DNA from: a virus | IMG/VR virus record: IMGVR_UViG_3300017922_000130 | Location: 1-43,583 of that record | Length of the DNA stretch: 43,583 nucleotides | Direction: 5' to 3' (one strand) | Part shown: one piece after another, positions 1 to 43,583 of the stretch | How positions within the stretch are numbered: position 1 is the first letter of the stretch | Layout of the letters: each line of letters begins with the position of its first letter | Position numbers and translations under genes: made by a program | Notes under the pieces: generated by a model | The model's input: the letters and a program-made list of their open reading frames with translations, nothing else | What the model was told of the DNA's origin: nothing | Database searches by the model: none

Positions 1-1200
1 CTAATCTTCTAATATAATAGACTTAAAACTCTCTATAATATACTCTACCTGTTCATCAGTAAGCAATGTATGTAATGGTAATGTAATTTCATTTTTATAC
101 ATTTTAAAAGCATTTAGATAATCTTTTATATCAAATCCTAAATTCTTATATGCTGTATGCATTGGTAATGGTTTATAATGAACGTTTGTTGCTATACCTT
201 TCTCAGCCATTTTTTCTATAACTTTATTTCTATATTCTTCATCTTTTCCTAGAAGTCTTACAAGATACAAATGCCCACTTGATGAAAAATCATCACCATA
301 ATGTTTTAAAACATCTACTTTTTCACTTAATAATGCTTTATCATACATCTCTATAATTTGTTTTCTTCTCTCTAAAATTTTAGGATATCTTTGTAATTGA
401 GCTAATCCTAAAGATGCCATAATATCAGTCATATTGCATTTATAAGCAGGATAAACTATATCATATTCCCAAGCACCTGCTTTTGTTTTAGCTAGTGCAT
501 CCTTTGACTGTCCATGAAGAGACAAAAGCATAAACTGTCTATAAACCTCTTCATTATCAATTCCAAGTATATCTCTCCAAGTAACTGCTCCACCTTCAGC
601 TGTAGTCAAGTTTTTTACTGCATGGAATGAAAAACATGTAAAGTCTGCAACTTCTCCACTTTGTTTTCCTTTATATGTAGCCCCAAAGGAATGAGCCCCA
701 TCAGCTATGACTGCAACTCTACCTATTGCTTTTTGTATTTCATTTGATGGATTAAAAAGATTTTGTTTTCTATTAACTATCTCAAGTATCCTGTCATAAT
801 CACACATTACTCCAGCTATATCGACTGGTATAATTGCTTTTGTTTTTTCTGTTATAGCTTCTTCTAATTTTTCATAATCTATATGAAATGAATCTTTAGC
901 AGTATCAACAAGGACGATCTTTGCACCAACATGATGAATGACGCTTGCTGATGCTGAATAGGTGTAAGCTGAAGTAATAACTTCATCACCTGGTCCTATT
1001 CCTAATAGTCTTAACGTCATTTCCATTGCAGCAGTAGCTGAATTTAAACAAACTGCTTTTGAAGTATTACAATACTCAGCTATCTTTTTTTCAAATAACT
1101 TCGTCTTAGGTCCTGTTGTAATCCAACCTGATTTTAATGTATCAAAAACCTCATCTATCTCTAACTGTGATATATCTGGAGGTGAAAATGGTATTTGCAT
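1..1200 (-). CDS. DegT/DnrJ/EryC1/StrS family PLP-dependent sugar aminotransferase (host flank)
   Basis: This family transfers an amino group from glutamate to a nucleotide-linked keto-sugar in surface polysaccharide or sugar-modification pathways; it is cytosolic. The 399-residue length is full size. Fold-type I features are visible: a substrate/PLP loop LNSATAAMEM near residue 52, aspartate D167 in VIADGAH (pairs with the PLP nitrogen) and Schiff-base lysine K196 in FSFHAVKNLTTAEGG. The C-terminal YKPLPMHTAY segment near residue 345 is typical. The start has an AAAGGAAG ribosome site. It lies outside the phage gene order and is probably the chromosomal neighbour of the attachment site. The exact sugar substrate cannot be told from sequence; the family call is secure. 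Confidence 0.93.
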   Translation of the reverse strand: MQIPFSPPDISQLEIDEVFDTLKSGWITTGPKTKLFEKKIAEYCNTSKAVCLNSATAAMEMTLRLLGIGPGDEVITSAYTYSASASVIHHVGAKIVLVDTAKDSFHIDYEKLEEAITEKTKAIIPVDIAGVMCDYDRILEIVNRKQNLFNPSNEIQKAIGRVAVIADGAHSFGATYKGKQSGEVADFTCFSFHAVKNLTTAEGGAVTWRDILGIDNEEVYRQFMLLSLHGQSKDALAKTKAGAWEYDIVYPAYKCNMTDIMASLGLAQLQRYPKILERRKQIIEMYDKALLSEKVDVLKHYGDDFSSSGHLYLVRLLGKDEEYRNKVIEKMAEKGIATNVHYKPLPMHTAYKNLGFDIKDYLNAFKMYKNEITLPLHTLLTDEQVEYIIESFKSIILED

Positions 1201-1235
1201 AAGTTATACTTCCTTTCATTTCATTATAATTTTTT

Positions 1236-1256
1236 TGCTACAAACCTGCTACAAAC
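1236..1256. repeat. Direct repeats TGCTACAAAC, possible integrase arm-type sites
   Basis: TGCTACAAAC occurs at 1236-1245 and 1247-1256, one helical turn apart. A related inverted copy (TGTAGCAAAAAT) lies near 1299, TGCAACAA occurs twice near 1505 and 1518, and TTGCTACAAG recurs near 3202 beyond the excisionase. Repeats of this kind next to a tyrosine integrase could be arm sites, which would place attL within 1201-1618. The core cannot be defined because the right junction is not in the window. The rest of 1201-1618 is non-coding AT-rich DNA. Confidence 0.35.
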
Positions 1257-1452
1257 ACACTTCCAACCCAGTAATTCCAATACTTTCAACATATCTAATG
1301 TAGCAAAAATTAGTCCATCTTTCTGTACAATAAATCTCTCTAACCATTGAAATTACTGTGTTTCTTTTTCTCATTCTTGTAAATTTACGATTTCAACAAT
1401 ATTGTTATTTTTTTACTTATTTTACTTATTTTTCTAGTATAATGGCTAAAAA

Positions 1453-1486
1453 TAGCGACCTTAACCCGTTATCGGATAGGCCGCTA
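1453..1486 (-). terminator. Intrinsic terminator after the integrase gene
   Basis: On the minus strand, arms TAGCGGCC and GGTCGCTA (8 bp with one G-U pair) enclose an 18-nt loop and are followed by TTTTT. It lies about 130 bp beyond the integrase stop and probably separates phage from host transcription. Confidence 0.6.
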
Positions 1487-1618
1487 TATCAGTAAAATAG
1501 CTGTTTGCAACAAATTTGATGCAACAATTTATATTCTGAACTTGCATACATTTTACCGGATTATTTTTCACAAAGGATCGATGTTTGATTTTACACTAAA
1601 AGTCTATAGACCTTGAAA

Positions 1619-2785
1619 TTACTTAACTAGTCTTAGTCTAGGTGTTTTCTCTTCAGTTTCTTTAGGAGTTAAAAGGCTATTAATTATAACTGCACCTTTT
1701 TCTTTGGATTCTTCATCTAGATGAGTGTAAATATCGGCAGTAGTTGAAAGGACACTATGTCCAAGCCATGCTTGTATTTCTTTAAGAGATAGGCCCTGTT
1801 TGAAAAGATAAGTTGCATTTGCATGTCTTAAATCGTGAAATCTTATTCGTGGTAATTCTAACTCATCAGTTATTTTATTTAATAACTGGTTAACTTTACC
1901 TGACCTTATTGGTTGTCCATTAGGCATTGTACAAACATAATCTCTATCAATATATTCACTTCCAAATATTTCTTTGTAATATTCTTGTTTTTCTTTAATC
2001 TTCTTCAAGAATGTAGCTAATTCATCAGGCATAGGTAAATATCTAGTGCTTTTTTCAGTTTTTGGTTCTTTTATTATTTCTCCACTTTTTGATTCTCTTC
2101 TAATTTCGCAAATAAAAATTCTATTTTTAATAAAATCTACATTTTCCCATCTTAATCCTAGCGCTTCAGCTTTTCTCAAACCAAGAGCCATAGCTAAGAT
2201 AACTGGTGCTTCTATTTCTGTATCTTTTACTCTTTCTTTTAATTTTTCTAATTGCTCACCATTATATATTGTAGGTTTGTATTTTTTCATTTTAGGTAAG
2301 TCAGCATATTGTGCTGGATTCTTGCCAAGCATCTGCATCTTCATAGCAAACTTTAAAGCTCTACCTATTAGAAAATGAATTCTTCTAACCGAAGATGGTG
2401 ACAGCCCCTTTTCTGTAAGCTCATCATAAAAGTTTTGGAAGTGATATGGTTTTAATTCTCTTAGTTTTAATTGAAGTTTAATGAAATATGGAATGATATG
2501 ATTTCTTATTGCCCCTTCATATGCTTCATAGGTAGAAACTGCAAGTTTTCCTTTAACCCTCGTTTTTAACCATTCTTGAATAAAATCTGTAAAGTATGCA
2601 TCATCTCCCTCTACAAAATGGCCAAGGGCTATTTCTGCCCTTTGCTTCTCAAGCCATTTTTCTGCTTCTGTTTTCTTTTTAGTTTTTGTACTCATCCATC
2701 TTTGCTTATAAACTCCCTTTTCATTCTTCCAACTGACAATTACGTAATAATAACCATTGTCTCTTTTATAAAGTCTTGCTTTCAT
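1619..2785 (-). CDS. int: Phage tyrosine recombinase integrase
   Basis: Catalyses site-specific integration and excision of the phage genome. The 388-residue protein has an N-terminal AP2-like arm-binding domain (about 1-50), a SAM-like core-binding domain (about 65-155) and a C-terminal catalytic domain. The catalytic set is visible: R204 in GLRKAEALGLRW, K242 in the beta-hairpin region, H317 and R320 in FHDLRH, H343 in LGHS and nucleophile Y353 in ADIYTH. Start is ATG after GGAGGTGAAGAAAG. It overlaps the 3' end of the excisionase gene by 20 bp, so the two are probably one transcript. Its 3' end faces the host gene, putting the attachment site in 1201-1618 (inference). Confidence 0.96.
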   Translation of the reverse strand: MKARLYKRDNGYYYVIVSWKNEKGVYKQRWMSTKTKKKTEAEKWLEKQRAEIALGHFVEGDDAYFTDFIQEWLKTRVKGKLAVSTYEAYEGAIRNHIIPYFIKLQLKLRELKPYHFQNFYDELTEKGLSPSSVRRIHFLIGRALKFAMKMQMLGKNPAQYADLPKMKKYKPTIYNGEQLEKLKERVKDTEIEAPVILAMALGLRKAEALGLRWENVDFIKNRIFICEIRRESKSGEIIKEPKTEKSTRYLPMPDELATFLKKIKEKQEYYKEIFGSEYIDRDYVCTMPNGQPIRSGKVNQLLNKITDELELPRIRFHDLRHANATYLFKQGLSLKEIQAWLGHSVLSTTADIYTHLDEESKEKGAVIINSLLTPKETEEKTPRLRLVK

Positions 2786-3071
2786 CTTTCTTCACCTCCA
2801 TTAGTTTTACATCTTTAAATTTCATTTCTTCTTCTACTTTCTTTTTCGATTTTCTTCGGCGTTCAAAGTTTTCCTTGGGAACTAATTTGAATAATTCAAA
2901 GTTTCTCAAAACAAAATTCTCAATAGATTTTTTTGTTATATAATTTGTTCTACCTACCTTTATTGCTTCTAACTCTCCTTCTTTGACTAATCTGTAAATC
3001 GAGTTTTTTCCAATTCCTATCATTTGAGATGCTTCATATGTTTTCACTACGTCTGGATAATTCTTAAACAT
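2766..3071 (-). CDS. xis: Excisionase / MerR-type helix-turn-helix protein
   Basis: A 101-residue protein with an excisionase-type winged helix at about residues 10-55: TYEASQMIGIGKNSIYRLV, then a wing ending VGRTNYITKKSIENFV. The C-terminal half is highly basic (RRRKSKKK near residue 73), unusual for a bare excisionase domain and likely an extra DNA-binding tail. Probably the directionality factor for the integrase, whose start it overlaps; it could also regulate int. Start ATG is preceded by AAAGGAGGTTACTAAA. Its upstream region carries one copy of the leader element found before five genes at 23.5-25.9 kb. Confidence 0.85.
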   Translation of the reverse strand: MFKNYPDVVKTYEASQMIGIGKNSIYRLVKEGELEAIKVGRTNYITKKSIENFVLRNFELFKLVPKENFERRRKSKKKVEEEMKFKDVKLMEVKKDESKTL

Positions 3072-3078
3072 TTTAGTA

Positions 3079-3132
3079 ACCTCCTTTTTAATTGGTACTA
3101 GTATTAATCACTCTAAAGCCGCATAAAGTCAA
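3079..3132 (-). promoter_or_regulatory. Shared leader element, copy upstream of excisionase
   Basis: Read on the minus strand: TTGACT, nine bases, TTTAGAGTGATTAATAC, then AAAAAGGAGG at the ribosome site. TTGA-N11-TTTAGAGTGA keeps exact spacing in all six copies of the window. Here the flanking inverted repeat is short (CTTT/AAAG) compared with 8-9 bp in the other copies. It may be an extended -10 promoter or an RNA hairpin masking the ribosome site. Confidence 0.6.
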
Positions 3133-3228
3133 GCTTTTAGGCGAATTCTGTTTTGAAATAATCTATAGTTATAAGTTTCTTTGACTCTATCCGTTTTCTA
3201 TTGCTACAAGAAAATGTTAATAAAAAAA

Positions 3229-3290
3229 TAGGATAATCATTGGTTTATATTAGAATCCACTTAATCTAAAAAAACTCAATGATTATCCTA
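3229..3290. repeat. Perfect 14-bp inverted repeat with nested small hairpin
   Basis: TAGGATAATCATTG at 3229-3242 is matched exactly by its reverse complement at 3277-3290. Inside the 34-bp spacer TTAGA and TCTAA form a second small inverted repeat. There is no T-tract directly after either arm, so it does not look like a terminator. It lies in the non-coding stretch 3072-3532 between excisionase and the next gene. It may be a protein-binding site or a small mobile-element remnant. Confidence 0.6.
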
Positions 3291-3361
3291 AAGACATATA
3301 AAAAAATTTTTACTACCTATTATGTATACTCTTGTTACCTACAAAAATCTAAAAGAAAAGA

Positions 3362-3376
3362 TCACGCAATGCGTGA
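3362..3376 (-). terminator. Hairpin terminator, mainly for minus-strand transcripts
   Basis: TCACGCA/TGCGTGA (7 bp, one-base centre) followed on the minus strand by TCTTTTCTTTT. It lies between the small gene at 3533 and the excisionase, isolating the int/xis unit from lysis and late transcription. The very tight loop makes it moderate in quality. Confidence 0.5.
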
Positions 3377-3532
3377 CCTGATTGTTTATTTCCTATTATT
3401 ATAATATTTTTGTTTTGGTTTTTAGGGTATAGTAAAAAAATTATCTAAATGAAAATACTATCTTGCCTGTTTTAATCTTGCAATATCTGCCCAATTATTT
3501 GTTGTAGCTTCTTCAACTCTATACATATCTTT

Positions 3533-3721
3533 TTAAATTGTTTTTATATTACCCTTTATATGTGTTATATCATTTTGCATCTTGTCATGTTCTGCTTTAT
3601 TCACTTTAGCTGCATGCTCTAGAGCTTTGACAATCTCATATGTTTCATCCATTCTATTTTTTAAAGGTTCTAATTCTTCTTTAAGCATTTCTCTAATTGC
3701 TGAGATTAATTCCTTTTCCAT
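3533..3721 (-). CDS. Small coiled-coil phage protein, function unknown
   Basis: A 62-residue, highly charged and almost entirely helical protein with heptad spacing (EELEPLKNRMDETYEIVKAL) and no membrane segment. Small coiled-coil proteins like this are common next to lysis genes in clostridial prophages, but I do not know a function for them. ATG start; the upstream GGTGAAGCTACG is a modest ribosome site. It lies downstream of the endolysin and is the last gene of the lysis/late strand before the hairpin at 3362. Confidence 0.6.
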   Translation of the reverse strand: MEKELISAIREMLKEELEPLKNRMDETYEIVKALEHAAKVNKAEHDKMQNDITHIKGNIKTI

Positions 3722-3783
3722 CGTAGCTTCACCACCTTAATATTATTATAGCATTCGGAAAAAATTTTAAAAATTTGTTCATC

Positions 3784-3849
3784 AGCTTGCGTGGTAGCTT
3801 GCATGGTAGCTTGCTTGGTCACTTACTTGGTCACTTACTTGGTCACTTA
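3784..3849. repeat. 12-bp tandem repeat, 5.5 units
   Basis: Units at 3784, 3796, 3808, 3820 and 3832, ending in a half unit. The first three read AGCTTGC(G/A/T)TGGT and the last two CACTTACTTGGT, so the array seems to have been copied in two stages. It is non-coding: the one open minus frame is bounded immediately upstream by a stop and has no start. It fills the gap 3722-3933. Confidence 0.85.
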
Positions 3850-3933
3850 AAGAAATAATAATATTAAAAACATCTCTCTATAAATGTAGGTTCTGCTCTA
3901 GAATAAATCATAATATATTCATAATTCTAGTTC

Positions 3934-4581
3934 TTAAACTTTTTGATTTGTATTTAAATACTCCACAACTCTTTTTATTAATATCTCAGCATATTCTCCC
4001 TTTACTGTTTTTCCTTCTATAGCATTTTCAAGCCAATATTCAGGCGAGTTAATCAATCCTATTTTTGTTAAAACTTCCAGTGCATCATTTAATTTATCAT
4101 TTATTTTCTCACTTAATTTTTCTCTAAACGCCCACCACTTTTCCCAGTTATTTTCACTCATACTCCTTGGACATATTTTTCTACTAGCATCATAATGTCT
4201 TACCACTTTGTCTAAATGGATATTATGTTTTTTCATAAGATGCTTAACTAAATCTATTGTGTTATCTACTGCCTTTTCATAGTCTCCATCTTCATTAATA
4301 CATATTTCAATACCTATTGAATTATGGTTTGTTATACCGTACTTTCCTTTTCCATCACCACAGTGCCAAGAAGCGTTATTATCTTCTACTGTTTGAATAA
4401 TCTCTTTATCATCAACAAAATAGTGGGCAGAAGACCTTCTGTTTCCACTGTTAAAATATCTATAGTGGGCATAAGCATTTGCGCCTTTTCTTTTGTTTCC
4501 TGTATCGTGGATAACAATGTATTTTATGTCATTTCCCGGGGAATAATTGTATTTTATAAGTCTTTTTGTCACTTTAACCAT
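3934..4581 (-). CDS. N-acetylmuramoyl-L-alanine amidase endolysin (Amidase_2)
   Basis: Cuts the amide bond between MurNAc and L-alanine in peptidoglycan to release progeny phage. The Amidase_2 domain covers about residues 1-155; counted from an upstream GTG three codons earlier, its zinc ligands are H28 (YIVIHDT), H132 (VVRHYDAS) and C140 (RKICPRSM), with E95 and K138 in the expected catalytic region. The last 50 residues (SPEYWLENAIEG onward) look like a small cell-wall-binding or helical tail. I place the start at the ATG ending at 4581 because AGGTG sits 6 bp upstream; the in-frame GTG at 4590 lacks a ribosome site. No signal peptide, so export needs the holin. Confidence 0.94.
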   Translation of the reverse strand: MVKVTKRLIKYNYSPGNDIKYIVIHDTGNKRKGANAYAHYRYFNSGNRRSSAHYFVDDKEIIQTVEDNNASWHCGDGKGKYGITNHNSIGIEICINEDGDYEKAVDNTIDLVKHLMKKHNIHLDKVVRHYDASRKICPRSMSENNWEKWWAFREKLSEKINDKLNDALEVLTKIGLINSPEYWLENAIEGKTVKGEYAEILIKRVVEYLNTNQKV

Positions 4582-4606
4582 AACATTCACCTATCTTATT
4601 TATTTT

Positions 4607-5005
4607 TTATTTATCCTTTTTAAGCTCATCAAATATTGTTTTAAGTTTTTCAGGTATAGGAAGGCCTATTTTTGCAGCATTTTCTATAATGCTTATTCCT
4701 TCATTAGATATATAGAAAAAAATAACGGCGGTGCGAACTGCACTACCGTTTTGTATAATGTAAAAGTCAATACTGTGGCTTATAGCTACCATGATAAAGA
4801 TTAATACCTTTTTAAATATTCCTTTAAACCCAACCTCACTTGAAATCTTCTTTTCTAAAATTGCCACCATTAAACCAGTAATATAGTCCAAAGCTACAAA
4901 TAAAACAAGAGCATATAAAAAGCCGTCATAGCCTCCCAGAAACCACCCGAGATAACCACCAACGGCTGTAAAACCTATCTGTATCGTATTCATTATATTT
5001 TTCAT
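4607..5005 (-). CDS. Phage holin, TcdE/Cp-1 type (Phage_holin_4)
   Basis: A 132-residue membrane protein that permeabilises the membrane and releases the endolysin. Hydrophobic segments lie at about 10-25, 28-52 (DGFLYALVLFVALDYITGLM) and 65-85 (KVLIFIMVAISHSIDFYII), with another near 90-100, followed by a charged C-terminus ending DELKKDK. The ALDYITG motif after the second helix is characteristic of the TcdE/Cp-1 holin family. Start ATG after AAGGGAGG; it precedes the endolysin in one transcript. Confidence 0.92.
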   Translation of the reverse strand: MKNIMNTIQIGFTAVGGYLGWFLGGYDGFLYALVLFVALDYITGLMVAILEKKISSEVGFKGIFKKVLIFIMVAISHSIDFYIIQNGSAVRTAVIFFYISNEGISIIENAAKIGLPIPEKLKTIFDELKKDK

Positions 5006-5026
5006 TATTCATTTCCTCCCTTTTTA

Positions 5027-6691
5027 TTAAAATACATCATTAGCATAATCAACTAAATCAATTTCAAACATATACTGAATCTTCATAGTATTTGCATCGG
5101 TTTTTTCTACTGGATTTGCAAGTTTTGTATGGGCCCCGCATGGTTTTGAAGTTGCCGTTTGATAGACTGCAAAAGTATAGGCTTTATAGCTGGAACTTGA
5201 ATAATAATCTCTAAAATACATAATCCATTTATCTGTATCTATTATATTAAACACACCATAATCGCCAGTTATACCCCAATTCTCCTTATAAGGCTTAAGT
5301 AAATTTCCTTCAGGCGTTACAACTTGATAAAAGCTACTTCCACCATTTGTTCCATAGTAGTAAATATATATTCTGTTTTTAGTTCTTGCCGTTAAAGAAC
5401 TTAAGTAGCACCTTCTTTCTATATTACTGCTGTCCATCCCTTTTGAAGCAAACCATAAAGAACTTCCTATTTTAGGCTTCAAGCTCATTTCACTATCCTT
5501 GGTGCAATCAATATTTAATCTAATTACCTTATTAGTGTAAATGTATTCTCCAGTTATATCGTCTGTTCTTCTATGATATCCGTAAAGTTCTATTTTACCT
5601 CCCCAGAAAATTGGCTCTACACTGACATTTCTTACAGTATATTCTGAATTATATTCGTCTAGAAAAATTGTTGCTATATTAGTTATTTCATAAAACTCTT
5701 GTAAAACCCCTACACTACTCCATTTATAAACCTTTAAAGTTCCACCATCACTTGTAGAAAAATACCATCCAATTATATAGTCAATCTCTCCTATTTCATT
5801 TAATACAGGAAAAGCTCCGCTTATGTCTGATGATGTAATAGCTTCTCCACTATCATTAAGAAGCTTGATAGAATTGTTCCAATCTGCAAAACCTCTTATA
5901 TTGAAATTAAATGGTACTATAAGCTGATATCCTTTTAAGTGTTCTGGGAAAGTAAAGTAGGTAGAATTTATTGCACTGCTATATGCTCCATTAAAACAAA
6001 CATAACCTTTATTGTAATCAGTATATATTGTATATTTTGCTGCACTTCCGTGCATGAAATAATAGACACTCCAATAAATATCTCGGGTATCATCATCACT
6101 TCTTGCATATATTTTTCCATCACCAGACTGGCCCCTTCCAACAATGGGTGGCCCTATATAAAAATAATCTAGATTATCAGGATCATCTCCCCAATAAATA
6201 CTTTCAAAAGTTCCGTTTGCAGCATGGGTTGGAAAGTCAAATACAAAGTTTACTCTTATTTTTCCATTATTAATCTCAAGAGTTGTTTCCGTTTTATTAA
6301 TTGTCCCTTTCTTTGAATCTGTTCCTGAATAAGGTGAGTTCCTTTCAGCATAACCTATAATATTTCCAGATATTTTCTCAGAACTAGCACTTTCAGGCTT
6401 CGTTGAATCAGTAAGATATATATAACTAAATAGCTCTTTTAATCTACTAATGTAGCTACTGTCGATTCCCATTACGTCTCCTGCAAAGAATCTTATAAAT
6501 AGCTCCTTAAAAACAATATCAGGTATTATATTTTCTGTATAGCTTTCAATTACTTTTTCATTTGTATTTGCATCAAAGAGCTGAACTAATACTTTCCCCT
6601 TTATCCCTGCATCTTTTTTCACTTTCTTTTCTTTATTTATATTTCCTGTTATATAATCTTTGTTATAGCTTATAACTTCTCTTACAGCCAT
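5027..6691 (-). CDS. Putative tail fibre / receptor-binding phage protein
   Basis: 554 residues, no catalytic motif recognised. The N-terminal 70 residues (GKVLVQLFDANTNEKVIESYTENIIPDIVF) look like a tail-attachment or baseplate-facing module. The remainder is beta-rich, dense in tyrosine, serine and glycine, and lacks obvious collagen-like or coiled-coil repeats. Position between the distal tail genes and holin, on the same strand, is where receptor-binding proteins sit in siphoviruses of Gram-positive hosts. ATG start after AAGGAGGTG. Function assigned from position only. Confidence 0.6.
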   Translation of the reverse strand: MAVREVISYNKDYITGNINKEKKVKKDAGIKGKVLVQLFDANTNEKVIESYTENIIPDIVFKELFIRFFAGDVMGIDSSYISRLKELFSYIYLTDSTKPESASSEKISGNIIGYAERNSPYSGTDSKKGTINKTETTLEINNGKIRVNFVFDFPTHAANGTFESIYWGDDPDNLDYFYIGPPIVGRGQSGDGKIYARSDDDTRDIYWSVYYFMHGSAAKYTIYTDYNKGYVCFNGAYSSAINSTYFTFPEHLKGYQLIVPFNFNIRGFADWNNSIKLLNDSGEAITSSDISGAFPVLNEIGEIDYIIGWYFSTSDGGTLKVYKWSSVGVLQEFYEITNIATIFLDEYNSEYTVRNVSVEPIFWGGKIELYGYHRRTDDITGEYIYTNKVIRLNIDCTKDSEMSLKPKIGSSLWFASKGMDSSNIERRCYLSSLTARTKNRIYIYYYGTNGGSSFYQVVTPEGNLLKPYKENWGITGDYGVFNIIDTDKWIMYFRDYYSSSSYKAYTFAVYQTATSKPCGAHTKLANPVEKTDANTMKIQYMFEIDLVDYANDVF

Positions 6692-6707
6692 AGCACACCT
6701 CCTTAAC

Positions 6708-7760
6708 CTAAATGGTAATATCTAAAGGAGAAGTATAGTTTATTCTTATTCCCTTAAATTTGCTTTCGTCTGTTTCTTCTCCTTTAAAAAAGCGAAATGC
6801 TAAGTAAAGCTCATCACCTACCTGAAATATTTCTTCAAAATGGGTATCAGTCACTACGATAAAATCTTCCTTCCTCATCCCTTTTGCTGCAAAGTCAGTA
6901 TCATCAGTAATGTCTACAATCTGCCAAGCTGTATTTGTAGTATCAAAGGCATACCATGTGATTTTATCTTTGCTTAAGGCGTACTGTAAGTCTCCAGTTC
7001 CACTAACTAGGTCATCAATAGCAATTGAGTTGATTGTTTGCTGCAAAGTTCTTCCGGTGTTTTCTACTACTATTTTAGGAAGGCTCTTTACGGTTTCAAT
7101 GAGCTTAAGGACATAGTTATTAGCTTCATTTACTATTTCTTCTTCATTTGTAAAGTAATAAATTTTAGGTTGTGGATCAACAAGGCCTTGTTTACTGACT
7201 TCTAGTGACTCCATTCCATAGTTTAGAAATATCTCATCTATCAATTTGTCAGGTGTTAAATCCACTAGCTCCTGAGTCTGTTCATCGATTATTTGAACTG
7301 CCTCATACTGCTGGTTTATTTCATTCCAAACTTTCATTACTCCTTCATCCTCTATAAAATATCTAGTTTCACCTATATTTAGAATTAGGTTGTCTATATA
7401 GGCCCTATCATCACCACTACTCACTGAGCCATCTTTATAATATTTCCAATGAAATGTATGTTCTTCTTTAGTTAATGATTTTGAAAACTTATTCCAGCCT
7501 GAGCTACCCGACTCTCTTATTTCTCTATTCCCGTCAATATAAAATTCAAACCAGTCATAATTACTTTCAGAACTGACATACCAATAAAACTCTATATAGT
7601 CTGTAGCAATTGTTAGATAGGCATTAGACTCTTCTCTATGGGAAATATCTTTACTTCCATAAGAATAATTTCCCTCATAGGCCCTTTGGGTAGTTCTTTC
7701 CCAATCTCCTGTGAAGTTAAATATCAATGTTTCATTTTCAAAAGTTTCTATTTTAGGCAT
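6708..7760 (-). CDS. Putative tail/baseplate protein with lectin-like N-terminus
   Basis: 350 residues. Residues about 15-130 look like a beta-sandwich carbohydrate-binding domain: YIEFYWYVSSESNYDWFEFYI then GTHTF-like EEHTFHWKYYKDGSVSSGDD and AYIDNLILN, a pattern seen in secreted and surface multidomain proteins. The C-terminal half carries measurement-type beta segments and ends YTSPLDITI. It sits between the Tal-like protein and the fibre gene, so it may help attach the tail tip to a cell-wall polysaccharide (inference). ATG start with AGGTGGTG 12 bp upstream, a rather long spacing. Confidence 0.55.
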   Translation of the reverse strand: MPKIETFENETLIFNFTGDWERTTQRAYEGNYSYGSKDISHREESNAYLTIATDYIEFYWYVSSESNYDWFEFYIDGNREIRESGSSGWNKFSKSLTKEEHTFHWKYYKDGSVSSGDDRAYIDNLILNIGETRYFIEDEGVMKVWNEINQQYEAVQIIDEQTQELVDLTPDKLIDEIFLNYGMESLEVSKQGLVDPQPKIYYFTNEEEIVNEANNYVLKLIETVKSLPKIVVENTGRTLQQTINSIAIDDLVSGTGDLQYALSKDKITWYAFDTTNTAWQIVDITDDTDFAAKGMRKEDFIVVTDTHFEEIFQVGDELYLAFRFFKGEETDESKFKGIRINYTSPLDITI

Positions 7761-7799
7761 TCAGTCTATACACCACCTAATTCTCAGTTAAATTTTTAT

Positions 7800-9704
7800 T
7801 TATATTGCTTCTAACTGCACTTCAAAACTTGTTAATTCTCTATATTGACTTGGGTCTGAAAACCCTACTGTAAACATAGCTCCTGTTCCAAGGGTTACTC
7901 CAGGCTCTCCTTTCATAGTAGGTTTTAATTCTTCAATAGTGATATAATTATCTTCTTCCCAATTTCCATCTCCCATATCTTTTAGCTCTTTAAAGTGTTT
8001 CACCCATTCATCTAAAATAAGATTTAAATAAAAAGCTTCATCAGCAATTTGACTAATCCCCATAATCTGCATTGTTATATCTATATCTGTATTTAAGTTT
8101 GTTAGACCTTTACTTAATGCTTCGCTATAGCTTATCTGCTGTGAATTCTGTAGTTTATTATCTAATGGACTATTAATATTTACTTCAGTTTTTAAATTAT
8201 CTTTAATACTCTGTATCTTATTTAAAAACAAAGCATATAACACAAACTGCATGACTTCTGCCCTCGGCAGGCTTGGACTTAAACCTCCTTCTAGGTGCCT
8301 TCCTTCTATCATTACTTGCAGGTTGTTCTTATCGATATTAAAAGTTCCTGTTGAGGTTTTCATTTCCACTACAAAGGCGTGCTGGCCTGCTGTTATCTGG
8401 GGTAGTGGAATTGTTATGTTCACTACATTTTCACCCTGGGCTAAGCTTTGGCTGGGCTGAAATTCGTAGTACTGCCCATCTAATGAAAATTTCATAAAAA
8501 GTGTAAGGTCTGCCGAAGCACTTCCGTTAATGATTAAATTACAGGTTAAATTGGTGTCAGCTAAAGCTGAAATTCCTACAGATATAGCCTGATAAAAGGA
8601 AGTAGAGCTTATTGTAAGTGCTTCAGTATTCTTCTTTATAATTACTGCATTTTGACTTCCTTCAATCTTACTTTCTAACCTTTCTAAAATACTTGTAAAA
8701 TCAAGCTTCGATATTATTGTATTAAGGGGATTTCCCAGCTCTATTTTAGTATTTATAGGCTTTAATAAATCCTTAACAATTCTAATAACTCTAAGCTCTG
8801 AATAAATTCCTAACTTTTCATGTTCAACATTTACTATATCCCCAAGTTCTAACTCAAATAAATTTGCGTACTTTTCGTATTCTTTCGTTTTGCTAAGTTC
8901 TAGAAAATCTACTAAAATATTGATAAAGGGATTTGAAATCTTTTTTATATACTCCTTAGCTAAATCCCTAAGCTGCTCTATATCCTTAATACCTGAAAAC
9001 TCTACTTTTCTTGTTATAGGATAAGGAAGGATACCGGTAATGCTGCTATCTGCTTCTACATATCTTTCAGGAAGGACTAAATTATTCTCTCCAATAGGAT
9101 AAATTCTTGTAGCAAATTCATTTGTATCAATAATGGCTCTAAGTCCCTTTATGTTTTTACCATATTTTACAGTTATGTCCTTTGTTTCTCCTAACTTTTC
9201 TACTATTTCTGTCTTAAAGTTATCTCTTTTTAATTCGCCACCATATATTTCAATGAGTTTAAAAATTGCTTCAAGACCATTTACATTCCTCATCTTAACA
9301 GGATATATATTCTTTTCTGGTGCTGTAAATTCAAATACTACTTGGGCTTCAGGTGGTATAGTACCTTCTATTGCTTCTTTCATATTTGCATTTAAAAGGT
9401 TTACTGCTTCTATAAAATAAAAAGCAAGGTCATAAAATATATGCCTTGCCCAAATTTTTATTTTTCTTATACTTTCCTGCTCTCTTTCAATTTTGTATAT
9501 TCTAAATAGCTGATTGTCTGCTTTTATAATATTAAATTCTAAAAGAAAATTTGCCTTTTTAGAATTTGCTGGATACTCAAGGTATAGACCGTATTCTCCA
9601 TTAAGTTCTTCCGTAATTTCAGCGGTAATGCATTCATCTAAAACTGCTAAACCGTTATTATTAAAATTTCCCTTAGTTGTTTTCTTATCGTAAACTGTAA
9701 TCAT
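7800..9704 (-). CDS. Phage tail spike / Tal-like protein (prophage endopeptidase tail family)
   Basis: A baseplate hub protein located at the tail tip below Dit. The N-terminal about 370 residues match the Tal/gp18-like fold: ITVYDKKTTKGNF, then ITEELNGEYGLYLEYP, then WARHIFYDLAF, followed by NEFATRIYPIGENN, typical of the family. The C-terminal region (about 370-630) is beta-rich with HAFVVEMKTSTG and probably forms a spike or adaptor. I see no peptidase motif. Start taken as ATG at 9702-9704 with GGTGG five bases upstream, overlapping the Dit stop codon; an upstream in-frame TTG is less likely. Confidence 0.85.
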   Translation of the reverse strand: MITVYDKKTTKGNFNNNGLAVLDECITAEITEELNGEYGLYLEYPANSKKANFLLEFNIIKADNQLFRIYKIEREQESIRKIKIWARHIFYDLAFYFIEAVNLLNANMKEAIEGTIPPEAQVVFEFTAPEKNIYPVKMRNVNGLEAIFKLIEIYGGELKRDNFKTEIVEKLGETKDITVKYGKNIKGLRAIIDTNEFATRIYPIGENNLVLPERYVEADSSITGILPYPITRKVEFSGIKDIEQLRDLAKEYIKKISNPFINILVDFLELSKTKEYEKYANLFELELGDIVNVEHEKLGIYSELRVIRIVKDLLKPINTKIELGNPLNTIISKLDFTSILERLESKIEGSQNAVIIKKNTEALTISSTSFYQAISVGISALADTNLTCNLIINGSASADLTLFMKFSLDGQYYEFQPSQSLAQGENVVNITIPLPQITAGQHAFVVEMKTSTGTFNIDKNNLQVMIEGRHLEGGLSPSLPRAEVMQFVLYALFLNKIQSIKDNLKTEVNINSPLDNKLQNSQQISYSEALSKGLTNLNTDIDITMQIMGISQIADEAFYLNLILDEWVKHFKELKDMGDGNWEEDNYITIEELKPTMKGEPGVTLGTGAMFTVGFSDPSQYRELTSFEVQLEAI

Positions 9705-10411
9705 TAAAGCCACCGCCAATTAGGTAGTATTTCTATTTTTTCTACATCCCCTGTCCACTGGATACTGTTTGAACCAGGAATAAGAGTTGGAAACTCTCCA
9801 GTCATTTTAGAGTTCAGGTTATTAAACTCATCATCATAGCAGTCCTCAATTTCACAGTTTAAAATAATTTTGTTATTAACATCAATTAATTCTATCTCTG
9901 TATCATTTACTGTAAGGTTTATATTTCCTGTACCATAAACACTGATGATTGGAAGGCTCTCTATTGATCCAGGATTAGAAATATTGCTCCCGCTTTCTGT
10001 AATTGTAAGTAGGTTATTTAAAGCAGCATATTTAAATGGTCTGCAGTTAAAAATAATAGGAAATCTTGAAGTATATTTAAATATCTGCTCGAAATCAATA
10101 GCATTTACTACTTGAGCAATATATTTTTTATCCGGCTGAAAGCTGAAAATCAAATCACTTTCTCCTGCATTAAACAGCCATGATTTAATTCCATCAATTT
10201 TTTCATTTAAACTGTTTTTTGATTTTATTACACATTCAACAGCAAAAGTAATATCCTCAAAGGTACCTTCATCGTATCTTAATCTAGAGTGCCTTCCAGG
10301 AATATCTATATAGCTTACTCTACGCTTTGGAGAAGGAATGGTTGGTCTTTTTGCAATCAGTATTCCAAAGTCTAAATAGCTATCTTTTCCATTAAAATTA
10401 AAGCTCAGCAC
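9704..10411 (-). CDS. Distal tail protein (Dit, Sipho_tail)
   Basis: Forms the hexameric ring joining the tail tube to the tip. 235 residues; the N-terminal pattern FNGKDSYLDFGILIAKRP, then DIPGRHSRLRYDEGTFEDIT with the PGR loop, is diagnostic of the Sipho_tail family. The C-terminal domain (about 135-235) carries the family's galectin-like beta strands. Starts with GTG, overlapping the tape-measure stop by one base, so translation is probably coupled. Confidence 0.9.
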   Translation of the reverse strand: MLSFNFNGKDSYLDFGILIAKRPTIPSPKRRVSYIDIPGRHSRLRYDEGTFEDITFAVECVIKSKNSLNEKIDGIKSWLFNAGESDLIFSFQPDKKYIAQVVNAIDFEQIFKYTSRFPIIFNCRPFKYAALNNLLTITESGSNISNPGSIESLPIISVYGTGNINLTVNDTEIELIDVNNKIILNCEIEDCYDDEFNNLNSKMTGEFPTLIPGSNSIQWTGDVEKIEILPNWRWL

Positions 10412-12984
10412 TATACACCACCCCTTCCCATTGTTACTCTTTGTCTATAAAATTCTAGTTCGTAGGCAAGCTGTTCTATATCTTTATCTGTATTATTTAT
10501 AAAGTTATCTATATGAAGTGTAATTCCCCCAGAACCTGTGCTACCTTTCACTTTTTCAAGGGCTCTTGCTAAGATCTCGTCTAATCTATCTATTGGCAGA
10601 ACTGCTTCTGTACCCGCTTCTCCTACACCGATAATACTTGGTCTATTAAAAATACCACCCTTTGCATACCAATTGACACTTAGTTTGGGTACACTGGGTG
10701 GATTTAGACTAAAGTCTCCTTTTAATTTAAAATGGGGTAATTTAATTTTAGGAATTTTAATTTCAGGGATTCTTAGATTAGCAAAGAATCTGTAAATCGA
10801 ATCAATAGCATTTTTTACAGTATTCTTAGCTGCTTTAATAGGAGTTTCTATAGCAGTTTTGATTCCGTTCCAAACATTAGAGGTAACGGTTTTAATACCA
10901 TTCCATATACCAGAAATAAAGCCTTCTATGAATTTCATTTGCAAAGTAATTATATTTTTTATAAGTTCAAAGGAACTATTTATAATATTTTTTATTCCAT
11001 CCCAAAGATTCTTTGTAAGACTCTTTATTCCTTCCCAAACTCCCTGCCAATCCCCTTTTATAAGACTTGTAACAACCTTAATCACATCTTTAATTGCATT
11101 AAGAGTAGTCTTTACAATGTTTGCTATTATATCAAAAGCAGAAGAAATAACGGCTACAATGCCATCGCCATATTTACTCCATATATCCATTGCAAAATCT
11201 ATAAATGCTTCAAATAATCCTTTCAATCCATCAATAATCGTTCCTATTATGGTCTTTACTTCATTCCATGTTTTATTTACTACATTTCTAAATTCTTCGT
11301 TATTCTTATATAGCCCCACAAATACTGCAGTAAGGCCTGCTATAACTGCAATAGTAATACCGATAGGACCAGTGAGTGCTGTAAAAGCAGCACCTAAGGC
11401 TCCACTTGCTCCTCCAGCTGCTCCAAGGGCAGTTGATATTGAACCCAAGGTAGAAAAAAGAGTTCCACCTACAGAAACTAACTTTCCTATAACTGTTAAC
11501 ACAGGTCCAATGGCTGCTGCTACAAGAGCAAGTTTTAAAATCATATCCTGCTGTGCTGGACTTAAGTTATTGAACTTTTCAATGATATTTGTTATACCTT
11601 GTATTAGTTTTTGAATGGCTGGAATTGCACCTTCTACAGCATCTATAAGTCTTTTCCCTAGTGGTTCTAAAGAAACAAGCATTTGATTTTTAAGTACTGC
11701 AAATTTATCTGCTACTGTTTCCGTATCCTTAGCTGCTTTTTCTATGGTTTCAGGACTTGTTTTTATGCTTTCTATAAGCTCATCAAGATTTAATCTTCCC
11801 TCTCTAATAGCAGCCGCCATATCTGGACCTGCCCTTGCACCAAACATCTCAAGGGCCATGGCATTGGCTTTACCGGCTGTACCTGCTTCTTTAATGCGAG
11901 TAATCATTTCCTGAAGGGCTTTATTAGGTTCACTTATACCTTCTTTAGCCATTTTACCGAGAGCAATTCGAAGTGAACCCAGTACAAGTTCAGTATTTAC
12001 ACCTTCCTTTTCAAATTTACCAAGCATGGCTGCTGAGGTTTTCCAATCAAATCCCATCTGTCTTAAAGGGCCACCAAATTGAGTCATTAACTGTTGAAGT
12101 CTACTAACTCCAATACCTGTACTCTGACTTACTTTAAAGGTATAATCCAGGGCCTCTGCATACTCTTCTGCCCCAATACCTGCATCTTGAAACATCCTAG
12201 TTGCTGCAGGGATAAGGGTATTTATATCTTCTCCAGTGATTTTGGCAAGCTTCAGCATTTGAAGGGAAAGCTTTTGCAGTGACTTCCCTGAAAGGCCTGT
12301 TCTTGTATTAAGGTCAGCAACAACTGTACTGGCATCTTCCATACTGGTATTAAATGAAGTGTACACTGATTTAAAATCTTCTTCTAGTCCCTTTAATGCT
12401 TCACCAGTCGCTCCAGTACCAATGCGGATGGTATTTTGGGCTGTTTCAAAATCGTTAGCAAGCTTTACAAGGCCTGTTCCAACAGCAACAATAGGAGCAG
12501 TTACAGACATAGACAGTTTTTTACCAGCCTTTGAAAAGCCATCTCCTATATTTTTCATTTTGCTGCCAATACCCTCAAGGCTTTTACCTAGCTTCGTAAA
12601 CCCGCTACTTTGAACTTCAATCTGCTTATTAATGTCAGCAAGTTCACTCTCCATCTTGTTCATCTCTGCAATGGCATAGTTAAGTCTTATCCTAAGATTC
12701 TCTGTAGCTTTGGCATCTGCACCTTTTTTCTCTACACTTTCTTGATAGCTTCTTGTAAGGGCTGCTACTTTAGCCTTTTGAAGCTCCATTTGCTTGTTTA
12801 AACTATCTGCCTTCAGCTTTAATCCCTCAGTAGACTTTCCAAAATCTCCAAGCTTTGAACTGGCTGCAGCAAATTCACTTTTAACTACTTTTAAACTTCT
12901 ATTAATCCTTGTAACGCCCTCTTGAAAACCCCTATCATCAAGGCCAATTCTTGCAACTACTGCACTACCACTACTTCTTGCCAT
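10411..12984 (-). CDS. Tail tape measure protein (TP901 family)
   Basis: Sets tail length and guides tube assembly. 857 residues: an N-terminal coiled coil (about 20-140, many Lys/Glu/Gln heptads), the TP901 core (about 160-450, with TRMFQDAGIGAEEYAEALDY and QLMTQFGGPLRQMGFDW), a hydrophobic segment around 520-560 (GAAFTALTGPIGITIAVIAG), then repeated W-NGIK / WDGIKN-type repeats (about 650-720) and a C-terminal segment with PSIIGVGEAGTEAVLPIDRL, a conserved end of this family. ATG start after GGGTGAAGGG. It directly follows the frameshifted tail chaperone, the normal order. Confidence 0.95.
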   Translation of the reverse strand: MARSSGSAVVARIGLDDRGFQEGVTRINRSLKVVKSEFAAASSKLGDFGKSTEGLKLKADSLNKQMELQKAKVAALTRSYQESVEKKGADAKATENLRIRLNYAIAEMNKMESELADINKQIEVQSSGFTKLGKSLEGIGSKMKNIGDGFSKAGKKLSMSVTAPIVAVGTGLVKLANDFETAQNTIRIGTGATGEALKGLEEDFKSVYTSFNTSMEDASTVVADLNTRTGLSGKSLQKLSLQMLKLAKITGEDINTLIPAATRMFQDAGIGAEEYAEALDYTFKVSQSTGIGVSRLQQLMTQFGGPLRQMGFDWKTSAAMLGKFEKEGVNTELVLGSLRIALGKMAKEGISEPNKALQEMITRIKEAGTAGKANAMALEMFGARAGPDMAAAIREGRLNLDELIESIKTSPETIEKAAKDTETVADKFAVLKNQMLVSLEPLGKRLIDAVEGAIPAIQKLIQGITNIIEKFNNLSPAQQDMILKLALVAAAIGPVLTVIGKLVSVGGTLFSTLGSISTALGAAGGASGALGAAFTALTGPIGITIAVIAGLTAVFVGLYKNNEEFRNVVNKTWNEVKTIIGTIIDGLKGLFEAFIDFAMDIWSKYGDGIVAVISSAFDIIANIVKTTLNAIKDVIKVVTSLIKGDWQGVWEGIKSLTKNLWDGIKNIINSSFELIKNIITLQMKFIEGFISGIWNGIKTVTSNVWNGIKTAIETPIKAAKNTVKNAIDSIYRFFANLRIPEIKIPKIKLPHFKLKGDFSLNPPSVPKLSVNWYAKGGIFNRPSIIGVGEAGTEAVLPIDRLDEILARALEKVKGSTGSGGITLHIDNFINNTDKDIEQLAYELEFYRQRVTMGRGGV

Positions 12985-13002
12985 TTCTACCCTTCACCCC
13001 CT

Positions 13003-13206
13003 TTAAAACAGAACGTTATCTATGTAGTCAATCTCACCTTCATCTTCTATTCCATTTACTTTTTTATACACCTTAAAAAGTGCCTGAAGTTTTTTAGGAG
13101 TACATTCCCAAAACTGTTCTTCTGTCATTTTAAGCAGGTTTGTAGCTAAATAATAAAGCCACTCCCAATCCCAATTTTCAGGACTAGAGTGGCCTAATTT
13201 TCCCCC
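13003..13206 (-). CDS. Tail assembly chaperone extension read by -1 frameshift (gpGT-like C-terminal part)
   Basis: In the -1 frame relative to the preceding gene, translation continues without a start codon: after the slip, LGHSSPENWDWEWLYYLATN, then MTEEQFWECTPKKLQALF, to a TAA at 13003. That pattern is the T part of siphovirus tail chaperones. The -1 frame has a TGA shortly upstream and no usable ATG before the conserved region. The slip zone is the run of five G and four A at 13198-13206 (minus strand), just before the zero-frame TAG. A single P-site slip of tRNA-Gly on GGG is compatible; the textbook tandem heptamer is not exact. The fused product would be about 170 residues. Confidence 0.75.
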   Translation of the reverse strand, partial: GGKLGHSSPENWDWEWLYYLATNLLKMTEEQFWECTPKKLQALFKVYKKVNGIEDEGEIDYIDNVLF

Positions 13207-13520
13207 ATATTTTCATCTATTTCAGGCATGGCACTGTCTAGTGCATTATTAATAGCTTTACCAAGTCTTTCTAAATCCTTTACCCCCAGCATCTCTCCTA
13301 CTTCCTTTAACGTTATATCTTCTTCCTGTGCCTTTATAGCTGCATAAATAAGAGCTCTAATAGCTTTTATCTTCATATTCTGTAGATCATCAAAGGCTTT
13401 ATTAATATCTCCATAGACTTCCTCAAGTTCACAAAAGGTATTCATGTTAAATTTTAGTTCGTATTCTTTATCACCTAAGGTTAATTTTATTCCTTTATTT
13501 TTAAGTTCTGCTGCTTTCAA
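13194..13520 (-). CDS. Tail assembly chaperone (gpG-like)
   Basis: 108 residues, acidic and helical, with KLTLGDKEYELKFNMNTFCE at the N-terminus, then LEEVYGDINKAFDDL, typical of phage tail chaperones that coat the tape measure protein. Start is TTG with GAGGTG seven bases upstream. Its stop codon directly follows a G5A4 run that probably lets some ribosomes shift into the -1 frame. It lies just downstream of the ToxIN terminator, so late transcripts must read through that terminator, or another promoter must exist, to express it. Confidence 0.85.
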   Translation of the reverse strand: MKAAELKNKGIKLTLGDKEYELKFNMNTFCELEEVYGDINKAFDDLQNMKIKAIRALIYAAIKAQEEDITLKEVGEMLGVKDLERLGKAINNALDSAMPEIDENMGEN

Positions 13521-13556
13521 AATTAATCACCTCATTCTTACAGTTTTTTAAAACAA

Positions 13557-13586
13557 AAAGACCTACATGATTAAATGTAAGTCTTT
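13557..13586 (-). terminator. Intrinsic terminator of the ToxIN cassette
   Basis: On the minus strand AAAGACTTACAT and ATGTAGGTCTTT form a 12-bp stem (one G-U pair) with a six-base loop, followed by TTTTGTTTT. It closes the toxN transcript within the tail operon. Confidence 0.85.
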
Positions 13587-13607
13587 CTATCATTAATAAA
13601 CTTGAGT

Positions 13608-14177
13608 TTAAACATCAAGCTTCTCTTTTGCTACTGCAACTTCTGCTTGAGCTTCAAAAGTATCTTTAATACTCTTCTGAATATTCTCTTTTGCTTTTGA
13701 ATACTCGGCACATTTTATCTCCAAAAGTTTAAAATTACAGCAACGAGCATTTATTATTGGGTGTTTACCACTATTAAAGATACTATATAATCGTTTTGCC
13801 TTTTTAATTATATTTTTCCTATTTGATTGTATGTATTTTACTTGATCTCTTAATAGATTTTTATATTTTTCATCCTTTACATTATTTATATTAAAACTAA
13901 TTATTTCACTTTCAGGAACAGGAATCATATTGTTTAGATTTATAACACCTAATTTCCCATTGTTAATCTTAACTATGTCAGGTGCTTTATTGCTAATTTT
14001 TACATGTTTAGGCTTTGGAGAAGCCAAAGGTGCATAATATTTTTTGTCATCTATTTCAAAGAGAATACCTATATATTTTCTTTTGCCATTTTTATTTTTC
14101 AATACAATCTTATCGAATTGTCTTAAATAATCTATATAATGGTCCTTAATAGAACATAAATAAATTTTGTTACTCAT
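13608..14177 (-). CDS. toxN: ToxN/AbiQ-family endoribonuclease, type III toxin
   Basis: Cleaves RNA, and in known members is held inactive by pseudoknotted RNA antitoxin units; release on phage infection aborts it. 189 residues. The hallmark N-terminal block is present: IYLCSIKDHYIDYLRQFD, then KRKYIGILFEIDDKKYYAPL, then SPKPKHVKI near residue 55, followed by INLNNMIPVPESEI, all characteristic of ToxN/AbiQ. Upstream on the same strand lie a short attenuator hairpin and three 40-bp RNA repeats, the canonical toxI-terminator-toxN order. ATG start after AAGGATGGAG. The cassette sits between the major tail protein and tail chaperone genes, an unusual place; it has its own promoter and terminator, like a moron. 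Confidence 0.93.
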   Translation of the reverse strand: MSNKIYLCSIKDHYIDYLRQFDKIVLKNKNGKRKYIGILFEIDDKKYYAPLASPKPKHVKISNKAPDIVKINNGKLGVINLNNMIPVPESEIISFNINNVKDEKYKNLLRDQVKYIQSNRKNIIKKAKRLYSIFNSGKHPIINARCCNFKLLEIKCAEYSKAKENIQKSIKDTFEAQAEVAVAKEKLDV

Positions 14178-14202
14178 AAATCTCCATCCTTACAGCAAAA
14201 TA

Positions 14203-14220
14203 GGGCAGCATATGCTACCC
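14203..14220 (-). terminator. Attenuator hairpin between toxI repeats and toxN
   Basis: GGGTAGC-ATAT-GCTGCCC on the minus strand (7 bp, one G-U) followed by TATTTT, a weak terminator. In known type III systems such a leaky hairpin keeps antitoxin RNA in excess over toxin mRNA. Confidence 0.75.
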
Positions 14221-14230
14221 CAGAACTTTT

Positions 14231-14350
14231 TCAACTCCTCGTTTATACGGCCGAGGTTTTACCGACTTTTTCAACTCCTCATTTATACGGCTGAGGTTTT
14301 ACCGACTTTTTCAACTCCTCATTTATACGGCTGAGGTTTTACCGACTTTT
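14231..14350 (-). ncRNA. toxI: ToxI-like type III antitoxin RNA, three 40-nt repeats
   Basis: Exactly three contiguous 40-bp units (14231-14270, 14271-14310, 14311-14350), with a degenerate start of a fourth at 14221. In each unit (minus strand) CCTCA pairs with TGAGG, and CGG before it can pair with CCG in the loop, giving an H-type pseudoknot as in ToxI/AntiQ. The unit nearest toxN has CCTCG/CGAGG, a compensating change that keeps the stem. Units are bridged by AGTTGAAAAAGTCGG. ToxN-type nucleases cut their own precursor into single units, so each may bind one ToxN. Confidence 0.92.
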
Positions 14351-14353
14351 TTA

Positions 14354-14374
14354 TAATTAGAAAAAATCTAATTA
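14354..14374. repeat. Hairpin TAATTAGA/TCTAATTA at the start of the toxI transcript
   Basis: An 8-bp inverted repeat around five A:T pairs lies between the toxI promoter and the first repeat. On the minus strand it is TAATTAGA, T5, TCTAATTA. It may stabilise the 5' end of the antitoxin RNA or act as a weak terminator for the preceding tail genes. Confidence 0.4.
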
Positions 14375-14390
14375 CTTCTTCTTTAATTAT

Positions 14391-14419
14391 ATTATATACC
14401 TTTCAAAAAGATTTTACAA
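14391..14419 (-). promoter_or_regulatory. SigA-type promoter of toxIN
   Basis: Minus strand TTGTAA (14414-14419), 17-bp spacer, TATAAT (14391-14396), starting transcription about 30 bases before the first toxI repeat. An independent strong promoter inside a late structural operon is expected for a lysogenically expressed cassette. Confidence 0.8.
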
Positions 14420-14447
14420 CAAAAACGCAATAATCAAATTATATCCA

Positions 14448-15020
14448 TTATACTCCTTCAACCGGTTCATCAGGAACTGATGTAAACCATCCATCAATAA
14501 TCGTCTGGTCAACACCTGCCTGATCTTCATCAGCAATAAATCTAAAATTCCCATCATAATCCCTAGCAAAGAAAGTCCCTTTAAGTTTTGCACTTTTAGG
14601 TTGTGGCCTTTCTGCTTCGGTATCATACTCATCTGACGCCAATTCAAACTTACCTTTTAAAAGCCACACATAGCGGTATTTTCCATTATTTTTCTTTGAT
14701 TTAAAACCAAGTGCTAGTGTAGGAGGAATGTCTTCTTTGCTTTCTATAAGTACTCCCTTTACCACCTTTGCCCCTTGAAGCTTGGCCCTACTATCTAGTG
14801 AAAGCTGATTTACTTCTATTTCTACATCAACCCCTTCAAAAGCTGTAATCACATCTTCTACTGTATCGTCAGAGTAGATATTCTCTGAACTCAGTTTAGG
14901 TGTAAGTTTAGCACTAATAGCTCTTTCAAGTTTTACAGGTGTATCATATGTTACTCCTAAATTATCATCTTGTGTAAGGATGGCTATATGAATATCCCTT
15001 AAACCTATTTGTCTTGCCAT
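14448..15020 (-). CDS. Major tail protein (phi13-like tail tube)
   Basis: Polymerises into the tail tube. 190 residues; RDIHIAILTQDDNLGVTYDT and the repeated LKGTFFARDYDGNF pattern near the C-terminus are typical of the phi13/TP901-1 major tail family. ATG start after GAGGAGAG. Position between the tail terminator and tail chaperone genes is standard, except that the ToxIN cassette has been inserted immediately downstream. Confidence 0.92.
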   Translation of the reverse strand: MARQIGLRDIHIAILTQDDNLGVTYDTPVKLERAISAKLTPKLSSENIYSDDTVEDVITAFEGVDVEIEVNQLSLDSRAKLQGAKVVKGVLIESKEDIPPTLALGFKSKKNNGKYRYVWLLKGKFELASDEYDTEAERPQPKSAKLKGTFFARDYDGNFRFIADEDQAGVDQTIIDGWFTSVPDEPVEGV

Positions 15021-15344
15021 TTAACTCTCCTCCTTCTCTTCCAAATAGAAAAATCTTAGTGCTTTATGATATACCCCTGTATCTGATTCATAAAGGTCAG
15101 CTTCGTTTAACCTCTTAAATCCTACATTTTCAATCCTCTCTTTGACTTCCTTAACAATGTCTGTATAATCATCCTTTGACCATATGTCAACTTGAATATA
15201 GTGTCCTGTATAGAACTCAAAGTCATCTTCATACTCTTCTCCACTTGTAAAATACTCATGAAAGGTAATATAAGTTTTTGCTTTTCCAGTATATTTTTGA
15301 AAAGAAACAGGGATACTTAAGGGTTTTAAAGCCTCAATAATCAT
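15021..15344 (-). CDS. Tail terminator / tail completion protein (DUF3168-like)
   Basis: About 107 residues: MIIEALKPLSIPVSFQKYTG, then YTGHYIQVDIWSKDDYTDIV and a C-terminal HKALRFFYLEE. The QVDIWS block is the usual signature of tail completion proteins that cap the tube and join it to the head. I take the ATG at 15342-15344; an in-frame TTG seven codons upstream, overlapping the gp10-like gene, is the alternative. Stop is immediately followed by the major tail gene. Confidence 0.75.
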   Translation of the reverse strand: MIIEALKPLSIPVSFQKYTGKAKTYITFHEYFTSGEEYEDDFEFYTGHYIQVDIWSKDDYTDIVKEVKERIENVGFKRLNEADLYESDTGVYHKALRFFYLEEKEES

Positions 15345-15345
15345 T

Positions 15346-15747
15346 TTATTTATCAATCTCCTCAAGCCCCCTCATGAGTTCTTCTGCAATAATCTCTTGT
15401 ATTTTCTTTTTATTTTCAAGTACAGATTTTTCTGCCCAGTGCTGTGCTGGTTGCTTTGTTGTTCCGTACTCTGTGAATTTTGAATAAAAGAATTCCGAAT
15501 TATCATCTTTCCTGGGCCCTATTTCTACATAATCAACTCCATTTTTCTTTTGAATTTCAGAGGTATTTATATTATCAGCCATATGCTTTTTGTTAAGCTC
15601 TGACCTAGGCGCCTTTTTCTCCATAGAATTTTTTACTAATTCTGAAGCCCTATCAAGAGCCTTTTTCTTAATACCCTCACCATGAATTCCTAATTTATTA
15701 ACCTTATCAATTAGCTCCTGCATACCTTCAAGGGTAATTTTAGCCAT
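15346..15747 (-). CDS. HK97 gp10-like head-tail joining protein
   Basis: About 133 residues with GMQELIDKVNKLG, KALDRASELVKNSMEKKAPR and a C-terminal FTEYGTTKQPAQHW motif, diagnostic of the HK97 gp10 family of neck/tail-joining proteins. The ATG at 15745-15747 is preferred because AGAAGGTG lies six bases upstream; the stop of the preceding adaptor gene overlaps it. Confidence 0.88.
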   Translation of the reverse strand: MAKITLEGMQELIDKVNKLGIHGEGIKKKALDRASELVKNSMEKKAPRSELNKKHMADNINTSEIQKKNGVDYVEIGPRKDDNSEFFYSKFTEYGTTKQPAQHWAEKSVLENKKKIQEIIAEELMRGLEEIDK

Positions 15748-16072
15748 CTGTATCACCTTCTATTTCTAAGGCTTTTATTTCAATAAATCTATTTTGATAT
15801 TTTATATTATCAATAAAGGTGATATTGTAAATCTTATCTTTGAATAAAATTTTCATAGTTTCATCTATATCTTCAATATATCTAATAGTAAATTTTACTG
15901 TTCTTTCTGCCTTTACCTGGGCTGCTGTAAAATATTCTCTACCATGAAGGTTCTCTGCCTTTGCCCATACGGTTTTAAATGGCTCCCAAGTTTCTAACTC
16001 AAAGCCATTTTCATTAATTGATGTGGCCAGTCTCTGAAAAGTTATTCTGTGTTTAAGTTCACCTATATTCAC
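15740..16072 (-). CDS. Phage head closure / head-tail adaptor protein (SPP1 gp16-like)
   Basis: About 110 residues: NIGELKHRITFQ near the N-terminus and WAKAENLHGREYFTAAQVKA in the middle define the Phage_H_T_join family, which closes the connector after packaging. GTG start at 16070-16072 chosen because AGGTGG lies eight bases upstream and family members begin at NIGELRHRI. It overlaps both neighbours slightly. Confidence 0.88.
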   Translation of the reverse strand: MNIGELKHRITFQRLATSINENGFELETWEPFKTVWAKAENLHGREYFTAAQVKAERTVKFTIRYIEDIDETMKILFKDKIYNITFIDNIKYQNRFIEIKALEIEGDTDG

Positions 16073-16077
16073 TTTTA

Positions 16078-16638
16078 TCACCACCTGAAAACCTTATATG
16101 GGTAAAGAAGGGCAGAAATAGAGAAAGGGAGTTCTCTAAACTCCCCTTTTTTATTTACTGCTTCTCTATTCTCATAAAAATGTCCACAAAGAAATAGTAC
16201 AGATTGTTTTATACTGCAAGGGACTATTTCATAACCAGCTTTAACTTCTACCCTTACTTTTCCCGGAATATCTGTAACATCAATAGGCCATCTGTCATTA
16301 TGGACTATAAGTGGTGGCTCTGTTTCAGGTATTATTGTATAATTTAAAGAATCTATATAGACTTCTTCATTATTTAAATTGGTATAATATACTTTATTAA
16401 CTTCAAGTATTGGTGTAATTGGTAGTTTTAAGACTTTACTTGGAAAGGTATCAAGTATAACTTCTACAGTCTTTTGCTTTATAAACCTTCCAGTAAAATT
16501 TTCACAGTATTCAGTAGCTACTTTTATTAGTGTTGTAATATAGGCATCTTCTTCATTATGCTCTACTCGAAGATGCCTTTTTACTTCATCTAAAGTTACT
16601 ATATCAGGTCCTATTTCTTCTATAATCTTAATATCCAT
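16078..16638 (-). CDS. Head-tail connector protein (HK97 gp6 / Phage_connect_1)
   Basis: 186 residues, VTLDEVKRHLRVEHNEEDAY, then ITTLIKVATEYCENFTGR near the N-terminus, the signature of gp6-type connectors that form the ring below the portal. The C-terminal SVLFLCGHFYENREAVN is also typical. ATG start, weak ribosome site, three bases after the preceding stop. Confidence 0.9.
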   Translation of the reverse strand: MDIKIIEEIGPDIVTLDEVKRHLRVEHNEEDAYITTLIKVATEYCENFTGRFIKQKTVEVILDTFPSKVLKLPITPILEVNKVYYTNLNNEEVYIDSLNYTIIPETEPPLIVHNDRWPIDVTDIPGKVRVEVKAGYEIVPCSIKQSVLFLCGHFYENREAVNKKGEFRELPFSISALLYPYKVFRW

Positions 16639-16640
16639 AA

Positions 16641-17078
16641 CTAATCACTATATCTTGCACCAGTTAAAATAGCTACTATACTTCCTTCTACTGGAGCATC
16701 TACTACTTCTACAGCTTTAATTCTTATGAATTTATACTCTAGTTTTGCAAGGGCCTGTGAATCTACTTCAATAACGTAGGTTTTATTTTCACCTGCAGCT
16801 AAAGTAAATCCTGACGTATCAGCTAAAATATAGTCTGAAAAATCATCACCAGTTAGTGCTTCTTTGTATCTAAATTCGATAGGTGAGGTTAAAGTGGCTA
16901 CTTCATCACTACATGCCTCAACTGTTATATTTGACGTACCTGTATCACCAAGACCTGTTGCTATTACAAATGTTACATGATTATAGTTTGATAAATCTAT
17001 TGGGCTTGTAGTAACTGTTCCAGCAAATGCATCTGCCTTAGGTGGTAAAACCAAGTTTATATGAAATGTTTTATTCAT
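16641..17078 (-). CDS. Phage head-region protein, unknown (possible decoration protein)
   Basis: 145 residues, beta-rich, small-residue rich, no cysteine-based motif. It contains YNHVTFVIATGLGDTG and a regular alternation of strands. Its place between major capsid and connector genes suggests a head decoration or neck accessory protein, but I recognise no family. ATG start after TGGAGGG. Confidence 0.55.
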   Translation of the reverse strand: MNKTFHINLVLPPKADAFAGTVTTSPIDLSNYNHVTFVIATGLGDTGTSNITVEACSDEVATLTSPIEFRYKEALTGDDFSDYILADTSGFTLAAGENKTYVIEVDSQALAKLEYKFIRIKAVEVVDAPVEGSIVAILTGARYSD

Positions 17079-17149
17079 TATATTCCCTCCAATTCATAAT
17101 TTAAGGGACAGCTTAAAGCCATCCCTGTTTGTTAATTTATTTCAAATAT

Positions 17150-18454
17150 CTATTTTCTATCTGCAAGGGCTACAAATGGTGATAAGCTACTGCTCCCTTT
17201 GTATGGAGTAAGTGCTTTATCCCAAATAGGTTGTCCGTCTACTCTGTATATAAATCTAAATACACTCTCATCATAAAGGAATCTTACATGTATAGATGAA
17301 GCTGCATTTATGCCGCCTTTATCAATAAGTAAATACTGACTAAAGTCAGCAAGAATTATGTCTCCAAGAGTTCCTAAACTACTACACTGCTCTATAGGAA
17401 TTACAGGCCTTCCAAATAATGTACTGTAAGGCTTACCTGCAAGACCATTTGCTGGCATATATACTGGTACACAACCATCACCAATTTTTAGTGATAATGT
17501 ATAAAGCATAGGCTCTACATCTTGATTAATAAGCCATACTGCATTTTGTCTGCTTCTTCCCCACATTCTTGACCACATTTTTACTATATTTTCTACAGTA
17601 ATAGTCTTTGCAGCTTGGCCTGTTTCTTTTGCTACCTTTACTAGAGCACCTGAATTTAGAATTCCAAGTGGTTGTCCTGCACCATTTCCATTAATTATGG
17701 CATCATCAATTTTAAACCCAAACTCTTCAGCAAATCCCTGCATAAGTACTGATTCAAGGGCAGCTGCATCGGTTAAAAGTTCATCTGTTACATAGCAAAG
17801 CCCAGTAAGTTTTTTAAGACTTAAATCCATAACTCTAAATTTAGGTCTAGAACCAATAAGCTGGTCAGCTTCATTTTCCCAGTAAGTTTGTATTCCACCC
17901 CATCTTGACCCATTAGCCCTACTTGTTTCATTAATAGCATTAATCTTAAGGCCATTAGAGTTGGTACTAAGGGGAATTTTTCTACATTTTGAAGCAATAA
18001 CCCCTGTATTATAGGCTCTTTTTAAAAGCTTAGAAACAAAATCCTGCTGAACTAGAAATCCACCATCACTTGGTACACTTTCAGAAAGTCCAGAAGCAGC
18101 TCTTGTTGTAAGCCTTGAATCTACTCTTCCATTAGGACATGCAGCCCTGTAAACTGCCATCATTTGCTCACCAAAGCTTTTAAATCTTTCTTCATTTTGC
18201 GGTAAGTTTGAATTTTGTGGCTCATTTCTTACTGGTTCTGAATCTCTCATATTAAGTTCTGCTTCTAATCTTTGCTGTCTTTCTTCAAACTCAATTTCTG
18301 TTTGTCTTTTGTCAATTTCTGCGTTTAAACTTTTCAGTTTTTGTTCTTCTTCATCGGTTAAAGTTCTATTTTCTTTTTCTACTGTTTCTAAAATACTTCT
18401 TGCCTCTTTTATAAGCTCTGCTCTTTTTTGTTTCATTTCAGCTATGTTTTTCAT
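17150..18454 (-). CDS. Major capsid protein, HK97 fold
   Basis: Builds the icosahedral shell. About 434 residues: an N-terminal coiled-coil scaffolding (delta) domain (about 1-95, KQKRAELIKEARSILETVEK), removed by the protease, then the HK97 core with FLVQQDFVSKLLKRAYNTGV, LTGLCYVTDELLTDAAALE and GNGAGQPLGILN. The C-terminal LFGRPVIPIEQCSSLGT and YLLIDKGG segments are standard. Start chosen at the ATG beginning MKNIAEM, with GGAG ten bases upstream; the extra 15 codons upstream do not fit the family. Confidence 0.94.
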   Translation of the reverse strand: MKNIAEMKQKRAELIKEARSILETVEKENRTLTDEEEQKLKSLNAEIDKRQTEIEFEERQQRLEAELNMRDSEPVRNEPQNSNLPQNEERFKSFGEQMMAVYRAACPNGRVDSRLTTRAASGLSESVPSDGGFLVQQDFVSKLLKRAYNTGVIASKCRKIPLSTNSNGLKINAINETSRANGSRWGGIQTYWENEADQLIGSRPKFRVMDLSLKKLTGLCYVTDELLTDAAALESVLMQGFAEEFGFKIDDAIINGNGAGQPLGILNSGALVKVAKETGQAAKTITVENIVKMWSRMWGRSRQNAVWLINQDVEPMLYTLSLKIGDGCVPVYMPANGLAGKPYSTLFGRPVIPIEQCSSLGTLGDIILADFSQYLLIDKGGINAASSIHVRFLYDESVFRFIYRVDGQPIWDKALTPYKGSSSLSPFVALADRK

Positions 18455-18526
18455 TAATTGATCACTCCATTTCCTTAATTTTAGGTATAAAAATAGCACT
18501 TACTGATTTTTTTTCAGATAAGTGCT

Positions 18527-19156
18527 TTAAACTTTACTTAAAATTTCAATTTTTCTTTTATATAAATCTAACTTCTCTTTAGCTTTTATAGCTTTTTTCT
18601 GTCTTTCTTCATCTTTATGTTTTTTAAAGACCTCATCCATGCTTCTGACCCCTACATCTGTTTGAGGATAGGCAGGATAAGTTACTGGTGATACATCAAA
18701 AAGCTTTACTTTCTGAAGTTCTCTTACATCCATACCATCTTCAAGTCCCCAGCGGTCCGATTCTACAATAAATCCGAAGGACATTTGGGTAATATCTCCT
18801 CTATCAATAGATACTAAGAGGTCTCTAGCCCACTGGGTATCTGGTGGATGAATGATAACTTTAAGTCCCTTTTCATCTTCCTTAAGCTCTAATGTTCCTG
18901 ATTTATTTCTACCAAGGACATAATCGGGATTATGGTTAAATAGGGCCCTTATATCATCCTTTTCTATTGAATCTTTAAATGCTCCTGGTAGTACTCTTTC
19001 TTTATATGGGAAAAATCCACCTAGTGTTTCACTCCACTCATTAAATACTGCTGCATGACCTTCAATAGTTCTTACTATTTTCTCTTCATCTTCGCTATTA
19101 GGTTTATTTTGGACCCTTAGCTCCGTCATGTTTATAGTCCTTCTCTCCATTTCCAT
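18527..19156 (-). CDS. Prohead maturation protease (HK97 U35)
   Basis: Removes the capsid scaffolding domain. The core RTIEGHAAVFNEWSETLGGF, FKDSIEKDDIRALFNHNPDY (catalytic His in NHN) and DITQMSFGFIVESD (catalytic Ser in MSFGF) is complete. Start is not certain: ATG at 19156 (GGTGG upstream) or ATG at 19129 (GAGAGAAGG upstream); more distal codons encode sequence unlike the family. It overlaps the end of the portal gene by about 50 bp. Confidence 0.92.
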   Translation of the reverse strand: MEMERRTINMTELRVQNKPNSEDEEKIVRTIEGHAAVFNEWSETLGGFFPYKERVLPGAFKDSIEKDDIRALFNHNPDYVLGRNKSGTLELKEDEKGLKVIIHPPDTQWARDLLVSIDRGDITQMSFGFIVESDRWGLEDGMDVRELQKVKLFDVSPVTYPAYPQTDVGVRSMDEVFKKHKDEERQKKAIKAKEKLDLYKRKIEILSKV

Positions 19157-20405
19157 TAGTTTCACCACCTTCCTTAGAATCATTTTTTGTCTTAGCAAAG
19201 GCACCAGCCATGTTAAGGGGAAGCATATTTCCATTAATAAGGTACAAATCTCCACCCTTTTCTTCACTAATTGGATTCATATCCTCTAATTCTCTTATAT
19301 CATTAGCACTATACCAGCCGTTTTGTCTTCCTATAGCGTATCCTTCCATCCTTGTTTTAAAATCTCCCCTTAAAAGTCCATCTATTGTGAACTTTGCAAA
19401 GTACTTTTTCCTCTCACTAGGAGTTAATAAACATTTATTAATAGCCTGTTCCCACCTTACAAGCCAAGGTCTTATGGTATGAACTGCAAATTCTATGGAT
19501 TGGTGCTCTATATTTGAAAAGGTTGCATGTTCTAGGTCTCCAATAAGGTGAGGAGGTACTCTGTATATCCTACATATTTCGTTTATCTGAAATTTTCTTG
19601 TCTGTAGAAACTGGGCATCCTCTGGTGGTATTCCTATTTCATGATATTTCATACCTTCTTCTAGTACAGCTACCTTATGAGAATTTCCTACACCTTTGTA
19701 TACCTCTTCCCATTGTTTTCTAAGCTTTTCAGGGTCTTTTAAAACTCCTGGATGTTCAAGTATTCCTCCTGGTCTTGCTCCATTTCCAAAGAATCTTGCA
19801 CCAAACTCCTCTACTGCCAGTGCTAATCCTACAGCTTCCCTTGCAGCAGATATTGGAGATATGCCTGTTAAGCCATTAAAAGAAAGTCCTGGTATATGAA
19901 ATATTTTCTCTTTAGCGTAAATAATCTGTTTATTATCAATAAAGTATTTATATCTAATTCTTTTAGTTTCTTTATCCCTTTCTACTACCATCTTATCGGG
20001 CTGAAGTGGATAAAGCTCTACTATATTACCTGCTCCATCCCTAACTATTTCAGCATAAGCATTTCCCCATAATAAAAGGTGAGCCATCATTGTTTCCCTA
20101 AAAGAAAAACTGGTCATTTCTTCATTGGGTAAATCGTGAAGAATATAGTAAAGTGGATGGTTTATGGCTTTTTCTTTCCCTTTAGTTTTTCTAATGTATA
20201 AAGGTAGTGGTAAACTTGCTACTGTTTCTGCTATTACTCTTACGCATGCATAAACTGCTGTTGATGTTATAGCATTGTATTCAGATATATTTTTTCCAGA
20301 ACTCGACTCTGTTCCAATATCTTCAGACATAAAAAAAGCCTTGATTTTATCATCAAGACTTAAATTTCTTTTTTCAAATAGTTTTGATATGAAGGGTATT
20401 TTCAA
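19104..20405 (-). CDS. Portal protein (HK97 family)
   Basis: Forms the dodecameric DNA entry ring at one capsid vertex. 433 residues, with YACVRVIAETVASLPLPLY near 52, LLLWGNAYAEIVRD near 112, and FQINEICRIYRVPPHLIGDL near 275, all classic HK97-portal motifs. TTG start with AGGAGGTG five bases upstream. Just upstream the operon is interrupted by the plus-strand toxin and RNA module. Confidence 0.94.
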   Translation of the reverse strand: MKIPFISKLFEKRNLSLDDKIKAFFMSEDIGTESSSGKNISEYNAITSTAVYACVRVIAETVASLPLPLYIRKTKGKEKAINHPLYYILHDLPNEEMTSFSFRETMMAHLLLWGNAYAEIVRDGAGNIVELYPLQPDKMVVERDKETKRIRYKYFIDNKQIIYAKEKIFHIPGLSFNGLTGISPISAAREAVGLALAVEEFGARFFGNGARPGGILEHPGVLKDPEKLRKQWEEVYKGVGNSHKVAVLEEGMKYHEIGIPPEDAQFLQTRKFQINEICRIYRVPPHLIGDLEHATFSNIEHQSIEFAVHTIRPWLVRWEQAINKCLLTPSERKKYFAKFTIDGLLRGDFKTRMEGYAIGRQNGWYSANDIRELEDMNPISEEKGGDLYLINGNMLPLNMAGAFAKTKNDSKEGGETNGNGEKDYKHDGAKGPK

Positions 20406-20481
20406 GGATTCACCTCCTATCTATCAGCTATATACTCTAACCTCAGCCTATTTAATCTAAATTTTCTTTCATTATGTGTCA

Positions 20482-20509
20482 TTGTAATATGTTATTTATA
20501 TGCTATAAT
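20482..20509 (+). promoter_or_regulatory. Promoter of the PemK/MazF-like gene
   Basis: TTGTAA (20482-20487), 16-bp spacer ending TGC, TATAAT (20504-20509), an extended -10 form. About 40 bases lie between the predicted start and the GGGGGA ribosome site. Confidence 0.7.
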
Positions 20510-20553
20510 TATTTTGTTGGGTTTAAATTTATAAAACTACGGGGGACAAAATT

Positions 20554-21114
20554 ATGAACTATAATAATTTAAGAGATATTCAAGATAAAGATAAATCTAC
20601 TCTTAATGCTATGTTTTCTGGTATTATAGATTCTTTAAAGCATGTTTCAATTAATAAAATATCAAATATAATAAGATATATTCCAGATATATGTAGATTA
20701 CACCACCTTTCTTGTGAAAATAGAAAACTGAGAAATTCTCACAAGAAGAAATATCATCCTGTAAAGGTATTTCGTGGAGAGATCTATAATGCTATAATCA
20801 CTGAAGGTGTAGGCAGTGAGTTAAGTGGCAATCACTTAGTAATAATAATGCAAAACAAAAAAGGTAATATCTATGGAGAAAAAGTCAATGTATTACCAAT
20901 TGAAGGTGATGGAACTAGAATAAATCCAAACTACCAAATGAGGCTATCAAATGAACACTTGAAATATGGTTCTTTGGATAAAGATCCTTCACGAATAATT
21001 ATTACTGATATAATGACCCTTGATAAAGCAAGATTAGATAGAAAAATTGGTCAGATTAAACCTGAATATATGTTGAAAATTAGTAAAATGCTCAAGTCTC
21101 AATTAGAGCTTTAA
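20554..21114 (+). CDS. PemK/MazF-fold toxin-like protein with N-terminal extension, no protein antitoxin
   Basis: 186 residues. Residues about 70-186 fit the MazF/PemK endoribonuclease fold: FRGEIYNAIITEGVGSELSG, then HLVIIMQNKKGNIYGEKVNV, then DPSRIIITDIMTLDKARLDR. The RGEIY and GSE elements and the ITDIMTLDKARL segment are retained. The N-terminal 65 residues (basic, with CRLHHLSCENRKLRNSHKKK) are extra. No antitoxin ORF lies up- or downstream. It runs opposite to the head operon between portal and terminase and has its own promoter. Directly downstream are two tandem structured RNAs, so antitoxin function by RNA is an attractive but untested idea. Confidence 0.85.
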   Translation: MNYNNLRDIQDKDKSTLNAMFSGIIDSLKHVSINKISNIIRYIPDICRLHHLSCENRKLRNSHKKKYHPVKVFRGEIYNAIITEGVGSELSGNHLVIIMQNKKGNIYGEKVNVLPIEGDGTRINPNYQMRLSNEHLKYGSLDKDPSRIIITDIMTLDKARLDRKIGQIKPEYMLKISKMLKSQLEL

Positions 21115-21148
21115 ACCTTCTATTATTAGAAGAATTCTAAAATCAGTG

Positions 21149-21177
21149 TTGACATTTTTATTGTTTACACTTATAAT
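21149..21177 (+). promoter_or_regulatory. Full-consensus SigA promoter before the tandem RNAs
   Basis: TTGACA (21149-21154), 17-bp spacer, TATAAT (21172-21177). One of the best matches to the consensus in the window, with no ORF downstream on its strand, so it should drive a non-coding transcript beginning near 21184. Confidence 0.85.
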
Positions 21178-21197
21178 AAAGATATATAATAATTGTT

Positions 21198-21275
21198 TAT
21201 CTAGCCTATAAATTAGGCATTGGCTTACAAAAGCTTTTCTAGAAAAGAGTTGTGATCTTTGTTGCAACTCTTTTC
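21198..21275 (+). ncRNA. Structured RNA unit 1 downstream of the PemK-like toxin
   Basis: Begins TATCTAG, then a hairpin CCTA/TAGG, the conserved block CATTGGCTTA, a hairpin GCTT/AAGC, TTTTCTA, and an 11-bp stem GAAAAGAGTTG/CAACTCTTTTC. There is no start codon between the promoter and the final stem. Unit 2 has the same order with stems of different sequence but kept pairing. T-tract after the last stem is weak (ATTTATTT). Confidence 0.75.
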
Positions 21276-21328
21276 ATTTATTTATCACATATTTATTCGT
21301 AAAATGAATATACTATATTAAGAAAGAC

Positions 21329-21401
21329 TATCTAGTTTAACATTTGTTAAACATTGGCTTAACAAGCTTTTTCTAAGAAAACTCCTTTTTAAGGGGTTTT
21401 C
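21329..21401 (+). ncRNA. Structured RNA unit 2, paralogue of unit 1
   Basis: TATCTAG, hairpin TTTAACA/TGTTAAA (in place of CCTA/TAGG), CATTGGCTTA, hairpin GCTT/AAGC, TTTTCTAA, and a final stem GAAAACTCC/GGGGTTTTC followed by TTTCTTTTT, a good terminator. The matched changes in stems 1 and 3 between units support an RNA structure. No clear second promoter is seen, although TATACT occurs at 21309. Confidence 0.75.
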
Positions 21402-21443
21402 TTTCTTTTTATATATTGATTTCAATTTAATCTAATTTAGCTA

Positions 21444-22988
21444 TTATAAAACCAATATCCCTCTCTCATCATACACAGAATCCTTATTCTCATTCCTTAT
21501 AGCCCTATCAAGTGCCATAATCATAGCCACTGCACCGTCTATTTTCTCTGTGCTTTTTTCTTTATCTGGCTTTATATTTCCTGCTGGGTCAGTTCTAACA
21601 TGTATATTATCCATCATCCACTGTAAAACAGGGTGTCCACCATGGGCTATTTTCTTTTCTAAGGTAAGTTTCATAAGTTCTTTTGTTGGTGGTGACATAT
21701 CTTTATAACCTTGTCCGAAAGGAACTACTGTAAATCCTAATCCTTCTAAATTTTGCACCATCTGTACTGCTCCCCAACGGTCAAAGGCTATTTCTTTAAT
21801 GTTGTACTTAGTACCTAGCTCTTCTATAAATTTTTCAATAAATCCATAGTGTATTACATTACCTTCTGTCGTTTTTAGAAATCCTTGCTGCTCCCATATA
21901 TCATAGGGAACATGATCCCTTCTAACTCTAAGCTTTAAGTTTTCTTCAGGTATCCAAAAATAAGGCAGTACATAATATTTATCATCTCCTAGTATTGGTG
22001 GAAAAACTAATACAAAAGCTGTTATATCAATACTACTTGAAAGGTCAAGTCCACCATAGCATATTCTCCCTTTTAGTTTTTCAGGATTAACTTTGAAAGC
22101 ACCTTTATCCCATACATCCATAGGCATCCAGCGTACTGATTGCTTCACCCACTGGTTAAGTCTTAATTGCCTAAAGATATTTTCTTCTGCTGGATTTTCT
22201 TTTGCGCTTAAAAAGGCGGCTCTTACCTTTTCTATATCAATGGTATGGCCCAGGGATGGATTAGCCTTATACCAGTTCTTTTCATCGGTCCAATCATCAT
22301 TATCATCTATTCCATAAATCACAGGGTAAAAGGTAGGGTCTATCTTTTTTCCTCTTAATATATCTTCGGCTTTTTGATGAACTTCCCAGCAAATAGAATT
22401 TCTATCATTACCTGCGGTTGTTATTAAAAAGAAAAGTGGTTGCTTTCTTGCATCACCACTTCCCTTTGTCATAACATCATAAAGCTGTCTGTTAGGCTGA
22501 GCATGTAGCTCATCGAAGATTACACCATGGACATTGAGTCCATGCTTTGTATAGGCCTCTGCTGATAAAACCTGATAAAAACTAGCTGTCGGCATATACA
22601 CTAATCTCTTTTGTGAAATCACAGGTTTAATTCTCTTTTTAAGTGCTGGACATTGTTCAACCATTTCTACTGCTACATCAAACACAATAGATGCTTGCTG
22701 TCTGTCTGCTGCACATCCATAAACTTCTGCTCCCCACTCCATATCGGCACAAGTAAGGTAAAGAGCTATAGCAGCTGCAAGTTCACTTTTACCATTTTTC
22801 TTTGGAATTTCAATATATGCAGTATTATACTGTCTATACCCATCTTCTTTAACAGTACCAAATATATCTCTTATTATTTTATCCTGCCAAGATAAAAGGT
22901 CAAAAGGCACTCCATGCCATATACCCTTTGTATGTTTTAGATTATTTATAAATTTTACTACCCTTTCTGCTTTTTTTTCATCAAACAT
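21444..22988 (-). CDS. terL: Terminase large subunit (TerL, HK97-type)
   Basis: ATP-driven motor and nuclease that packages DNA through the portal. 514 residues: Walker A-like IPKKNGKSEL (K67, S68), Walker B VIFDELH (D159, E160), and a nuclease half with YGGLDLSSSIDITAFVLVF (first acidic residue of the RNase H-like site) and IAFDRWGAVQ. ATG start overlapping the TerS stop by one base. The family usually makes cohesive ends. Confidence 0.96.
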   Translation of the reverse strand: MFDEKKAERVVKFINNLKHTKGIWHGVPFDLLSWQDKIIRDIFGTVKEDGYRQYNTAYIEIPKKNGKSELAAAIALYLTCADMEWGAEVYGCAADRQQASIVFDVAVEMVEQCPALKKRIKPVISQKRLVYMPTASFYQVLSAEAYTKHGLNVHGVIFDELHAQPNRQLYDVMTKGSGDARKQPLFFLITTAGNDRNSICWEVHQKAEDILRGKKIDPTFYPVIYGIDDNDDWTDEKNWYKANPSLGHTIDIEKVRAAFLSAKENPAEENIFRQLRLNQWVKQSVRWMPMDVWDKGAFKVNPEKLKGRICYGGLDLSSSIDITAFVLVFPPILGDDKYYVLPYFWIPEENLKLRVRRDHVPYDIWEQQGFLKTTEGNVIHYGFIEKFIEELGTKYNIKEIAFDRWGAVQMVQNLEGLGFTVVPFGQGYKDMSPPTKELMKLTLEKKIAHGGHPVLQWMMDNIHVRTDPAGNIKPDKEKSTEKIDGAVAMIMALDRAIRNENKDSVYDERGILVL

Positions 22989-23458
22989 TATTTCACCCTC
23001 AGTAAGCTTTCCATAGGATCATCATTTGTAGATGTTTCAGAATCTATTCTTATTCTTGACCTTGCAGAAGGAGTCAGTCCAAATTCAGAGCAGAAGTCTT
23101 TCATGATTTTAAGATATGTCTGGGCTATGGATACCTGTGGTACCTGCTGAATATATCCTGATGGGGTTTTGAAGATAGTACCATGCTTTGATAAAAACTC
23201 CTCGGCTTCCTTCCACCTTGCATAGGCTTGACAATATCCTGCAAATGCTGCTGCATCTATTTGAGTTAGTACTCCAATTGCTTCTAAAGTTTTAGCCATT
23301 CGCTTCCATTCTTTTTTTGCTTCAGGTTCAAGCCATGACGGACATCTTGGTGCCTTCTTCTCTGGCTTGGGTTCATTATTGTTAAGTGGCCTTTTTCCTG
23401 GATTGCCTTCAAGTACCTTTAGAGCAGTTGGTTTTGGTTTTCTTCCTCGTGTCGCCAT
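22988..23458 (-). CDS. terS: Terminase small subunit (P27 family)
   Basis: Recognises the packaging site and recruits TerL. 156 residues: TRGRKPKPTALKVLEGNPGK at the N-terminus followed by RPLN, then APRCPSWLEPEAKKEWKRMA and AAFAGYCQAYARWKEAEEFL are the P27 signature. ATG after GGAGGTGATACC. P27 TerS with HK97 TerL and an HNH protein is a common cos-packaging set. Confidence 0.95.
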   Translation of the reverse strand: MATRGRKPKPTALKVLEGNPGKRPLNNNEPKPEKKAPRCPSWLEPEAKKEWKRMAKTLEAIGVLTQIDAAAFAGYCQAYARWKEAEEFLSKHGTIFKTPSGYIQQVPQVSIAQTYLKIMKDFCSEFGLTPSARSRIRIDSETSTNDDPMESLLRVK

Positions 23459-23537
23459 GGTATCACCTCCATTTTCCCCACATTTGCCCCGTAAGGGGTT
23501 TTTATCTTTATTTCAATGGATTATGCCTATAACAAGA

Positions 23538-23560
23538 AAAAGAGCCTTTGTGGCCCTTTT
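23538..23560 (-). terminator. Intrinsic terminator between early single-gene units and terminase
   Basis: Minus strand AAAAGGGCC, ACAAA loop, GGCTCTTTT then TTC; nine pairs with one G-U. It sits upstream of terS, so late transcription reaching terS from the right must pass it. Confidence 0.65.
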
Positions 23561-23574
23561 CTTGGCTTCCTTTT

Positions 23575-23793
23575 TTAGCTTTCTCTTGCTTTTTCTATGG
23601 CTGAAGCTATTTCAAAACTCCAGTCATTTTCTGTAAGTTCTCCATCAGGGTTCCAAAACATCTCTAAATCCTCTACCATATCTACAATTTTCTCTACATC
23701 TTCCTTTGCTTCTTCCCATCCAAGTACATTAATTTTTTCTATCGCAGTTGCTATAAGACCTTCCATAGTGATTTCAAGTTGTGAACAATTCAT
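23575..23793 (-). CDS. Small acidic protein, unknown
   Basis: 72 residues, acidic, helical: MNCSQLEITMEGLIATAIEK, then VEDLEMFWNPDGELTENDW. No recognised domain, signal or membrane segment. ATG after AACAAGGAGG. It is the last of five adjacent genes that share the same leader element and is followed by a terminator, so it behaves as a one-gene unit. Confidence 0.6.
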   Translation of the reverse strand: MNCSQLEITMEGLIATAIEKINVLGWEEAKEDVEKIVDMVEDLEMFWNPDGELTENDWSFEIASAIEKARES

Positions 23794-23801
23794 ACCTATA
23801 A

Positions 23802-23856
23802 CCTCCTTGTTTTTTTGTTACTACTATACATCACTCTAAAAACAAGTAATTGCAAG
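23802..23856 (-). promoter_or_regulatory. Shared leader element, copy 5 (before the 23575 gene)
   Basis: TTGCAA, then TTTTTAGAGTGATGTATAG, bracketed by CTTGTTTTT and AAAAACAAG, the latter running into the GGAGG ribosome site. The stem differs from CTGTGTTT/AAACACAG of its neighbours at two pairs, both compensated. Confidence 0.7.
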
Positions 23857-23872
23857 ACTTTTATTCCTCTAC

Positions 23873-24649
23873 TTAATCTTTATCTTTAGGATTTCCTTTT
23901 CTAAAAGCTCCATTACCTGATAAGTTTTTAAGTAACTCTTTCCTTGCCACCTTATACTCATCGCCAATCATTCCAAGTCTTAAAAGCCATGTTCTGAAAG
24001 TGTATTTTTCATTATCTGTTGGCTTAACTTTTGCTGAAGCATATTTTAATTTTTTAGCGCTTTCACTTAAGATAGATACAAATTGCTTATAAACTTTAAT
24101 CTTTTCAGTATTTTCTTCTCCTTGTAAAAATTTAAAGGTTATTGTTTTGTCATAAAAATCAAATTCAATTCCTGGGCAGCTCCTTTCACCTATATCTTCT
24201 AGAGCAGTTTTAAAATCTTCTAAGGTTTCAATTTTAACTTCGTTAATACCGATGGCAAAATCCTCTTCCACTATATTGTCTTCAAGTTCAAAAGCTTTTT
24301 TAATAAGGTACTGCTTGCTGTAAATCATGTTAACTAGATTTCTTAAGGTTCTGCCGCTGTGGCCTTCCATTGGAAAGGTTGCTTCAAAGTCTGCAGCTAC
24401 AATTTCATTGGCTGTCCCAGTTTCTATTTTTTCAGTTTCTATTCCCTTAGGCTCTGCTTTTTCAGCTTCTGTTAACAACTTTTCAAGCCCTACTTCTTCG
24501 CCCGATACTGTTATGATTTTTCCTTCCCTGTCAATAGTGTAGGTTTCATCTTCTGTTTCCAGTTGGTATGCAAAGCTTGGTGCTCCCAAGTAATTTGCTT
24601 TCACTTCAAAATGTCTTTCTAGCGCCTTTATAATTTCCTTTCTGTCCAT
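23873..24649 (-). CDS. Conserved phage/mobile-element protein of unknown function (often annotated 'virulence-related')
   Basis: 258 residues. It has an N-terminal domain with NYLGAPSFAYQLETEDETYT, a variable linker (about 80-105), then FPMEGHSGRTLRNLVNMIYS, SCPGIEFDFYDKTITFKF and a conserved end YTFRTWLLRLGMIGDEYK followed by KNLSGNGAFR. From memory, proteins with this layout recur in clostridial phages and conjugative elements under the uninformative name 'virulence protein'; I do not know the activity. ATG after ACAGGAGGG. It carries its own copy of the shared leader. Confidence 0.75.
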   Translation of the reverse strand: MDRKEIIKALERHFEVKANYLGAPSFAYQLETEDETYTIDREGKIITVSGEEVGLEKLLTEAEKAEPKGIETEKIETGTANEIVAADFEATFPMEGHSGRTLRNLVNMIYSKQYLIKKAFELEDNIVEEDFAIGINEVKIETLEDFKTALEDIGERSCPGIEFDFYDKTITFKFLQGEENTEKIKVYKQFVSILSESAKKLKYASAKVKPTDNEKYTFRTWLLRLGMIGDEYKVARKELLKNLSGNGAFRKGNPKDKD

Positions 24650-24656
24650 CTAAAAT

Positions 24657-24710
24657 CCCTCCTGTGTTTTTGTTACTCTATACATCACTCTAAACACAGG
24701 TAAAGTCAAG
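24657..24710 (-). promoter_or_regulatory. Shared leader element, copy 4
   Basis: TTGACT-N9-TTTAGAGTGATGTATAG, with CTGTGTTT and AAACACAG arms, the second abutting GGAGGG. Distance from TTGACT to the conserved core is the same as in every other copy. Confidence 0.7.
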
Positions 24711-24736
24711 AAATTTATTAATTAGATAAAGAAAAA

Positions 24737-24754
24737 GAACTGATTTCTCAGTCC
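24737..24754 (-). terminator. Terminator overlapping the stop codon of the 24748 gene
   Basis: Minus strand GGACTGA-GAAA-TCAGTTC then TTTTTC; seven pairs. The stop codon of the small gene lies inside the stem, a compact one-gene unit. Confidence 0.75.
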
Positions 24755-24927
24755 TCAATCTCAATAATCTCAAATTTTTTATTAAAGTCTTTTTCCTCAA
24801 TCCAGTAATCACTTTCTCCTGTATCATCATCATTTACAAATATTTTGTATGCCCCGCCGTCTTTATGCCTTAAAAAATAAAATTCTTCTTTTGTAATTTT
24901 GTCTTTACAACCCCCTGCATTTACCAT
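24748..24927 (-). CDS. Small acidic protein, unknown
   Basis: 59 residues, MVNAGGCKDKITKEEFYFLR at the start, then YKIFVNDDDTGESDYW and an acidic end. No known domain. The ATG at 24927 is chosen because AGGAGGGG lies just upstream; a longer frame reading would run through the shared leader element and is not credible. It is flanked by its own leader and its own terminator. Confidence 0.65.
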   Translation of the reverse strand: MVNAGGCKDKITKEEFYFLRHKDGGAYKIFVNDDDTGESDYWIEEKDFNKKFEIIEIED

Positions 24928-24932
24928 CTTAA

Positions 24933-24989
24933 CCCCTCCTGTGTTTTTTGTTACTCTATATATCACTCTAAAACACAGATAAATCAAGG
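24933..24989 (-). promoter_or_regulatory. Shared leader element, copy 3
   Basis: TTGATT-N9-TTTAGAGTGATATATAG with CTGTGTTT/AAACACAG arms directly before GGAGGGG. TGATATATA can also be read as an extended -10 sequence. Confidence 0.7.
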
Positions 24990-25010
24990 ATTTTATCTGA
25001 ATAACTGAAA

Positions 25011-25026
25011 AAGGCCTAATGGCCTT
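25011..25026 (-). terminator. Terminator of the 25025 gene
   Basis: AAGGCC-ATTA-GGCCTT followed by TTTC on the minus strand. It begins inside the stop codon of the gene. Confidence 0.75.
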
Positions 25027-25339
25027 AATCTAGTTCCAAGGCAGTATATCTTGGGTATGTATACCCCTCAGAGTTTACTAAAACCTTCTCCCCAGTTACT
25101 TTATTTTTAACTCTTATACATCTTAACTGCCCTTTTTTATTTGGCCCTCCATCTTCCTCTGTAATCCAAGGCTGGTCTTTTAAGAAGTCTTTGCTAAATA
25201 GTTTAAATTCCTCATCGCTAAGTTCAATTTCTTTTGTAACTTCATAATCCGTCCCTTCTCTTCCTGCTTTTAATGCTTCCTCAGTCAGTTCTTTTAATTC
25301 TTTTAAATCTGTTATTTTTCTTCTAAATAATGCTTTCAT
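25025..25339 (-). CDS. Conserved phage protein of unknown function
   Basis: 104 residues, highly charged: FRRKITDLKELKELTEEALK, then YEVTKEIELSDEEFKLFSKD, WITEEDGGPN, and an end GYTYPRYTALEL. I do not recognise a domain with known activity; similar small proteins occur in clostridial phages and conjugative elements. ATG start with AAAGGGG. Own leader and terminator, like its neighbours. Confidence 0.65.
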   Translation of the reverse strand: MKALFRRKITDLKELKELTEEALKAGREGTDYEVTKEIELSDEEFKLFSKDFLKDQPWITEEDGGPNKKGQLRCIRVKNKVTGEKVLVNSEGYTYPRYTALELD

Positions 25340-25348
25340 CTTTTAAAT

Positions 25349-25405
25349 CCCCTTTCTGTGTTTTTGGTTACTCTATATATCACTCTAAAACACAGATAAG
25401 TCAAG
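25349..25405 (-). promoter_or_regulatory. Shared leader element, copy 2
   Basis: TTGACT-N9-TTTAGAGTGATATATAG, arms CTGTGTTTT and AAAACACAG, followed by AAAGGGG as ribosome site (the only copy in which the arm is not immediately joined to GGAGG). Confidence 0.7.
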
Positions 25406-25411
25406 AAAAAA

Positions 25412-25429
25412 AGTCTTAAAAGTAAAACT
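25412..25429 (-). terminator. Terminator after radC-like gene
   Basis: Minus strand AGTTTTA-CTTT-TAAGACT then TTTTTTTC; seven pairs with one G-U, starting one base after the stop codon. Confidence 0.7.
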
Positions 25430-25430
25430 T

Positions 25431-25874
25431 TTACATCATATCTTTTTCTTTAAGGCTAAAATACCCATCTCCTATAATTACATGGTCAAGAACCTGTATT
25501 CCTAAAAGCTCACCTGCATCCTTTAATCTTTTTGTAACCCTGATATCCTCTGGACTAGGTTTCGGGTCTCCTGAAGGATGGTTATGAAGTAGTAGAATTG
25601 ATGATGCATTGCTAAGTAGTGCTCTTTTGAATACTTCCCTTGGATGAACAAGGCTTGAGTCTACTGTTCCCCGACTTACTTCAAATAGTCCTGTTACTTC
25701 ATTTTTAGTACTTAAGGTTATTATAGAAAACACTTCTTCTGACATCTCGTGTAGGTGTAAAATTTCCGTTGCTATCTTCCAAACTTCTGAAGGTGAGTCT
25801 ATCTTCTTGTCGATATTATACCTTGCTGCCTTTTCTTTAACTAATCTTATTGAATAGGTTGTGAAAGTTTTCAT
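25431..25874 (-). CDS. radC: RadC-family JAB/MPN-domain protein
   Basis: 147 residues comprising the JAMM metalloprotein fold: H97, H99 and D110 in LLHNHPSGDPKPSPED, with upstream E46/E47 in MSEEVFSI. Family members are common in phages, conjugative elements and genomic islands; DNA-repair involvement is historic and disputed. The helix-hairpin-helix N-terminus of chromosomal RadC is absent, as usual for mobile-element forms. ATG after GCAGGAGG, own leader element and terminator. Confidence 0.9.
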   Translation of the reverse strand: MKTFTTYSIRLVKEKAARYNIDKKIDSPSEVWKIATEILHLHEMSEEVFSIITLSTKNEVTGLFEVSRGTVDSSLVHPREVFKRALLSNASSILLLHNHPSGDPKPSPEDIRVTKRLKDAGELLGIQVLDHVIIGDGYFSLKEKDMM

Positions 25875-25881
25875 TTTACCA

Positions 25882-25936
25882 GCCTCCTGCGTTTTACTGT
25901 AGTCTATATGTCACTCTAAACACAGGTAATATCAAG
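25882..25936 (-). promoter_or_regulatory. Shared leader element, copy 1
   Basis: TTGATA-N9-TTTAGAGTGACATATAG, arms CTGTGTTT and AAACGCAG (one G-U pair), then GAGG. The conserved core differs from other copies by one base (GACATA for GATATA). Confidence 0.65.
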
Positions 25937-25939
25937 TCT

Positions 25940-27196
25940 TTATTTTGTTATATTGATATTTCTGTAAGCTATTTTTTCTCCATCTCTTATTAGAAAAACT
26001 TCTTCATCAGCTCCAACATACTCGATATATCTTTTAACAATAACATCCACATACTTTTCGTCCAGCTCTACTCCGTAGCATATTCTTCCTGTCTGCTGAC
26101 AGGCTATAAGAGTAGACCCACTTCCTGCAAAAGGTTCTAGGACTATACAGTTTGTCATGGTGCTGTTCTGAATAGGATAGGCTACAAGAGGCACTGGCTT
26201 CATAGTAGGATGGTCAGGACTTTTTGTAGGCCTATCAAAGTTCCAAATGGTCGTTTGCTTTCTATCTGAATACCAGCGGTGCTTTCCTGTTGGCTTCCAG
26301 CCATAGAGAATAGGTTCATGCTGCCACTGATAATCACTTCTACCAAGGACTAAGGAATTTTTAACCCATATACACACATTTGCAAGATGAAATCCCGCAT
26401 CCTTAAAAGCTTTTCTAAAGTTAAGTCCCTCTGTATCAGCATGAAATACATAAACTGCTGCTCCATCATCAAGAACAGTAAATATGTTTTTAAAAGCTGC
26501 TAAAAGAAATTCATAAAAGTTTTTATCTTCCATGTTATCGTTTTTTATCTTTCTTTCATTTTCTCTTCCGGCTGTATAGTTCACATTATACGGTGGATCG
26601 GTCACGCACAGATTGGCCTTCTTATCTTCCATCAAGGCTGCATAGGTTTCTGCTTTAGTACTGTCCCCACAGATAAGTCTATGTTTTCCAAGTATCCATA
26701 TATCACCATGCTTTGATATTGGTTCTTCAATTTCTTCTATAGCCTTTTCTTCATCAAATCCATCATCTTTAACATCCTTATCATGGACCTTTGAAAATAA
26801 ATCCTCAATTTCAGCAGCATCAAAACCTGTAAGGGATATATCAAACATTGATTCATCCAATTCACTAATCAAATCAGCAAGTTTTGGTAAATCCCACTCA
26901 CCATTAACTTTATTTAAAGCAACATTAAGTGCCTTTTCTTCATCTTCAGGCATATCAACAATAACACACTCTATTTCTTTGGCTCCTTGAGCTTTTAAAA
27001 TTTTATATCTCTGGTGACCTCCTACTATATGGCCTGTTCTTTTGTTCCAAATCACTGGTTCTACATATCCAAAGGTTTCTATAGACCTTTTGAGTTTTTC
27101 ATATTCTGGGTCACTAGGTTTTAAATCCTTTCTTGGATTATATTTAGCAGGATTTAGTTTTTCTACTGACACTTTTTGTATATCCAATTTCCTCAC
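25940..27196 (-). CDS. ParB-like / DNA methyltransferase fusion (adenine or N4-cytosine, beta-type)
   Basis: 418 residues. N-terminal ParB-like nuclease domain (about 5-100: NPRKDLKPSDPEYEKLKRSI and GHIVGGHQRYKIL) joined to an amino-methyltransferase. The catalytic DPPY is at 200-203 and the AdoMet-binding FAGSG at 356-360, so motif IV precedes motif I (beta order). No restriction partner is visible, so it probably protects phage DNA from host restriction or acts in packaging-site recognition. Start is GTG at 27194-27196; a TTG three codons later has a better-placed AGGTGAGG. It diverges from the AbrB/RelE pair. Confidence 0.93.
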   Translation of the reverse strand: MRKLDIQKVSVEKLNPAKYNPRKDLKPSDPEYEKLKRSIETFGYVEPVIWNKRTGHIVGGHQRYKILKAQGAKEIECVIVDMPEDEEKALNVALNKVNGEWDLPKLADLISELDESMFDISLTGFDAAEIEDLFSKVHDKDVKDDGFDEEKAIEEIEEPISKHGDIWILGKHRLICGDSTKAETYAALMEDKKANLCVTDPPYNVNYTAGRENERKIKNDNMEDKNFYEFLLAAFKNIFTVLDDGAAVYVFHADTEGLNFRKAFKDAGFHLANVCIWVKNSLVLGRSDYQWQHEPILYGWKPTGKHRWYSDRKQTTIWNFDRPTKSPDHPTMKPVPLVAYPIQNSTMTNCIVLEPFAGSGSTLIACQQTGRICYGVELDEKYVDVIVKRYIEYVGADEEVFLIRDGEKIAYRNINITK

Positions 27197-27209
27197 CTCT
27201 TAACTTATA

Positions 27210-27238
27210 TTGAGTTTTCTTTGTTTCTTTGTTATAAT
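27210..27238 (+). promoter_or_regulatory. Promoter of the AbrB/RelE pair, followed by AAAGATACA repeats
   Basis: TTGAGT (27210-27215), 17-bp spacer, TATAAT (27233-27238). Downstream of the start site AAAGATAC is repeated in tandem (27246-27261), a plausible operator for autorepression by the AbrB-type protein. Confidence 0.7.
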
Positions 27239-27308
27239 ATTTTTAAAGATACAAAGATACAGGTATTTTTTAACCAATTGTGCATATACTATAAAGGAGG
27301 TGGAATCT

Positions 27309-27677
27309 ATGCCTACAAATATTATGGAGCGTGATATTATGGATCGTAAGGTAATTAGCGTTTCAAAGAAGCGTCAAATTACGATACCTTTACAATTTTA
27401 TAAACATCTTAACATTAAAAGTGAAGTTGAATGCTCACTTGAAGATGGTGCCATTGTAATTCGACCTTTTCACAGGGAACCTAGTGAGTTTTCCGTTGAG
27501 ATACTCAAAGACTTGGTTTCTCAAGGATATTCGGGTGATGAACTAATAAAACGTTTTGAAGCAGCAAGTAAAAATATTAAAAAGGCCATTGCCAATATGC
27601 TTGAAGAAGCAGATGCAATTGCAGCCGGTGAAAAATCTGCAGCAAATTTTGATGATATTTTTGGTTCGGAGGACTGA
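27309..27677 (+). CDS. AbrB/SpoVT-type antitoxin
   Basis: 122 residues. The swapped-hairpin AbrB domain spans about 12-50: KVISVSKKRQITIPLQFYKH, then LEDGAIVIRP. The acidic C-terminal half (VEILKDLVSQGYSGDELIKR; ends FDDIFGSED) is the kind of tail that binds and neutralises a RelE-type partner. ATG at 27309 with AAAGGAGGTGG is chosen over upstream codons in the same frame that precede the ribosome site. Two bases separate it from the toxin gene. Confidence 0.88.
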   Translation: MPTNIMERDIMDRKVISVSKKRQITIPLQFYKHLNIKSEVECSLEDGAIVIRPFHREPSEFSVEILKDLVSQGYSGDELIKRFEAASKNIKKAIANMLEEADAIAAGEKSAANFDDIFGSED

Positions 27678-27679
27678 TT

Positions 27680-27970
27680 ATGTATGAAATATTATTCAGC
27701 CCAGCTGCTGAACGATTTTTTAAAAAACTAAAAGAAAAACCTTTAAAAGAAGCCTATAAAACAGCTTTACTAAAATTAAGAGAAAACCCTTATATAGGTC
27801 AACCAAAACGTGGTGATTTAGCTGGTATTTATGGATTCGACGTAAAGTATAAAGGTATAAATTATGAAATTGCCTACACCATCAGCGAAGTCAATGGAAA
27901 AAAAATCATCGTACTTCTTGCTGGAACTCGTGAAAATTTTTATGAACAACTAAAACGGTATATTAAATAG
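27680..27970 (+). CDS. RelE/ParE-superfamily toxin
   Basis: 96 residues of the RelE fold: ILFSPAAERFFKKLKEKPLK, LRENPYIGQPKRGDLAGIYG, then YKGINYEIAYTISEVNGKKI and a terminal AGTRENFYEQLKRYIK. Basic surface and length agree with ribosome-dependent mRNA interferases (RelE/YoeB-like) or ParE gyrase poisons; which cannot be told. Translated right after its antitoxin; a strong terminator follows. Confidence 0.9.
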   Translation: MYEILFSPAAERFFKKLKEKPLKEAYKTALLKLRENPYIGQPKRGDLAGIYGFDVKYKGINYEIAYTISEVNGKKIIVLLAGTRENFYEQLKRYIK

Positions 27971-27991
27971 CTCTCAAAAGAGAGCTTTTTT
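27969..27991 (+). terminator. Terminator of the AbrB/RelE pair
   Basis: AGCTCTC-AAAA-GAGAGCT followed by TTTTT; seven perfect pairs, starting in the toxin stop codon. Confidence 0.9.
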
Positions 27992-28072
27992 CCTTTATTT
28001 TCGTATACTTTTTTAGACACTACATTTTTGTAAATATTGCAATTTCAATGGTTACATCTATAACATATGTCT

Positions 28073-28164
28073 TATACCCCCACCCTTAAAAATTGCGAAT
28101 TTCTCCGTGTGAGGGCCGCCCCGTTCCTTGGTTTGAGGGTTGTTGAGATTGTATACCCCCTACC
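28073..28164. other. Candidate cos (packaging) region
   Basis: A locally GC-rich patch (GAGGGCCGCCCCGTTCC at 28111-28127) in an AT-rich genome, flanked 79 bp apart by direct repeats TATACCCCC (28073-28081 and 28152-28160). It lies beside the HNH gene, and HNH proteins assist cos cleavage by HK97-type terminases. These are the expected surroundings of a cohesive end site, but the nick position cannot be read. Confidence 0.45.
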
Positions 28165-28174
28165 TCTATGTTTG

Positions 28175-28217
28175 TTATCCACAGATTGTTAACAGTTTAT
28201 CCACAGAATTATCCACA
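28175..28217 (+). promoter_or_regulatory. Three perfect DnaA boxes
   Basis: TTATCCACA occurs at 28175-28183, 28197-28205 and 28209-28217, all in the same orientation and all matching the high-affinity consensus. Between the first two lies TTGTTAACAG. Could be a replication site, a DnaA titration locus or a regulator of nearby promoters. With the cos-like patch and an AT-rich spacer it fills the gap 27992-28222. Confidence 0.8.
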
Positions 28218-28222
28218 TATAT

Positions 28223-28600
28223 TTAGTAGGTGTACACCTTATTTTTCCTTCCCCATCGTCCATCTTCTTTTGCTGTCTTTTTATCATGACAAGACTTACA
28301 CAAGGCCTGAAGATTATCTTCATTCCAAAACAAATCTTCATCACCATGATGGGGTACAATATGGTCCACTACAGCCCCAGGAGTAAGCCTTCCATTCTTT
28401 TCACACTCTACACAAAGAGGCTGTTTTGCTAACACCTTTTTCCTTAACCTTTGCCATCTACTACTGTTATAGAGTTTTTTATATTTTCTGCTTCTGTTAT
28501 ATTTCTTTGTCTCTTCCTTCTGATGTTTCTCGCAGTACTTTATTTCCGTCAGTTCTGGGCAACCTGGGTAGCTGCACATACGCTTTGGTTTTCTTGGCAT
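28223..28600 (-). CDS. HNH endonuclease, packaging-associated
   Basis: 125 residues. CxxC at PGCPEL / KYCEKH (N-terminal zinc knuckle), then the HNH core LCVECEKNGRLTPGAVVDHI (catalytic DH), EDLFWNEDNLQALCKSCHDK (N and H). Phage proteins of this type work with TerL to cut DNA at cos. ATG after AAAAGGAG. The candidate cos site is immediately downstream. Confidence 0.92.
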   Translation of the reverse strand: MPRKPKRMCSYPGCPELTEIKYCEKHQKEETKKYNRSRKYKKLYNSSRWQRLRKKVLAKQPLCVECEKNGRLTPGAVVDHIVPHHGDEDLFWNEDNLQALCKSCHDKKTAKEDGRWGRKNKVYTY

Positions 28601-28706
28601 AGTTATTCTCCTTTTTAATTTGTTCTTTAAAACAAACAGGGAACATGCAATACACTTTATTTCGTGTAAGCCATGTTCCCCAGAGACATTTTTTACATTT
28701 TTTCAT
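28497..28706 (-). CDS. Small Cys-rich protein overlapping the HNH gene (possible)
   Basis: 69 residues; the N-terminal part MKKCKKCLWGTWLTRNKVYC followed by MFPVCF resembles tiny zinc-knuckle proteins often found just before HNH genes in Firmicute phages. The reading frame then runs 104 bp into the HNH gene, which is longer than usual overlaps; an ancestral stop may have been lost. TTGGAG lies upstream of the ATG. Real for its first half by motif, uncertain overall. Confidence 0.45.
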   Translation of the reverse strand: MKKCKKCLWGTWLTRNKVYCMFPVCFKEQIKKENNYAKKTKAYVQLPRLPRTDGNKVLRETSEGRDKEI

Positions 28707-28730
28707 TTTTTTTCATCTCCAAAATTAAGT

Positions 28731-28769
28731 ATAAGAAAAGCCCTGAAAAGTGAAGGCTTCAGAGCTTAG
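28731..28769 (-). terminator. Terminator of the Panacea toxin-antitoxin operon
   Basis: Minus strand AGCTCTGAA and TTCAGGGCT stems followed by TTTTCTTATAC. Nearly the same sequence is at 30434-30474, so the toxin-antitoxin cassette lies between two homologous terminators. Confidence 0.8.
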
Positions 28770-28799
28770 ATTAAATATTAATTTATATATTTTTTATTT

Positions 28800-29798
28800 C
28801 TAATTATATAATTTGCTAAAAAGATCCCTACTGTAATCCTTAATATCAGAGATATTAAGCATACCATATTTAGATTTAATCTCTCCAAAGTATTTAGCTA
28901 TTAATTCTTTATTTATAATTCTATCTGAGCTTTCATTGTCACTCAAACCTTTTCTAGTGATTCTCCAAGGTTCCTCGATATGAGTCATTTTTTCTAAAAC
29001 CTTACCACTATAACAACCGAAATTTGCAATAACACTATCTAGTATCTCTTTTTCTGCTGTTGTTAATTTAATTTCTTCATATTTAAAATCTGGATCGTCA
29101 ATTGGATTATAACCGTAACCTTTATATTTATAATATATGCTCCTATATACAGGCCCATGTACCCAAGCTTCACAATTATTATGGAACAAATACTCACCTG
29201 TAAATGCTTTATAAAATCCCTGAGCATAATATAATAGTTTTTGTAAAGCAAGTGGTGTTATATCTAAAGAATTTGCTAACAAATACTTAACAACATAATC
29301 TATTTTATCTTCTGGTTCTATAGCTTCTACTGCAATTTCATTTTTTTCTAAAGCATTGATTATACGTCTATATGCTAAATCTGTAATTTTATCTTTATTT
29401 TGCTCTAATATTTCTTTCATGTAATCAGAATCACTAAGTAATCTTTTTAACGTATCAGAATATTGTTTTGAAGGAATATCTCCATCTAAATATCTAGTTA
29501 AAGTGCCTTCTCCCCAACCTAATAATAGAGATAAAGGTCTTTTTCCTACATCATATTTCTCAAGTATTAATTCAATTTCTGGTACTGAAATTAATCCTTC
29601 TTTTTCTCTATACGCCTTATCTAACATAGCCAAATTATAATCACGAATCTCAGGCACAAATATTTCACTTCCACATTCATTACAATAAGCTTCTTTCCCT
29701 ATATATTTAATATTCTTACCTTTAATATTTTTTTCCTTTTTTACTTCTTTAATAGAGTATTCTGTCATTTCATGACATTTTTCACAAAACCCTTTCAT
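28800..29798 (-). CDS. Panacea-domain (DUF4065) antitoxin with MqsA-like zinc/HTH N-terminus
   Basis: 332 residues in three parts. A zinc-binding head: C5, C8, C39, C42 (FCEKCHE, YCNECGSE) as in MqsA. A helix-turn-helix (about 72-120: LSLLLGWGEGTLTRYLDGDI). A C-terminal Panacea/SocA-like domain (about 165-290: TPLALQKLLYYAQGFYKAFT, EAWVHGPVYRSIY), the exchangeable antitoxin domain of PanAT systems. The toxin gene precedes it by 56 bp. Neutralises the toxin and probably represses the shared promoter. ATG after AAGGAGGCGCC. Confidence 0.9.
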   Translation of the reverse strand: MKGFCEKCHEMTEYSIKEVKKEKNIKGKNIKYIGKEAYCNECGSEIFVPEIRDYNLAMLDKAYREKEGLISVPEIELILEKYDVGKRPLSLLLGWGEGTLTRYLDGDIPSKQYSDTLKRLLSDSDYMKEILEQNKDKITDLAYRRIINALEKNEIAVEAIEPEDKIDYVVKYLLANSLDITPLALQKLLYYAQGFYKAFTGEYLFHNNCEAWVHGPVYRSIYYKYKGYGYNPIDDPDFKYEEIKLTTAEKEILDSVIANFGCYSGKVLEKMTHIEEPWRITRKGLSDNESSDRIINKELIAKYFGEIKSKYGMLNISDIKDYSRDLFSKLYN

Positions 29799-29854
29799 TT
29801 AGGGCGCCTCCTTTTTATTTATTATCAACTTTTAATTTAGTGTAATCAAGTAAT

Positions 29855-30280
29855 TTATTTAAAAAGATATTCTATTGGTTTATTTCTTTTATGAAAAGAA
29901 ACCACTATAGTAAAATCATCTCCTCTTTTTGTCTGAGTCATGTTTATTTTAATATATATGTCAACAGATTCTAAAGTGCCCCAATAATCTAACTCTTGAC
30001 ACTTACAGAATATGTACAATTTCTCATGGGCAAATTCTTCTTTCTCGTTATCTACAGCATAACAAAAATCATCATATTGAATCCCTAATAGTATTTCTTT
30101 TTCCTTTTTTGTATCAATTTTATAGTCTTCAATAAACTCTATATTCTCTTGCCTATTCTGATTTTTAGAAATAATATACTTTCCCTCTAATACAGCTTTT
30201 CTAAACTTATCAAGGTACTTTTTTATATCTTCAGGAGTAAAATCTGTATACTTATTAATTTTTCTTTTGAAATGCTTCAA
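29855..30280 (-). CDS. MqsR-like toxin paired with a Panacea antitoxin
   Basis: 141 residues. The C-terminal 95 fit the MqsR/RelE-like fold: KEILLGIQYDDFCYAVDNEK, then YWGTLESVDIYIKINMTQTK and FTIVVSFHKRNK, which parallel MqsR's IIGLSESDFYKS and VYLKI, VLIVSFK elements. MqsR cuts mRNA at GCU. The N-terminal 40 residues are basic. TTG start with AGGAG nine bases upstream. Toxin-first order is as in mqsRA. Confidence 0.8.
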   Translation of the reverse strand: MKHFKRKINKYTDFTPEDIKKYLDKFRKAVLEGKYIISKNQNRQENIEFIEDYKIDTKKEKEILLGIQYDDFCYAVDNEKEEFAHEKLYIFCKCQELDYWGTLESVDIYIKINMTQTKRGDDFTIVVSFHKRNKPIEYLFK

Positions 30281-30314
30281 ACTTTAGTCACTCCTATTCT
30301 TATATTATAATCAA

Positions 30315-30367
30315 ATTATATACTAAATATACTAAAATTACAACAAGTTATGTATTAATTGATACAT
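30315..30367 (-). promoter_or_regulatory. Promoter and palindromic operator of the MqsR/Panacea operon
   Basis: Minus strand TTGTAA (30338-30343), 17 bp, TATAAT (30315-30320). Just upstream of the -35 is ATGTAT-N6-ATACAT (30350-30367), an 18-bp near-palindrome that could be the autoregulatory site of the HTH in the antitoxin. Confidence 0.7.
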
Positions 30368-30440
30368 TTTTATTATAATATGTATTGTGAATCTCCGATA
30401 ATTCAAATAAAATAATATAAATTTGATTTTTAGGGTATAG

Positions 30441-30472
30441 AAAAAGCCCTGAAAACAAATGTTTCAGAGCTT
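30441..30472 (-). terminator. Terminator of the small RNA
   Basis: Minus strand AAGCTCTGAAAC, CATTTG, GTTTTCAGGGCTT region followed by TTTTTCTATACCC; about 11 pairs. A homologue ends the Panacea operon at 28731. Confidence 0.85.
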
Positions 30473-30716
30473 AAGTCTTTTATCAAATAATGAAAATATG
30501 TTGATCATATAAAATAGTTGTACAAATCCACACTAAAAAATACATAGCATCCAGCCAAGTGTTTAGCTAAAGTAAATTTTTATATTTAAAATAATACCAG
30601 GGAGCCCACTCGTGACTCCCCATCTTTGACTTTGATACCACTTTGAGCATTCATCTCAAGTTATTTAAAAGTCTCACCCTGGTCCGCATTGTTAATAGGC
30701 GTAGTGAGCTCTATTA
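30441..30716 (-). ncRNA. Uncharacterised structured small RNA, about 275 nt
   Basis: Bounded by a consensus promoter (30723-30751) and an intrinsic terminator (30441-30472). Elements in RNA order: hairpin TAATAG/CTATTA at the 5' end (30693-30716); a long-range stem ACCAGGG/CCCTGGT (30677-30683 with 30596-30602) enclosing ACTTGAG/CTCAAAGT and a strong hairpin GGGAG...CTCCC whose strand overlaps the long-range stem, so two folds compete. One short frame (22 codons, starting ATGAATGCTC near 30653) crosses the core with a poor ribosome site. It matches no RNA family I can name. Confidence 0.7.
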
Positions 30717-30722
30717 CTACTG

Positions 30723-30751
30723 ATAGTATACTAAATTAACTCTTTTGTCAA
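30723..30751 (-). promoter_or_regulatory. Consensus promoter of the small RNA
   Basis: Minus strand TTGACA (30746-30751), 17-bp spacer, TACTAT (30723-30728). No protein gene lies within the next 435 bases on this strand. The stretch 30752-30963 shows only AT-rich DNA with small palindromes. Confidence 0.85.
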
Positions 30752-30963
30752 TTATTCTTAAAATAGCCTTTAACAGCAATTCATTATTTCCACAAATTTA
30801 TATCTTTTTCTAGAAACCAACTCAATATATATTAAGTCTATTCTGAAGCATCTGGTTCTCTTATCTTTATTATATTTTTTATAATTCAAAATTATAATAG
30901 TGACATTTATTTATCTTATCTATTTTTTATTAGTTTTCTATCAATAATAAATATATTTAATGT

Positions 30964-31131
30964 TTAAAATCTAACTCTATTACCACATTCATTACATATG
31001 ATTAAAATCTCCTTCGTGTCGCTAATAACTATGTTAAATTTCTCTGTTATCTTATCATATTCTATGCCATTTTCTAAAATTAATCTTTGTCCACAATTTC
31101 TGCAGACAAGAATAAATTCTCTATTTTCCAA
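30964..31131 (-). CDS. 55-residue zinc-ribbon protein
   Basis: Starts TTG with TGGGGTG upstream: ENREFILVCRNCGQRLILEN followed by a linker and ICNECGNRVRF. Two CxxC knuckles 36 residues apart are a minimal zinc ribbon, as in small phage transcription or adaptor proteins. It follows the 31153 gene by 21 bp and likely shares its promoter. Too short for standard ORF length cut-offs, but codon use and motif argue it is real. Confidence 0.7.
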   Translation of the reverse strand: MENREFILVCRNCGQRLILENGIEYDKITEKFNIVISDTKEILIICNECGNRVRF

Positions 31132-31152
31132 TTTTTACACCCCATTAGTAAT

Positions 31153-31416
31153 TTATTCTATATTTGTTATTAACCATTTTTTAGAATTATCTTCAAATGC
31201 TAAGTCGAACTTAAACTTTTCATCTTCAATCTCACTTTCTAATGAAAATATATAAACTTCTTTTCCTTCTAATTCTTCTATGTTTACTTTATTTATTTTA
31301 TCAACTTTTATTGATTTTAGTTCGTTATTTGCTTCAAATGCAAATTTAACAGGATAGGATAATCCTTTAATAATTAAATTATCAATCATTTTTATTTCTT
31401 TTCCTGTTATCATCAT
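31153..31416 (-). CDS. Small beta-rich protein of unknown function under a probable LexA-controlled promoter
   Basis: 87 residues, MMITGKEIKMIDNLIIKGLS, then VKFAFEANNELKSIKVDKIN, ending LAFEDNSKKWLITNIE. Alternating strands and many acidic/lysine pairs; no motif known to me. ATG at 31416 (or 31413) chosen because GGGGTG lies upstream; a GTG three codons earlier is less likely. The promoter carries an SOS-type operator, so expression should rise on DNA damage and prophage induction. Confidence 0.6.
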   Translation of the reverse strand: MMITGKEIKMIDNLIIKGLSYPVKFAFEANNELKSIKVDKINKVNIEELEGKEVYIFSLESEIEDEKFKFDLAFEDNSKKWLITNIE

Positions 31417-31446
31417 TTTTATCACCCCATATGTTCTTATAAGTAT

Positions 31447-31475
31447 ATTTTATGCGAACATAAGTTCGTTGTAAA
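31447..31475 (-). promoter_or_regulatory. Promoter with a perfect Gram-positive LexA (SOS) box in its spacer
   Basis: Minus strand TTTACA (31470-31475), 17-bp spacer, TAAAAT (31447-31452). The spacer contains CGAAC-N4-GTTCG (31455-31468), a perfect palindrome with the spacing of the Bacillus LexA/DinR box. Repressor bound there would block polymerase. It differs from the phage operators at 43.0-43.1 kb, which have five bases between half-sites. Confidence 0.75.
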
Positions 31476-31498
31476 GGTGATTTTAATTTTTGAAGGCA

Positions 31499-31530
31499 TA
31501 GAAAAAGCCCTAAAATTAGTATTTTAGGAC
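31499..31530 (-). terminator. Terminator of the 31553 gene
   Basis: Minus strand CCTAAAAT-ACTA-ATTTTAGGGC followed by TTTTTCTATGCCTT. The tail after the T-tract recurs at 30431 and 32205. Confidence 0.8.
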
Positions 31531-31552
31531 ATAATAAAGTATATCAATTTAT

Positions 31553-32095
31553 TTATCTCATTTGCCAAAGTATTAAATCAAGTTTTTTAACATCAGTTAT
31601 ATTAATATTAGGATATCTTTTATTAAATAAATCTAATAATATTTTTGATTCACTAGTCGATAGATATCTATTATACCATTTACAAATTTCAGAATATATC
31701 TGAATTGTTTTATTTATTCTATCTTTACAAGAATATGATGGCTTCTTAATATTTAAATTTTTAAGAACATGTTCGTCCCATACTGGTAAATTAGGATTAA
31801 TTGTAGCTACTAACTTGCTACTAAAAGAAGCTTCAACTCTATTAAACTTCTCATAGAAATGATTTAAAACTTCACCGAATGTTATATCTTTACTTTTTGA
31901 ATTCTCCATAAAAGTAAAATACTCATTGTAAAATTCCTGTTTTCTTTGTCTCATTCTGTAAAATCCATTATATTTTTTCTGGAAATCTCTATCTTTTGAT
32001 ACATCTACTTTGTGAAATATTTCCATAATAGTTAAATATTTCTTTAATCCAATATCAATATTATCTAAAGCTAACTCAACTTTAGAAAGGTCCAT
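31553..32095 (-). CDS. Orphan accessory protein, function unknown
   Basis: About 180 residues, helical, basic. Recognisable stretches are RMRQRKQEFYNEYFTFME and SSKLVATINPNLPVWDEHVL, then KNLNIK; the 'INPNLPVWD' turn recalls helix-rich nucleic-acid enzymes of the base-excision type, but I would not assign it. ATG at 32095 chosen (GGGGG eight bases upstream) rather than the GTG at 32110. It has its own promoter and terminator and behaves as an independent cassette, the kind of place where prophage defence genes occur. Confidence 0.65.
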   Translation of the reverse strand: MDLSKVELALDNIDIGLKKYLTIMEIFHKVDVSKDRDFQKKYNGFYRMRQRKQEFYNEYFTFMENSKSKDITFGEVLNHFYEKFNRVEASFSSKLVATINPNLPVWDEHVLKNLNIKKPSYSCKDRINKTIQIYSEICKWYNRYLSTSESKILLDLFNKRYPNINITDVKKLDLILWQMR

Positions 32096-32136
32096 TATTT
32101 TATCCCCCACTCTTTATAACATCATATTTTATTCAA

Positions 32137-32165
32137 AATATAACATATATGGTTAATTTATTCAA
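32137..32165 (-). promoter_or_regulatory. Promoter of the 31553 cassette
   Basis: Minus strand TTGAAT (32160-32165), 17 bp, TATATT (32137-32142). GGTTGAATAAATTAACC overlaps the -35, an imperfect palindrome that may be an operator. Confidence 0.5.
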
Positions 32166-32204
32166 CCAAATATCAATTTTTTTTAGTTAGCAAAATCTTT
32201 CTTC

Positions 32205-32338
32205 AAGGCATAGAAAAAGCCCTCTAGAGTTCATCTCTTAGGGCCCATTATCAAGAATGCTGCGTTTCCTCGGAATCGAATCGATATAACCTCGGCCTAT
32301 TCAAACAGCATATGGTACTCTTGATTTTTCTATACCTT
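32205..32338 (-). ncRNA. Structured leader RNA closed by inverted repeats, ending in a terminator
   Basis: Flanked by AAGGTATAGAAAAA (minus strand, from 32338) and TTTTTCTATGCCTT (to 32205), which can pair over the whole element. Inside are ATCAAGA/TCTTGAT and ATGCTG/CAGCAT helices around a loop carrying CCGAGG twice, then the terminator hairpin GCCCTAAGAG/CTCTAGAGGGC with TTTTT. It lies directly after the probable late promoter, so late transcripts begin with it. Could be an antitermination or attenuation element; not a tRNA. Confidence 0.6.
32219..32244 (-). terminator. Terminator at the head of the late leader
   Basis: Minus strand GCCCTAAGAG, loop ATGAA, CTCTAGAGGGC and TTTTT. A terminator this close to a late promoter is reminiscent of lambda tR', where an antiterminator is required. 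Confidence 0.75.
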
Positions 32339-32348
32339 TACATTTTAT

Positions 32349-32393
32349 ATTTTACTACACTTTCATAGTCGCATTCAATCGCATTTAGTCGCA
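32349..32393 (-). promoter_or_regulatory. Probable late promoter with three helically phased activator sites
   Basis: Minus strand TGCGACT, TGCGATT and TGCGACT (32387-32393, 32377-32383, 32367-32373), exactly 10 bp apart, overlap the end of the DUF1492 gene. A -10-like TAAAAT follows at 32349-32354, and the -35 position falls within the repeats, with no TTGACA match. This fits a promoter that needs an activator; the obvious candidate is the DUF1492 protein itself. Confidence 0.65.
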
Positions 32394-32801
32394 ACTTTTT
32401 ATTTTTTGAACTTCTTTTAATGCTTTTCCATGAATTCTAAATATTGTACTCCTATCATAACCCATAGCACTTGCTACATCTTCCCAGCTTTTACCGCATA
32501 TATATCTCATTTCTAAAAGAACTTGGCAAGTAATATCATTTACCTTGTTGATTGTTTCTAAAATTTCTTTTTTCAAATCAACTAATTTATCAATATCATC
32601 ATTAATTTCATGACTTAAATCTATAAGCTTAACAATAGCATTTTCCATAGGACTTGTCATTTTTGTGCATGATACTTTTTCCTGTGTAATATCTACTGTG
32701 ACTTTTTGTGTCAAACTTTCTAGTCTTTCTTTTTGTTCCAGTTTGTTGTTAATCTTTCTATCCAGCCAAATGGCCTGTGATAAATATTCCTTAGCTTTCA
32801 T
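32385..32801 (-). CDS. DUF1492/ArpU-family late transcription regulator
   Basis: 138 residues. N-terminal helical segment (AKEYLSQAIWLDRKINNKLE) and a sigma-region-4-like HTH at the C-terminus: YICGKSWEDVASAMGYDRST followed by IFRIHGKALK. RinA/ArpU-type proteins switch on late genes in Firmicute phages. ATG after GAGGTGATATAG. It stands at the junction of early and late regions and its last codons form part of the repeat array downstream. Confidence 0.88.
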   Translation of the reverse strand: MKAKEYLSQAIWLDRKINNKLEQKERLESLTQKVTVDITQEKVSCTKMTSPMENAIVKLIDLSHEINDDIDKLVDLKKEILETINKVNDITCQVLLEMRYICGKSWEDVASAMGYDRSTIFRIHGKALKEVQKIKSCD

Positions 32802-32803
32802 GG

Positions 32804-33016
32804 CTATATCACCTCTATTTTTCCACCATAGTAGGTTTCAATTATATAATCCCTTTTTTCTTTATCCAAAGAAAGTATTCTCTCTAAGGCCTTTTTTTGT
32901 CCTAGCTTAAATTCTTCCTCTGTTTTATAAAATCCACAATCAGTTCCTTTACATTTTCTAAGTTTTAAAATTTTGCATCTTTTATTCTTATAAGCAAAGC
33001 AATCTCTTTTTTCCAC
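32804..33016 (-). CDS. Small Cys-containing phage protein
   Basis: 70 residues from a GTG at 33014-33016 (GGGGG seven bases upstream): EKRDCFAYKNKRCKILKLRK, then CKGTDCGFYKTEEEF. Four cysteines suggest a zinc site. Similar small proteins recur beside late regulators in clostridial phages. Slight overlap region with the helicase stop; function unknown. Confidence 0.65.
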   Translation of the reverse strand: MEKRDCFAYKNKRCKILKLRKCKGTDCGFYKTEEEFKLGQKKALERILSLDKEKRDYIIETYYGGKIEVI

Positions 33017-33029
33017 ATTAATTCCCCCT

Positions 33030-34391
33030 CTATGCAACTCTATTTATTCTTGCCCTCACTGCTTTAAGAAGTGATTCTTGAGTTGCTTCTTTATTTTTTA
33101 GTACCTTCATAACATCTTCATCTATAGTTCCTTTTGCTATTAAGTGATGAATAATTACTGTTTCTTTTTGTCCTTGCCTGTGTAGTCTTGCATTTGCTTG
33201 GCTATACAGTTCAAGACTGAAGGTAAGTCCAAACCAAACTATGATATTCCCTCCAGCTTGAAGATTTAGTCCATGTCCCGCTGAAGCTGGATGGGCTAAA
33301 AGTACTTCTATATTTCCTTTATTCCAATCCTCAATGTCTTTTGCTGATTTAAGTTCTCTTAATATCTTGTTTTTTAAATGCTCTTTGATTCTCATAAGGT
33401 CGTGCTTATAAGTATAAAATACAAGTACTGGTTTTCCATTTGCTGCTTCTATTACATCCTCAAGGGCTTTAAGTTTCGCATCATGGATTTCCTTTACATC
33501 TTTATTTTCATCATAAACAGCTCCGTTTGATAGTTGAAGAAGTTTATTGGTAAGAATTGCCGCTGTATTTGCCACTACATCTGCATCCTTTAGAGGTAAC
33601 AGTAAGTCCCTTTCTAACTGTTCGTATTGTCCTTTTGCCTTATCATCTAAGTAAACAGTTATAAAATTATCTATTCTTTCTGGAAGATCTAGATAATCTT
33701 TTGCCTTCATGCTAACACATATATCTGATAACTTTTCATAAATAGCTTCTTTTGCACCATCTTTAGGTTTGTAAGAAAATATAATTTCTCTATTTCTCTT
33801 ATCCGGAAGAAAATATTTTTCTCTAAATCCTGTTATGGTTTTGCCAAGTCTCTTACCACCATCTAAAAGATATATCTGTGGCCATAAATCAATAAGTCCA
33901 TTTGGTGCTGGAGTTCCAGTAAGTCCTACAATTCTTTTTATAAAGGGTCTTACTTTTCTAAGTGCTTTAAATCTTTTAGCTTTATGGGACTTAAAGCTTG
34001 AAAGCTCATCTATCACAACCATGTCAAAGGGCCAATTTGATTTATAAAAATTAACTAACCATGCTACATTCTCTCTGTTTATTATATAAATATCAGCTTT
34101 TGTGTTAAGAGCTTTTATTCTCTCTTTTTCTGCTCCTAACACCTTTGATATTTTTAAATGTCTTAGATGGTCCCACTTTTTTATTTCTTCACCCCATGTA
34201 CTCTCTGCAACCCTAAGAGGTGCTATAACTAATACTTTTACAACATCGAAGTAATCGTATAAAAGTTCATTAATGGCTGTTAGAGTACATACTGTTTTCC
34301 CGAGGCCCATCTCCATCAAAAGGCCTGCTTTTTCTTTATCTATAATCCATTTTGTTGCGTATTTCTGATAAGGATAAGGTGTGTATTTCAA
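33030..34391 (-). CDS. SNF2-family DEAD-like helicase
   Basis: 453 residues with the full set of superfamily 2 motifs: Q-like PYPYQKYATKW, motif I LLMEMGLGKT, motif II VIDELSSFK (DE box), GTPAPN, and C-terminal motif VI QANARLHRQGQKETVIIHHL. In phages this helicase accompanies the VRR-NUC nuclease and primase and probably remodels replication intermediates. TTG start with GGAGG upstream, overlapping the VRR-NUC stop by four bases. Confidence 0.93.
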   Translation of the reverse strand: MKYTPYPYQKYATKWIIDKEKAGLLMEMGLGKTVCTLTAINELLYDYFDVVKVLVIAPLRVAESTWGEEIKKWDHLRHLKISKVLGAEKERIKALNTKADIYIINRENVAWLVNFYKSNWPFDMVVIDELSSFKSHKAKRFKALRKVRPFIKRIVGLTGTPAPNGLIDLWPQIYLLDGGKRLGKTITGFREKYFLPDKRNREIIFSYKPKDGAKEAIYEKLSDICVSMKAKDYLDLPERIDNFITVYLDDKAKGQYEQLERDLLLPLKDADVVANTAAILTNKLLQLSNGAVYDENKDVKEIHDAKLKALEDVIEAANGKPVLVFYTYKHDLMRIKEHLKNKILRELKSAKDIEDWNKGNIEVLLAHPASAGHGLNLQAGGNIIVWFGLTFSLELYSQANARLHRQGQKETVIIHHLIAKGTIDEDVMKVLKNKEATQESLLKAVRARINRVA

Positions 34392-34666
34392 CCCATCACC
34401 TCCTGTATAAAATCATCAACTGCTTTAAACGAATCTATAACGTAAACTTTAAATCCTAAGCTTTCCAGCTGCTTTTTTCTTTTTAGCTGAATAGGTCTAA
34501 GCTTTTTTCCAGGAGCTTTAAGCTCTACGAAATAAATCTTTTCTACTGGAAGAAGTATTAACCTATCTGGTACTCCTGCCATAGTAGGTGATATGAATTT
34601 TAATGCTAGTCCACCTTTTCTTTCCACTTCCCGTTTTAATTTAGATTCTATTTGTTTTTCCTTCAT
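34388..34666 (-). CDS. VRR-NUC domain nuclease
   Basis: 92 residues, a stand-alone PD-(D/E)XK nuclease: GVPDRLILLP (catalytic D), then YFVELKAPGKKLRPIQLKR (E-x-K), with C-terminal LGFKVYVIDS. Typical of small phage structure-specific (flap/Holliday) nucleases. Start codon ATG has a poor ribosome site. Upstream is the iteron-bearing origin. Confidence 0.9.
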   Translation of the reverse strand: MKEKQIESKLKREVERKGGLALKFISPTMAGVPDRLILLPVEKIYFVELKAPGKKLRPIQLKRKKQLESLGFKVYVIDSFKAVDDFIQEVMG

Positions 34667-34702
34667 ATTCTTTAACGATTTAATCCTTTCTTTTTATGAT
34701 AC

Positions 34703-35003
34703 TGTGAACAAAATATAAATGTCGTTCACGCTATATTTAGAACTCCAAACCTACTAATTACAAGGCTTCAATCATTTTAAATTAATCCTATGTGAACATT
34801 ATGACAAGATTTCCTTATAGAGTATTCTTAATTATAGAATTTATAGAATACATCTATATCTATATATTCTTTATTTTATTTTTATCTATATATATAATCT
34901 TGTTCACATTGTTCACATATTAGTTATAATCCTTTAATATTAAAGGATTAGGAGTGTGAACAAAGGGTGTGAACAAGCATTTTTCTTGTTCACGTTGTTC
35001 ACG
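34703..35003. other. Probable replication origin: nine 9-bp iterons, AT-rich stretch, 24-bp palindrome
   Basis: Sites matching TTGTTCACR (either strand, allowing one or two mismatches): 34703, 34722, 34791, 34900, 34909, 34955, 34968, 34986 and 34995. Two pairs (34900/34909 and 34986/34995) are exact head-to-tail 9-mers. Between 34917 and 34955 is a perfect 24-bp palindrome (34927-34950, centred on AATATT). The stretch 34818-34899 is almost pure AT. This pattern matches iteron origins. No gene lies in 34667-35011. Confidence 0.75.
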
Positions 35004-35011
35004 CAAATTTA

Positions 35012-37417
35012 TCAATCCTTACGTACAAAAATTCTCTGTATTCCGTAAATGGGAATTCTTGCTCTACCCTGTTTATTCCCTGTATATTTCTCCCAGCCTT
35101 CAATCTTTCGGAGAATTGCATTTATCTCATAGGAATCTATTTTCCTCATGGCACTAGGTTCTTTTCCAAAAAGTTCACACCATATCTCCATAGCACATAC
35201 CTTATCTCTTCTTACATTACCTACTGTTTCTTTACTAAATTCATCTCCTCTTATGAAACTTCTTCTTTCATAGATATCCATATCATCCCAGTTAGAAGGA
35301 AGAAGTTTTTCTAAATATTCTCTAACAAGTCCCTCTCTTTCATCACTTTCAAGGGCATCAATCTGAGCCTTTTCTGCTTCTTTAATAAGACTATCGGGTA
35401 GAATCAAAGGCTCACCTTTATTGTATAAGTCAAAAGCTTCAGCCCATACCTGCTTTACTTCTTCAGCCTTAATATCCCAAGGCTTCTCTCCCTTACTGCC
35501 CGGGGTCTTAACAGGCCAAAAGCGGCGGCCTCCGGTTATATCCCTTAAAAATCCAGTTTCTTGATTGGTAGTTCCTACAATTATACACTGTCTTGGATGG
35601 TCCTCAACTGTATACCCATAACTGGCTCTATACTTATCATCTTGTCTTGATAAAAAGGACTTTAAGGTTTCTTCATCTACTTTACGAATACCAGCAAGCT
35701 CTCCTACCTCTATAATCCAGTATCCCTGAAGTTTTTCTGCTGCTGTCTTATCTCTCATATCTGAAATTGCTAATGAATCACTAAAAAATTTTCCTCCTAG
35801 TTTAGCAAAGAGAGTACTTTTCCCTACTCCCTGAGGACCATTTAATACAAGAACTGTATCAAATTTAATCCCTGGTTTCATTACCCTTGCTACTGCAGCA
35901 ACTAAAGTTTTTCTCATAACTGCTCTTGTATATTCATTATCCTCTGCACCTAAATATTTGATTAATAAATTATCTATTCTCTTTATTCCATCCCACTCTG
36001 GTAAGTTATTTAAAAACTCTTTAACTGGATGCTTTGATCTTTCAACTGAAACTTTAAGTACAGCCTCTTTAAGCCTGCCTGGAGAGTAGAGTTTATACTT
36101 TTCATCAAAATATCCTGCAAGTGAAACTTCATCTGTTTTATTCCACCCAGCTTTTAATCTTTTCCAAGGCGCTTTACCTTCCACATCAATTCCCCCTCTA
36201 AACTCGTTATAAAAAATTTCATTTAGCTCAGGATCATGTCTAAGTATCAATATCATGTTTGTAAGAGTGTTTTTTAGTTCTCCTTTGTTGTTAATCTCAA
36301 GGTTTGCTTGCCATTCTTCTTGAAAATCCTCACTAGCCTGCATAATTCTTTCACTAGCTATCTGTTTTTTTACCTGGGCATCTTTCACTATCATCTCCTG
36401 CATAGCCTTATATGAAGGAAGCCTTACTACAGGCGTTCCTTCCTTTGCTTCCTCATCTAAATCCCCAAATTTATGAAATCTTACAAGGTCAAATGCATTA
36501 CAAAGCTTACCACTTATAGGGTCACTACCATGATGGGAATATGCAAATAGTCCATCTCCATATACTACAAGGCCTCCAGAGGATGTGCCGGGTATGTAAG
36601 TATATCTATTAGGGTCTTTACATGGTGAGTAAATATCACTTAAAAACTTTTCTATTACATCATGTACTGTATAGGTCCTACAGAAAGCTCCAACTAATCC
36701 ATTCTTCTCAAGAGGATTACCTTGTCTTTCGGCTTGTTTTTTTATCTCTTTTTTAGTCCTTGAACTTTCAGGCCAGTAGCTTGAGTCCTGCCAGTCAGGA
36801 TATCTAGCTAAAACTTCATCAGGCTCAAGCCATTTTTCATCTAATACTTTAAATATATATTCTCCATCATAAGAAGTTGATGGCCAGTACATTAATCTAT
36901 GGGGCTGATAGGTAGTATCATCAAAGAAATCTATTCCTATATCTGCAGCAATTCGTCTTGCTATAGCCTGATATTCATCAGGGGTTACTGCTCTTTTTAA
37001 TGGTATTACTATTCGAAGTCTTGGATTTGTAGGGCTGTGGCTATGGGTTGAATACATAGCGCACCCATAGCCAAACATAGTCTCAACTCCAGCCCATAAA
37101 TCTCCTTTTACATAATCTGCATCAAGGGTAACTAGTTGCCTCCATACTACAGAGTCTGCTTTTCTTCTTCCTCCCTTTAACGTTCCACCTACAAAGCCAC
37201 CTACATCTTTTATTTCATCTCTTTTAGCTTTAGAGAGCTTTTTATATTCTTCATAGGTTTCAGAAGTTCTGATAGTGCTACTTAACCTTTTAACTAATTC
37301 AGACCAGAGCATTTCTCTGTTTTTCCAATTTAACTCTTTTCTACTTCTTCCTGTGGCAATGGTTAGCAGCCCATCATGCTTTAATGATTTAATTTCCTTT
37401 GGATTTAGATTCACCAT
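35012..37417 (-). CDS. VapE/VirE-type phage primase-helicase
   Basis: 801 residues. N-terminal primase-like region: VTLDADYVKG (98-101 acidic pair) and YSTHSHSPTNPRLRIVIPL, as in archaeo-eukaryotic primases. C-terminal SF3-like VirE ATPase: Walker A GPQGVGKST at 527-535, Walker B-like YWIIEVGELAG, sensor-like IIVGTTNQETGFL. Drives initiation of phage replication. ATG after GGAGGTGGTAG. Its 3' end lies next to the iteron origin, so a product binding there is likely. Confidence 0.92.
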   Translation of the reverse strand: MVNLNPKEIKSLKHDGLLTIATGRSRKELNWKNREMLWSELVKRLSSTIRTSETYEEYKKLSKAKRDEIKDVGGFVGGTLKGGRRKADSVVWRQLVTLDADYVKGDLWAGVETMFGYGCAMYSTHSHSPTNPRLRIVIPLKRAVTPDEYQAIARRIAADIGIDFFDDTTYQPHRLMYWPSTSYDGEYIFKVLDEKWLEPDEVLARYPDWQDSSYWPESSRTKKEIKKQAERQGNPLEKNGLVGAFCRTYTVHDVIEKFLSDIYSPCKDPNRYTYIPGTSSGGLVVYGDGLFAYSHHGSDPISGKLCNAFDLVRFHKFGDLDEEAKEGTPVVRLPSYKAMQEMIVKDAQVKKQIASERIMQASEDFQEEWQANLEINNKGELKNTLTNMILILRHDPELNEIFYNEFRGGIDVEGKAPWKRLKAGWNKTDEVSLAGYFDEKYKLYSPGRLKEAVLKVSVERSKHPVKEFLNNLPEWDGIKRIDNLLIKYLGAEDNEYTRAVMRKTLVAAVARVMKPGIKFDTVLVLNGPQGVGKSTLFAKLGGKFFSDSLAISDMRDKTAAEKLQGYWIIEVGELAGIRKVDEETLKSFLSRQDDKYRASYGYTVEDHPRQCIIVGTTNQETGFLRDITGGRRFWPVKTPGSKGEKPWDIKAEEVKQVWAEAFDLYNKGEPLILPDSLIKEAEKAQIDALESDEREGLVREYLEKLLPSNWDDMDIYERRSFIRGDEFSKETVGNVRRDKVCAMEIWCELFGKEPSAMRKIDSYEINAILRKIEGWEKYTGNKQGRARIPIYGIQRIFVRKD

Positions 37418-37754
37418 CTACCACCTCCAAGAGCTCGCACCTTCCGTTAAATCTTCTTACTTTAAGTCCTAGCCCTTTAGCCATTTCTATTTCAGATCTC
37501 ATCCCTTCAGATATTTTTTCACCAAAGGCCCAAAGTTCATTGCATTTTAAAAGCAAATCTAGCCCCATCTTAATACCTGCATTTCTCTCTTCGGGAATGT
37601 TATCATCAAGGAAAGTTGTAAAGATTACATGGGGTGCTAGTGGTATTCCGCCTTCTCTATAGACAAATCTGCAGTACCTTATTGCTCTTTTTATATTTCC
37701 TTCAATATCTCCCCTTAGTGGAGAGCAAACATATACAAATGGTCTTTTGTTCAT
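37389..37754 (-). CDS. DUF4406 nucleoside-deoxyribosyltransferase-like protein
   Basis: 121 residues: FVYVCSPLRGDIEGNIKRAI, then APHVIFTTFLDDNIPEERNA, and ELWAFGEKISEGMRSEIEMA (catalytic-type E). Related to nucleoside 2-deoxyribosyltransferases; may salvage nucleotides or modify NAD-like substrates during infection. ATG after GAGGTG. Overlaps the VapE start. Confidence 0.85.
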   Translation of the reverse strand: MNKRPFVYVCSPLRGDIEGNIKRAIRYCRFVYREGGIPLAPHVIFTTFLDDNIPEERNAGIKMGLDLLLKCNELWAFGEKISEGMRSEIEMAKGLGLKVRRFNGRCELLEVVDGESKSKGN

Positions 37755-37831
37755 ATCTAAACACCTCTCTTTTCAAGGGTTATACATCACTTATGTATAT
37801 TTATACATGTGTAGAATGTATCTATCTCTTC

Positions 37832-37860
37832 TAAGGATCGGAACAATCTTCCGAACCTTA
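37832..37860. repeat. 12-bp inverted repeat upstream of the DUF4406 gene
   Basis: TAAGGATCGGAA and TTCCGAACCTTA (one mismatch) with a 5-bp centre. No T-tract, so not a terminator. GGTACC also occurs twice near 37927 and 37946. The gap 37755-37957 holds nothing else I can name; the inverted repeat may be a binding site or an mRNA 5' hairpin. Confidence 0.55.
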
Positions 37861-37957
37861 ATCCTTCTCTTTTGAAACTCAATTATTAACAGAATTTCAA
37901 TTTATTTTAAACAAACTTTAGTGGGTGGGTACCTCCCTTTTCGTTAGGTACCTATCT

Positions 37958-39904
37958 CTAATCTTTTTTATAAAACTTAGTTTCAAACCCATCTGCTCTT
38001 AAAGGGAGACCCGGAGCCCAATCAATAGATCTACCCATTATCTCTTTTACTTCATCTATTGAACCAAAATCATTTGGGACTTCTAAAACTACTTCGTCAT
38101 GTACATGAAAAACAATCCTATATCCTGCTTCGTCTAGTCTTAGCATAGCTTCTGCTAAACAATCTCTAGCAATGGTTTGTACTATATTTTCAACAAGCTT
38201 CCCTCCATAGGTAGAAATTCTTCCCCATTTGCTTCCTTGTTCATTTCCTTCATAGGTAAGCATTTCTTTATGAAATCTTTCATCAATTTCAATCCTTGGT
38301 CTAATATAGGCAAGATTTCTTCCTGATGGAAGTCTAATAAATAGAACTCCGCTTTTATAGTAAAACTTAAGACCATACTGCATTTTGACTACTGTTTTTT
38401 CTTTAACTGCCTTTATTGCAGCACTTTCTACATCATGCCAAAGCTTAACAATGTTTTGATTCGACTTTCTCCAAGCTGAAACTAGCTCGGGAAGATCTTC
38501 TTCTTTAAGCCCCATTTTTAAAGCTCCCATAGCTATAAGTGCACCTTTACTACCGCCGAATCCAAGGGCCAGTTCTGCTATTTTACCCTTTTGCCTTAAA
38601 GGACTACCCTTATCAATAGATTCAATAGGTACTTTAAACATCTGTGATGCTGAAGCTTCATAAATCTTACCATGAAAGCTGAATACATCCATTCTCCACT
38701 TTTCTCTTGCTAGCCATGCTATAACCCTTGCTTCTATGGCTGAAAAGTCAACTACAATAAATCTTGAACCTTCTTTAGGAACAAATGCTGTTCTAATTAA
38801 CTGGGATAACACATCTGGTACACTATCGAATAAAATCTCTATTGTTTCATAATCTCCAGCTTTTAAAAGCTCTCTTGCTAAATGTAAATCTTTAATGTCA
38901 TTTCTAGGTAGATTATGAATTTGAACGAGTCTACCTGACCATCTTCCTGTTCTATTTGCACCATAAAACTGAAGTAGTCCTCTTACTCTTTTATCCTTAC
39001 ATATAGCTCTATCCATAGCTTCATACTTTTTAACTGATGTCTTTGACATTTCCTGCCTAAGTTCTAATACTCTTTTAATCTTTGGGTTATCCGTTCCCTT
39101 AAGTATTTCTGATACCTTTTCTTTAGAAAGACTTTTTATTTTTATCCCTTTATTTTCAAGCCACCCTTTTAGCTGGACAGTACTATTAGGATTTTCAAGT
39201 CCTGTTAAATGGATGGCTTCTTCTAATAGCTTTTTCTGATATATTTCATCACACTTTATTGCATTGTCTACTAAATCTTTATCAATTAAAACTCCTCTAT
39301 CATTAATCTGTTGATCTAGCTGCCAAAGTCTTATTTCCTTATCTGCTTGAGGATAACTCTCAAGTTTTTTACGTATTGCTCTTTCAACTTCTACGTCCCT
39401 TTTGCAGTAATCTTTAAAAGTATCCCACTTTTTTATGTCATGTTTTGGAAGGTTTCTAGTTCTTCCTCCGTTAGCTTTTGTAGGTTTACAAGGAACTGAA
39501 AAATATCTTATAAGGGCCTTTCCTTCCTTCATTTTCTGCTGAGTTAAATTTAGACTTTTAGCCACTCCTTCAAGATTTCCTGGAAGTCCAAGTGTTAGTG
39601 CATGAACTGCACTACAACGCCACTGATTAGGAGGCATAGGTATATTAAAATGCTTACTTATACACGTTCTTTCAAAGTTTGCATTAAAAGCTGTTTTAAT
39701 TATTGCTGGATTAGTTAATGCAGTCATTACTTCTTCTGGGACTTTTCCCCCTTGTGCTAAATCAACTACCTTTACCTCCTTATCATCAAAGGCATACCCA
39801 AAGAGTAAAATCTCAAAGTCTGGTGATTCAGTGTAGGCATAGACCCCACACTTAGTGAGGTCTACACTACTATAAGTTTCAATGTCTATTGCTAAAGTTT
39901 TCAT
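37958..39904 (-). CDS. Phage DNA polymerase I (family A, with 3'-5' exonuclease)
   Basis: 648 residues. N-terminal exonuclease: LAIDIETYSSVD (Exo I D7, E9), FNANFERTCI (Exo II), YCKRDVEVERAI (Exo III). Polymerase motifs: FIVVDFSAIEARVIAWLARE (motif A), RQKGKIAELALGFGGSKGA (motif B/O-helix), FHVHDEVVLEVPN (motif C). No 5' nuclease domain, as usual for phage forms. Replicates phage DNA with VapE and the SSB. ATG after AGGATAAAAGCT. Confidence 0.95.
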   Translation of the reverse strand: MKTLAIDIETYSSVDLTKCGVYAYTESPDFEILLFGYAFDDKEVKVVDLAQGGKVPEEVMTALTNPAIIKTAFNANFERTCISKHFNIPMPPNQWRCSAVHALTLGLPGNLEGVAKSLNLTQQKMKEGKALIRYFSVPCKPTKANGGRTRNLPKHDIKKWDTFKDYCKRDVEVERAIRKKLESYPQADKEIRLWQLDQQINDRGVLIDKDLVDNAIKCDEIYQKKLLEEAIHLTGLENPNSTVQLKGWLENKGIKIKSLSKEKVSEILKGTDNPKIKRVLELRQEMSKTSVKKYEAMDRAICKDKRVRGLLQFYGANRTGRWSGRLVQIHNLPRNDIKDLHLARELLKAGDYETIEILFDSVPDVLSQLIRTAFVPKEGSRFIVVDFSAIEARVIAWLAREKWRMDVFSFHGKIYEASASQMFKVPIESIDKGSPLRQKGKIAELALGFGGSKGALIAMGALKMGLKEEDLPELVSAWRKSNQNIVKLWHDVESAAIKAVKEKTVVKMQYGLKFYYKSGVLFIRLPSGRNLAYIRPRIEIDERFHKEMLTYEGNEQGSKWGRISTYGGKLVENIVQTIARDCLAEAMLRLDEAGYRIVFHVHDEVVLEVPNDFGSIDEVKEIMGRSIDWAPGLPLRADGFETKFYKKD

Positions 39905-39909
39905 AGCTT

Positions 39910-40449
39910 TTATCCTAATATGTCATCTTCATCATCAAAAATTGCTGTAAAATCATCTTCAGCTCTACTTCTTCCTCCAAGTGGCTCTCCATCTTCTAAC
40001 TTTTGAAGGTTTTGAAGGCCACAGGCAATCCCTTTATTCCCATTAGCATTATAAGCATAAAAAACTATTGAAGCTCTTCCATAGCAGCCACTATAAAACT
40101 CTGTTTGGTCGAGTATTGGCTCTACATTTTTATCTACTATTCCAGGTTTAGTAGTGCTATTTGCATTAACAAAATAACTATCTCTATATGCTTCATCATC
40201 AGCTCTATCTATGTCACCATCACGAAGAGGTGTTTTTAAATTAGCTGGTATTTTACCTCCAAGTTTAGCTATACCTTCTTTTTTAGCAGTTTCTATTGCT
40301 GCTTTAATTTTTCTTATTGTTTCTTTATCTGATTTTGGAATAATAAGACTCACACTGTATTTTGGATCACTTCCATTAATGCTTTTTGGTTCCCATACAT
40401 TTGCATAGGAAAATCTAACTTTACCAGTAATTACTTTTGTATTTTGCAT
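39910..40449 (-). CDS. DUF2815 single-stranded DNA-binding protein
   Basis: 179 residues of an OB-fold family found in phages: TGKVRFSYANVWEPKSINGS, DPKYSVSLIIPKSDKETIRK, YSGCYGRASIVFYAYNANGN, and an acidic tail ending FDDEDDILG that recruits partners as in bacterial SSB. It sits directly before the polymerase on the same transcript. ATG after AAGGGG. Confidence 0.9.
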   Translation of the reverse strand: MQNTKVITGKVRFSYANVWEPKSINGSDPKYSVSLIIPKSDKETIRKIKAAIETAKKEGIAKLGGKIPANLKTPLRDGDIDRADDEAYRDSYFVNANSTTKPGIVDKNVEPILDQTEFYSGCYGRASIVFYAYNANGNKGIACGLQNLQKLEDGEPLGGRSRAEDDFTAIFDDEDDILG

Positions 40450-40468
40450 AACTAAATTCCCCTTTCTT

Positions 40469-41620
40469 TTATTTAAAATCTATTTCAGCAGTGCTTTTTA
40501 CTTCTGGTCTTTTATCCTCCAGAGGCACAAGTTTTAATTTGCCAGAAGAAATTTCTATTAAATCTCCTATAATCTTTTCAAATTCATTTTTACCTATTTT
40601 CTTTTCAAGTTTAGTAAGACTAAGAAGTGATTTTGAGTAAATCATGTCTTCTGAATACCCTGCGTCTAATAACTTCTGGGCCACTTCTTCTTCTGATGTG
40701 TATTTTCTACTTCTTCTGCCTTCTACAAGCTTCATGCCTGGCCACTGTTTCCCATCATTTATTGCTGTAGACAAGGCATAGCTTTCCACATCCGATGCCC
40801 ATTTTTGAAGCTCCCCTATTTGTTTTAAAACTTTTACTACTTCTTCATCTGTTAAAAGAGGAGGCTCTATAAAATCCATACAAGCCAATTTTAAATTTTC
40901 ATTGGCCCTTGCTCTGCAAGTTGCTTTTACTTTACAAAAAACACAATGCTTACCTACTACAAAATCTCCTTCACCATTCCAGGCAAGTTTTGCTTTGGGT
41001 TTTACTACTTCTTCTGCCCAATTGATAAGGTCATTTGCTGATAATTCATATGTAGATATGCTATCAAGTCTAGGCTGAACAATTGTCATCTTGACTGTTT
41101 GTATATCATAAAGCATTCCGAATTGATTAATAGCACCTACGGCATAAAGCATCATCTGCGGATTTTCTATTGCTGACACAGAAATGCCCTTACCATATTT
41201 AAAATCAATAATTTCTAACACTTCATCAGCGATTATTACTAGGTCCCCTGTTCCAAACCCATCTGGTACTATATTTGAATAATCAAGTTTCTGTTCTAGA
41301 AGTATTACTGCATCCTGTGTATTACTCCTTGATTCGTTAATCTTTTCCACAGCATAATCAACATAATCCTGTACAAACTTATCCATTTCCTCTGAATAAT
41401 AACTACTCTTTATCATTTCGCTTTTGATTTTATTAAATTGTCTTTTGTTTATATGCTCTAGAAATAGCTTTAACTTAAGTTCTGCAAGCATATGAGCAAA
41501 TGAACCTTCCTTTGCATACTCACTTGACTTTTCCTCAATCATTTCCTCAAGTCTAGGTGATTTAGTGCATTTAAGCCATCTATGAGCTCCTGAAGCTGAC
41601 AAGAGTGCGTGTTCTCCCAT
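40469..41620 (-). CDS. DUF2800 RecB/Cas4-like nuclease
   Basis: 383 residues, PD-(D/E)XK fold. ALLSASGAHRWLKCTKSPRL at the N-terminus, then GTGDLVIIADEVLEIIDFKY (D and D-x-K active site) and four cysteines near HCVFCKVKATCRARA, likely an iron-sulphur cluster as in Cas4/AddB. Works in phage recombination or replication. ATG overlapping the preceding stop by one base with GGAGGTG. Confidence 0.92.
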   Translation of the reverse strand: MGEHALLSASGAHRWLKCTKSPRLEEMIEEKSSEYAKEGSFAHMLAELKLKLFLEHINKRQFNKIKSEMIKSSYYSEEMDKFVQDYVDYAVEKINESRSNTQDAVILLEQKLDYSNIVPDGFGTGDLVIIADEVLEIIDFKYGKGISVSAIENPQMMLYAVGAINQFGMLYDIQTVKMTIVQPRLDSISTYELSANDLINWAEEVVKPKAKLAWNGEGDFVVGKHCVFCKVKATCRARANENLKLACMDFIEPPLLTDEEVVKVLKQIGELQKWASDVESYALSTAINDGKQWPGMKLVEGRRSRKYTSEEEVAQKLLDAGYSEDMIYSKSLLSLTKLEKKIGKNEFEKIIGDLIEISSGKLKLVPLEDKRPEVKSTAEIDFK

Positions 41621-41928
41621 TACAACACCTCCGCTTTTTTAAGAAGCTCTGGATACTTTTCCTTCGGAATTTCACTTAATTTATTTGCTCCAAACTCTGA
41701 TATAAGGGCCTTCACCTCAGCTTGTTTACCATTTTGGGAAAGAGAAGCTAACTTACCACGTACTGCTTCTAATGTTATATCTTTGGGGGCTTTTTCTACT
41801 TCAATCCCATTATCTTCATTTGTCTTTGCCTCACTAAATTCCATTTTTGGCATTACTTTGAGTATTTCAGCTACCTTGTCTAATGCTTCCTTAGATAATT
41901 TAATGTTTAAGTCAATGTTTACATTCAT
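41620..41928 (-). CDS. Early phage protein of unknown function
   Basis: 102 residues, mainly helical and acidic: NIDLNIKLSKEALDKVAEIL and LASLSQNGKQAEVKALISEF. No known domain to me. Usually found before DUF2800 in similar phages, so it may be a partner of that nuclease. ATG after GGAGGGATAACAA; overlaps the next gene by one base. Confidence 0.65.
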   Translation of the reverse strand: MNVNIDLNIKLSKEALDKVAEILKVMPKMEFSEAKTNEDNGIEVEKAPKDITLEAVRGKLASLSQNGKQAEVKALISEFGANKLSEIPKEKYPELLKKAEVL

Positions 41929-41931
41929 TTG

Positions 41932-42087
41932 TTATCCCTCCATATTCTTATTGTTCTCATCTTTTAAACTCAGTTTTTTTAATGCTTCTCCTAACTTTTC
42001 TTTCAAATCTACCTCTTTGGTTTTATCTTCCTTAATATGAATATTTGAAGGAGTAGGACTTGTTATTGTGATTTTAATTGTCTGCAT
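41932..42087 (-). CDS. 51-residue early phage protein
   Basis: Short ORF below usual length cut-offs: MQTIKITITSPTPSNIHIKE, then KEVDLKEKLGEALKKLSLKD. ATG is preceded by GAGGAGGTGAAGAAA, one of the best ribosome sites in the region, and its stop lies four bases before the next start. Helical and charged; no function can be given. Confidence 0.75.
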   Translation of the reverse strand: MQTIKITITSPTPSNIHIKEDKTKEVDLKEKLGEALKKLSLKDENNKNMEG

Positions 42088-42170
42088 TTTCTTCACCTCC
42101 TCATTAGTAATTTTTAAGCTTAAAAAAGTGCCTCTATTATATAGCCATGGGAAAGGCTAAATCGAACCCC

Positions 42171-42566
42171 CTAAATTAAAATTTTCTTAAGTCTTTTGTA
42201 AATTTTCTTAAGTCGATTTCTTATTGCTGCTTCACTAACTCCTTCTTGCTTTGCAATTTCAACAATGCTAAGCTCCTCATAAAAAACTTTTTGAATTAAA
42301 TCTCTCTGCTGAGGTAAAAGCTTTTCTAATGCATTTTTTAGATTTTCAGTTCTTTCTTTATCTTCTAAAGCTACTTCAACATTACAACTATCATCTTTAA
42401 ATTGATGTCCTTTTTCCTCCATAGAAAAAATTGAATTATGTCTACGTGTTTCTCTTCGATTACTGTTATAGATATCTCTATCAATCTCTACTGATATTTC
42501 TCCTATTTCATCAGATACTTCAACTTCTACAACTTCTCCAGTTAAAAACTGATACTTAATTATCAT
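42171..42566 (-). CDS. Sigma-70 region 4-like transcription factor (early)
   Basis: 131 residues. N-terminal beta segment (YQFLTGEVVEVEVSDEIGEI) and then RDIYNSNRRETRRHNSIFSM; the C-terminal 60 form a sigma region-4 HTH: LEKLLPQQRDLIQKVFYEEL followed by SIVEIAKQEGVSEAAIRNRL. Related proteins occur in phages and conjugative elements of Firmicutes. ATG after AAAGGAGAG. Upstream are three terminators, two with leader-peptide ORFs, so its expression should be tightly conditional. Confidence 0.8.
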   Translation of the reverse strand: MIIKYQFLTGEVVEVEVSDEIGEISVEIDRDIYNSNRRETRRHNSIFSMEEKGHQFKDDSCNVEVALEDKERTENLKNALEKLLPQQRDLIQKVFYEELSIVEIAKQEGVSEAAIRNRLKKIYKRLKKILI

Positions 42567-42616
42567 GAATTCATCTCTCCTTTAAATTTTTTAAGATTTG
42601 AATTTATATATAAAAA

Positions 42617-42644
42617 GGCAGTCAGAAACTGTGGCTTTCTTGCC
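42617..42644 (-). terminator. Third terminator before the sigma-like gene
   Basis: Minus strand GGCA, AGAAA, loop, TTTCT, bulge, TGCC then TTTTT. Weaker than the two preceding it because of the three-base bulge. Confidence 0.6.
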
Positions 42645-42661
42645 AAAGGCTCAAAAAAGAC

Positions 42662-42755
42662 AAAAAAAATAGCCGGACAATAACTGAGATAAATCAGTCA
42701 CTGTCCGGCCATTTGGTCACTCATAATGGTGCCTTTGCTCGGTACATCTTTTTTT
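42662..42755 (-). promoter_or_regulatory. Attenuator B: leader peptide plus terminator
   Basis: Minus strand: GTACCGAGCA, hairpin around the ATG of a short ORF (42698-42724), then the stem AATGGCCGGACAGTGACTGA/TCAGTTATTGTCCGGCTATT (42668-42713) followed by eight T. Ribosomes on the ORF would cover the first arm and block the terminator. Paralogue of attenuator A 105 bp upstream. Confidence 0.75.
42698..42724 (-). CDS. Leader peptide B, M-S-D-Q-M-A-G-Q
   Basis: Nine-codon ORF starting ATG with AAAGG seven bases upstream. Its stop codon lies within the first arm of the terminator stem. It shares M-x-x-Q-x-A-G with leader peptide A. Regulatory rather than functional peptide, if translated. Confidence 0.6.
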   Translation of the reverse strand: MSDQMAGQ

Positions 42756-42766
42756 CTAAAAATGGG

Positions 42767-42860
42767 TAAAAAAAATAGCCAGATAACTACTTAAATTAAA
42801 AGTAGCTATCCGGCTATTTGGTAGTTCATTTCACTCCGCTGCTCGGTATAGTCTTTTTCT
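42767..42860 (-). promoter_or_regulatory. Attenuator A: leader peptide plus terminator
   Basis: Minus strand: TATACCGAGCA, GGAGT...ACT hairpin around the ATG of a short ORF (42806-42829), then AATAGCCGGATAGCTACTT/AAGTAGTTATCTGGCTATT (42774-42818) and eight T. First to be met by transcripts from the early promoter, after the Com-like gene. Confidence 0.75.
42806..42829 (-). CDS. Leader peptide A, M-N-Y-Q-I-A-G
   Basis: Eight-codon ORF, ATG preceded by GCGGAG; stop codon TAG inside the terminator stem. Same relative position and similar peptide as leader B, which argues for selection on the ORF. Confidence 0.6.
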   Translation of the reverse strand: MNYQIAG

Positions 42861-42876
42861 CTTTTTTATCTAATAT

Positions 42877-43005
42877 TTAATCTCCAAGATTTACTGTTGT
42901 TATTTTTCTGCAATGGGGACATTTTATTGATATAGTTCCCTTTGCTTCGCTTTCTTTGTCAAATAATCTATGTCCACAAATTGGACATTCCACTTTTTCA
43001 TACAT
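42877..43005 (-). CDS. Com-like zinc-finger protein, 42 residues
   Basis: Short ORF: MYEKVECPICGHRLF, then IKCPHCRKITTVNLGD. Two CxxC knuckles give the zinc-finger pattern of the Com family (phage Mu Com controls translation of mom). First gene after the leftward early promoter. Ribosome site AAAGGGGG is twelve bases from the ATG, longer than normal. It lies between the promoter and the attenuators, a position comparable to lambda N, so a role in readthrough is conceivable but unproven. Confidence 0.75.
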   Translation of the reverse strand: MYEKVECPICGHRLFDKESEAKGTISIKCPHCRKITTVNLGD

Positions 43006-43031
43006 ATTTATGAAATTCCCCCTTTATCATC

Positions 43032-43145
43032 CGAATGTTTTGTTCTGTAAATATTTTATCGAATATTTTATTCTAAGTCAATGTGTTTTAAAAATTTTTC
43101 GAATTTTTTGTTCGTGGTATTGTTTTATATCGAACAAATTGTTAT
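43032..43145. promoter_or_regulatory. Four repressor operators CGAAY-N5-RTTCG
   Basis: 15-bp palindromes at 43032-43046, 43060-43074, 43100-43114 (perfect ends CGAAT...GTTCG) and 43131-43145. The first two cover the leftward promoter (just past the -10, and the spacer); the fourth fills the spacer of the rightward promoter. Half-site spacing of five distinguishes them from the SOS box at 31455. Confidence 0.8.
43053..43081 (-). promoter_or_regulatory. Leftward early promoter
   Basis: Minus strand TTGACT (43076-43081), 17 bp, TAAAAT (43053-43058). Operator 2 lies in its spacer. Drives Com, attenuators, sigma-like gene and the replication operon. Confidence 0.8.
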
Positions 43146-43148
43146 AAT
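43120..43148 (+). promoter_or_regulatory. Rightward promoter of the repressor
   Basis: TTGTTT (43120-43125), 17 bp, TATAAT (43143-43148), with operator 4 in the spacer, so the repressor controls its own synthesis. Confidence 0.75.
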
Positions 43149-43178
43149 GTTTATAAGTACTCATGGAGGTGTTAGAAT

Positions 43179-43583
43179 ATGTTGTTCGGAGATCGTCTTA
43201 GAAAGCTTCGAGAAGAAAAAGGAATGACCCAAGCAGAACTAGGTAAATTGATAGGAGTTTCGGATAGAGTTTTAGGCTATTATGAATCTAATGATCGCTT
43301 CCCTAAAAATCCTGAAGTGTTGAAAAAATTATCTGAAGTGCTAAATGTATCATTAGATTACCTTATAGGAAATGATGGCGTATTTATACAAAATGCTGAA
43401 GAAGAATATGGTTATGTTGGAAAGGTGCAAGCAAAAAAAGTTTTAAATGATGTTCAGGCTTTATTTGCCGGTGGAGAACTTCCTGAAGAGGACAAAGAAG
43501 AGTTTTTTAGACTTGTTACTGAAATGTATTTTGAGTCCAAGAAAATTAATAAAAAGTACGGGAGAAAAAAGAAAGACAATTAA
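43179..43583 (+). CDS. XRE-family lysogeny repressor
   Basis: 134 residues. HTH at about 5-60: LRKLREEKGMTQAELGKLIG, then VSDRVLGYYESNDRFPKNPE. C-terminal half (VQAKKVLNDVQALFAGGELP, then EFFRLVTEMYFESKKINKKY) is the oligomerisation tail of the ImmR/SinR-like clostridial phage repressors; there is no LexA-type self-cleaving domain. So induction probably uses an ImmA-type protease, which would lie to the right, outside the window. ATG after GGAGGTG. The only early gene on the plus strand, divergent from the replication operon. Confidence 0.9.
   Translation: MLFGDRLRKLREEKGMTQAELGKLIGVSDRVLGYYESNDRFPKNPEVLKKLSEVLNVSLDYLIGNDGVFIQNAEEEYGYVGKVQAKKVLNDVQALFAGGELPEEDKEEFFRLVTEMYFESKKINKKYGRKKKDN

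Follow-up and report, generated by a model that had tools for sequence, protein, structure and literature searches.

A PemK/MazF-fold toxin gene in a putative prophage with two downstream structured RNAs as its probable antidote

The viral DNA analysed here (IMG/VR record IMGVR_UViG_3300017922_000130, positions 1 to 43,583; this whole stretch of 43,583 nucleotides is referred to below as the window) carries a gene for a PemK/MazF-fold toxin followed by two short structured RNAs, and we judge it probable, at roughly 70%, that together they form an RNA-neutralised, type III-like system in which the two downstream RNAs are the antidote. An RNA-neutralised MazF-type toxin with its RNA downstream and separately promoted had been proposed for this locus in an earlier note, made from the sequence. 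The arrangement is upheld by the homologues, by covariation and by the MazF fold of the protein; it is the antitoxin step that we infer, together with transcription, toxicity, RNA–protein binding, neutralisation and biological role. That step is backed by the association of toxin with RNA, by copies of the RNA in trans in the prophages of toxin-bearing hosts, and by the lack of antisense complementarity. Since no protein antidote adjoins the toxin gene, and since the layout is kept in many bacteria, the RNAs are probably the antidote.

The locus would then represent a two-part toxin-antitoxin module, probably serving in anti-phage defence or in addiction, and sitting as a moron in the gap between terminase and portal. 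Its protein component would be an endoribonuclease of the PemK/MazF fold, extended at the N-terminus by helices, and its antidote a pair of short RNAs, each with its own terminator and both made from a strong promoter of their own, which would bind to the toxin and obstruct its active site in the way that ToxI acts on ToxN. While the RNA is abundant, the toxin would be inert; if transcription stopped or the RNA were lost, through takeover by a competing phage or loss of the element, the toxin would cut RNA. Because the RNA lies downstream, and not upstream on the toxin's promoter, an excess of antitoxin would have to come from promoter strength.

The toxin gene and its setting

The gene content of the window reads as that of a prophage, and on Pfam annotation it includes a portal gene (19104-20405, minus strand), the genes for the large and small terminase subunits (21444-22988 and 22988-23458, minus strand) and a prohead protease gene. 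A single ORF of the PemK family (20554-21114, plus strand) separates the portal gene from the terminase genes and runs on the strand opposite to both. It is preceded by a promoter-like site found in a consensus scan (TTGTAA-16-TATAAT, with TG before the -10 element; 20482-20509, plus strand) and, 7 nt before the ATG, by the RBS-like sequence GGGGGA, which was read directly (20541-20546, plus strand). No terminator-like site was found upstream of the toxin gene from position 20400 on.

The terminase-portal gap (20406-21443 in the window) can be as short as a few bases or as long as about 3900 in some 80 related phages (L025-L104). The small genes that occupy it differ from phage to phage and for the most part share the strand of the terminase genes; they comprise regulators, Abi-like or unknown genes and, in L039, one other PemK, and the gap reads as a moron or defence hotspot. 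Elsewhere in the window, an ORF of 155 aa that matches no Pfam family (27210-27677, plus strand) precedes the gene for a ParE-like toxin (27680-27970, plus strand; PF15781, E 4.9e-22), a second toxin-antitoxin candidate in the record, and on the minus strand at 25940-27196 a ParB_N domain is fused to an N6/N4 DNA methylase.

The description of the ORF as PemK-like is sound. Its 186-aa product matches PF02452 (PemK_toxin, E 1.9e-14) over residues 74-183 only; this is the sole Pfam match at E ≤ 0.001, with none to the ToxN, CptN or TenpN sequence families at that threshold. Residues 1-70 lie outside the PemK domain, and residues 4-62 make up two extra N-terminal helices, which in an AlphaFold2 model (pLDDT 80.9) are followed by a MazF barrel. 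The best Foldseek match to this model is 4mzp (E 7.7e-10), and 1ne8 and 4mdx are also matched at E ~1e-9; these are MazF proteins of S. aureus and B. subtilis, with a TM score of 0.87 by target. As modelled, the toxin has the MazF fold, an assignment with which Pfam and the orthologs described below agree. The catalytic Arg of MazF aligns with His94, which is invariant across the window-subfamily alignment (the start of the L313 protein in it was guessed, and this protein was used solely for querying and for listing conserved columns). With the catalytic Arg replaced by His throughout the subfamily, RNase activity of the window toxin is not assured.

The absence of an antitoxin ORF beside the toxin gene is also borne out, in that no same-strand small ORF adjoins its upstream side. 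No protein antitoxin is linked to the gene in the window, and none was recognised in relatives. Small adjacent upstream ORFs occur at 86 of 136 canonical MazF loci, compared with four of the 11 loci of the window subfamily and one of 21 clostridial loci. Those at the four window-subfamily loci comprise a 41-codon ORF in L313 and three with a MazG-like look. In L339, L340 and L341 the toxin ORF is preceded, with a spacing of about 3 nt, by an ORF of 124-138 aa containing KLVRD.IPE; judged by eye the latter encodes a MazG-like NTP pyrophosphohydrolase, in a setting reminiscent of the mazEFG operon.

The twin RNA units and their conservation

The full-consensus promoter claimed 3' of the toxin gene is exact: TTGACA-17-TATAAT at 21149-21177 (plus strand) agrees with the consensus at 12 of 12 bases, and is the sole such site in the 43.6 kb window. 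Beyond it, in a region overlapped by no ORF of more than 54 aa, both of the proposed paralogous non-coding units are present, and their folds are more stable than those of all 200 dinucleotide shuffles. Unit 1 (21198-21275, plus strand; fold z -5.0) consists of a TATCTA box, hairpin 1 (GCCTA/TAGGC, 21204-21218), the linker ATTG, hairpin 2 (GCTT/AAGC, 21223-21234), the U-run TTTTCTAG and a terminator (21242-21275). Unit 2 (21329-21403, plus strand; fold z -4.9) has the same layout, with hairpin 1 formed by GTTTAAC/GTTAAAC (21335-21352), hairpin 2 again by GCTT/AAGC (21357-21367), and its own terminator at 21375-21403; the two units are 74% identical over a 34-nt core. The contention that hairpin 1 differs in sequence between the units while its pairing is kept is confirmed, with the arms refined as given here, and the 'final stem' of each unit, present as described, is identified as an intrinsic terminator (two found, against 0.2 expected). 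A consensus promoter and terminators of their own indicate that the units would be free RNAs, and not untranslated regions of the toxin mRNA. The window units have no match in Rfam, and RF03085 is absent from positions 20000-22200.

The first relative to be found was a plasmid-borne toxin of Paraclostridium sordellii, 37% identical over the best segment, the gene for which is followed by TATTTAG, a hairpin, a linker, a hairpin, a U-run and a terminator, twice over. Genome searches added L313 (63% identical to the P. sordellii toxin), L314 and L338-L345. Over the full length, the window toxin shares 45-51% identity with the toxins of L342-L345, and seven relatives are more distant. All 11 subfamily relatives have two units downstream, with covarying stems, so the RNA is kept beside homologous toxins, and the proposed arrangement withstands this check, which the earlier note had named as able to refute it; the sole exception to the layout among them is the second unit of L313, which is without hairpin 2. 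Promoter-like sites before unit 1 also occur in relatives, L024, L313 and L314 among them. Over the 280 nt 3' of the toxin gene the median fold z is -6.7 for the subfamily and -2.3 for 136 canonical MazF genes (Mann-Whitney p 5e-8), these z values being rough at 20 shuffles each. On an ungapped self-repeat statistic the window subfamily could not be separated from controls (window z 3.4), whereas the clostridial clade could. No relatives came from scanning IMG/VR at the protein level, whether P0001 was the only query or was paired with the Paraclostridium protein, nor from scanning genome contigs with that pair, and a broader protein alignment used as query returned mostly ordinary MazF. Scanning IMG/VR with an exact RNA core pattern gave 22 matches, none with the layout; a search of phage DNA gave no match, and a search of plasmid DNA with the RNA region gave chance matches only.

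Given that the hairpin arms were picked by hand, 100% pairing is uninformative and only changes on both sides of a stem count. As MAFFT misplaces the 5' arms, the stems were counted on a hand alignment, and a covariance model was built from five ortholog units. The nine units of the window and its orthologs hold nine both-side changes in hairpin 1 and six in hairpin 2. Across 18 subfamily units, which are related in sequence and have their arms assigned by hand, the counts rise to 39 and 36, and none of 2000 shuffles scored as high; one of these units, L340_1, was entered with a surplus base in its unpaired 5' box, its stem arms being correct. The covariance model (R2) contains no window sequence, and was searched against the full window with filters off. 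In the resulting ranking unit 1 comes first in the window (24.3 bits, E 0.0079), and unit 2, with a weak score, comes third (15.7 bits, E 0.57). The model also recovers, at E ~1e-6, the first unit of L342 and that of L343, both of which had been held out.

These results can be set against the proposal that the gene is a decayed type II PemK, and that its 'units' are two terminators with chance hairpins. An intrinsic terminator does end each unit, and the presence of His in place of the catalytic Arg would suit a decaying enzyme. However, orthologs that are only about 50% identical retain an intact ORF, both units and compensatory changes, the independent model recovers the units, and the structure is absent from canonical MazF loci. 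Decay is largely contradicted by this conservation in orthologs, and we consider it very improbable.

Comparison with known toxin-antitoxin systems

In the type III systems ToxIN/AbiQ, CptIN and TenpIN, tandem RNA repeats lie upstream of the toxin gene, under one promoter and with a terminator between, and this placement of the RNA on the shared promoter provides an excess of antitoxin (PMC5086642). The window locus resembles them in having a toxin of the MazF/Kid fold, no protein antitoxin and an adjoining small structured RNA, and in carriage by phage, plasmid and chromosome. It differs in that the RNA follows the toxin gene, has a promoter to itself, and consists of two divergent units each with a terminator; also, the toxin matches Pfam PemK and not ToxN. 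In gene order, promoter and toxin sequence it would thus be a system that works in type III-like fashion but stands outside the described families. In a survey of candidate structured RNAs from human microbiomes, the RNAs linked to ToxN were likewise reported to lie immediately upstream of the toxin (PMC8040213).

A further point of comparison is AbiF-RCd22 from prophages of Clostridioides difficile, in which the toxin is neutralised, in cis and in trans, by an RNA that contains a hairpin motif twice (PMC12373285). Both systems combine a prophage-borne toxin with an RNA of two motif copies, neutralisation being presumed for the window locus. AbiF, however, has been tied to the origin of Cas13 (PMC12373285), not to MazF, and its RNA lies upstream and belongs to RF03085, which matches nothing at the window locus. 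With type II MazEF, PemIK and NdoA the window toxin shares its domain family and fold, but it is accompanied by RNA and by no MazE/PemI-type gene, has extra N-terminal helices, and carries His for the catalytic Arg. No PemK-RNA system was found in the open-access literature, nor was an Rfam family found for one. If the proposed system is real, RNA antidotes would reach beyond AbiF and the ToxN-like families with their upstream repeats, and the order of RNA before toxin would be unnecessary for balance. Many 'orphan' PemK/MazF toxins in Clostridia that are now called type II would then be RNA-controlled.

A small RNA adjoining a toxin gene is also what would be seen in a type I system, with the RNAs as antisense repressors of toxin mRNA, and type I systems are known from clostridial prophages (PMC7699646). 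Antisense pairing was tried and rejected: the energies of duplexes between unit and toxin mRNA were no better than those of shuffled units in six window-type cases and in two other clades. The toxin, moreover, is a MazF-fold protein of 186 aa and not a small hydrophobic peptide, and we give this explanation hardly any credence.

A parallel clostridial clade and copies of its RNA in prophages

Among the matches listed, N-extended PemK proteins of this kind, 199-224 codons long and forming a more distant clade, occur in 21 of 207 Clostridiaceae genomes. Downstream of all 21 toxin genes lie two units that read ACATACCTAG-N6-CTAGGAGATTATATNNCATA, some 46-80 nt apart, and at one locus the pair of units is duplicated; unit 2 is often without the preceding U of UACAU. 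Each of the five stem pairs of this RNA shows both-side changes, which alone are informative, the units having been chosen with a pairing filter; the 21 Clostridiaceae are phylogenetically non-independent. A covariance model of the clostridial units (R1) matches exactly these 21 genomes and has no match in the remaining 186, again among the matches listed; as R1 was trained on these units, it is their absence elsewhere and the extra copies described below that are informative. The units have no match in Rfam. That the window and clostridial RNAs might be one family was considered and rejected, for R1 finds no window units above noise, and despite their like layout they are different RNA families.

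R1 additionally detected six further single copies away from the toxin, all in toxin-bearing genomes: two in L301 (981-1017 and 1986-2022) and one each in L302 (1366-1403), L303 (1394-1430), L304 (minus strand) and L305 (1423-1459). Five of the six lie in prophage late regions, in three genomes that are probably related, directly behind a terminator and ahead of an ORF, with late-type genes downstream and phrog_36 regulators, an HNH nuclease or a DNA methyltransferase nearby. Their stems covary (ACTTAG/CTAAG, ACTTAA/TTAAG and ACCTAG/CTAGG). Confinement of the extra copies to toxin-bearing genomes fits a trans-acting antidote that has been copied by phages, and those in prophages may be decoy antidotes borne by the phage; phages that escape ToxIN are known to gain pseudo-ToxI copies (PMC5086642). 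Clostridial prophages with lone copies of the RNA would, on the antidote reading, be cases from nature of phages using decoys against a system of this type.

The RNAs might alternatively be substrates or sensors, bound or cut at their hairpins by PemK as a means of controlling its own locus or of sensing RNA turnover, with the toxin itself restrained by a protein or a chromosomal factor. UACAU is the cleavage site of B. subtilis-type MazF, and clostridial unit 1 usually has the preceding U that gives UACAU; the copies at the 5' ends of prophage late genes, too, are placed where a processing site could act. Set against this, the separate consensus promoter and the units' own terminators speak for free RNAs, and a cleavage target in late transcripts would be costly to phages, so that a role as substrate or sensor appears unlikely. 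Equally, the twin RNAs could activate or guide the nuclease without inhibiting it. The tight one-to-one linkage between toxin clade and RNA family would accord with such an RNA-dependent effector, as would stems that vary within a constant layout, but the units have no variable segment to act as guide, their layout is like that of known inhibitor RNAs, and the extra prophage copies are better explained by an antidote; we regard activation or guidance as distinctly improbable.

To return to the antidote reading, it may extend to N-extended PemK proteins as a class, in which a protein antitoxin would have been traded for twin downstream RNAs of at least three unrelated, clade-matched families, with phages bearing single decoy copies in late transcripts; we see the chances for and against this generalisation as evenly balanced. 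If the antidote reading holds, the MazF fold would have acquired RNA antidotes more than once. Inspection by eye of other clades revealed the succession GATTATGTGAGAGA-hairpin-CAGTGAATTATGTG-terminator, twice, in L297, and units of the TACAAAG type, also twice, in L299, L310 and L039; L295 showed no clear layout. In L292 an N-extended PemK is followed on its 3' side by tandem short repeats resembling ATAAAGAATAAT, again judged by eye, and these look closer to classical ToxI repeats than to twin units.
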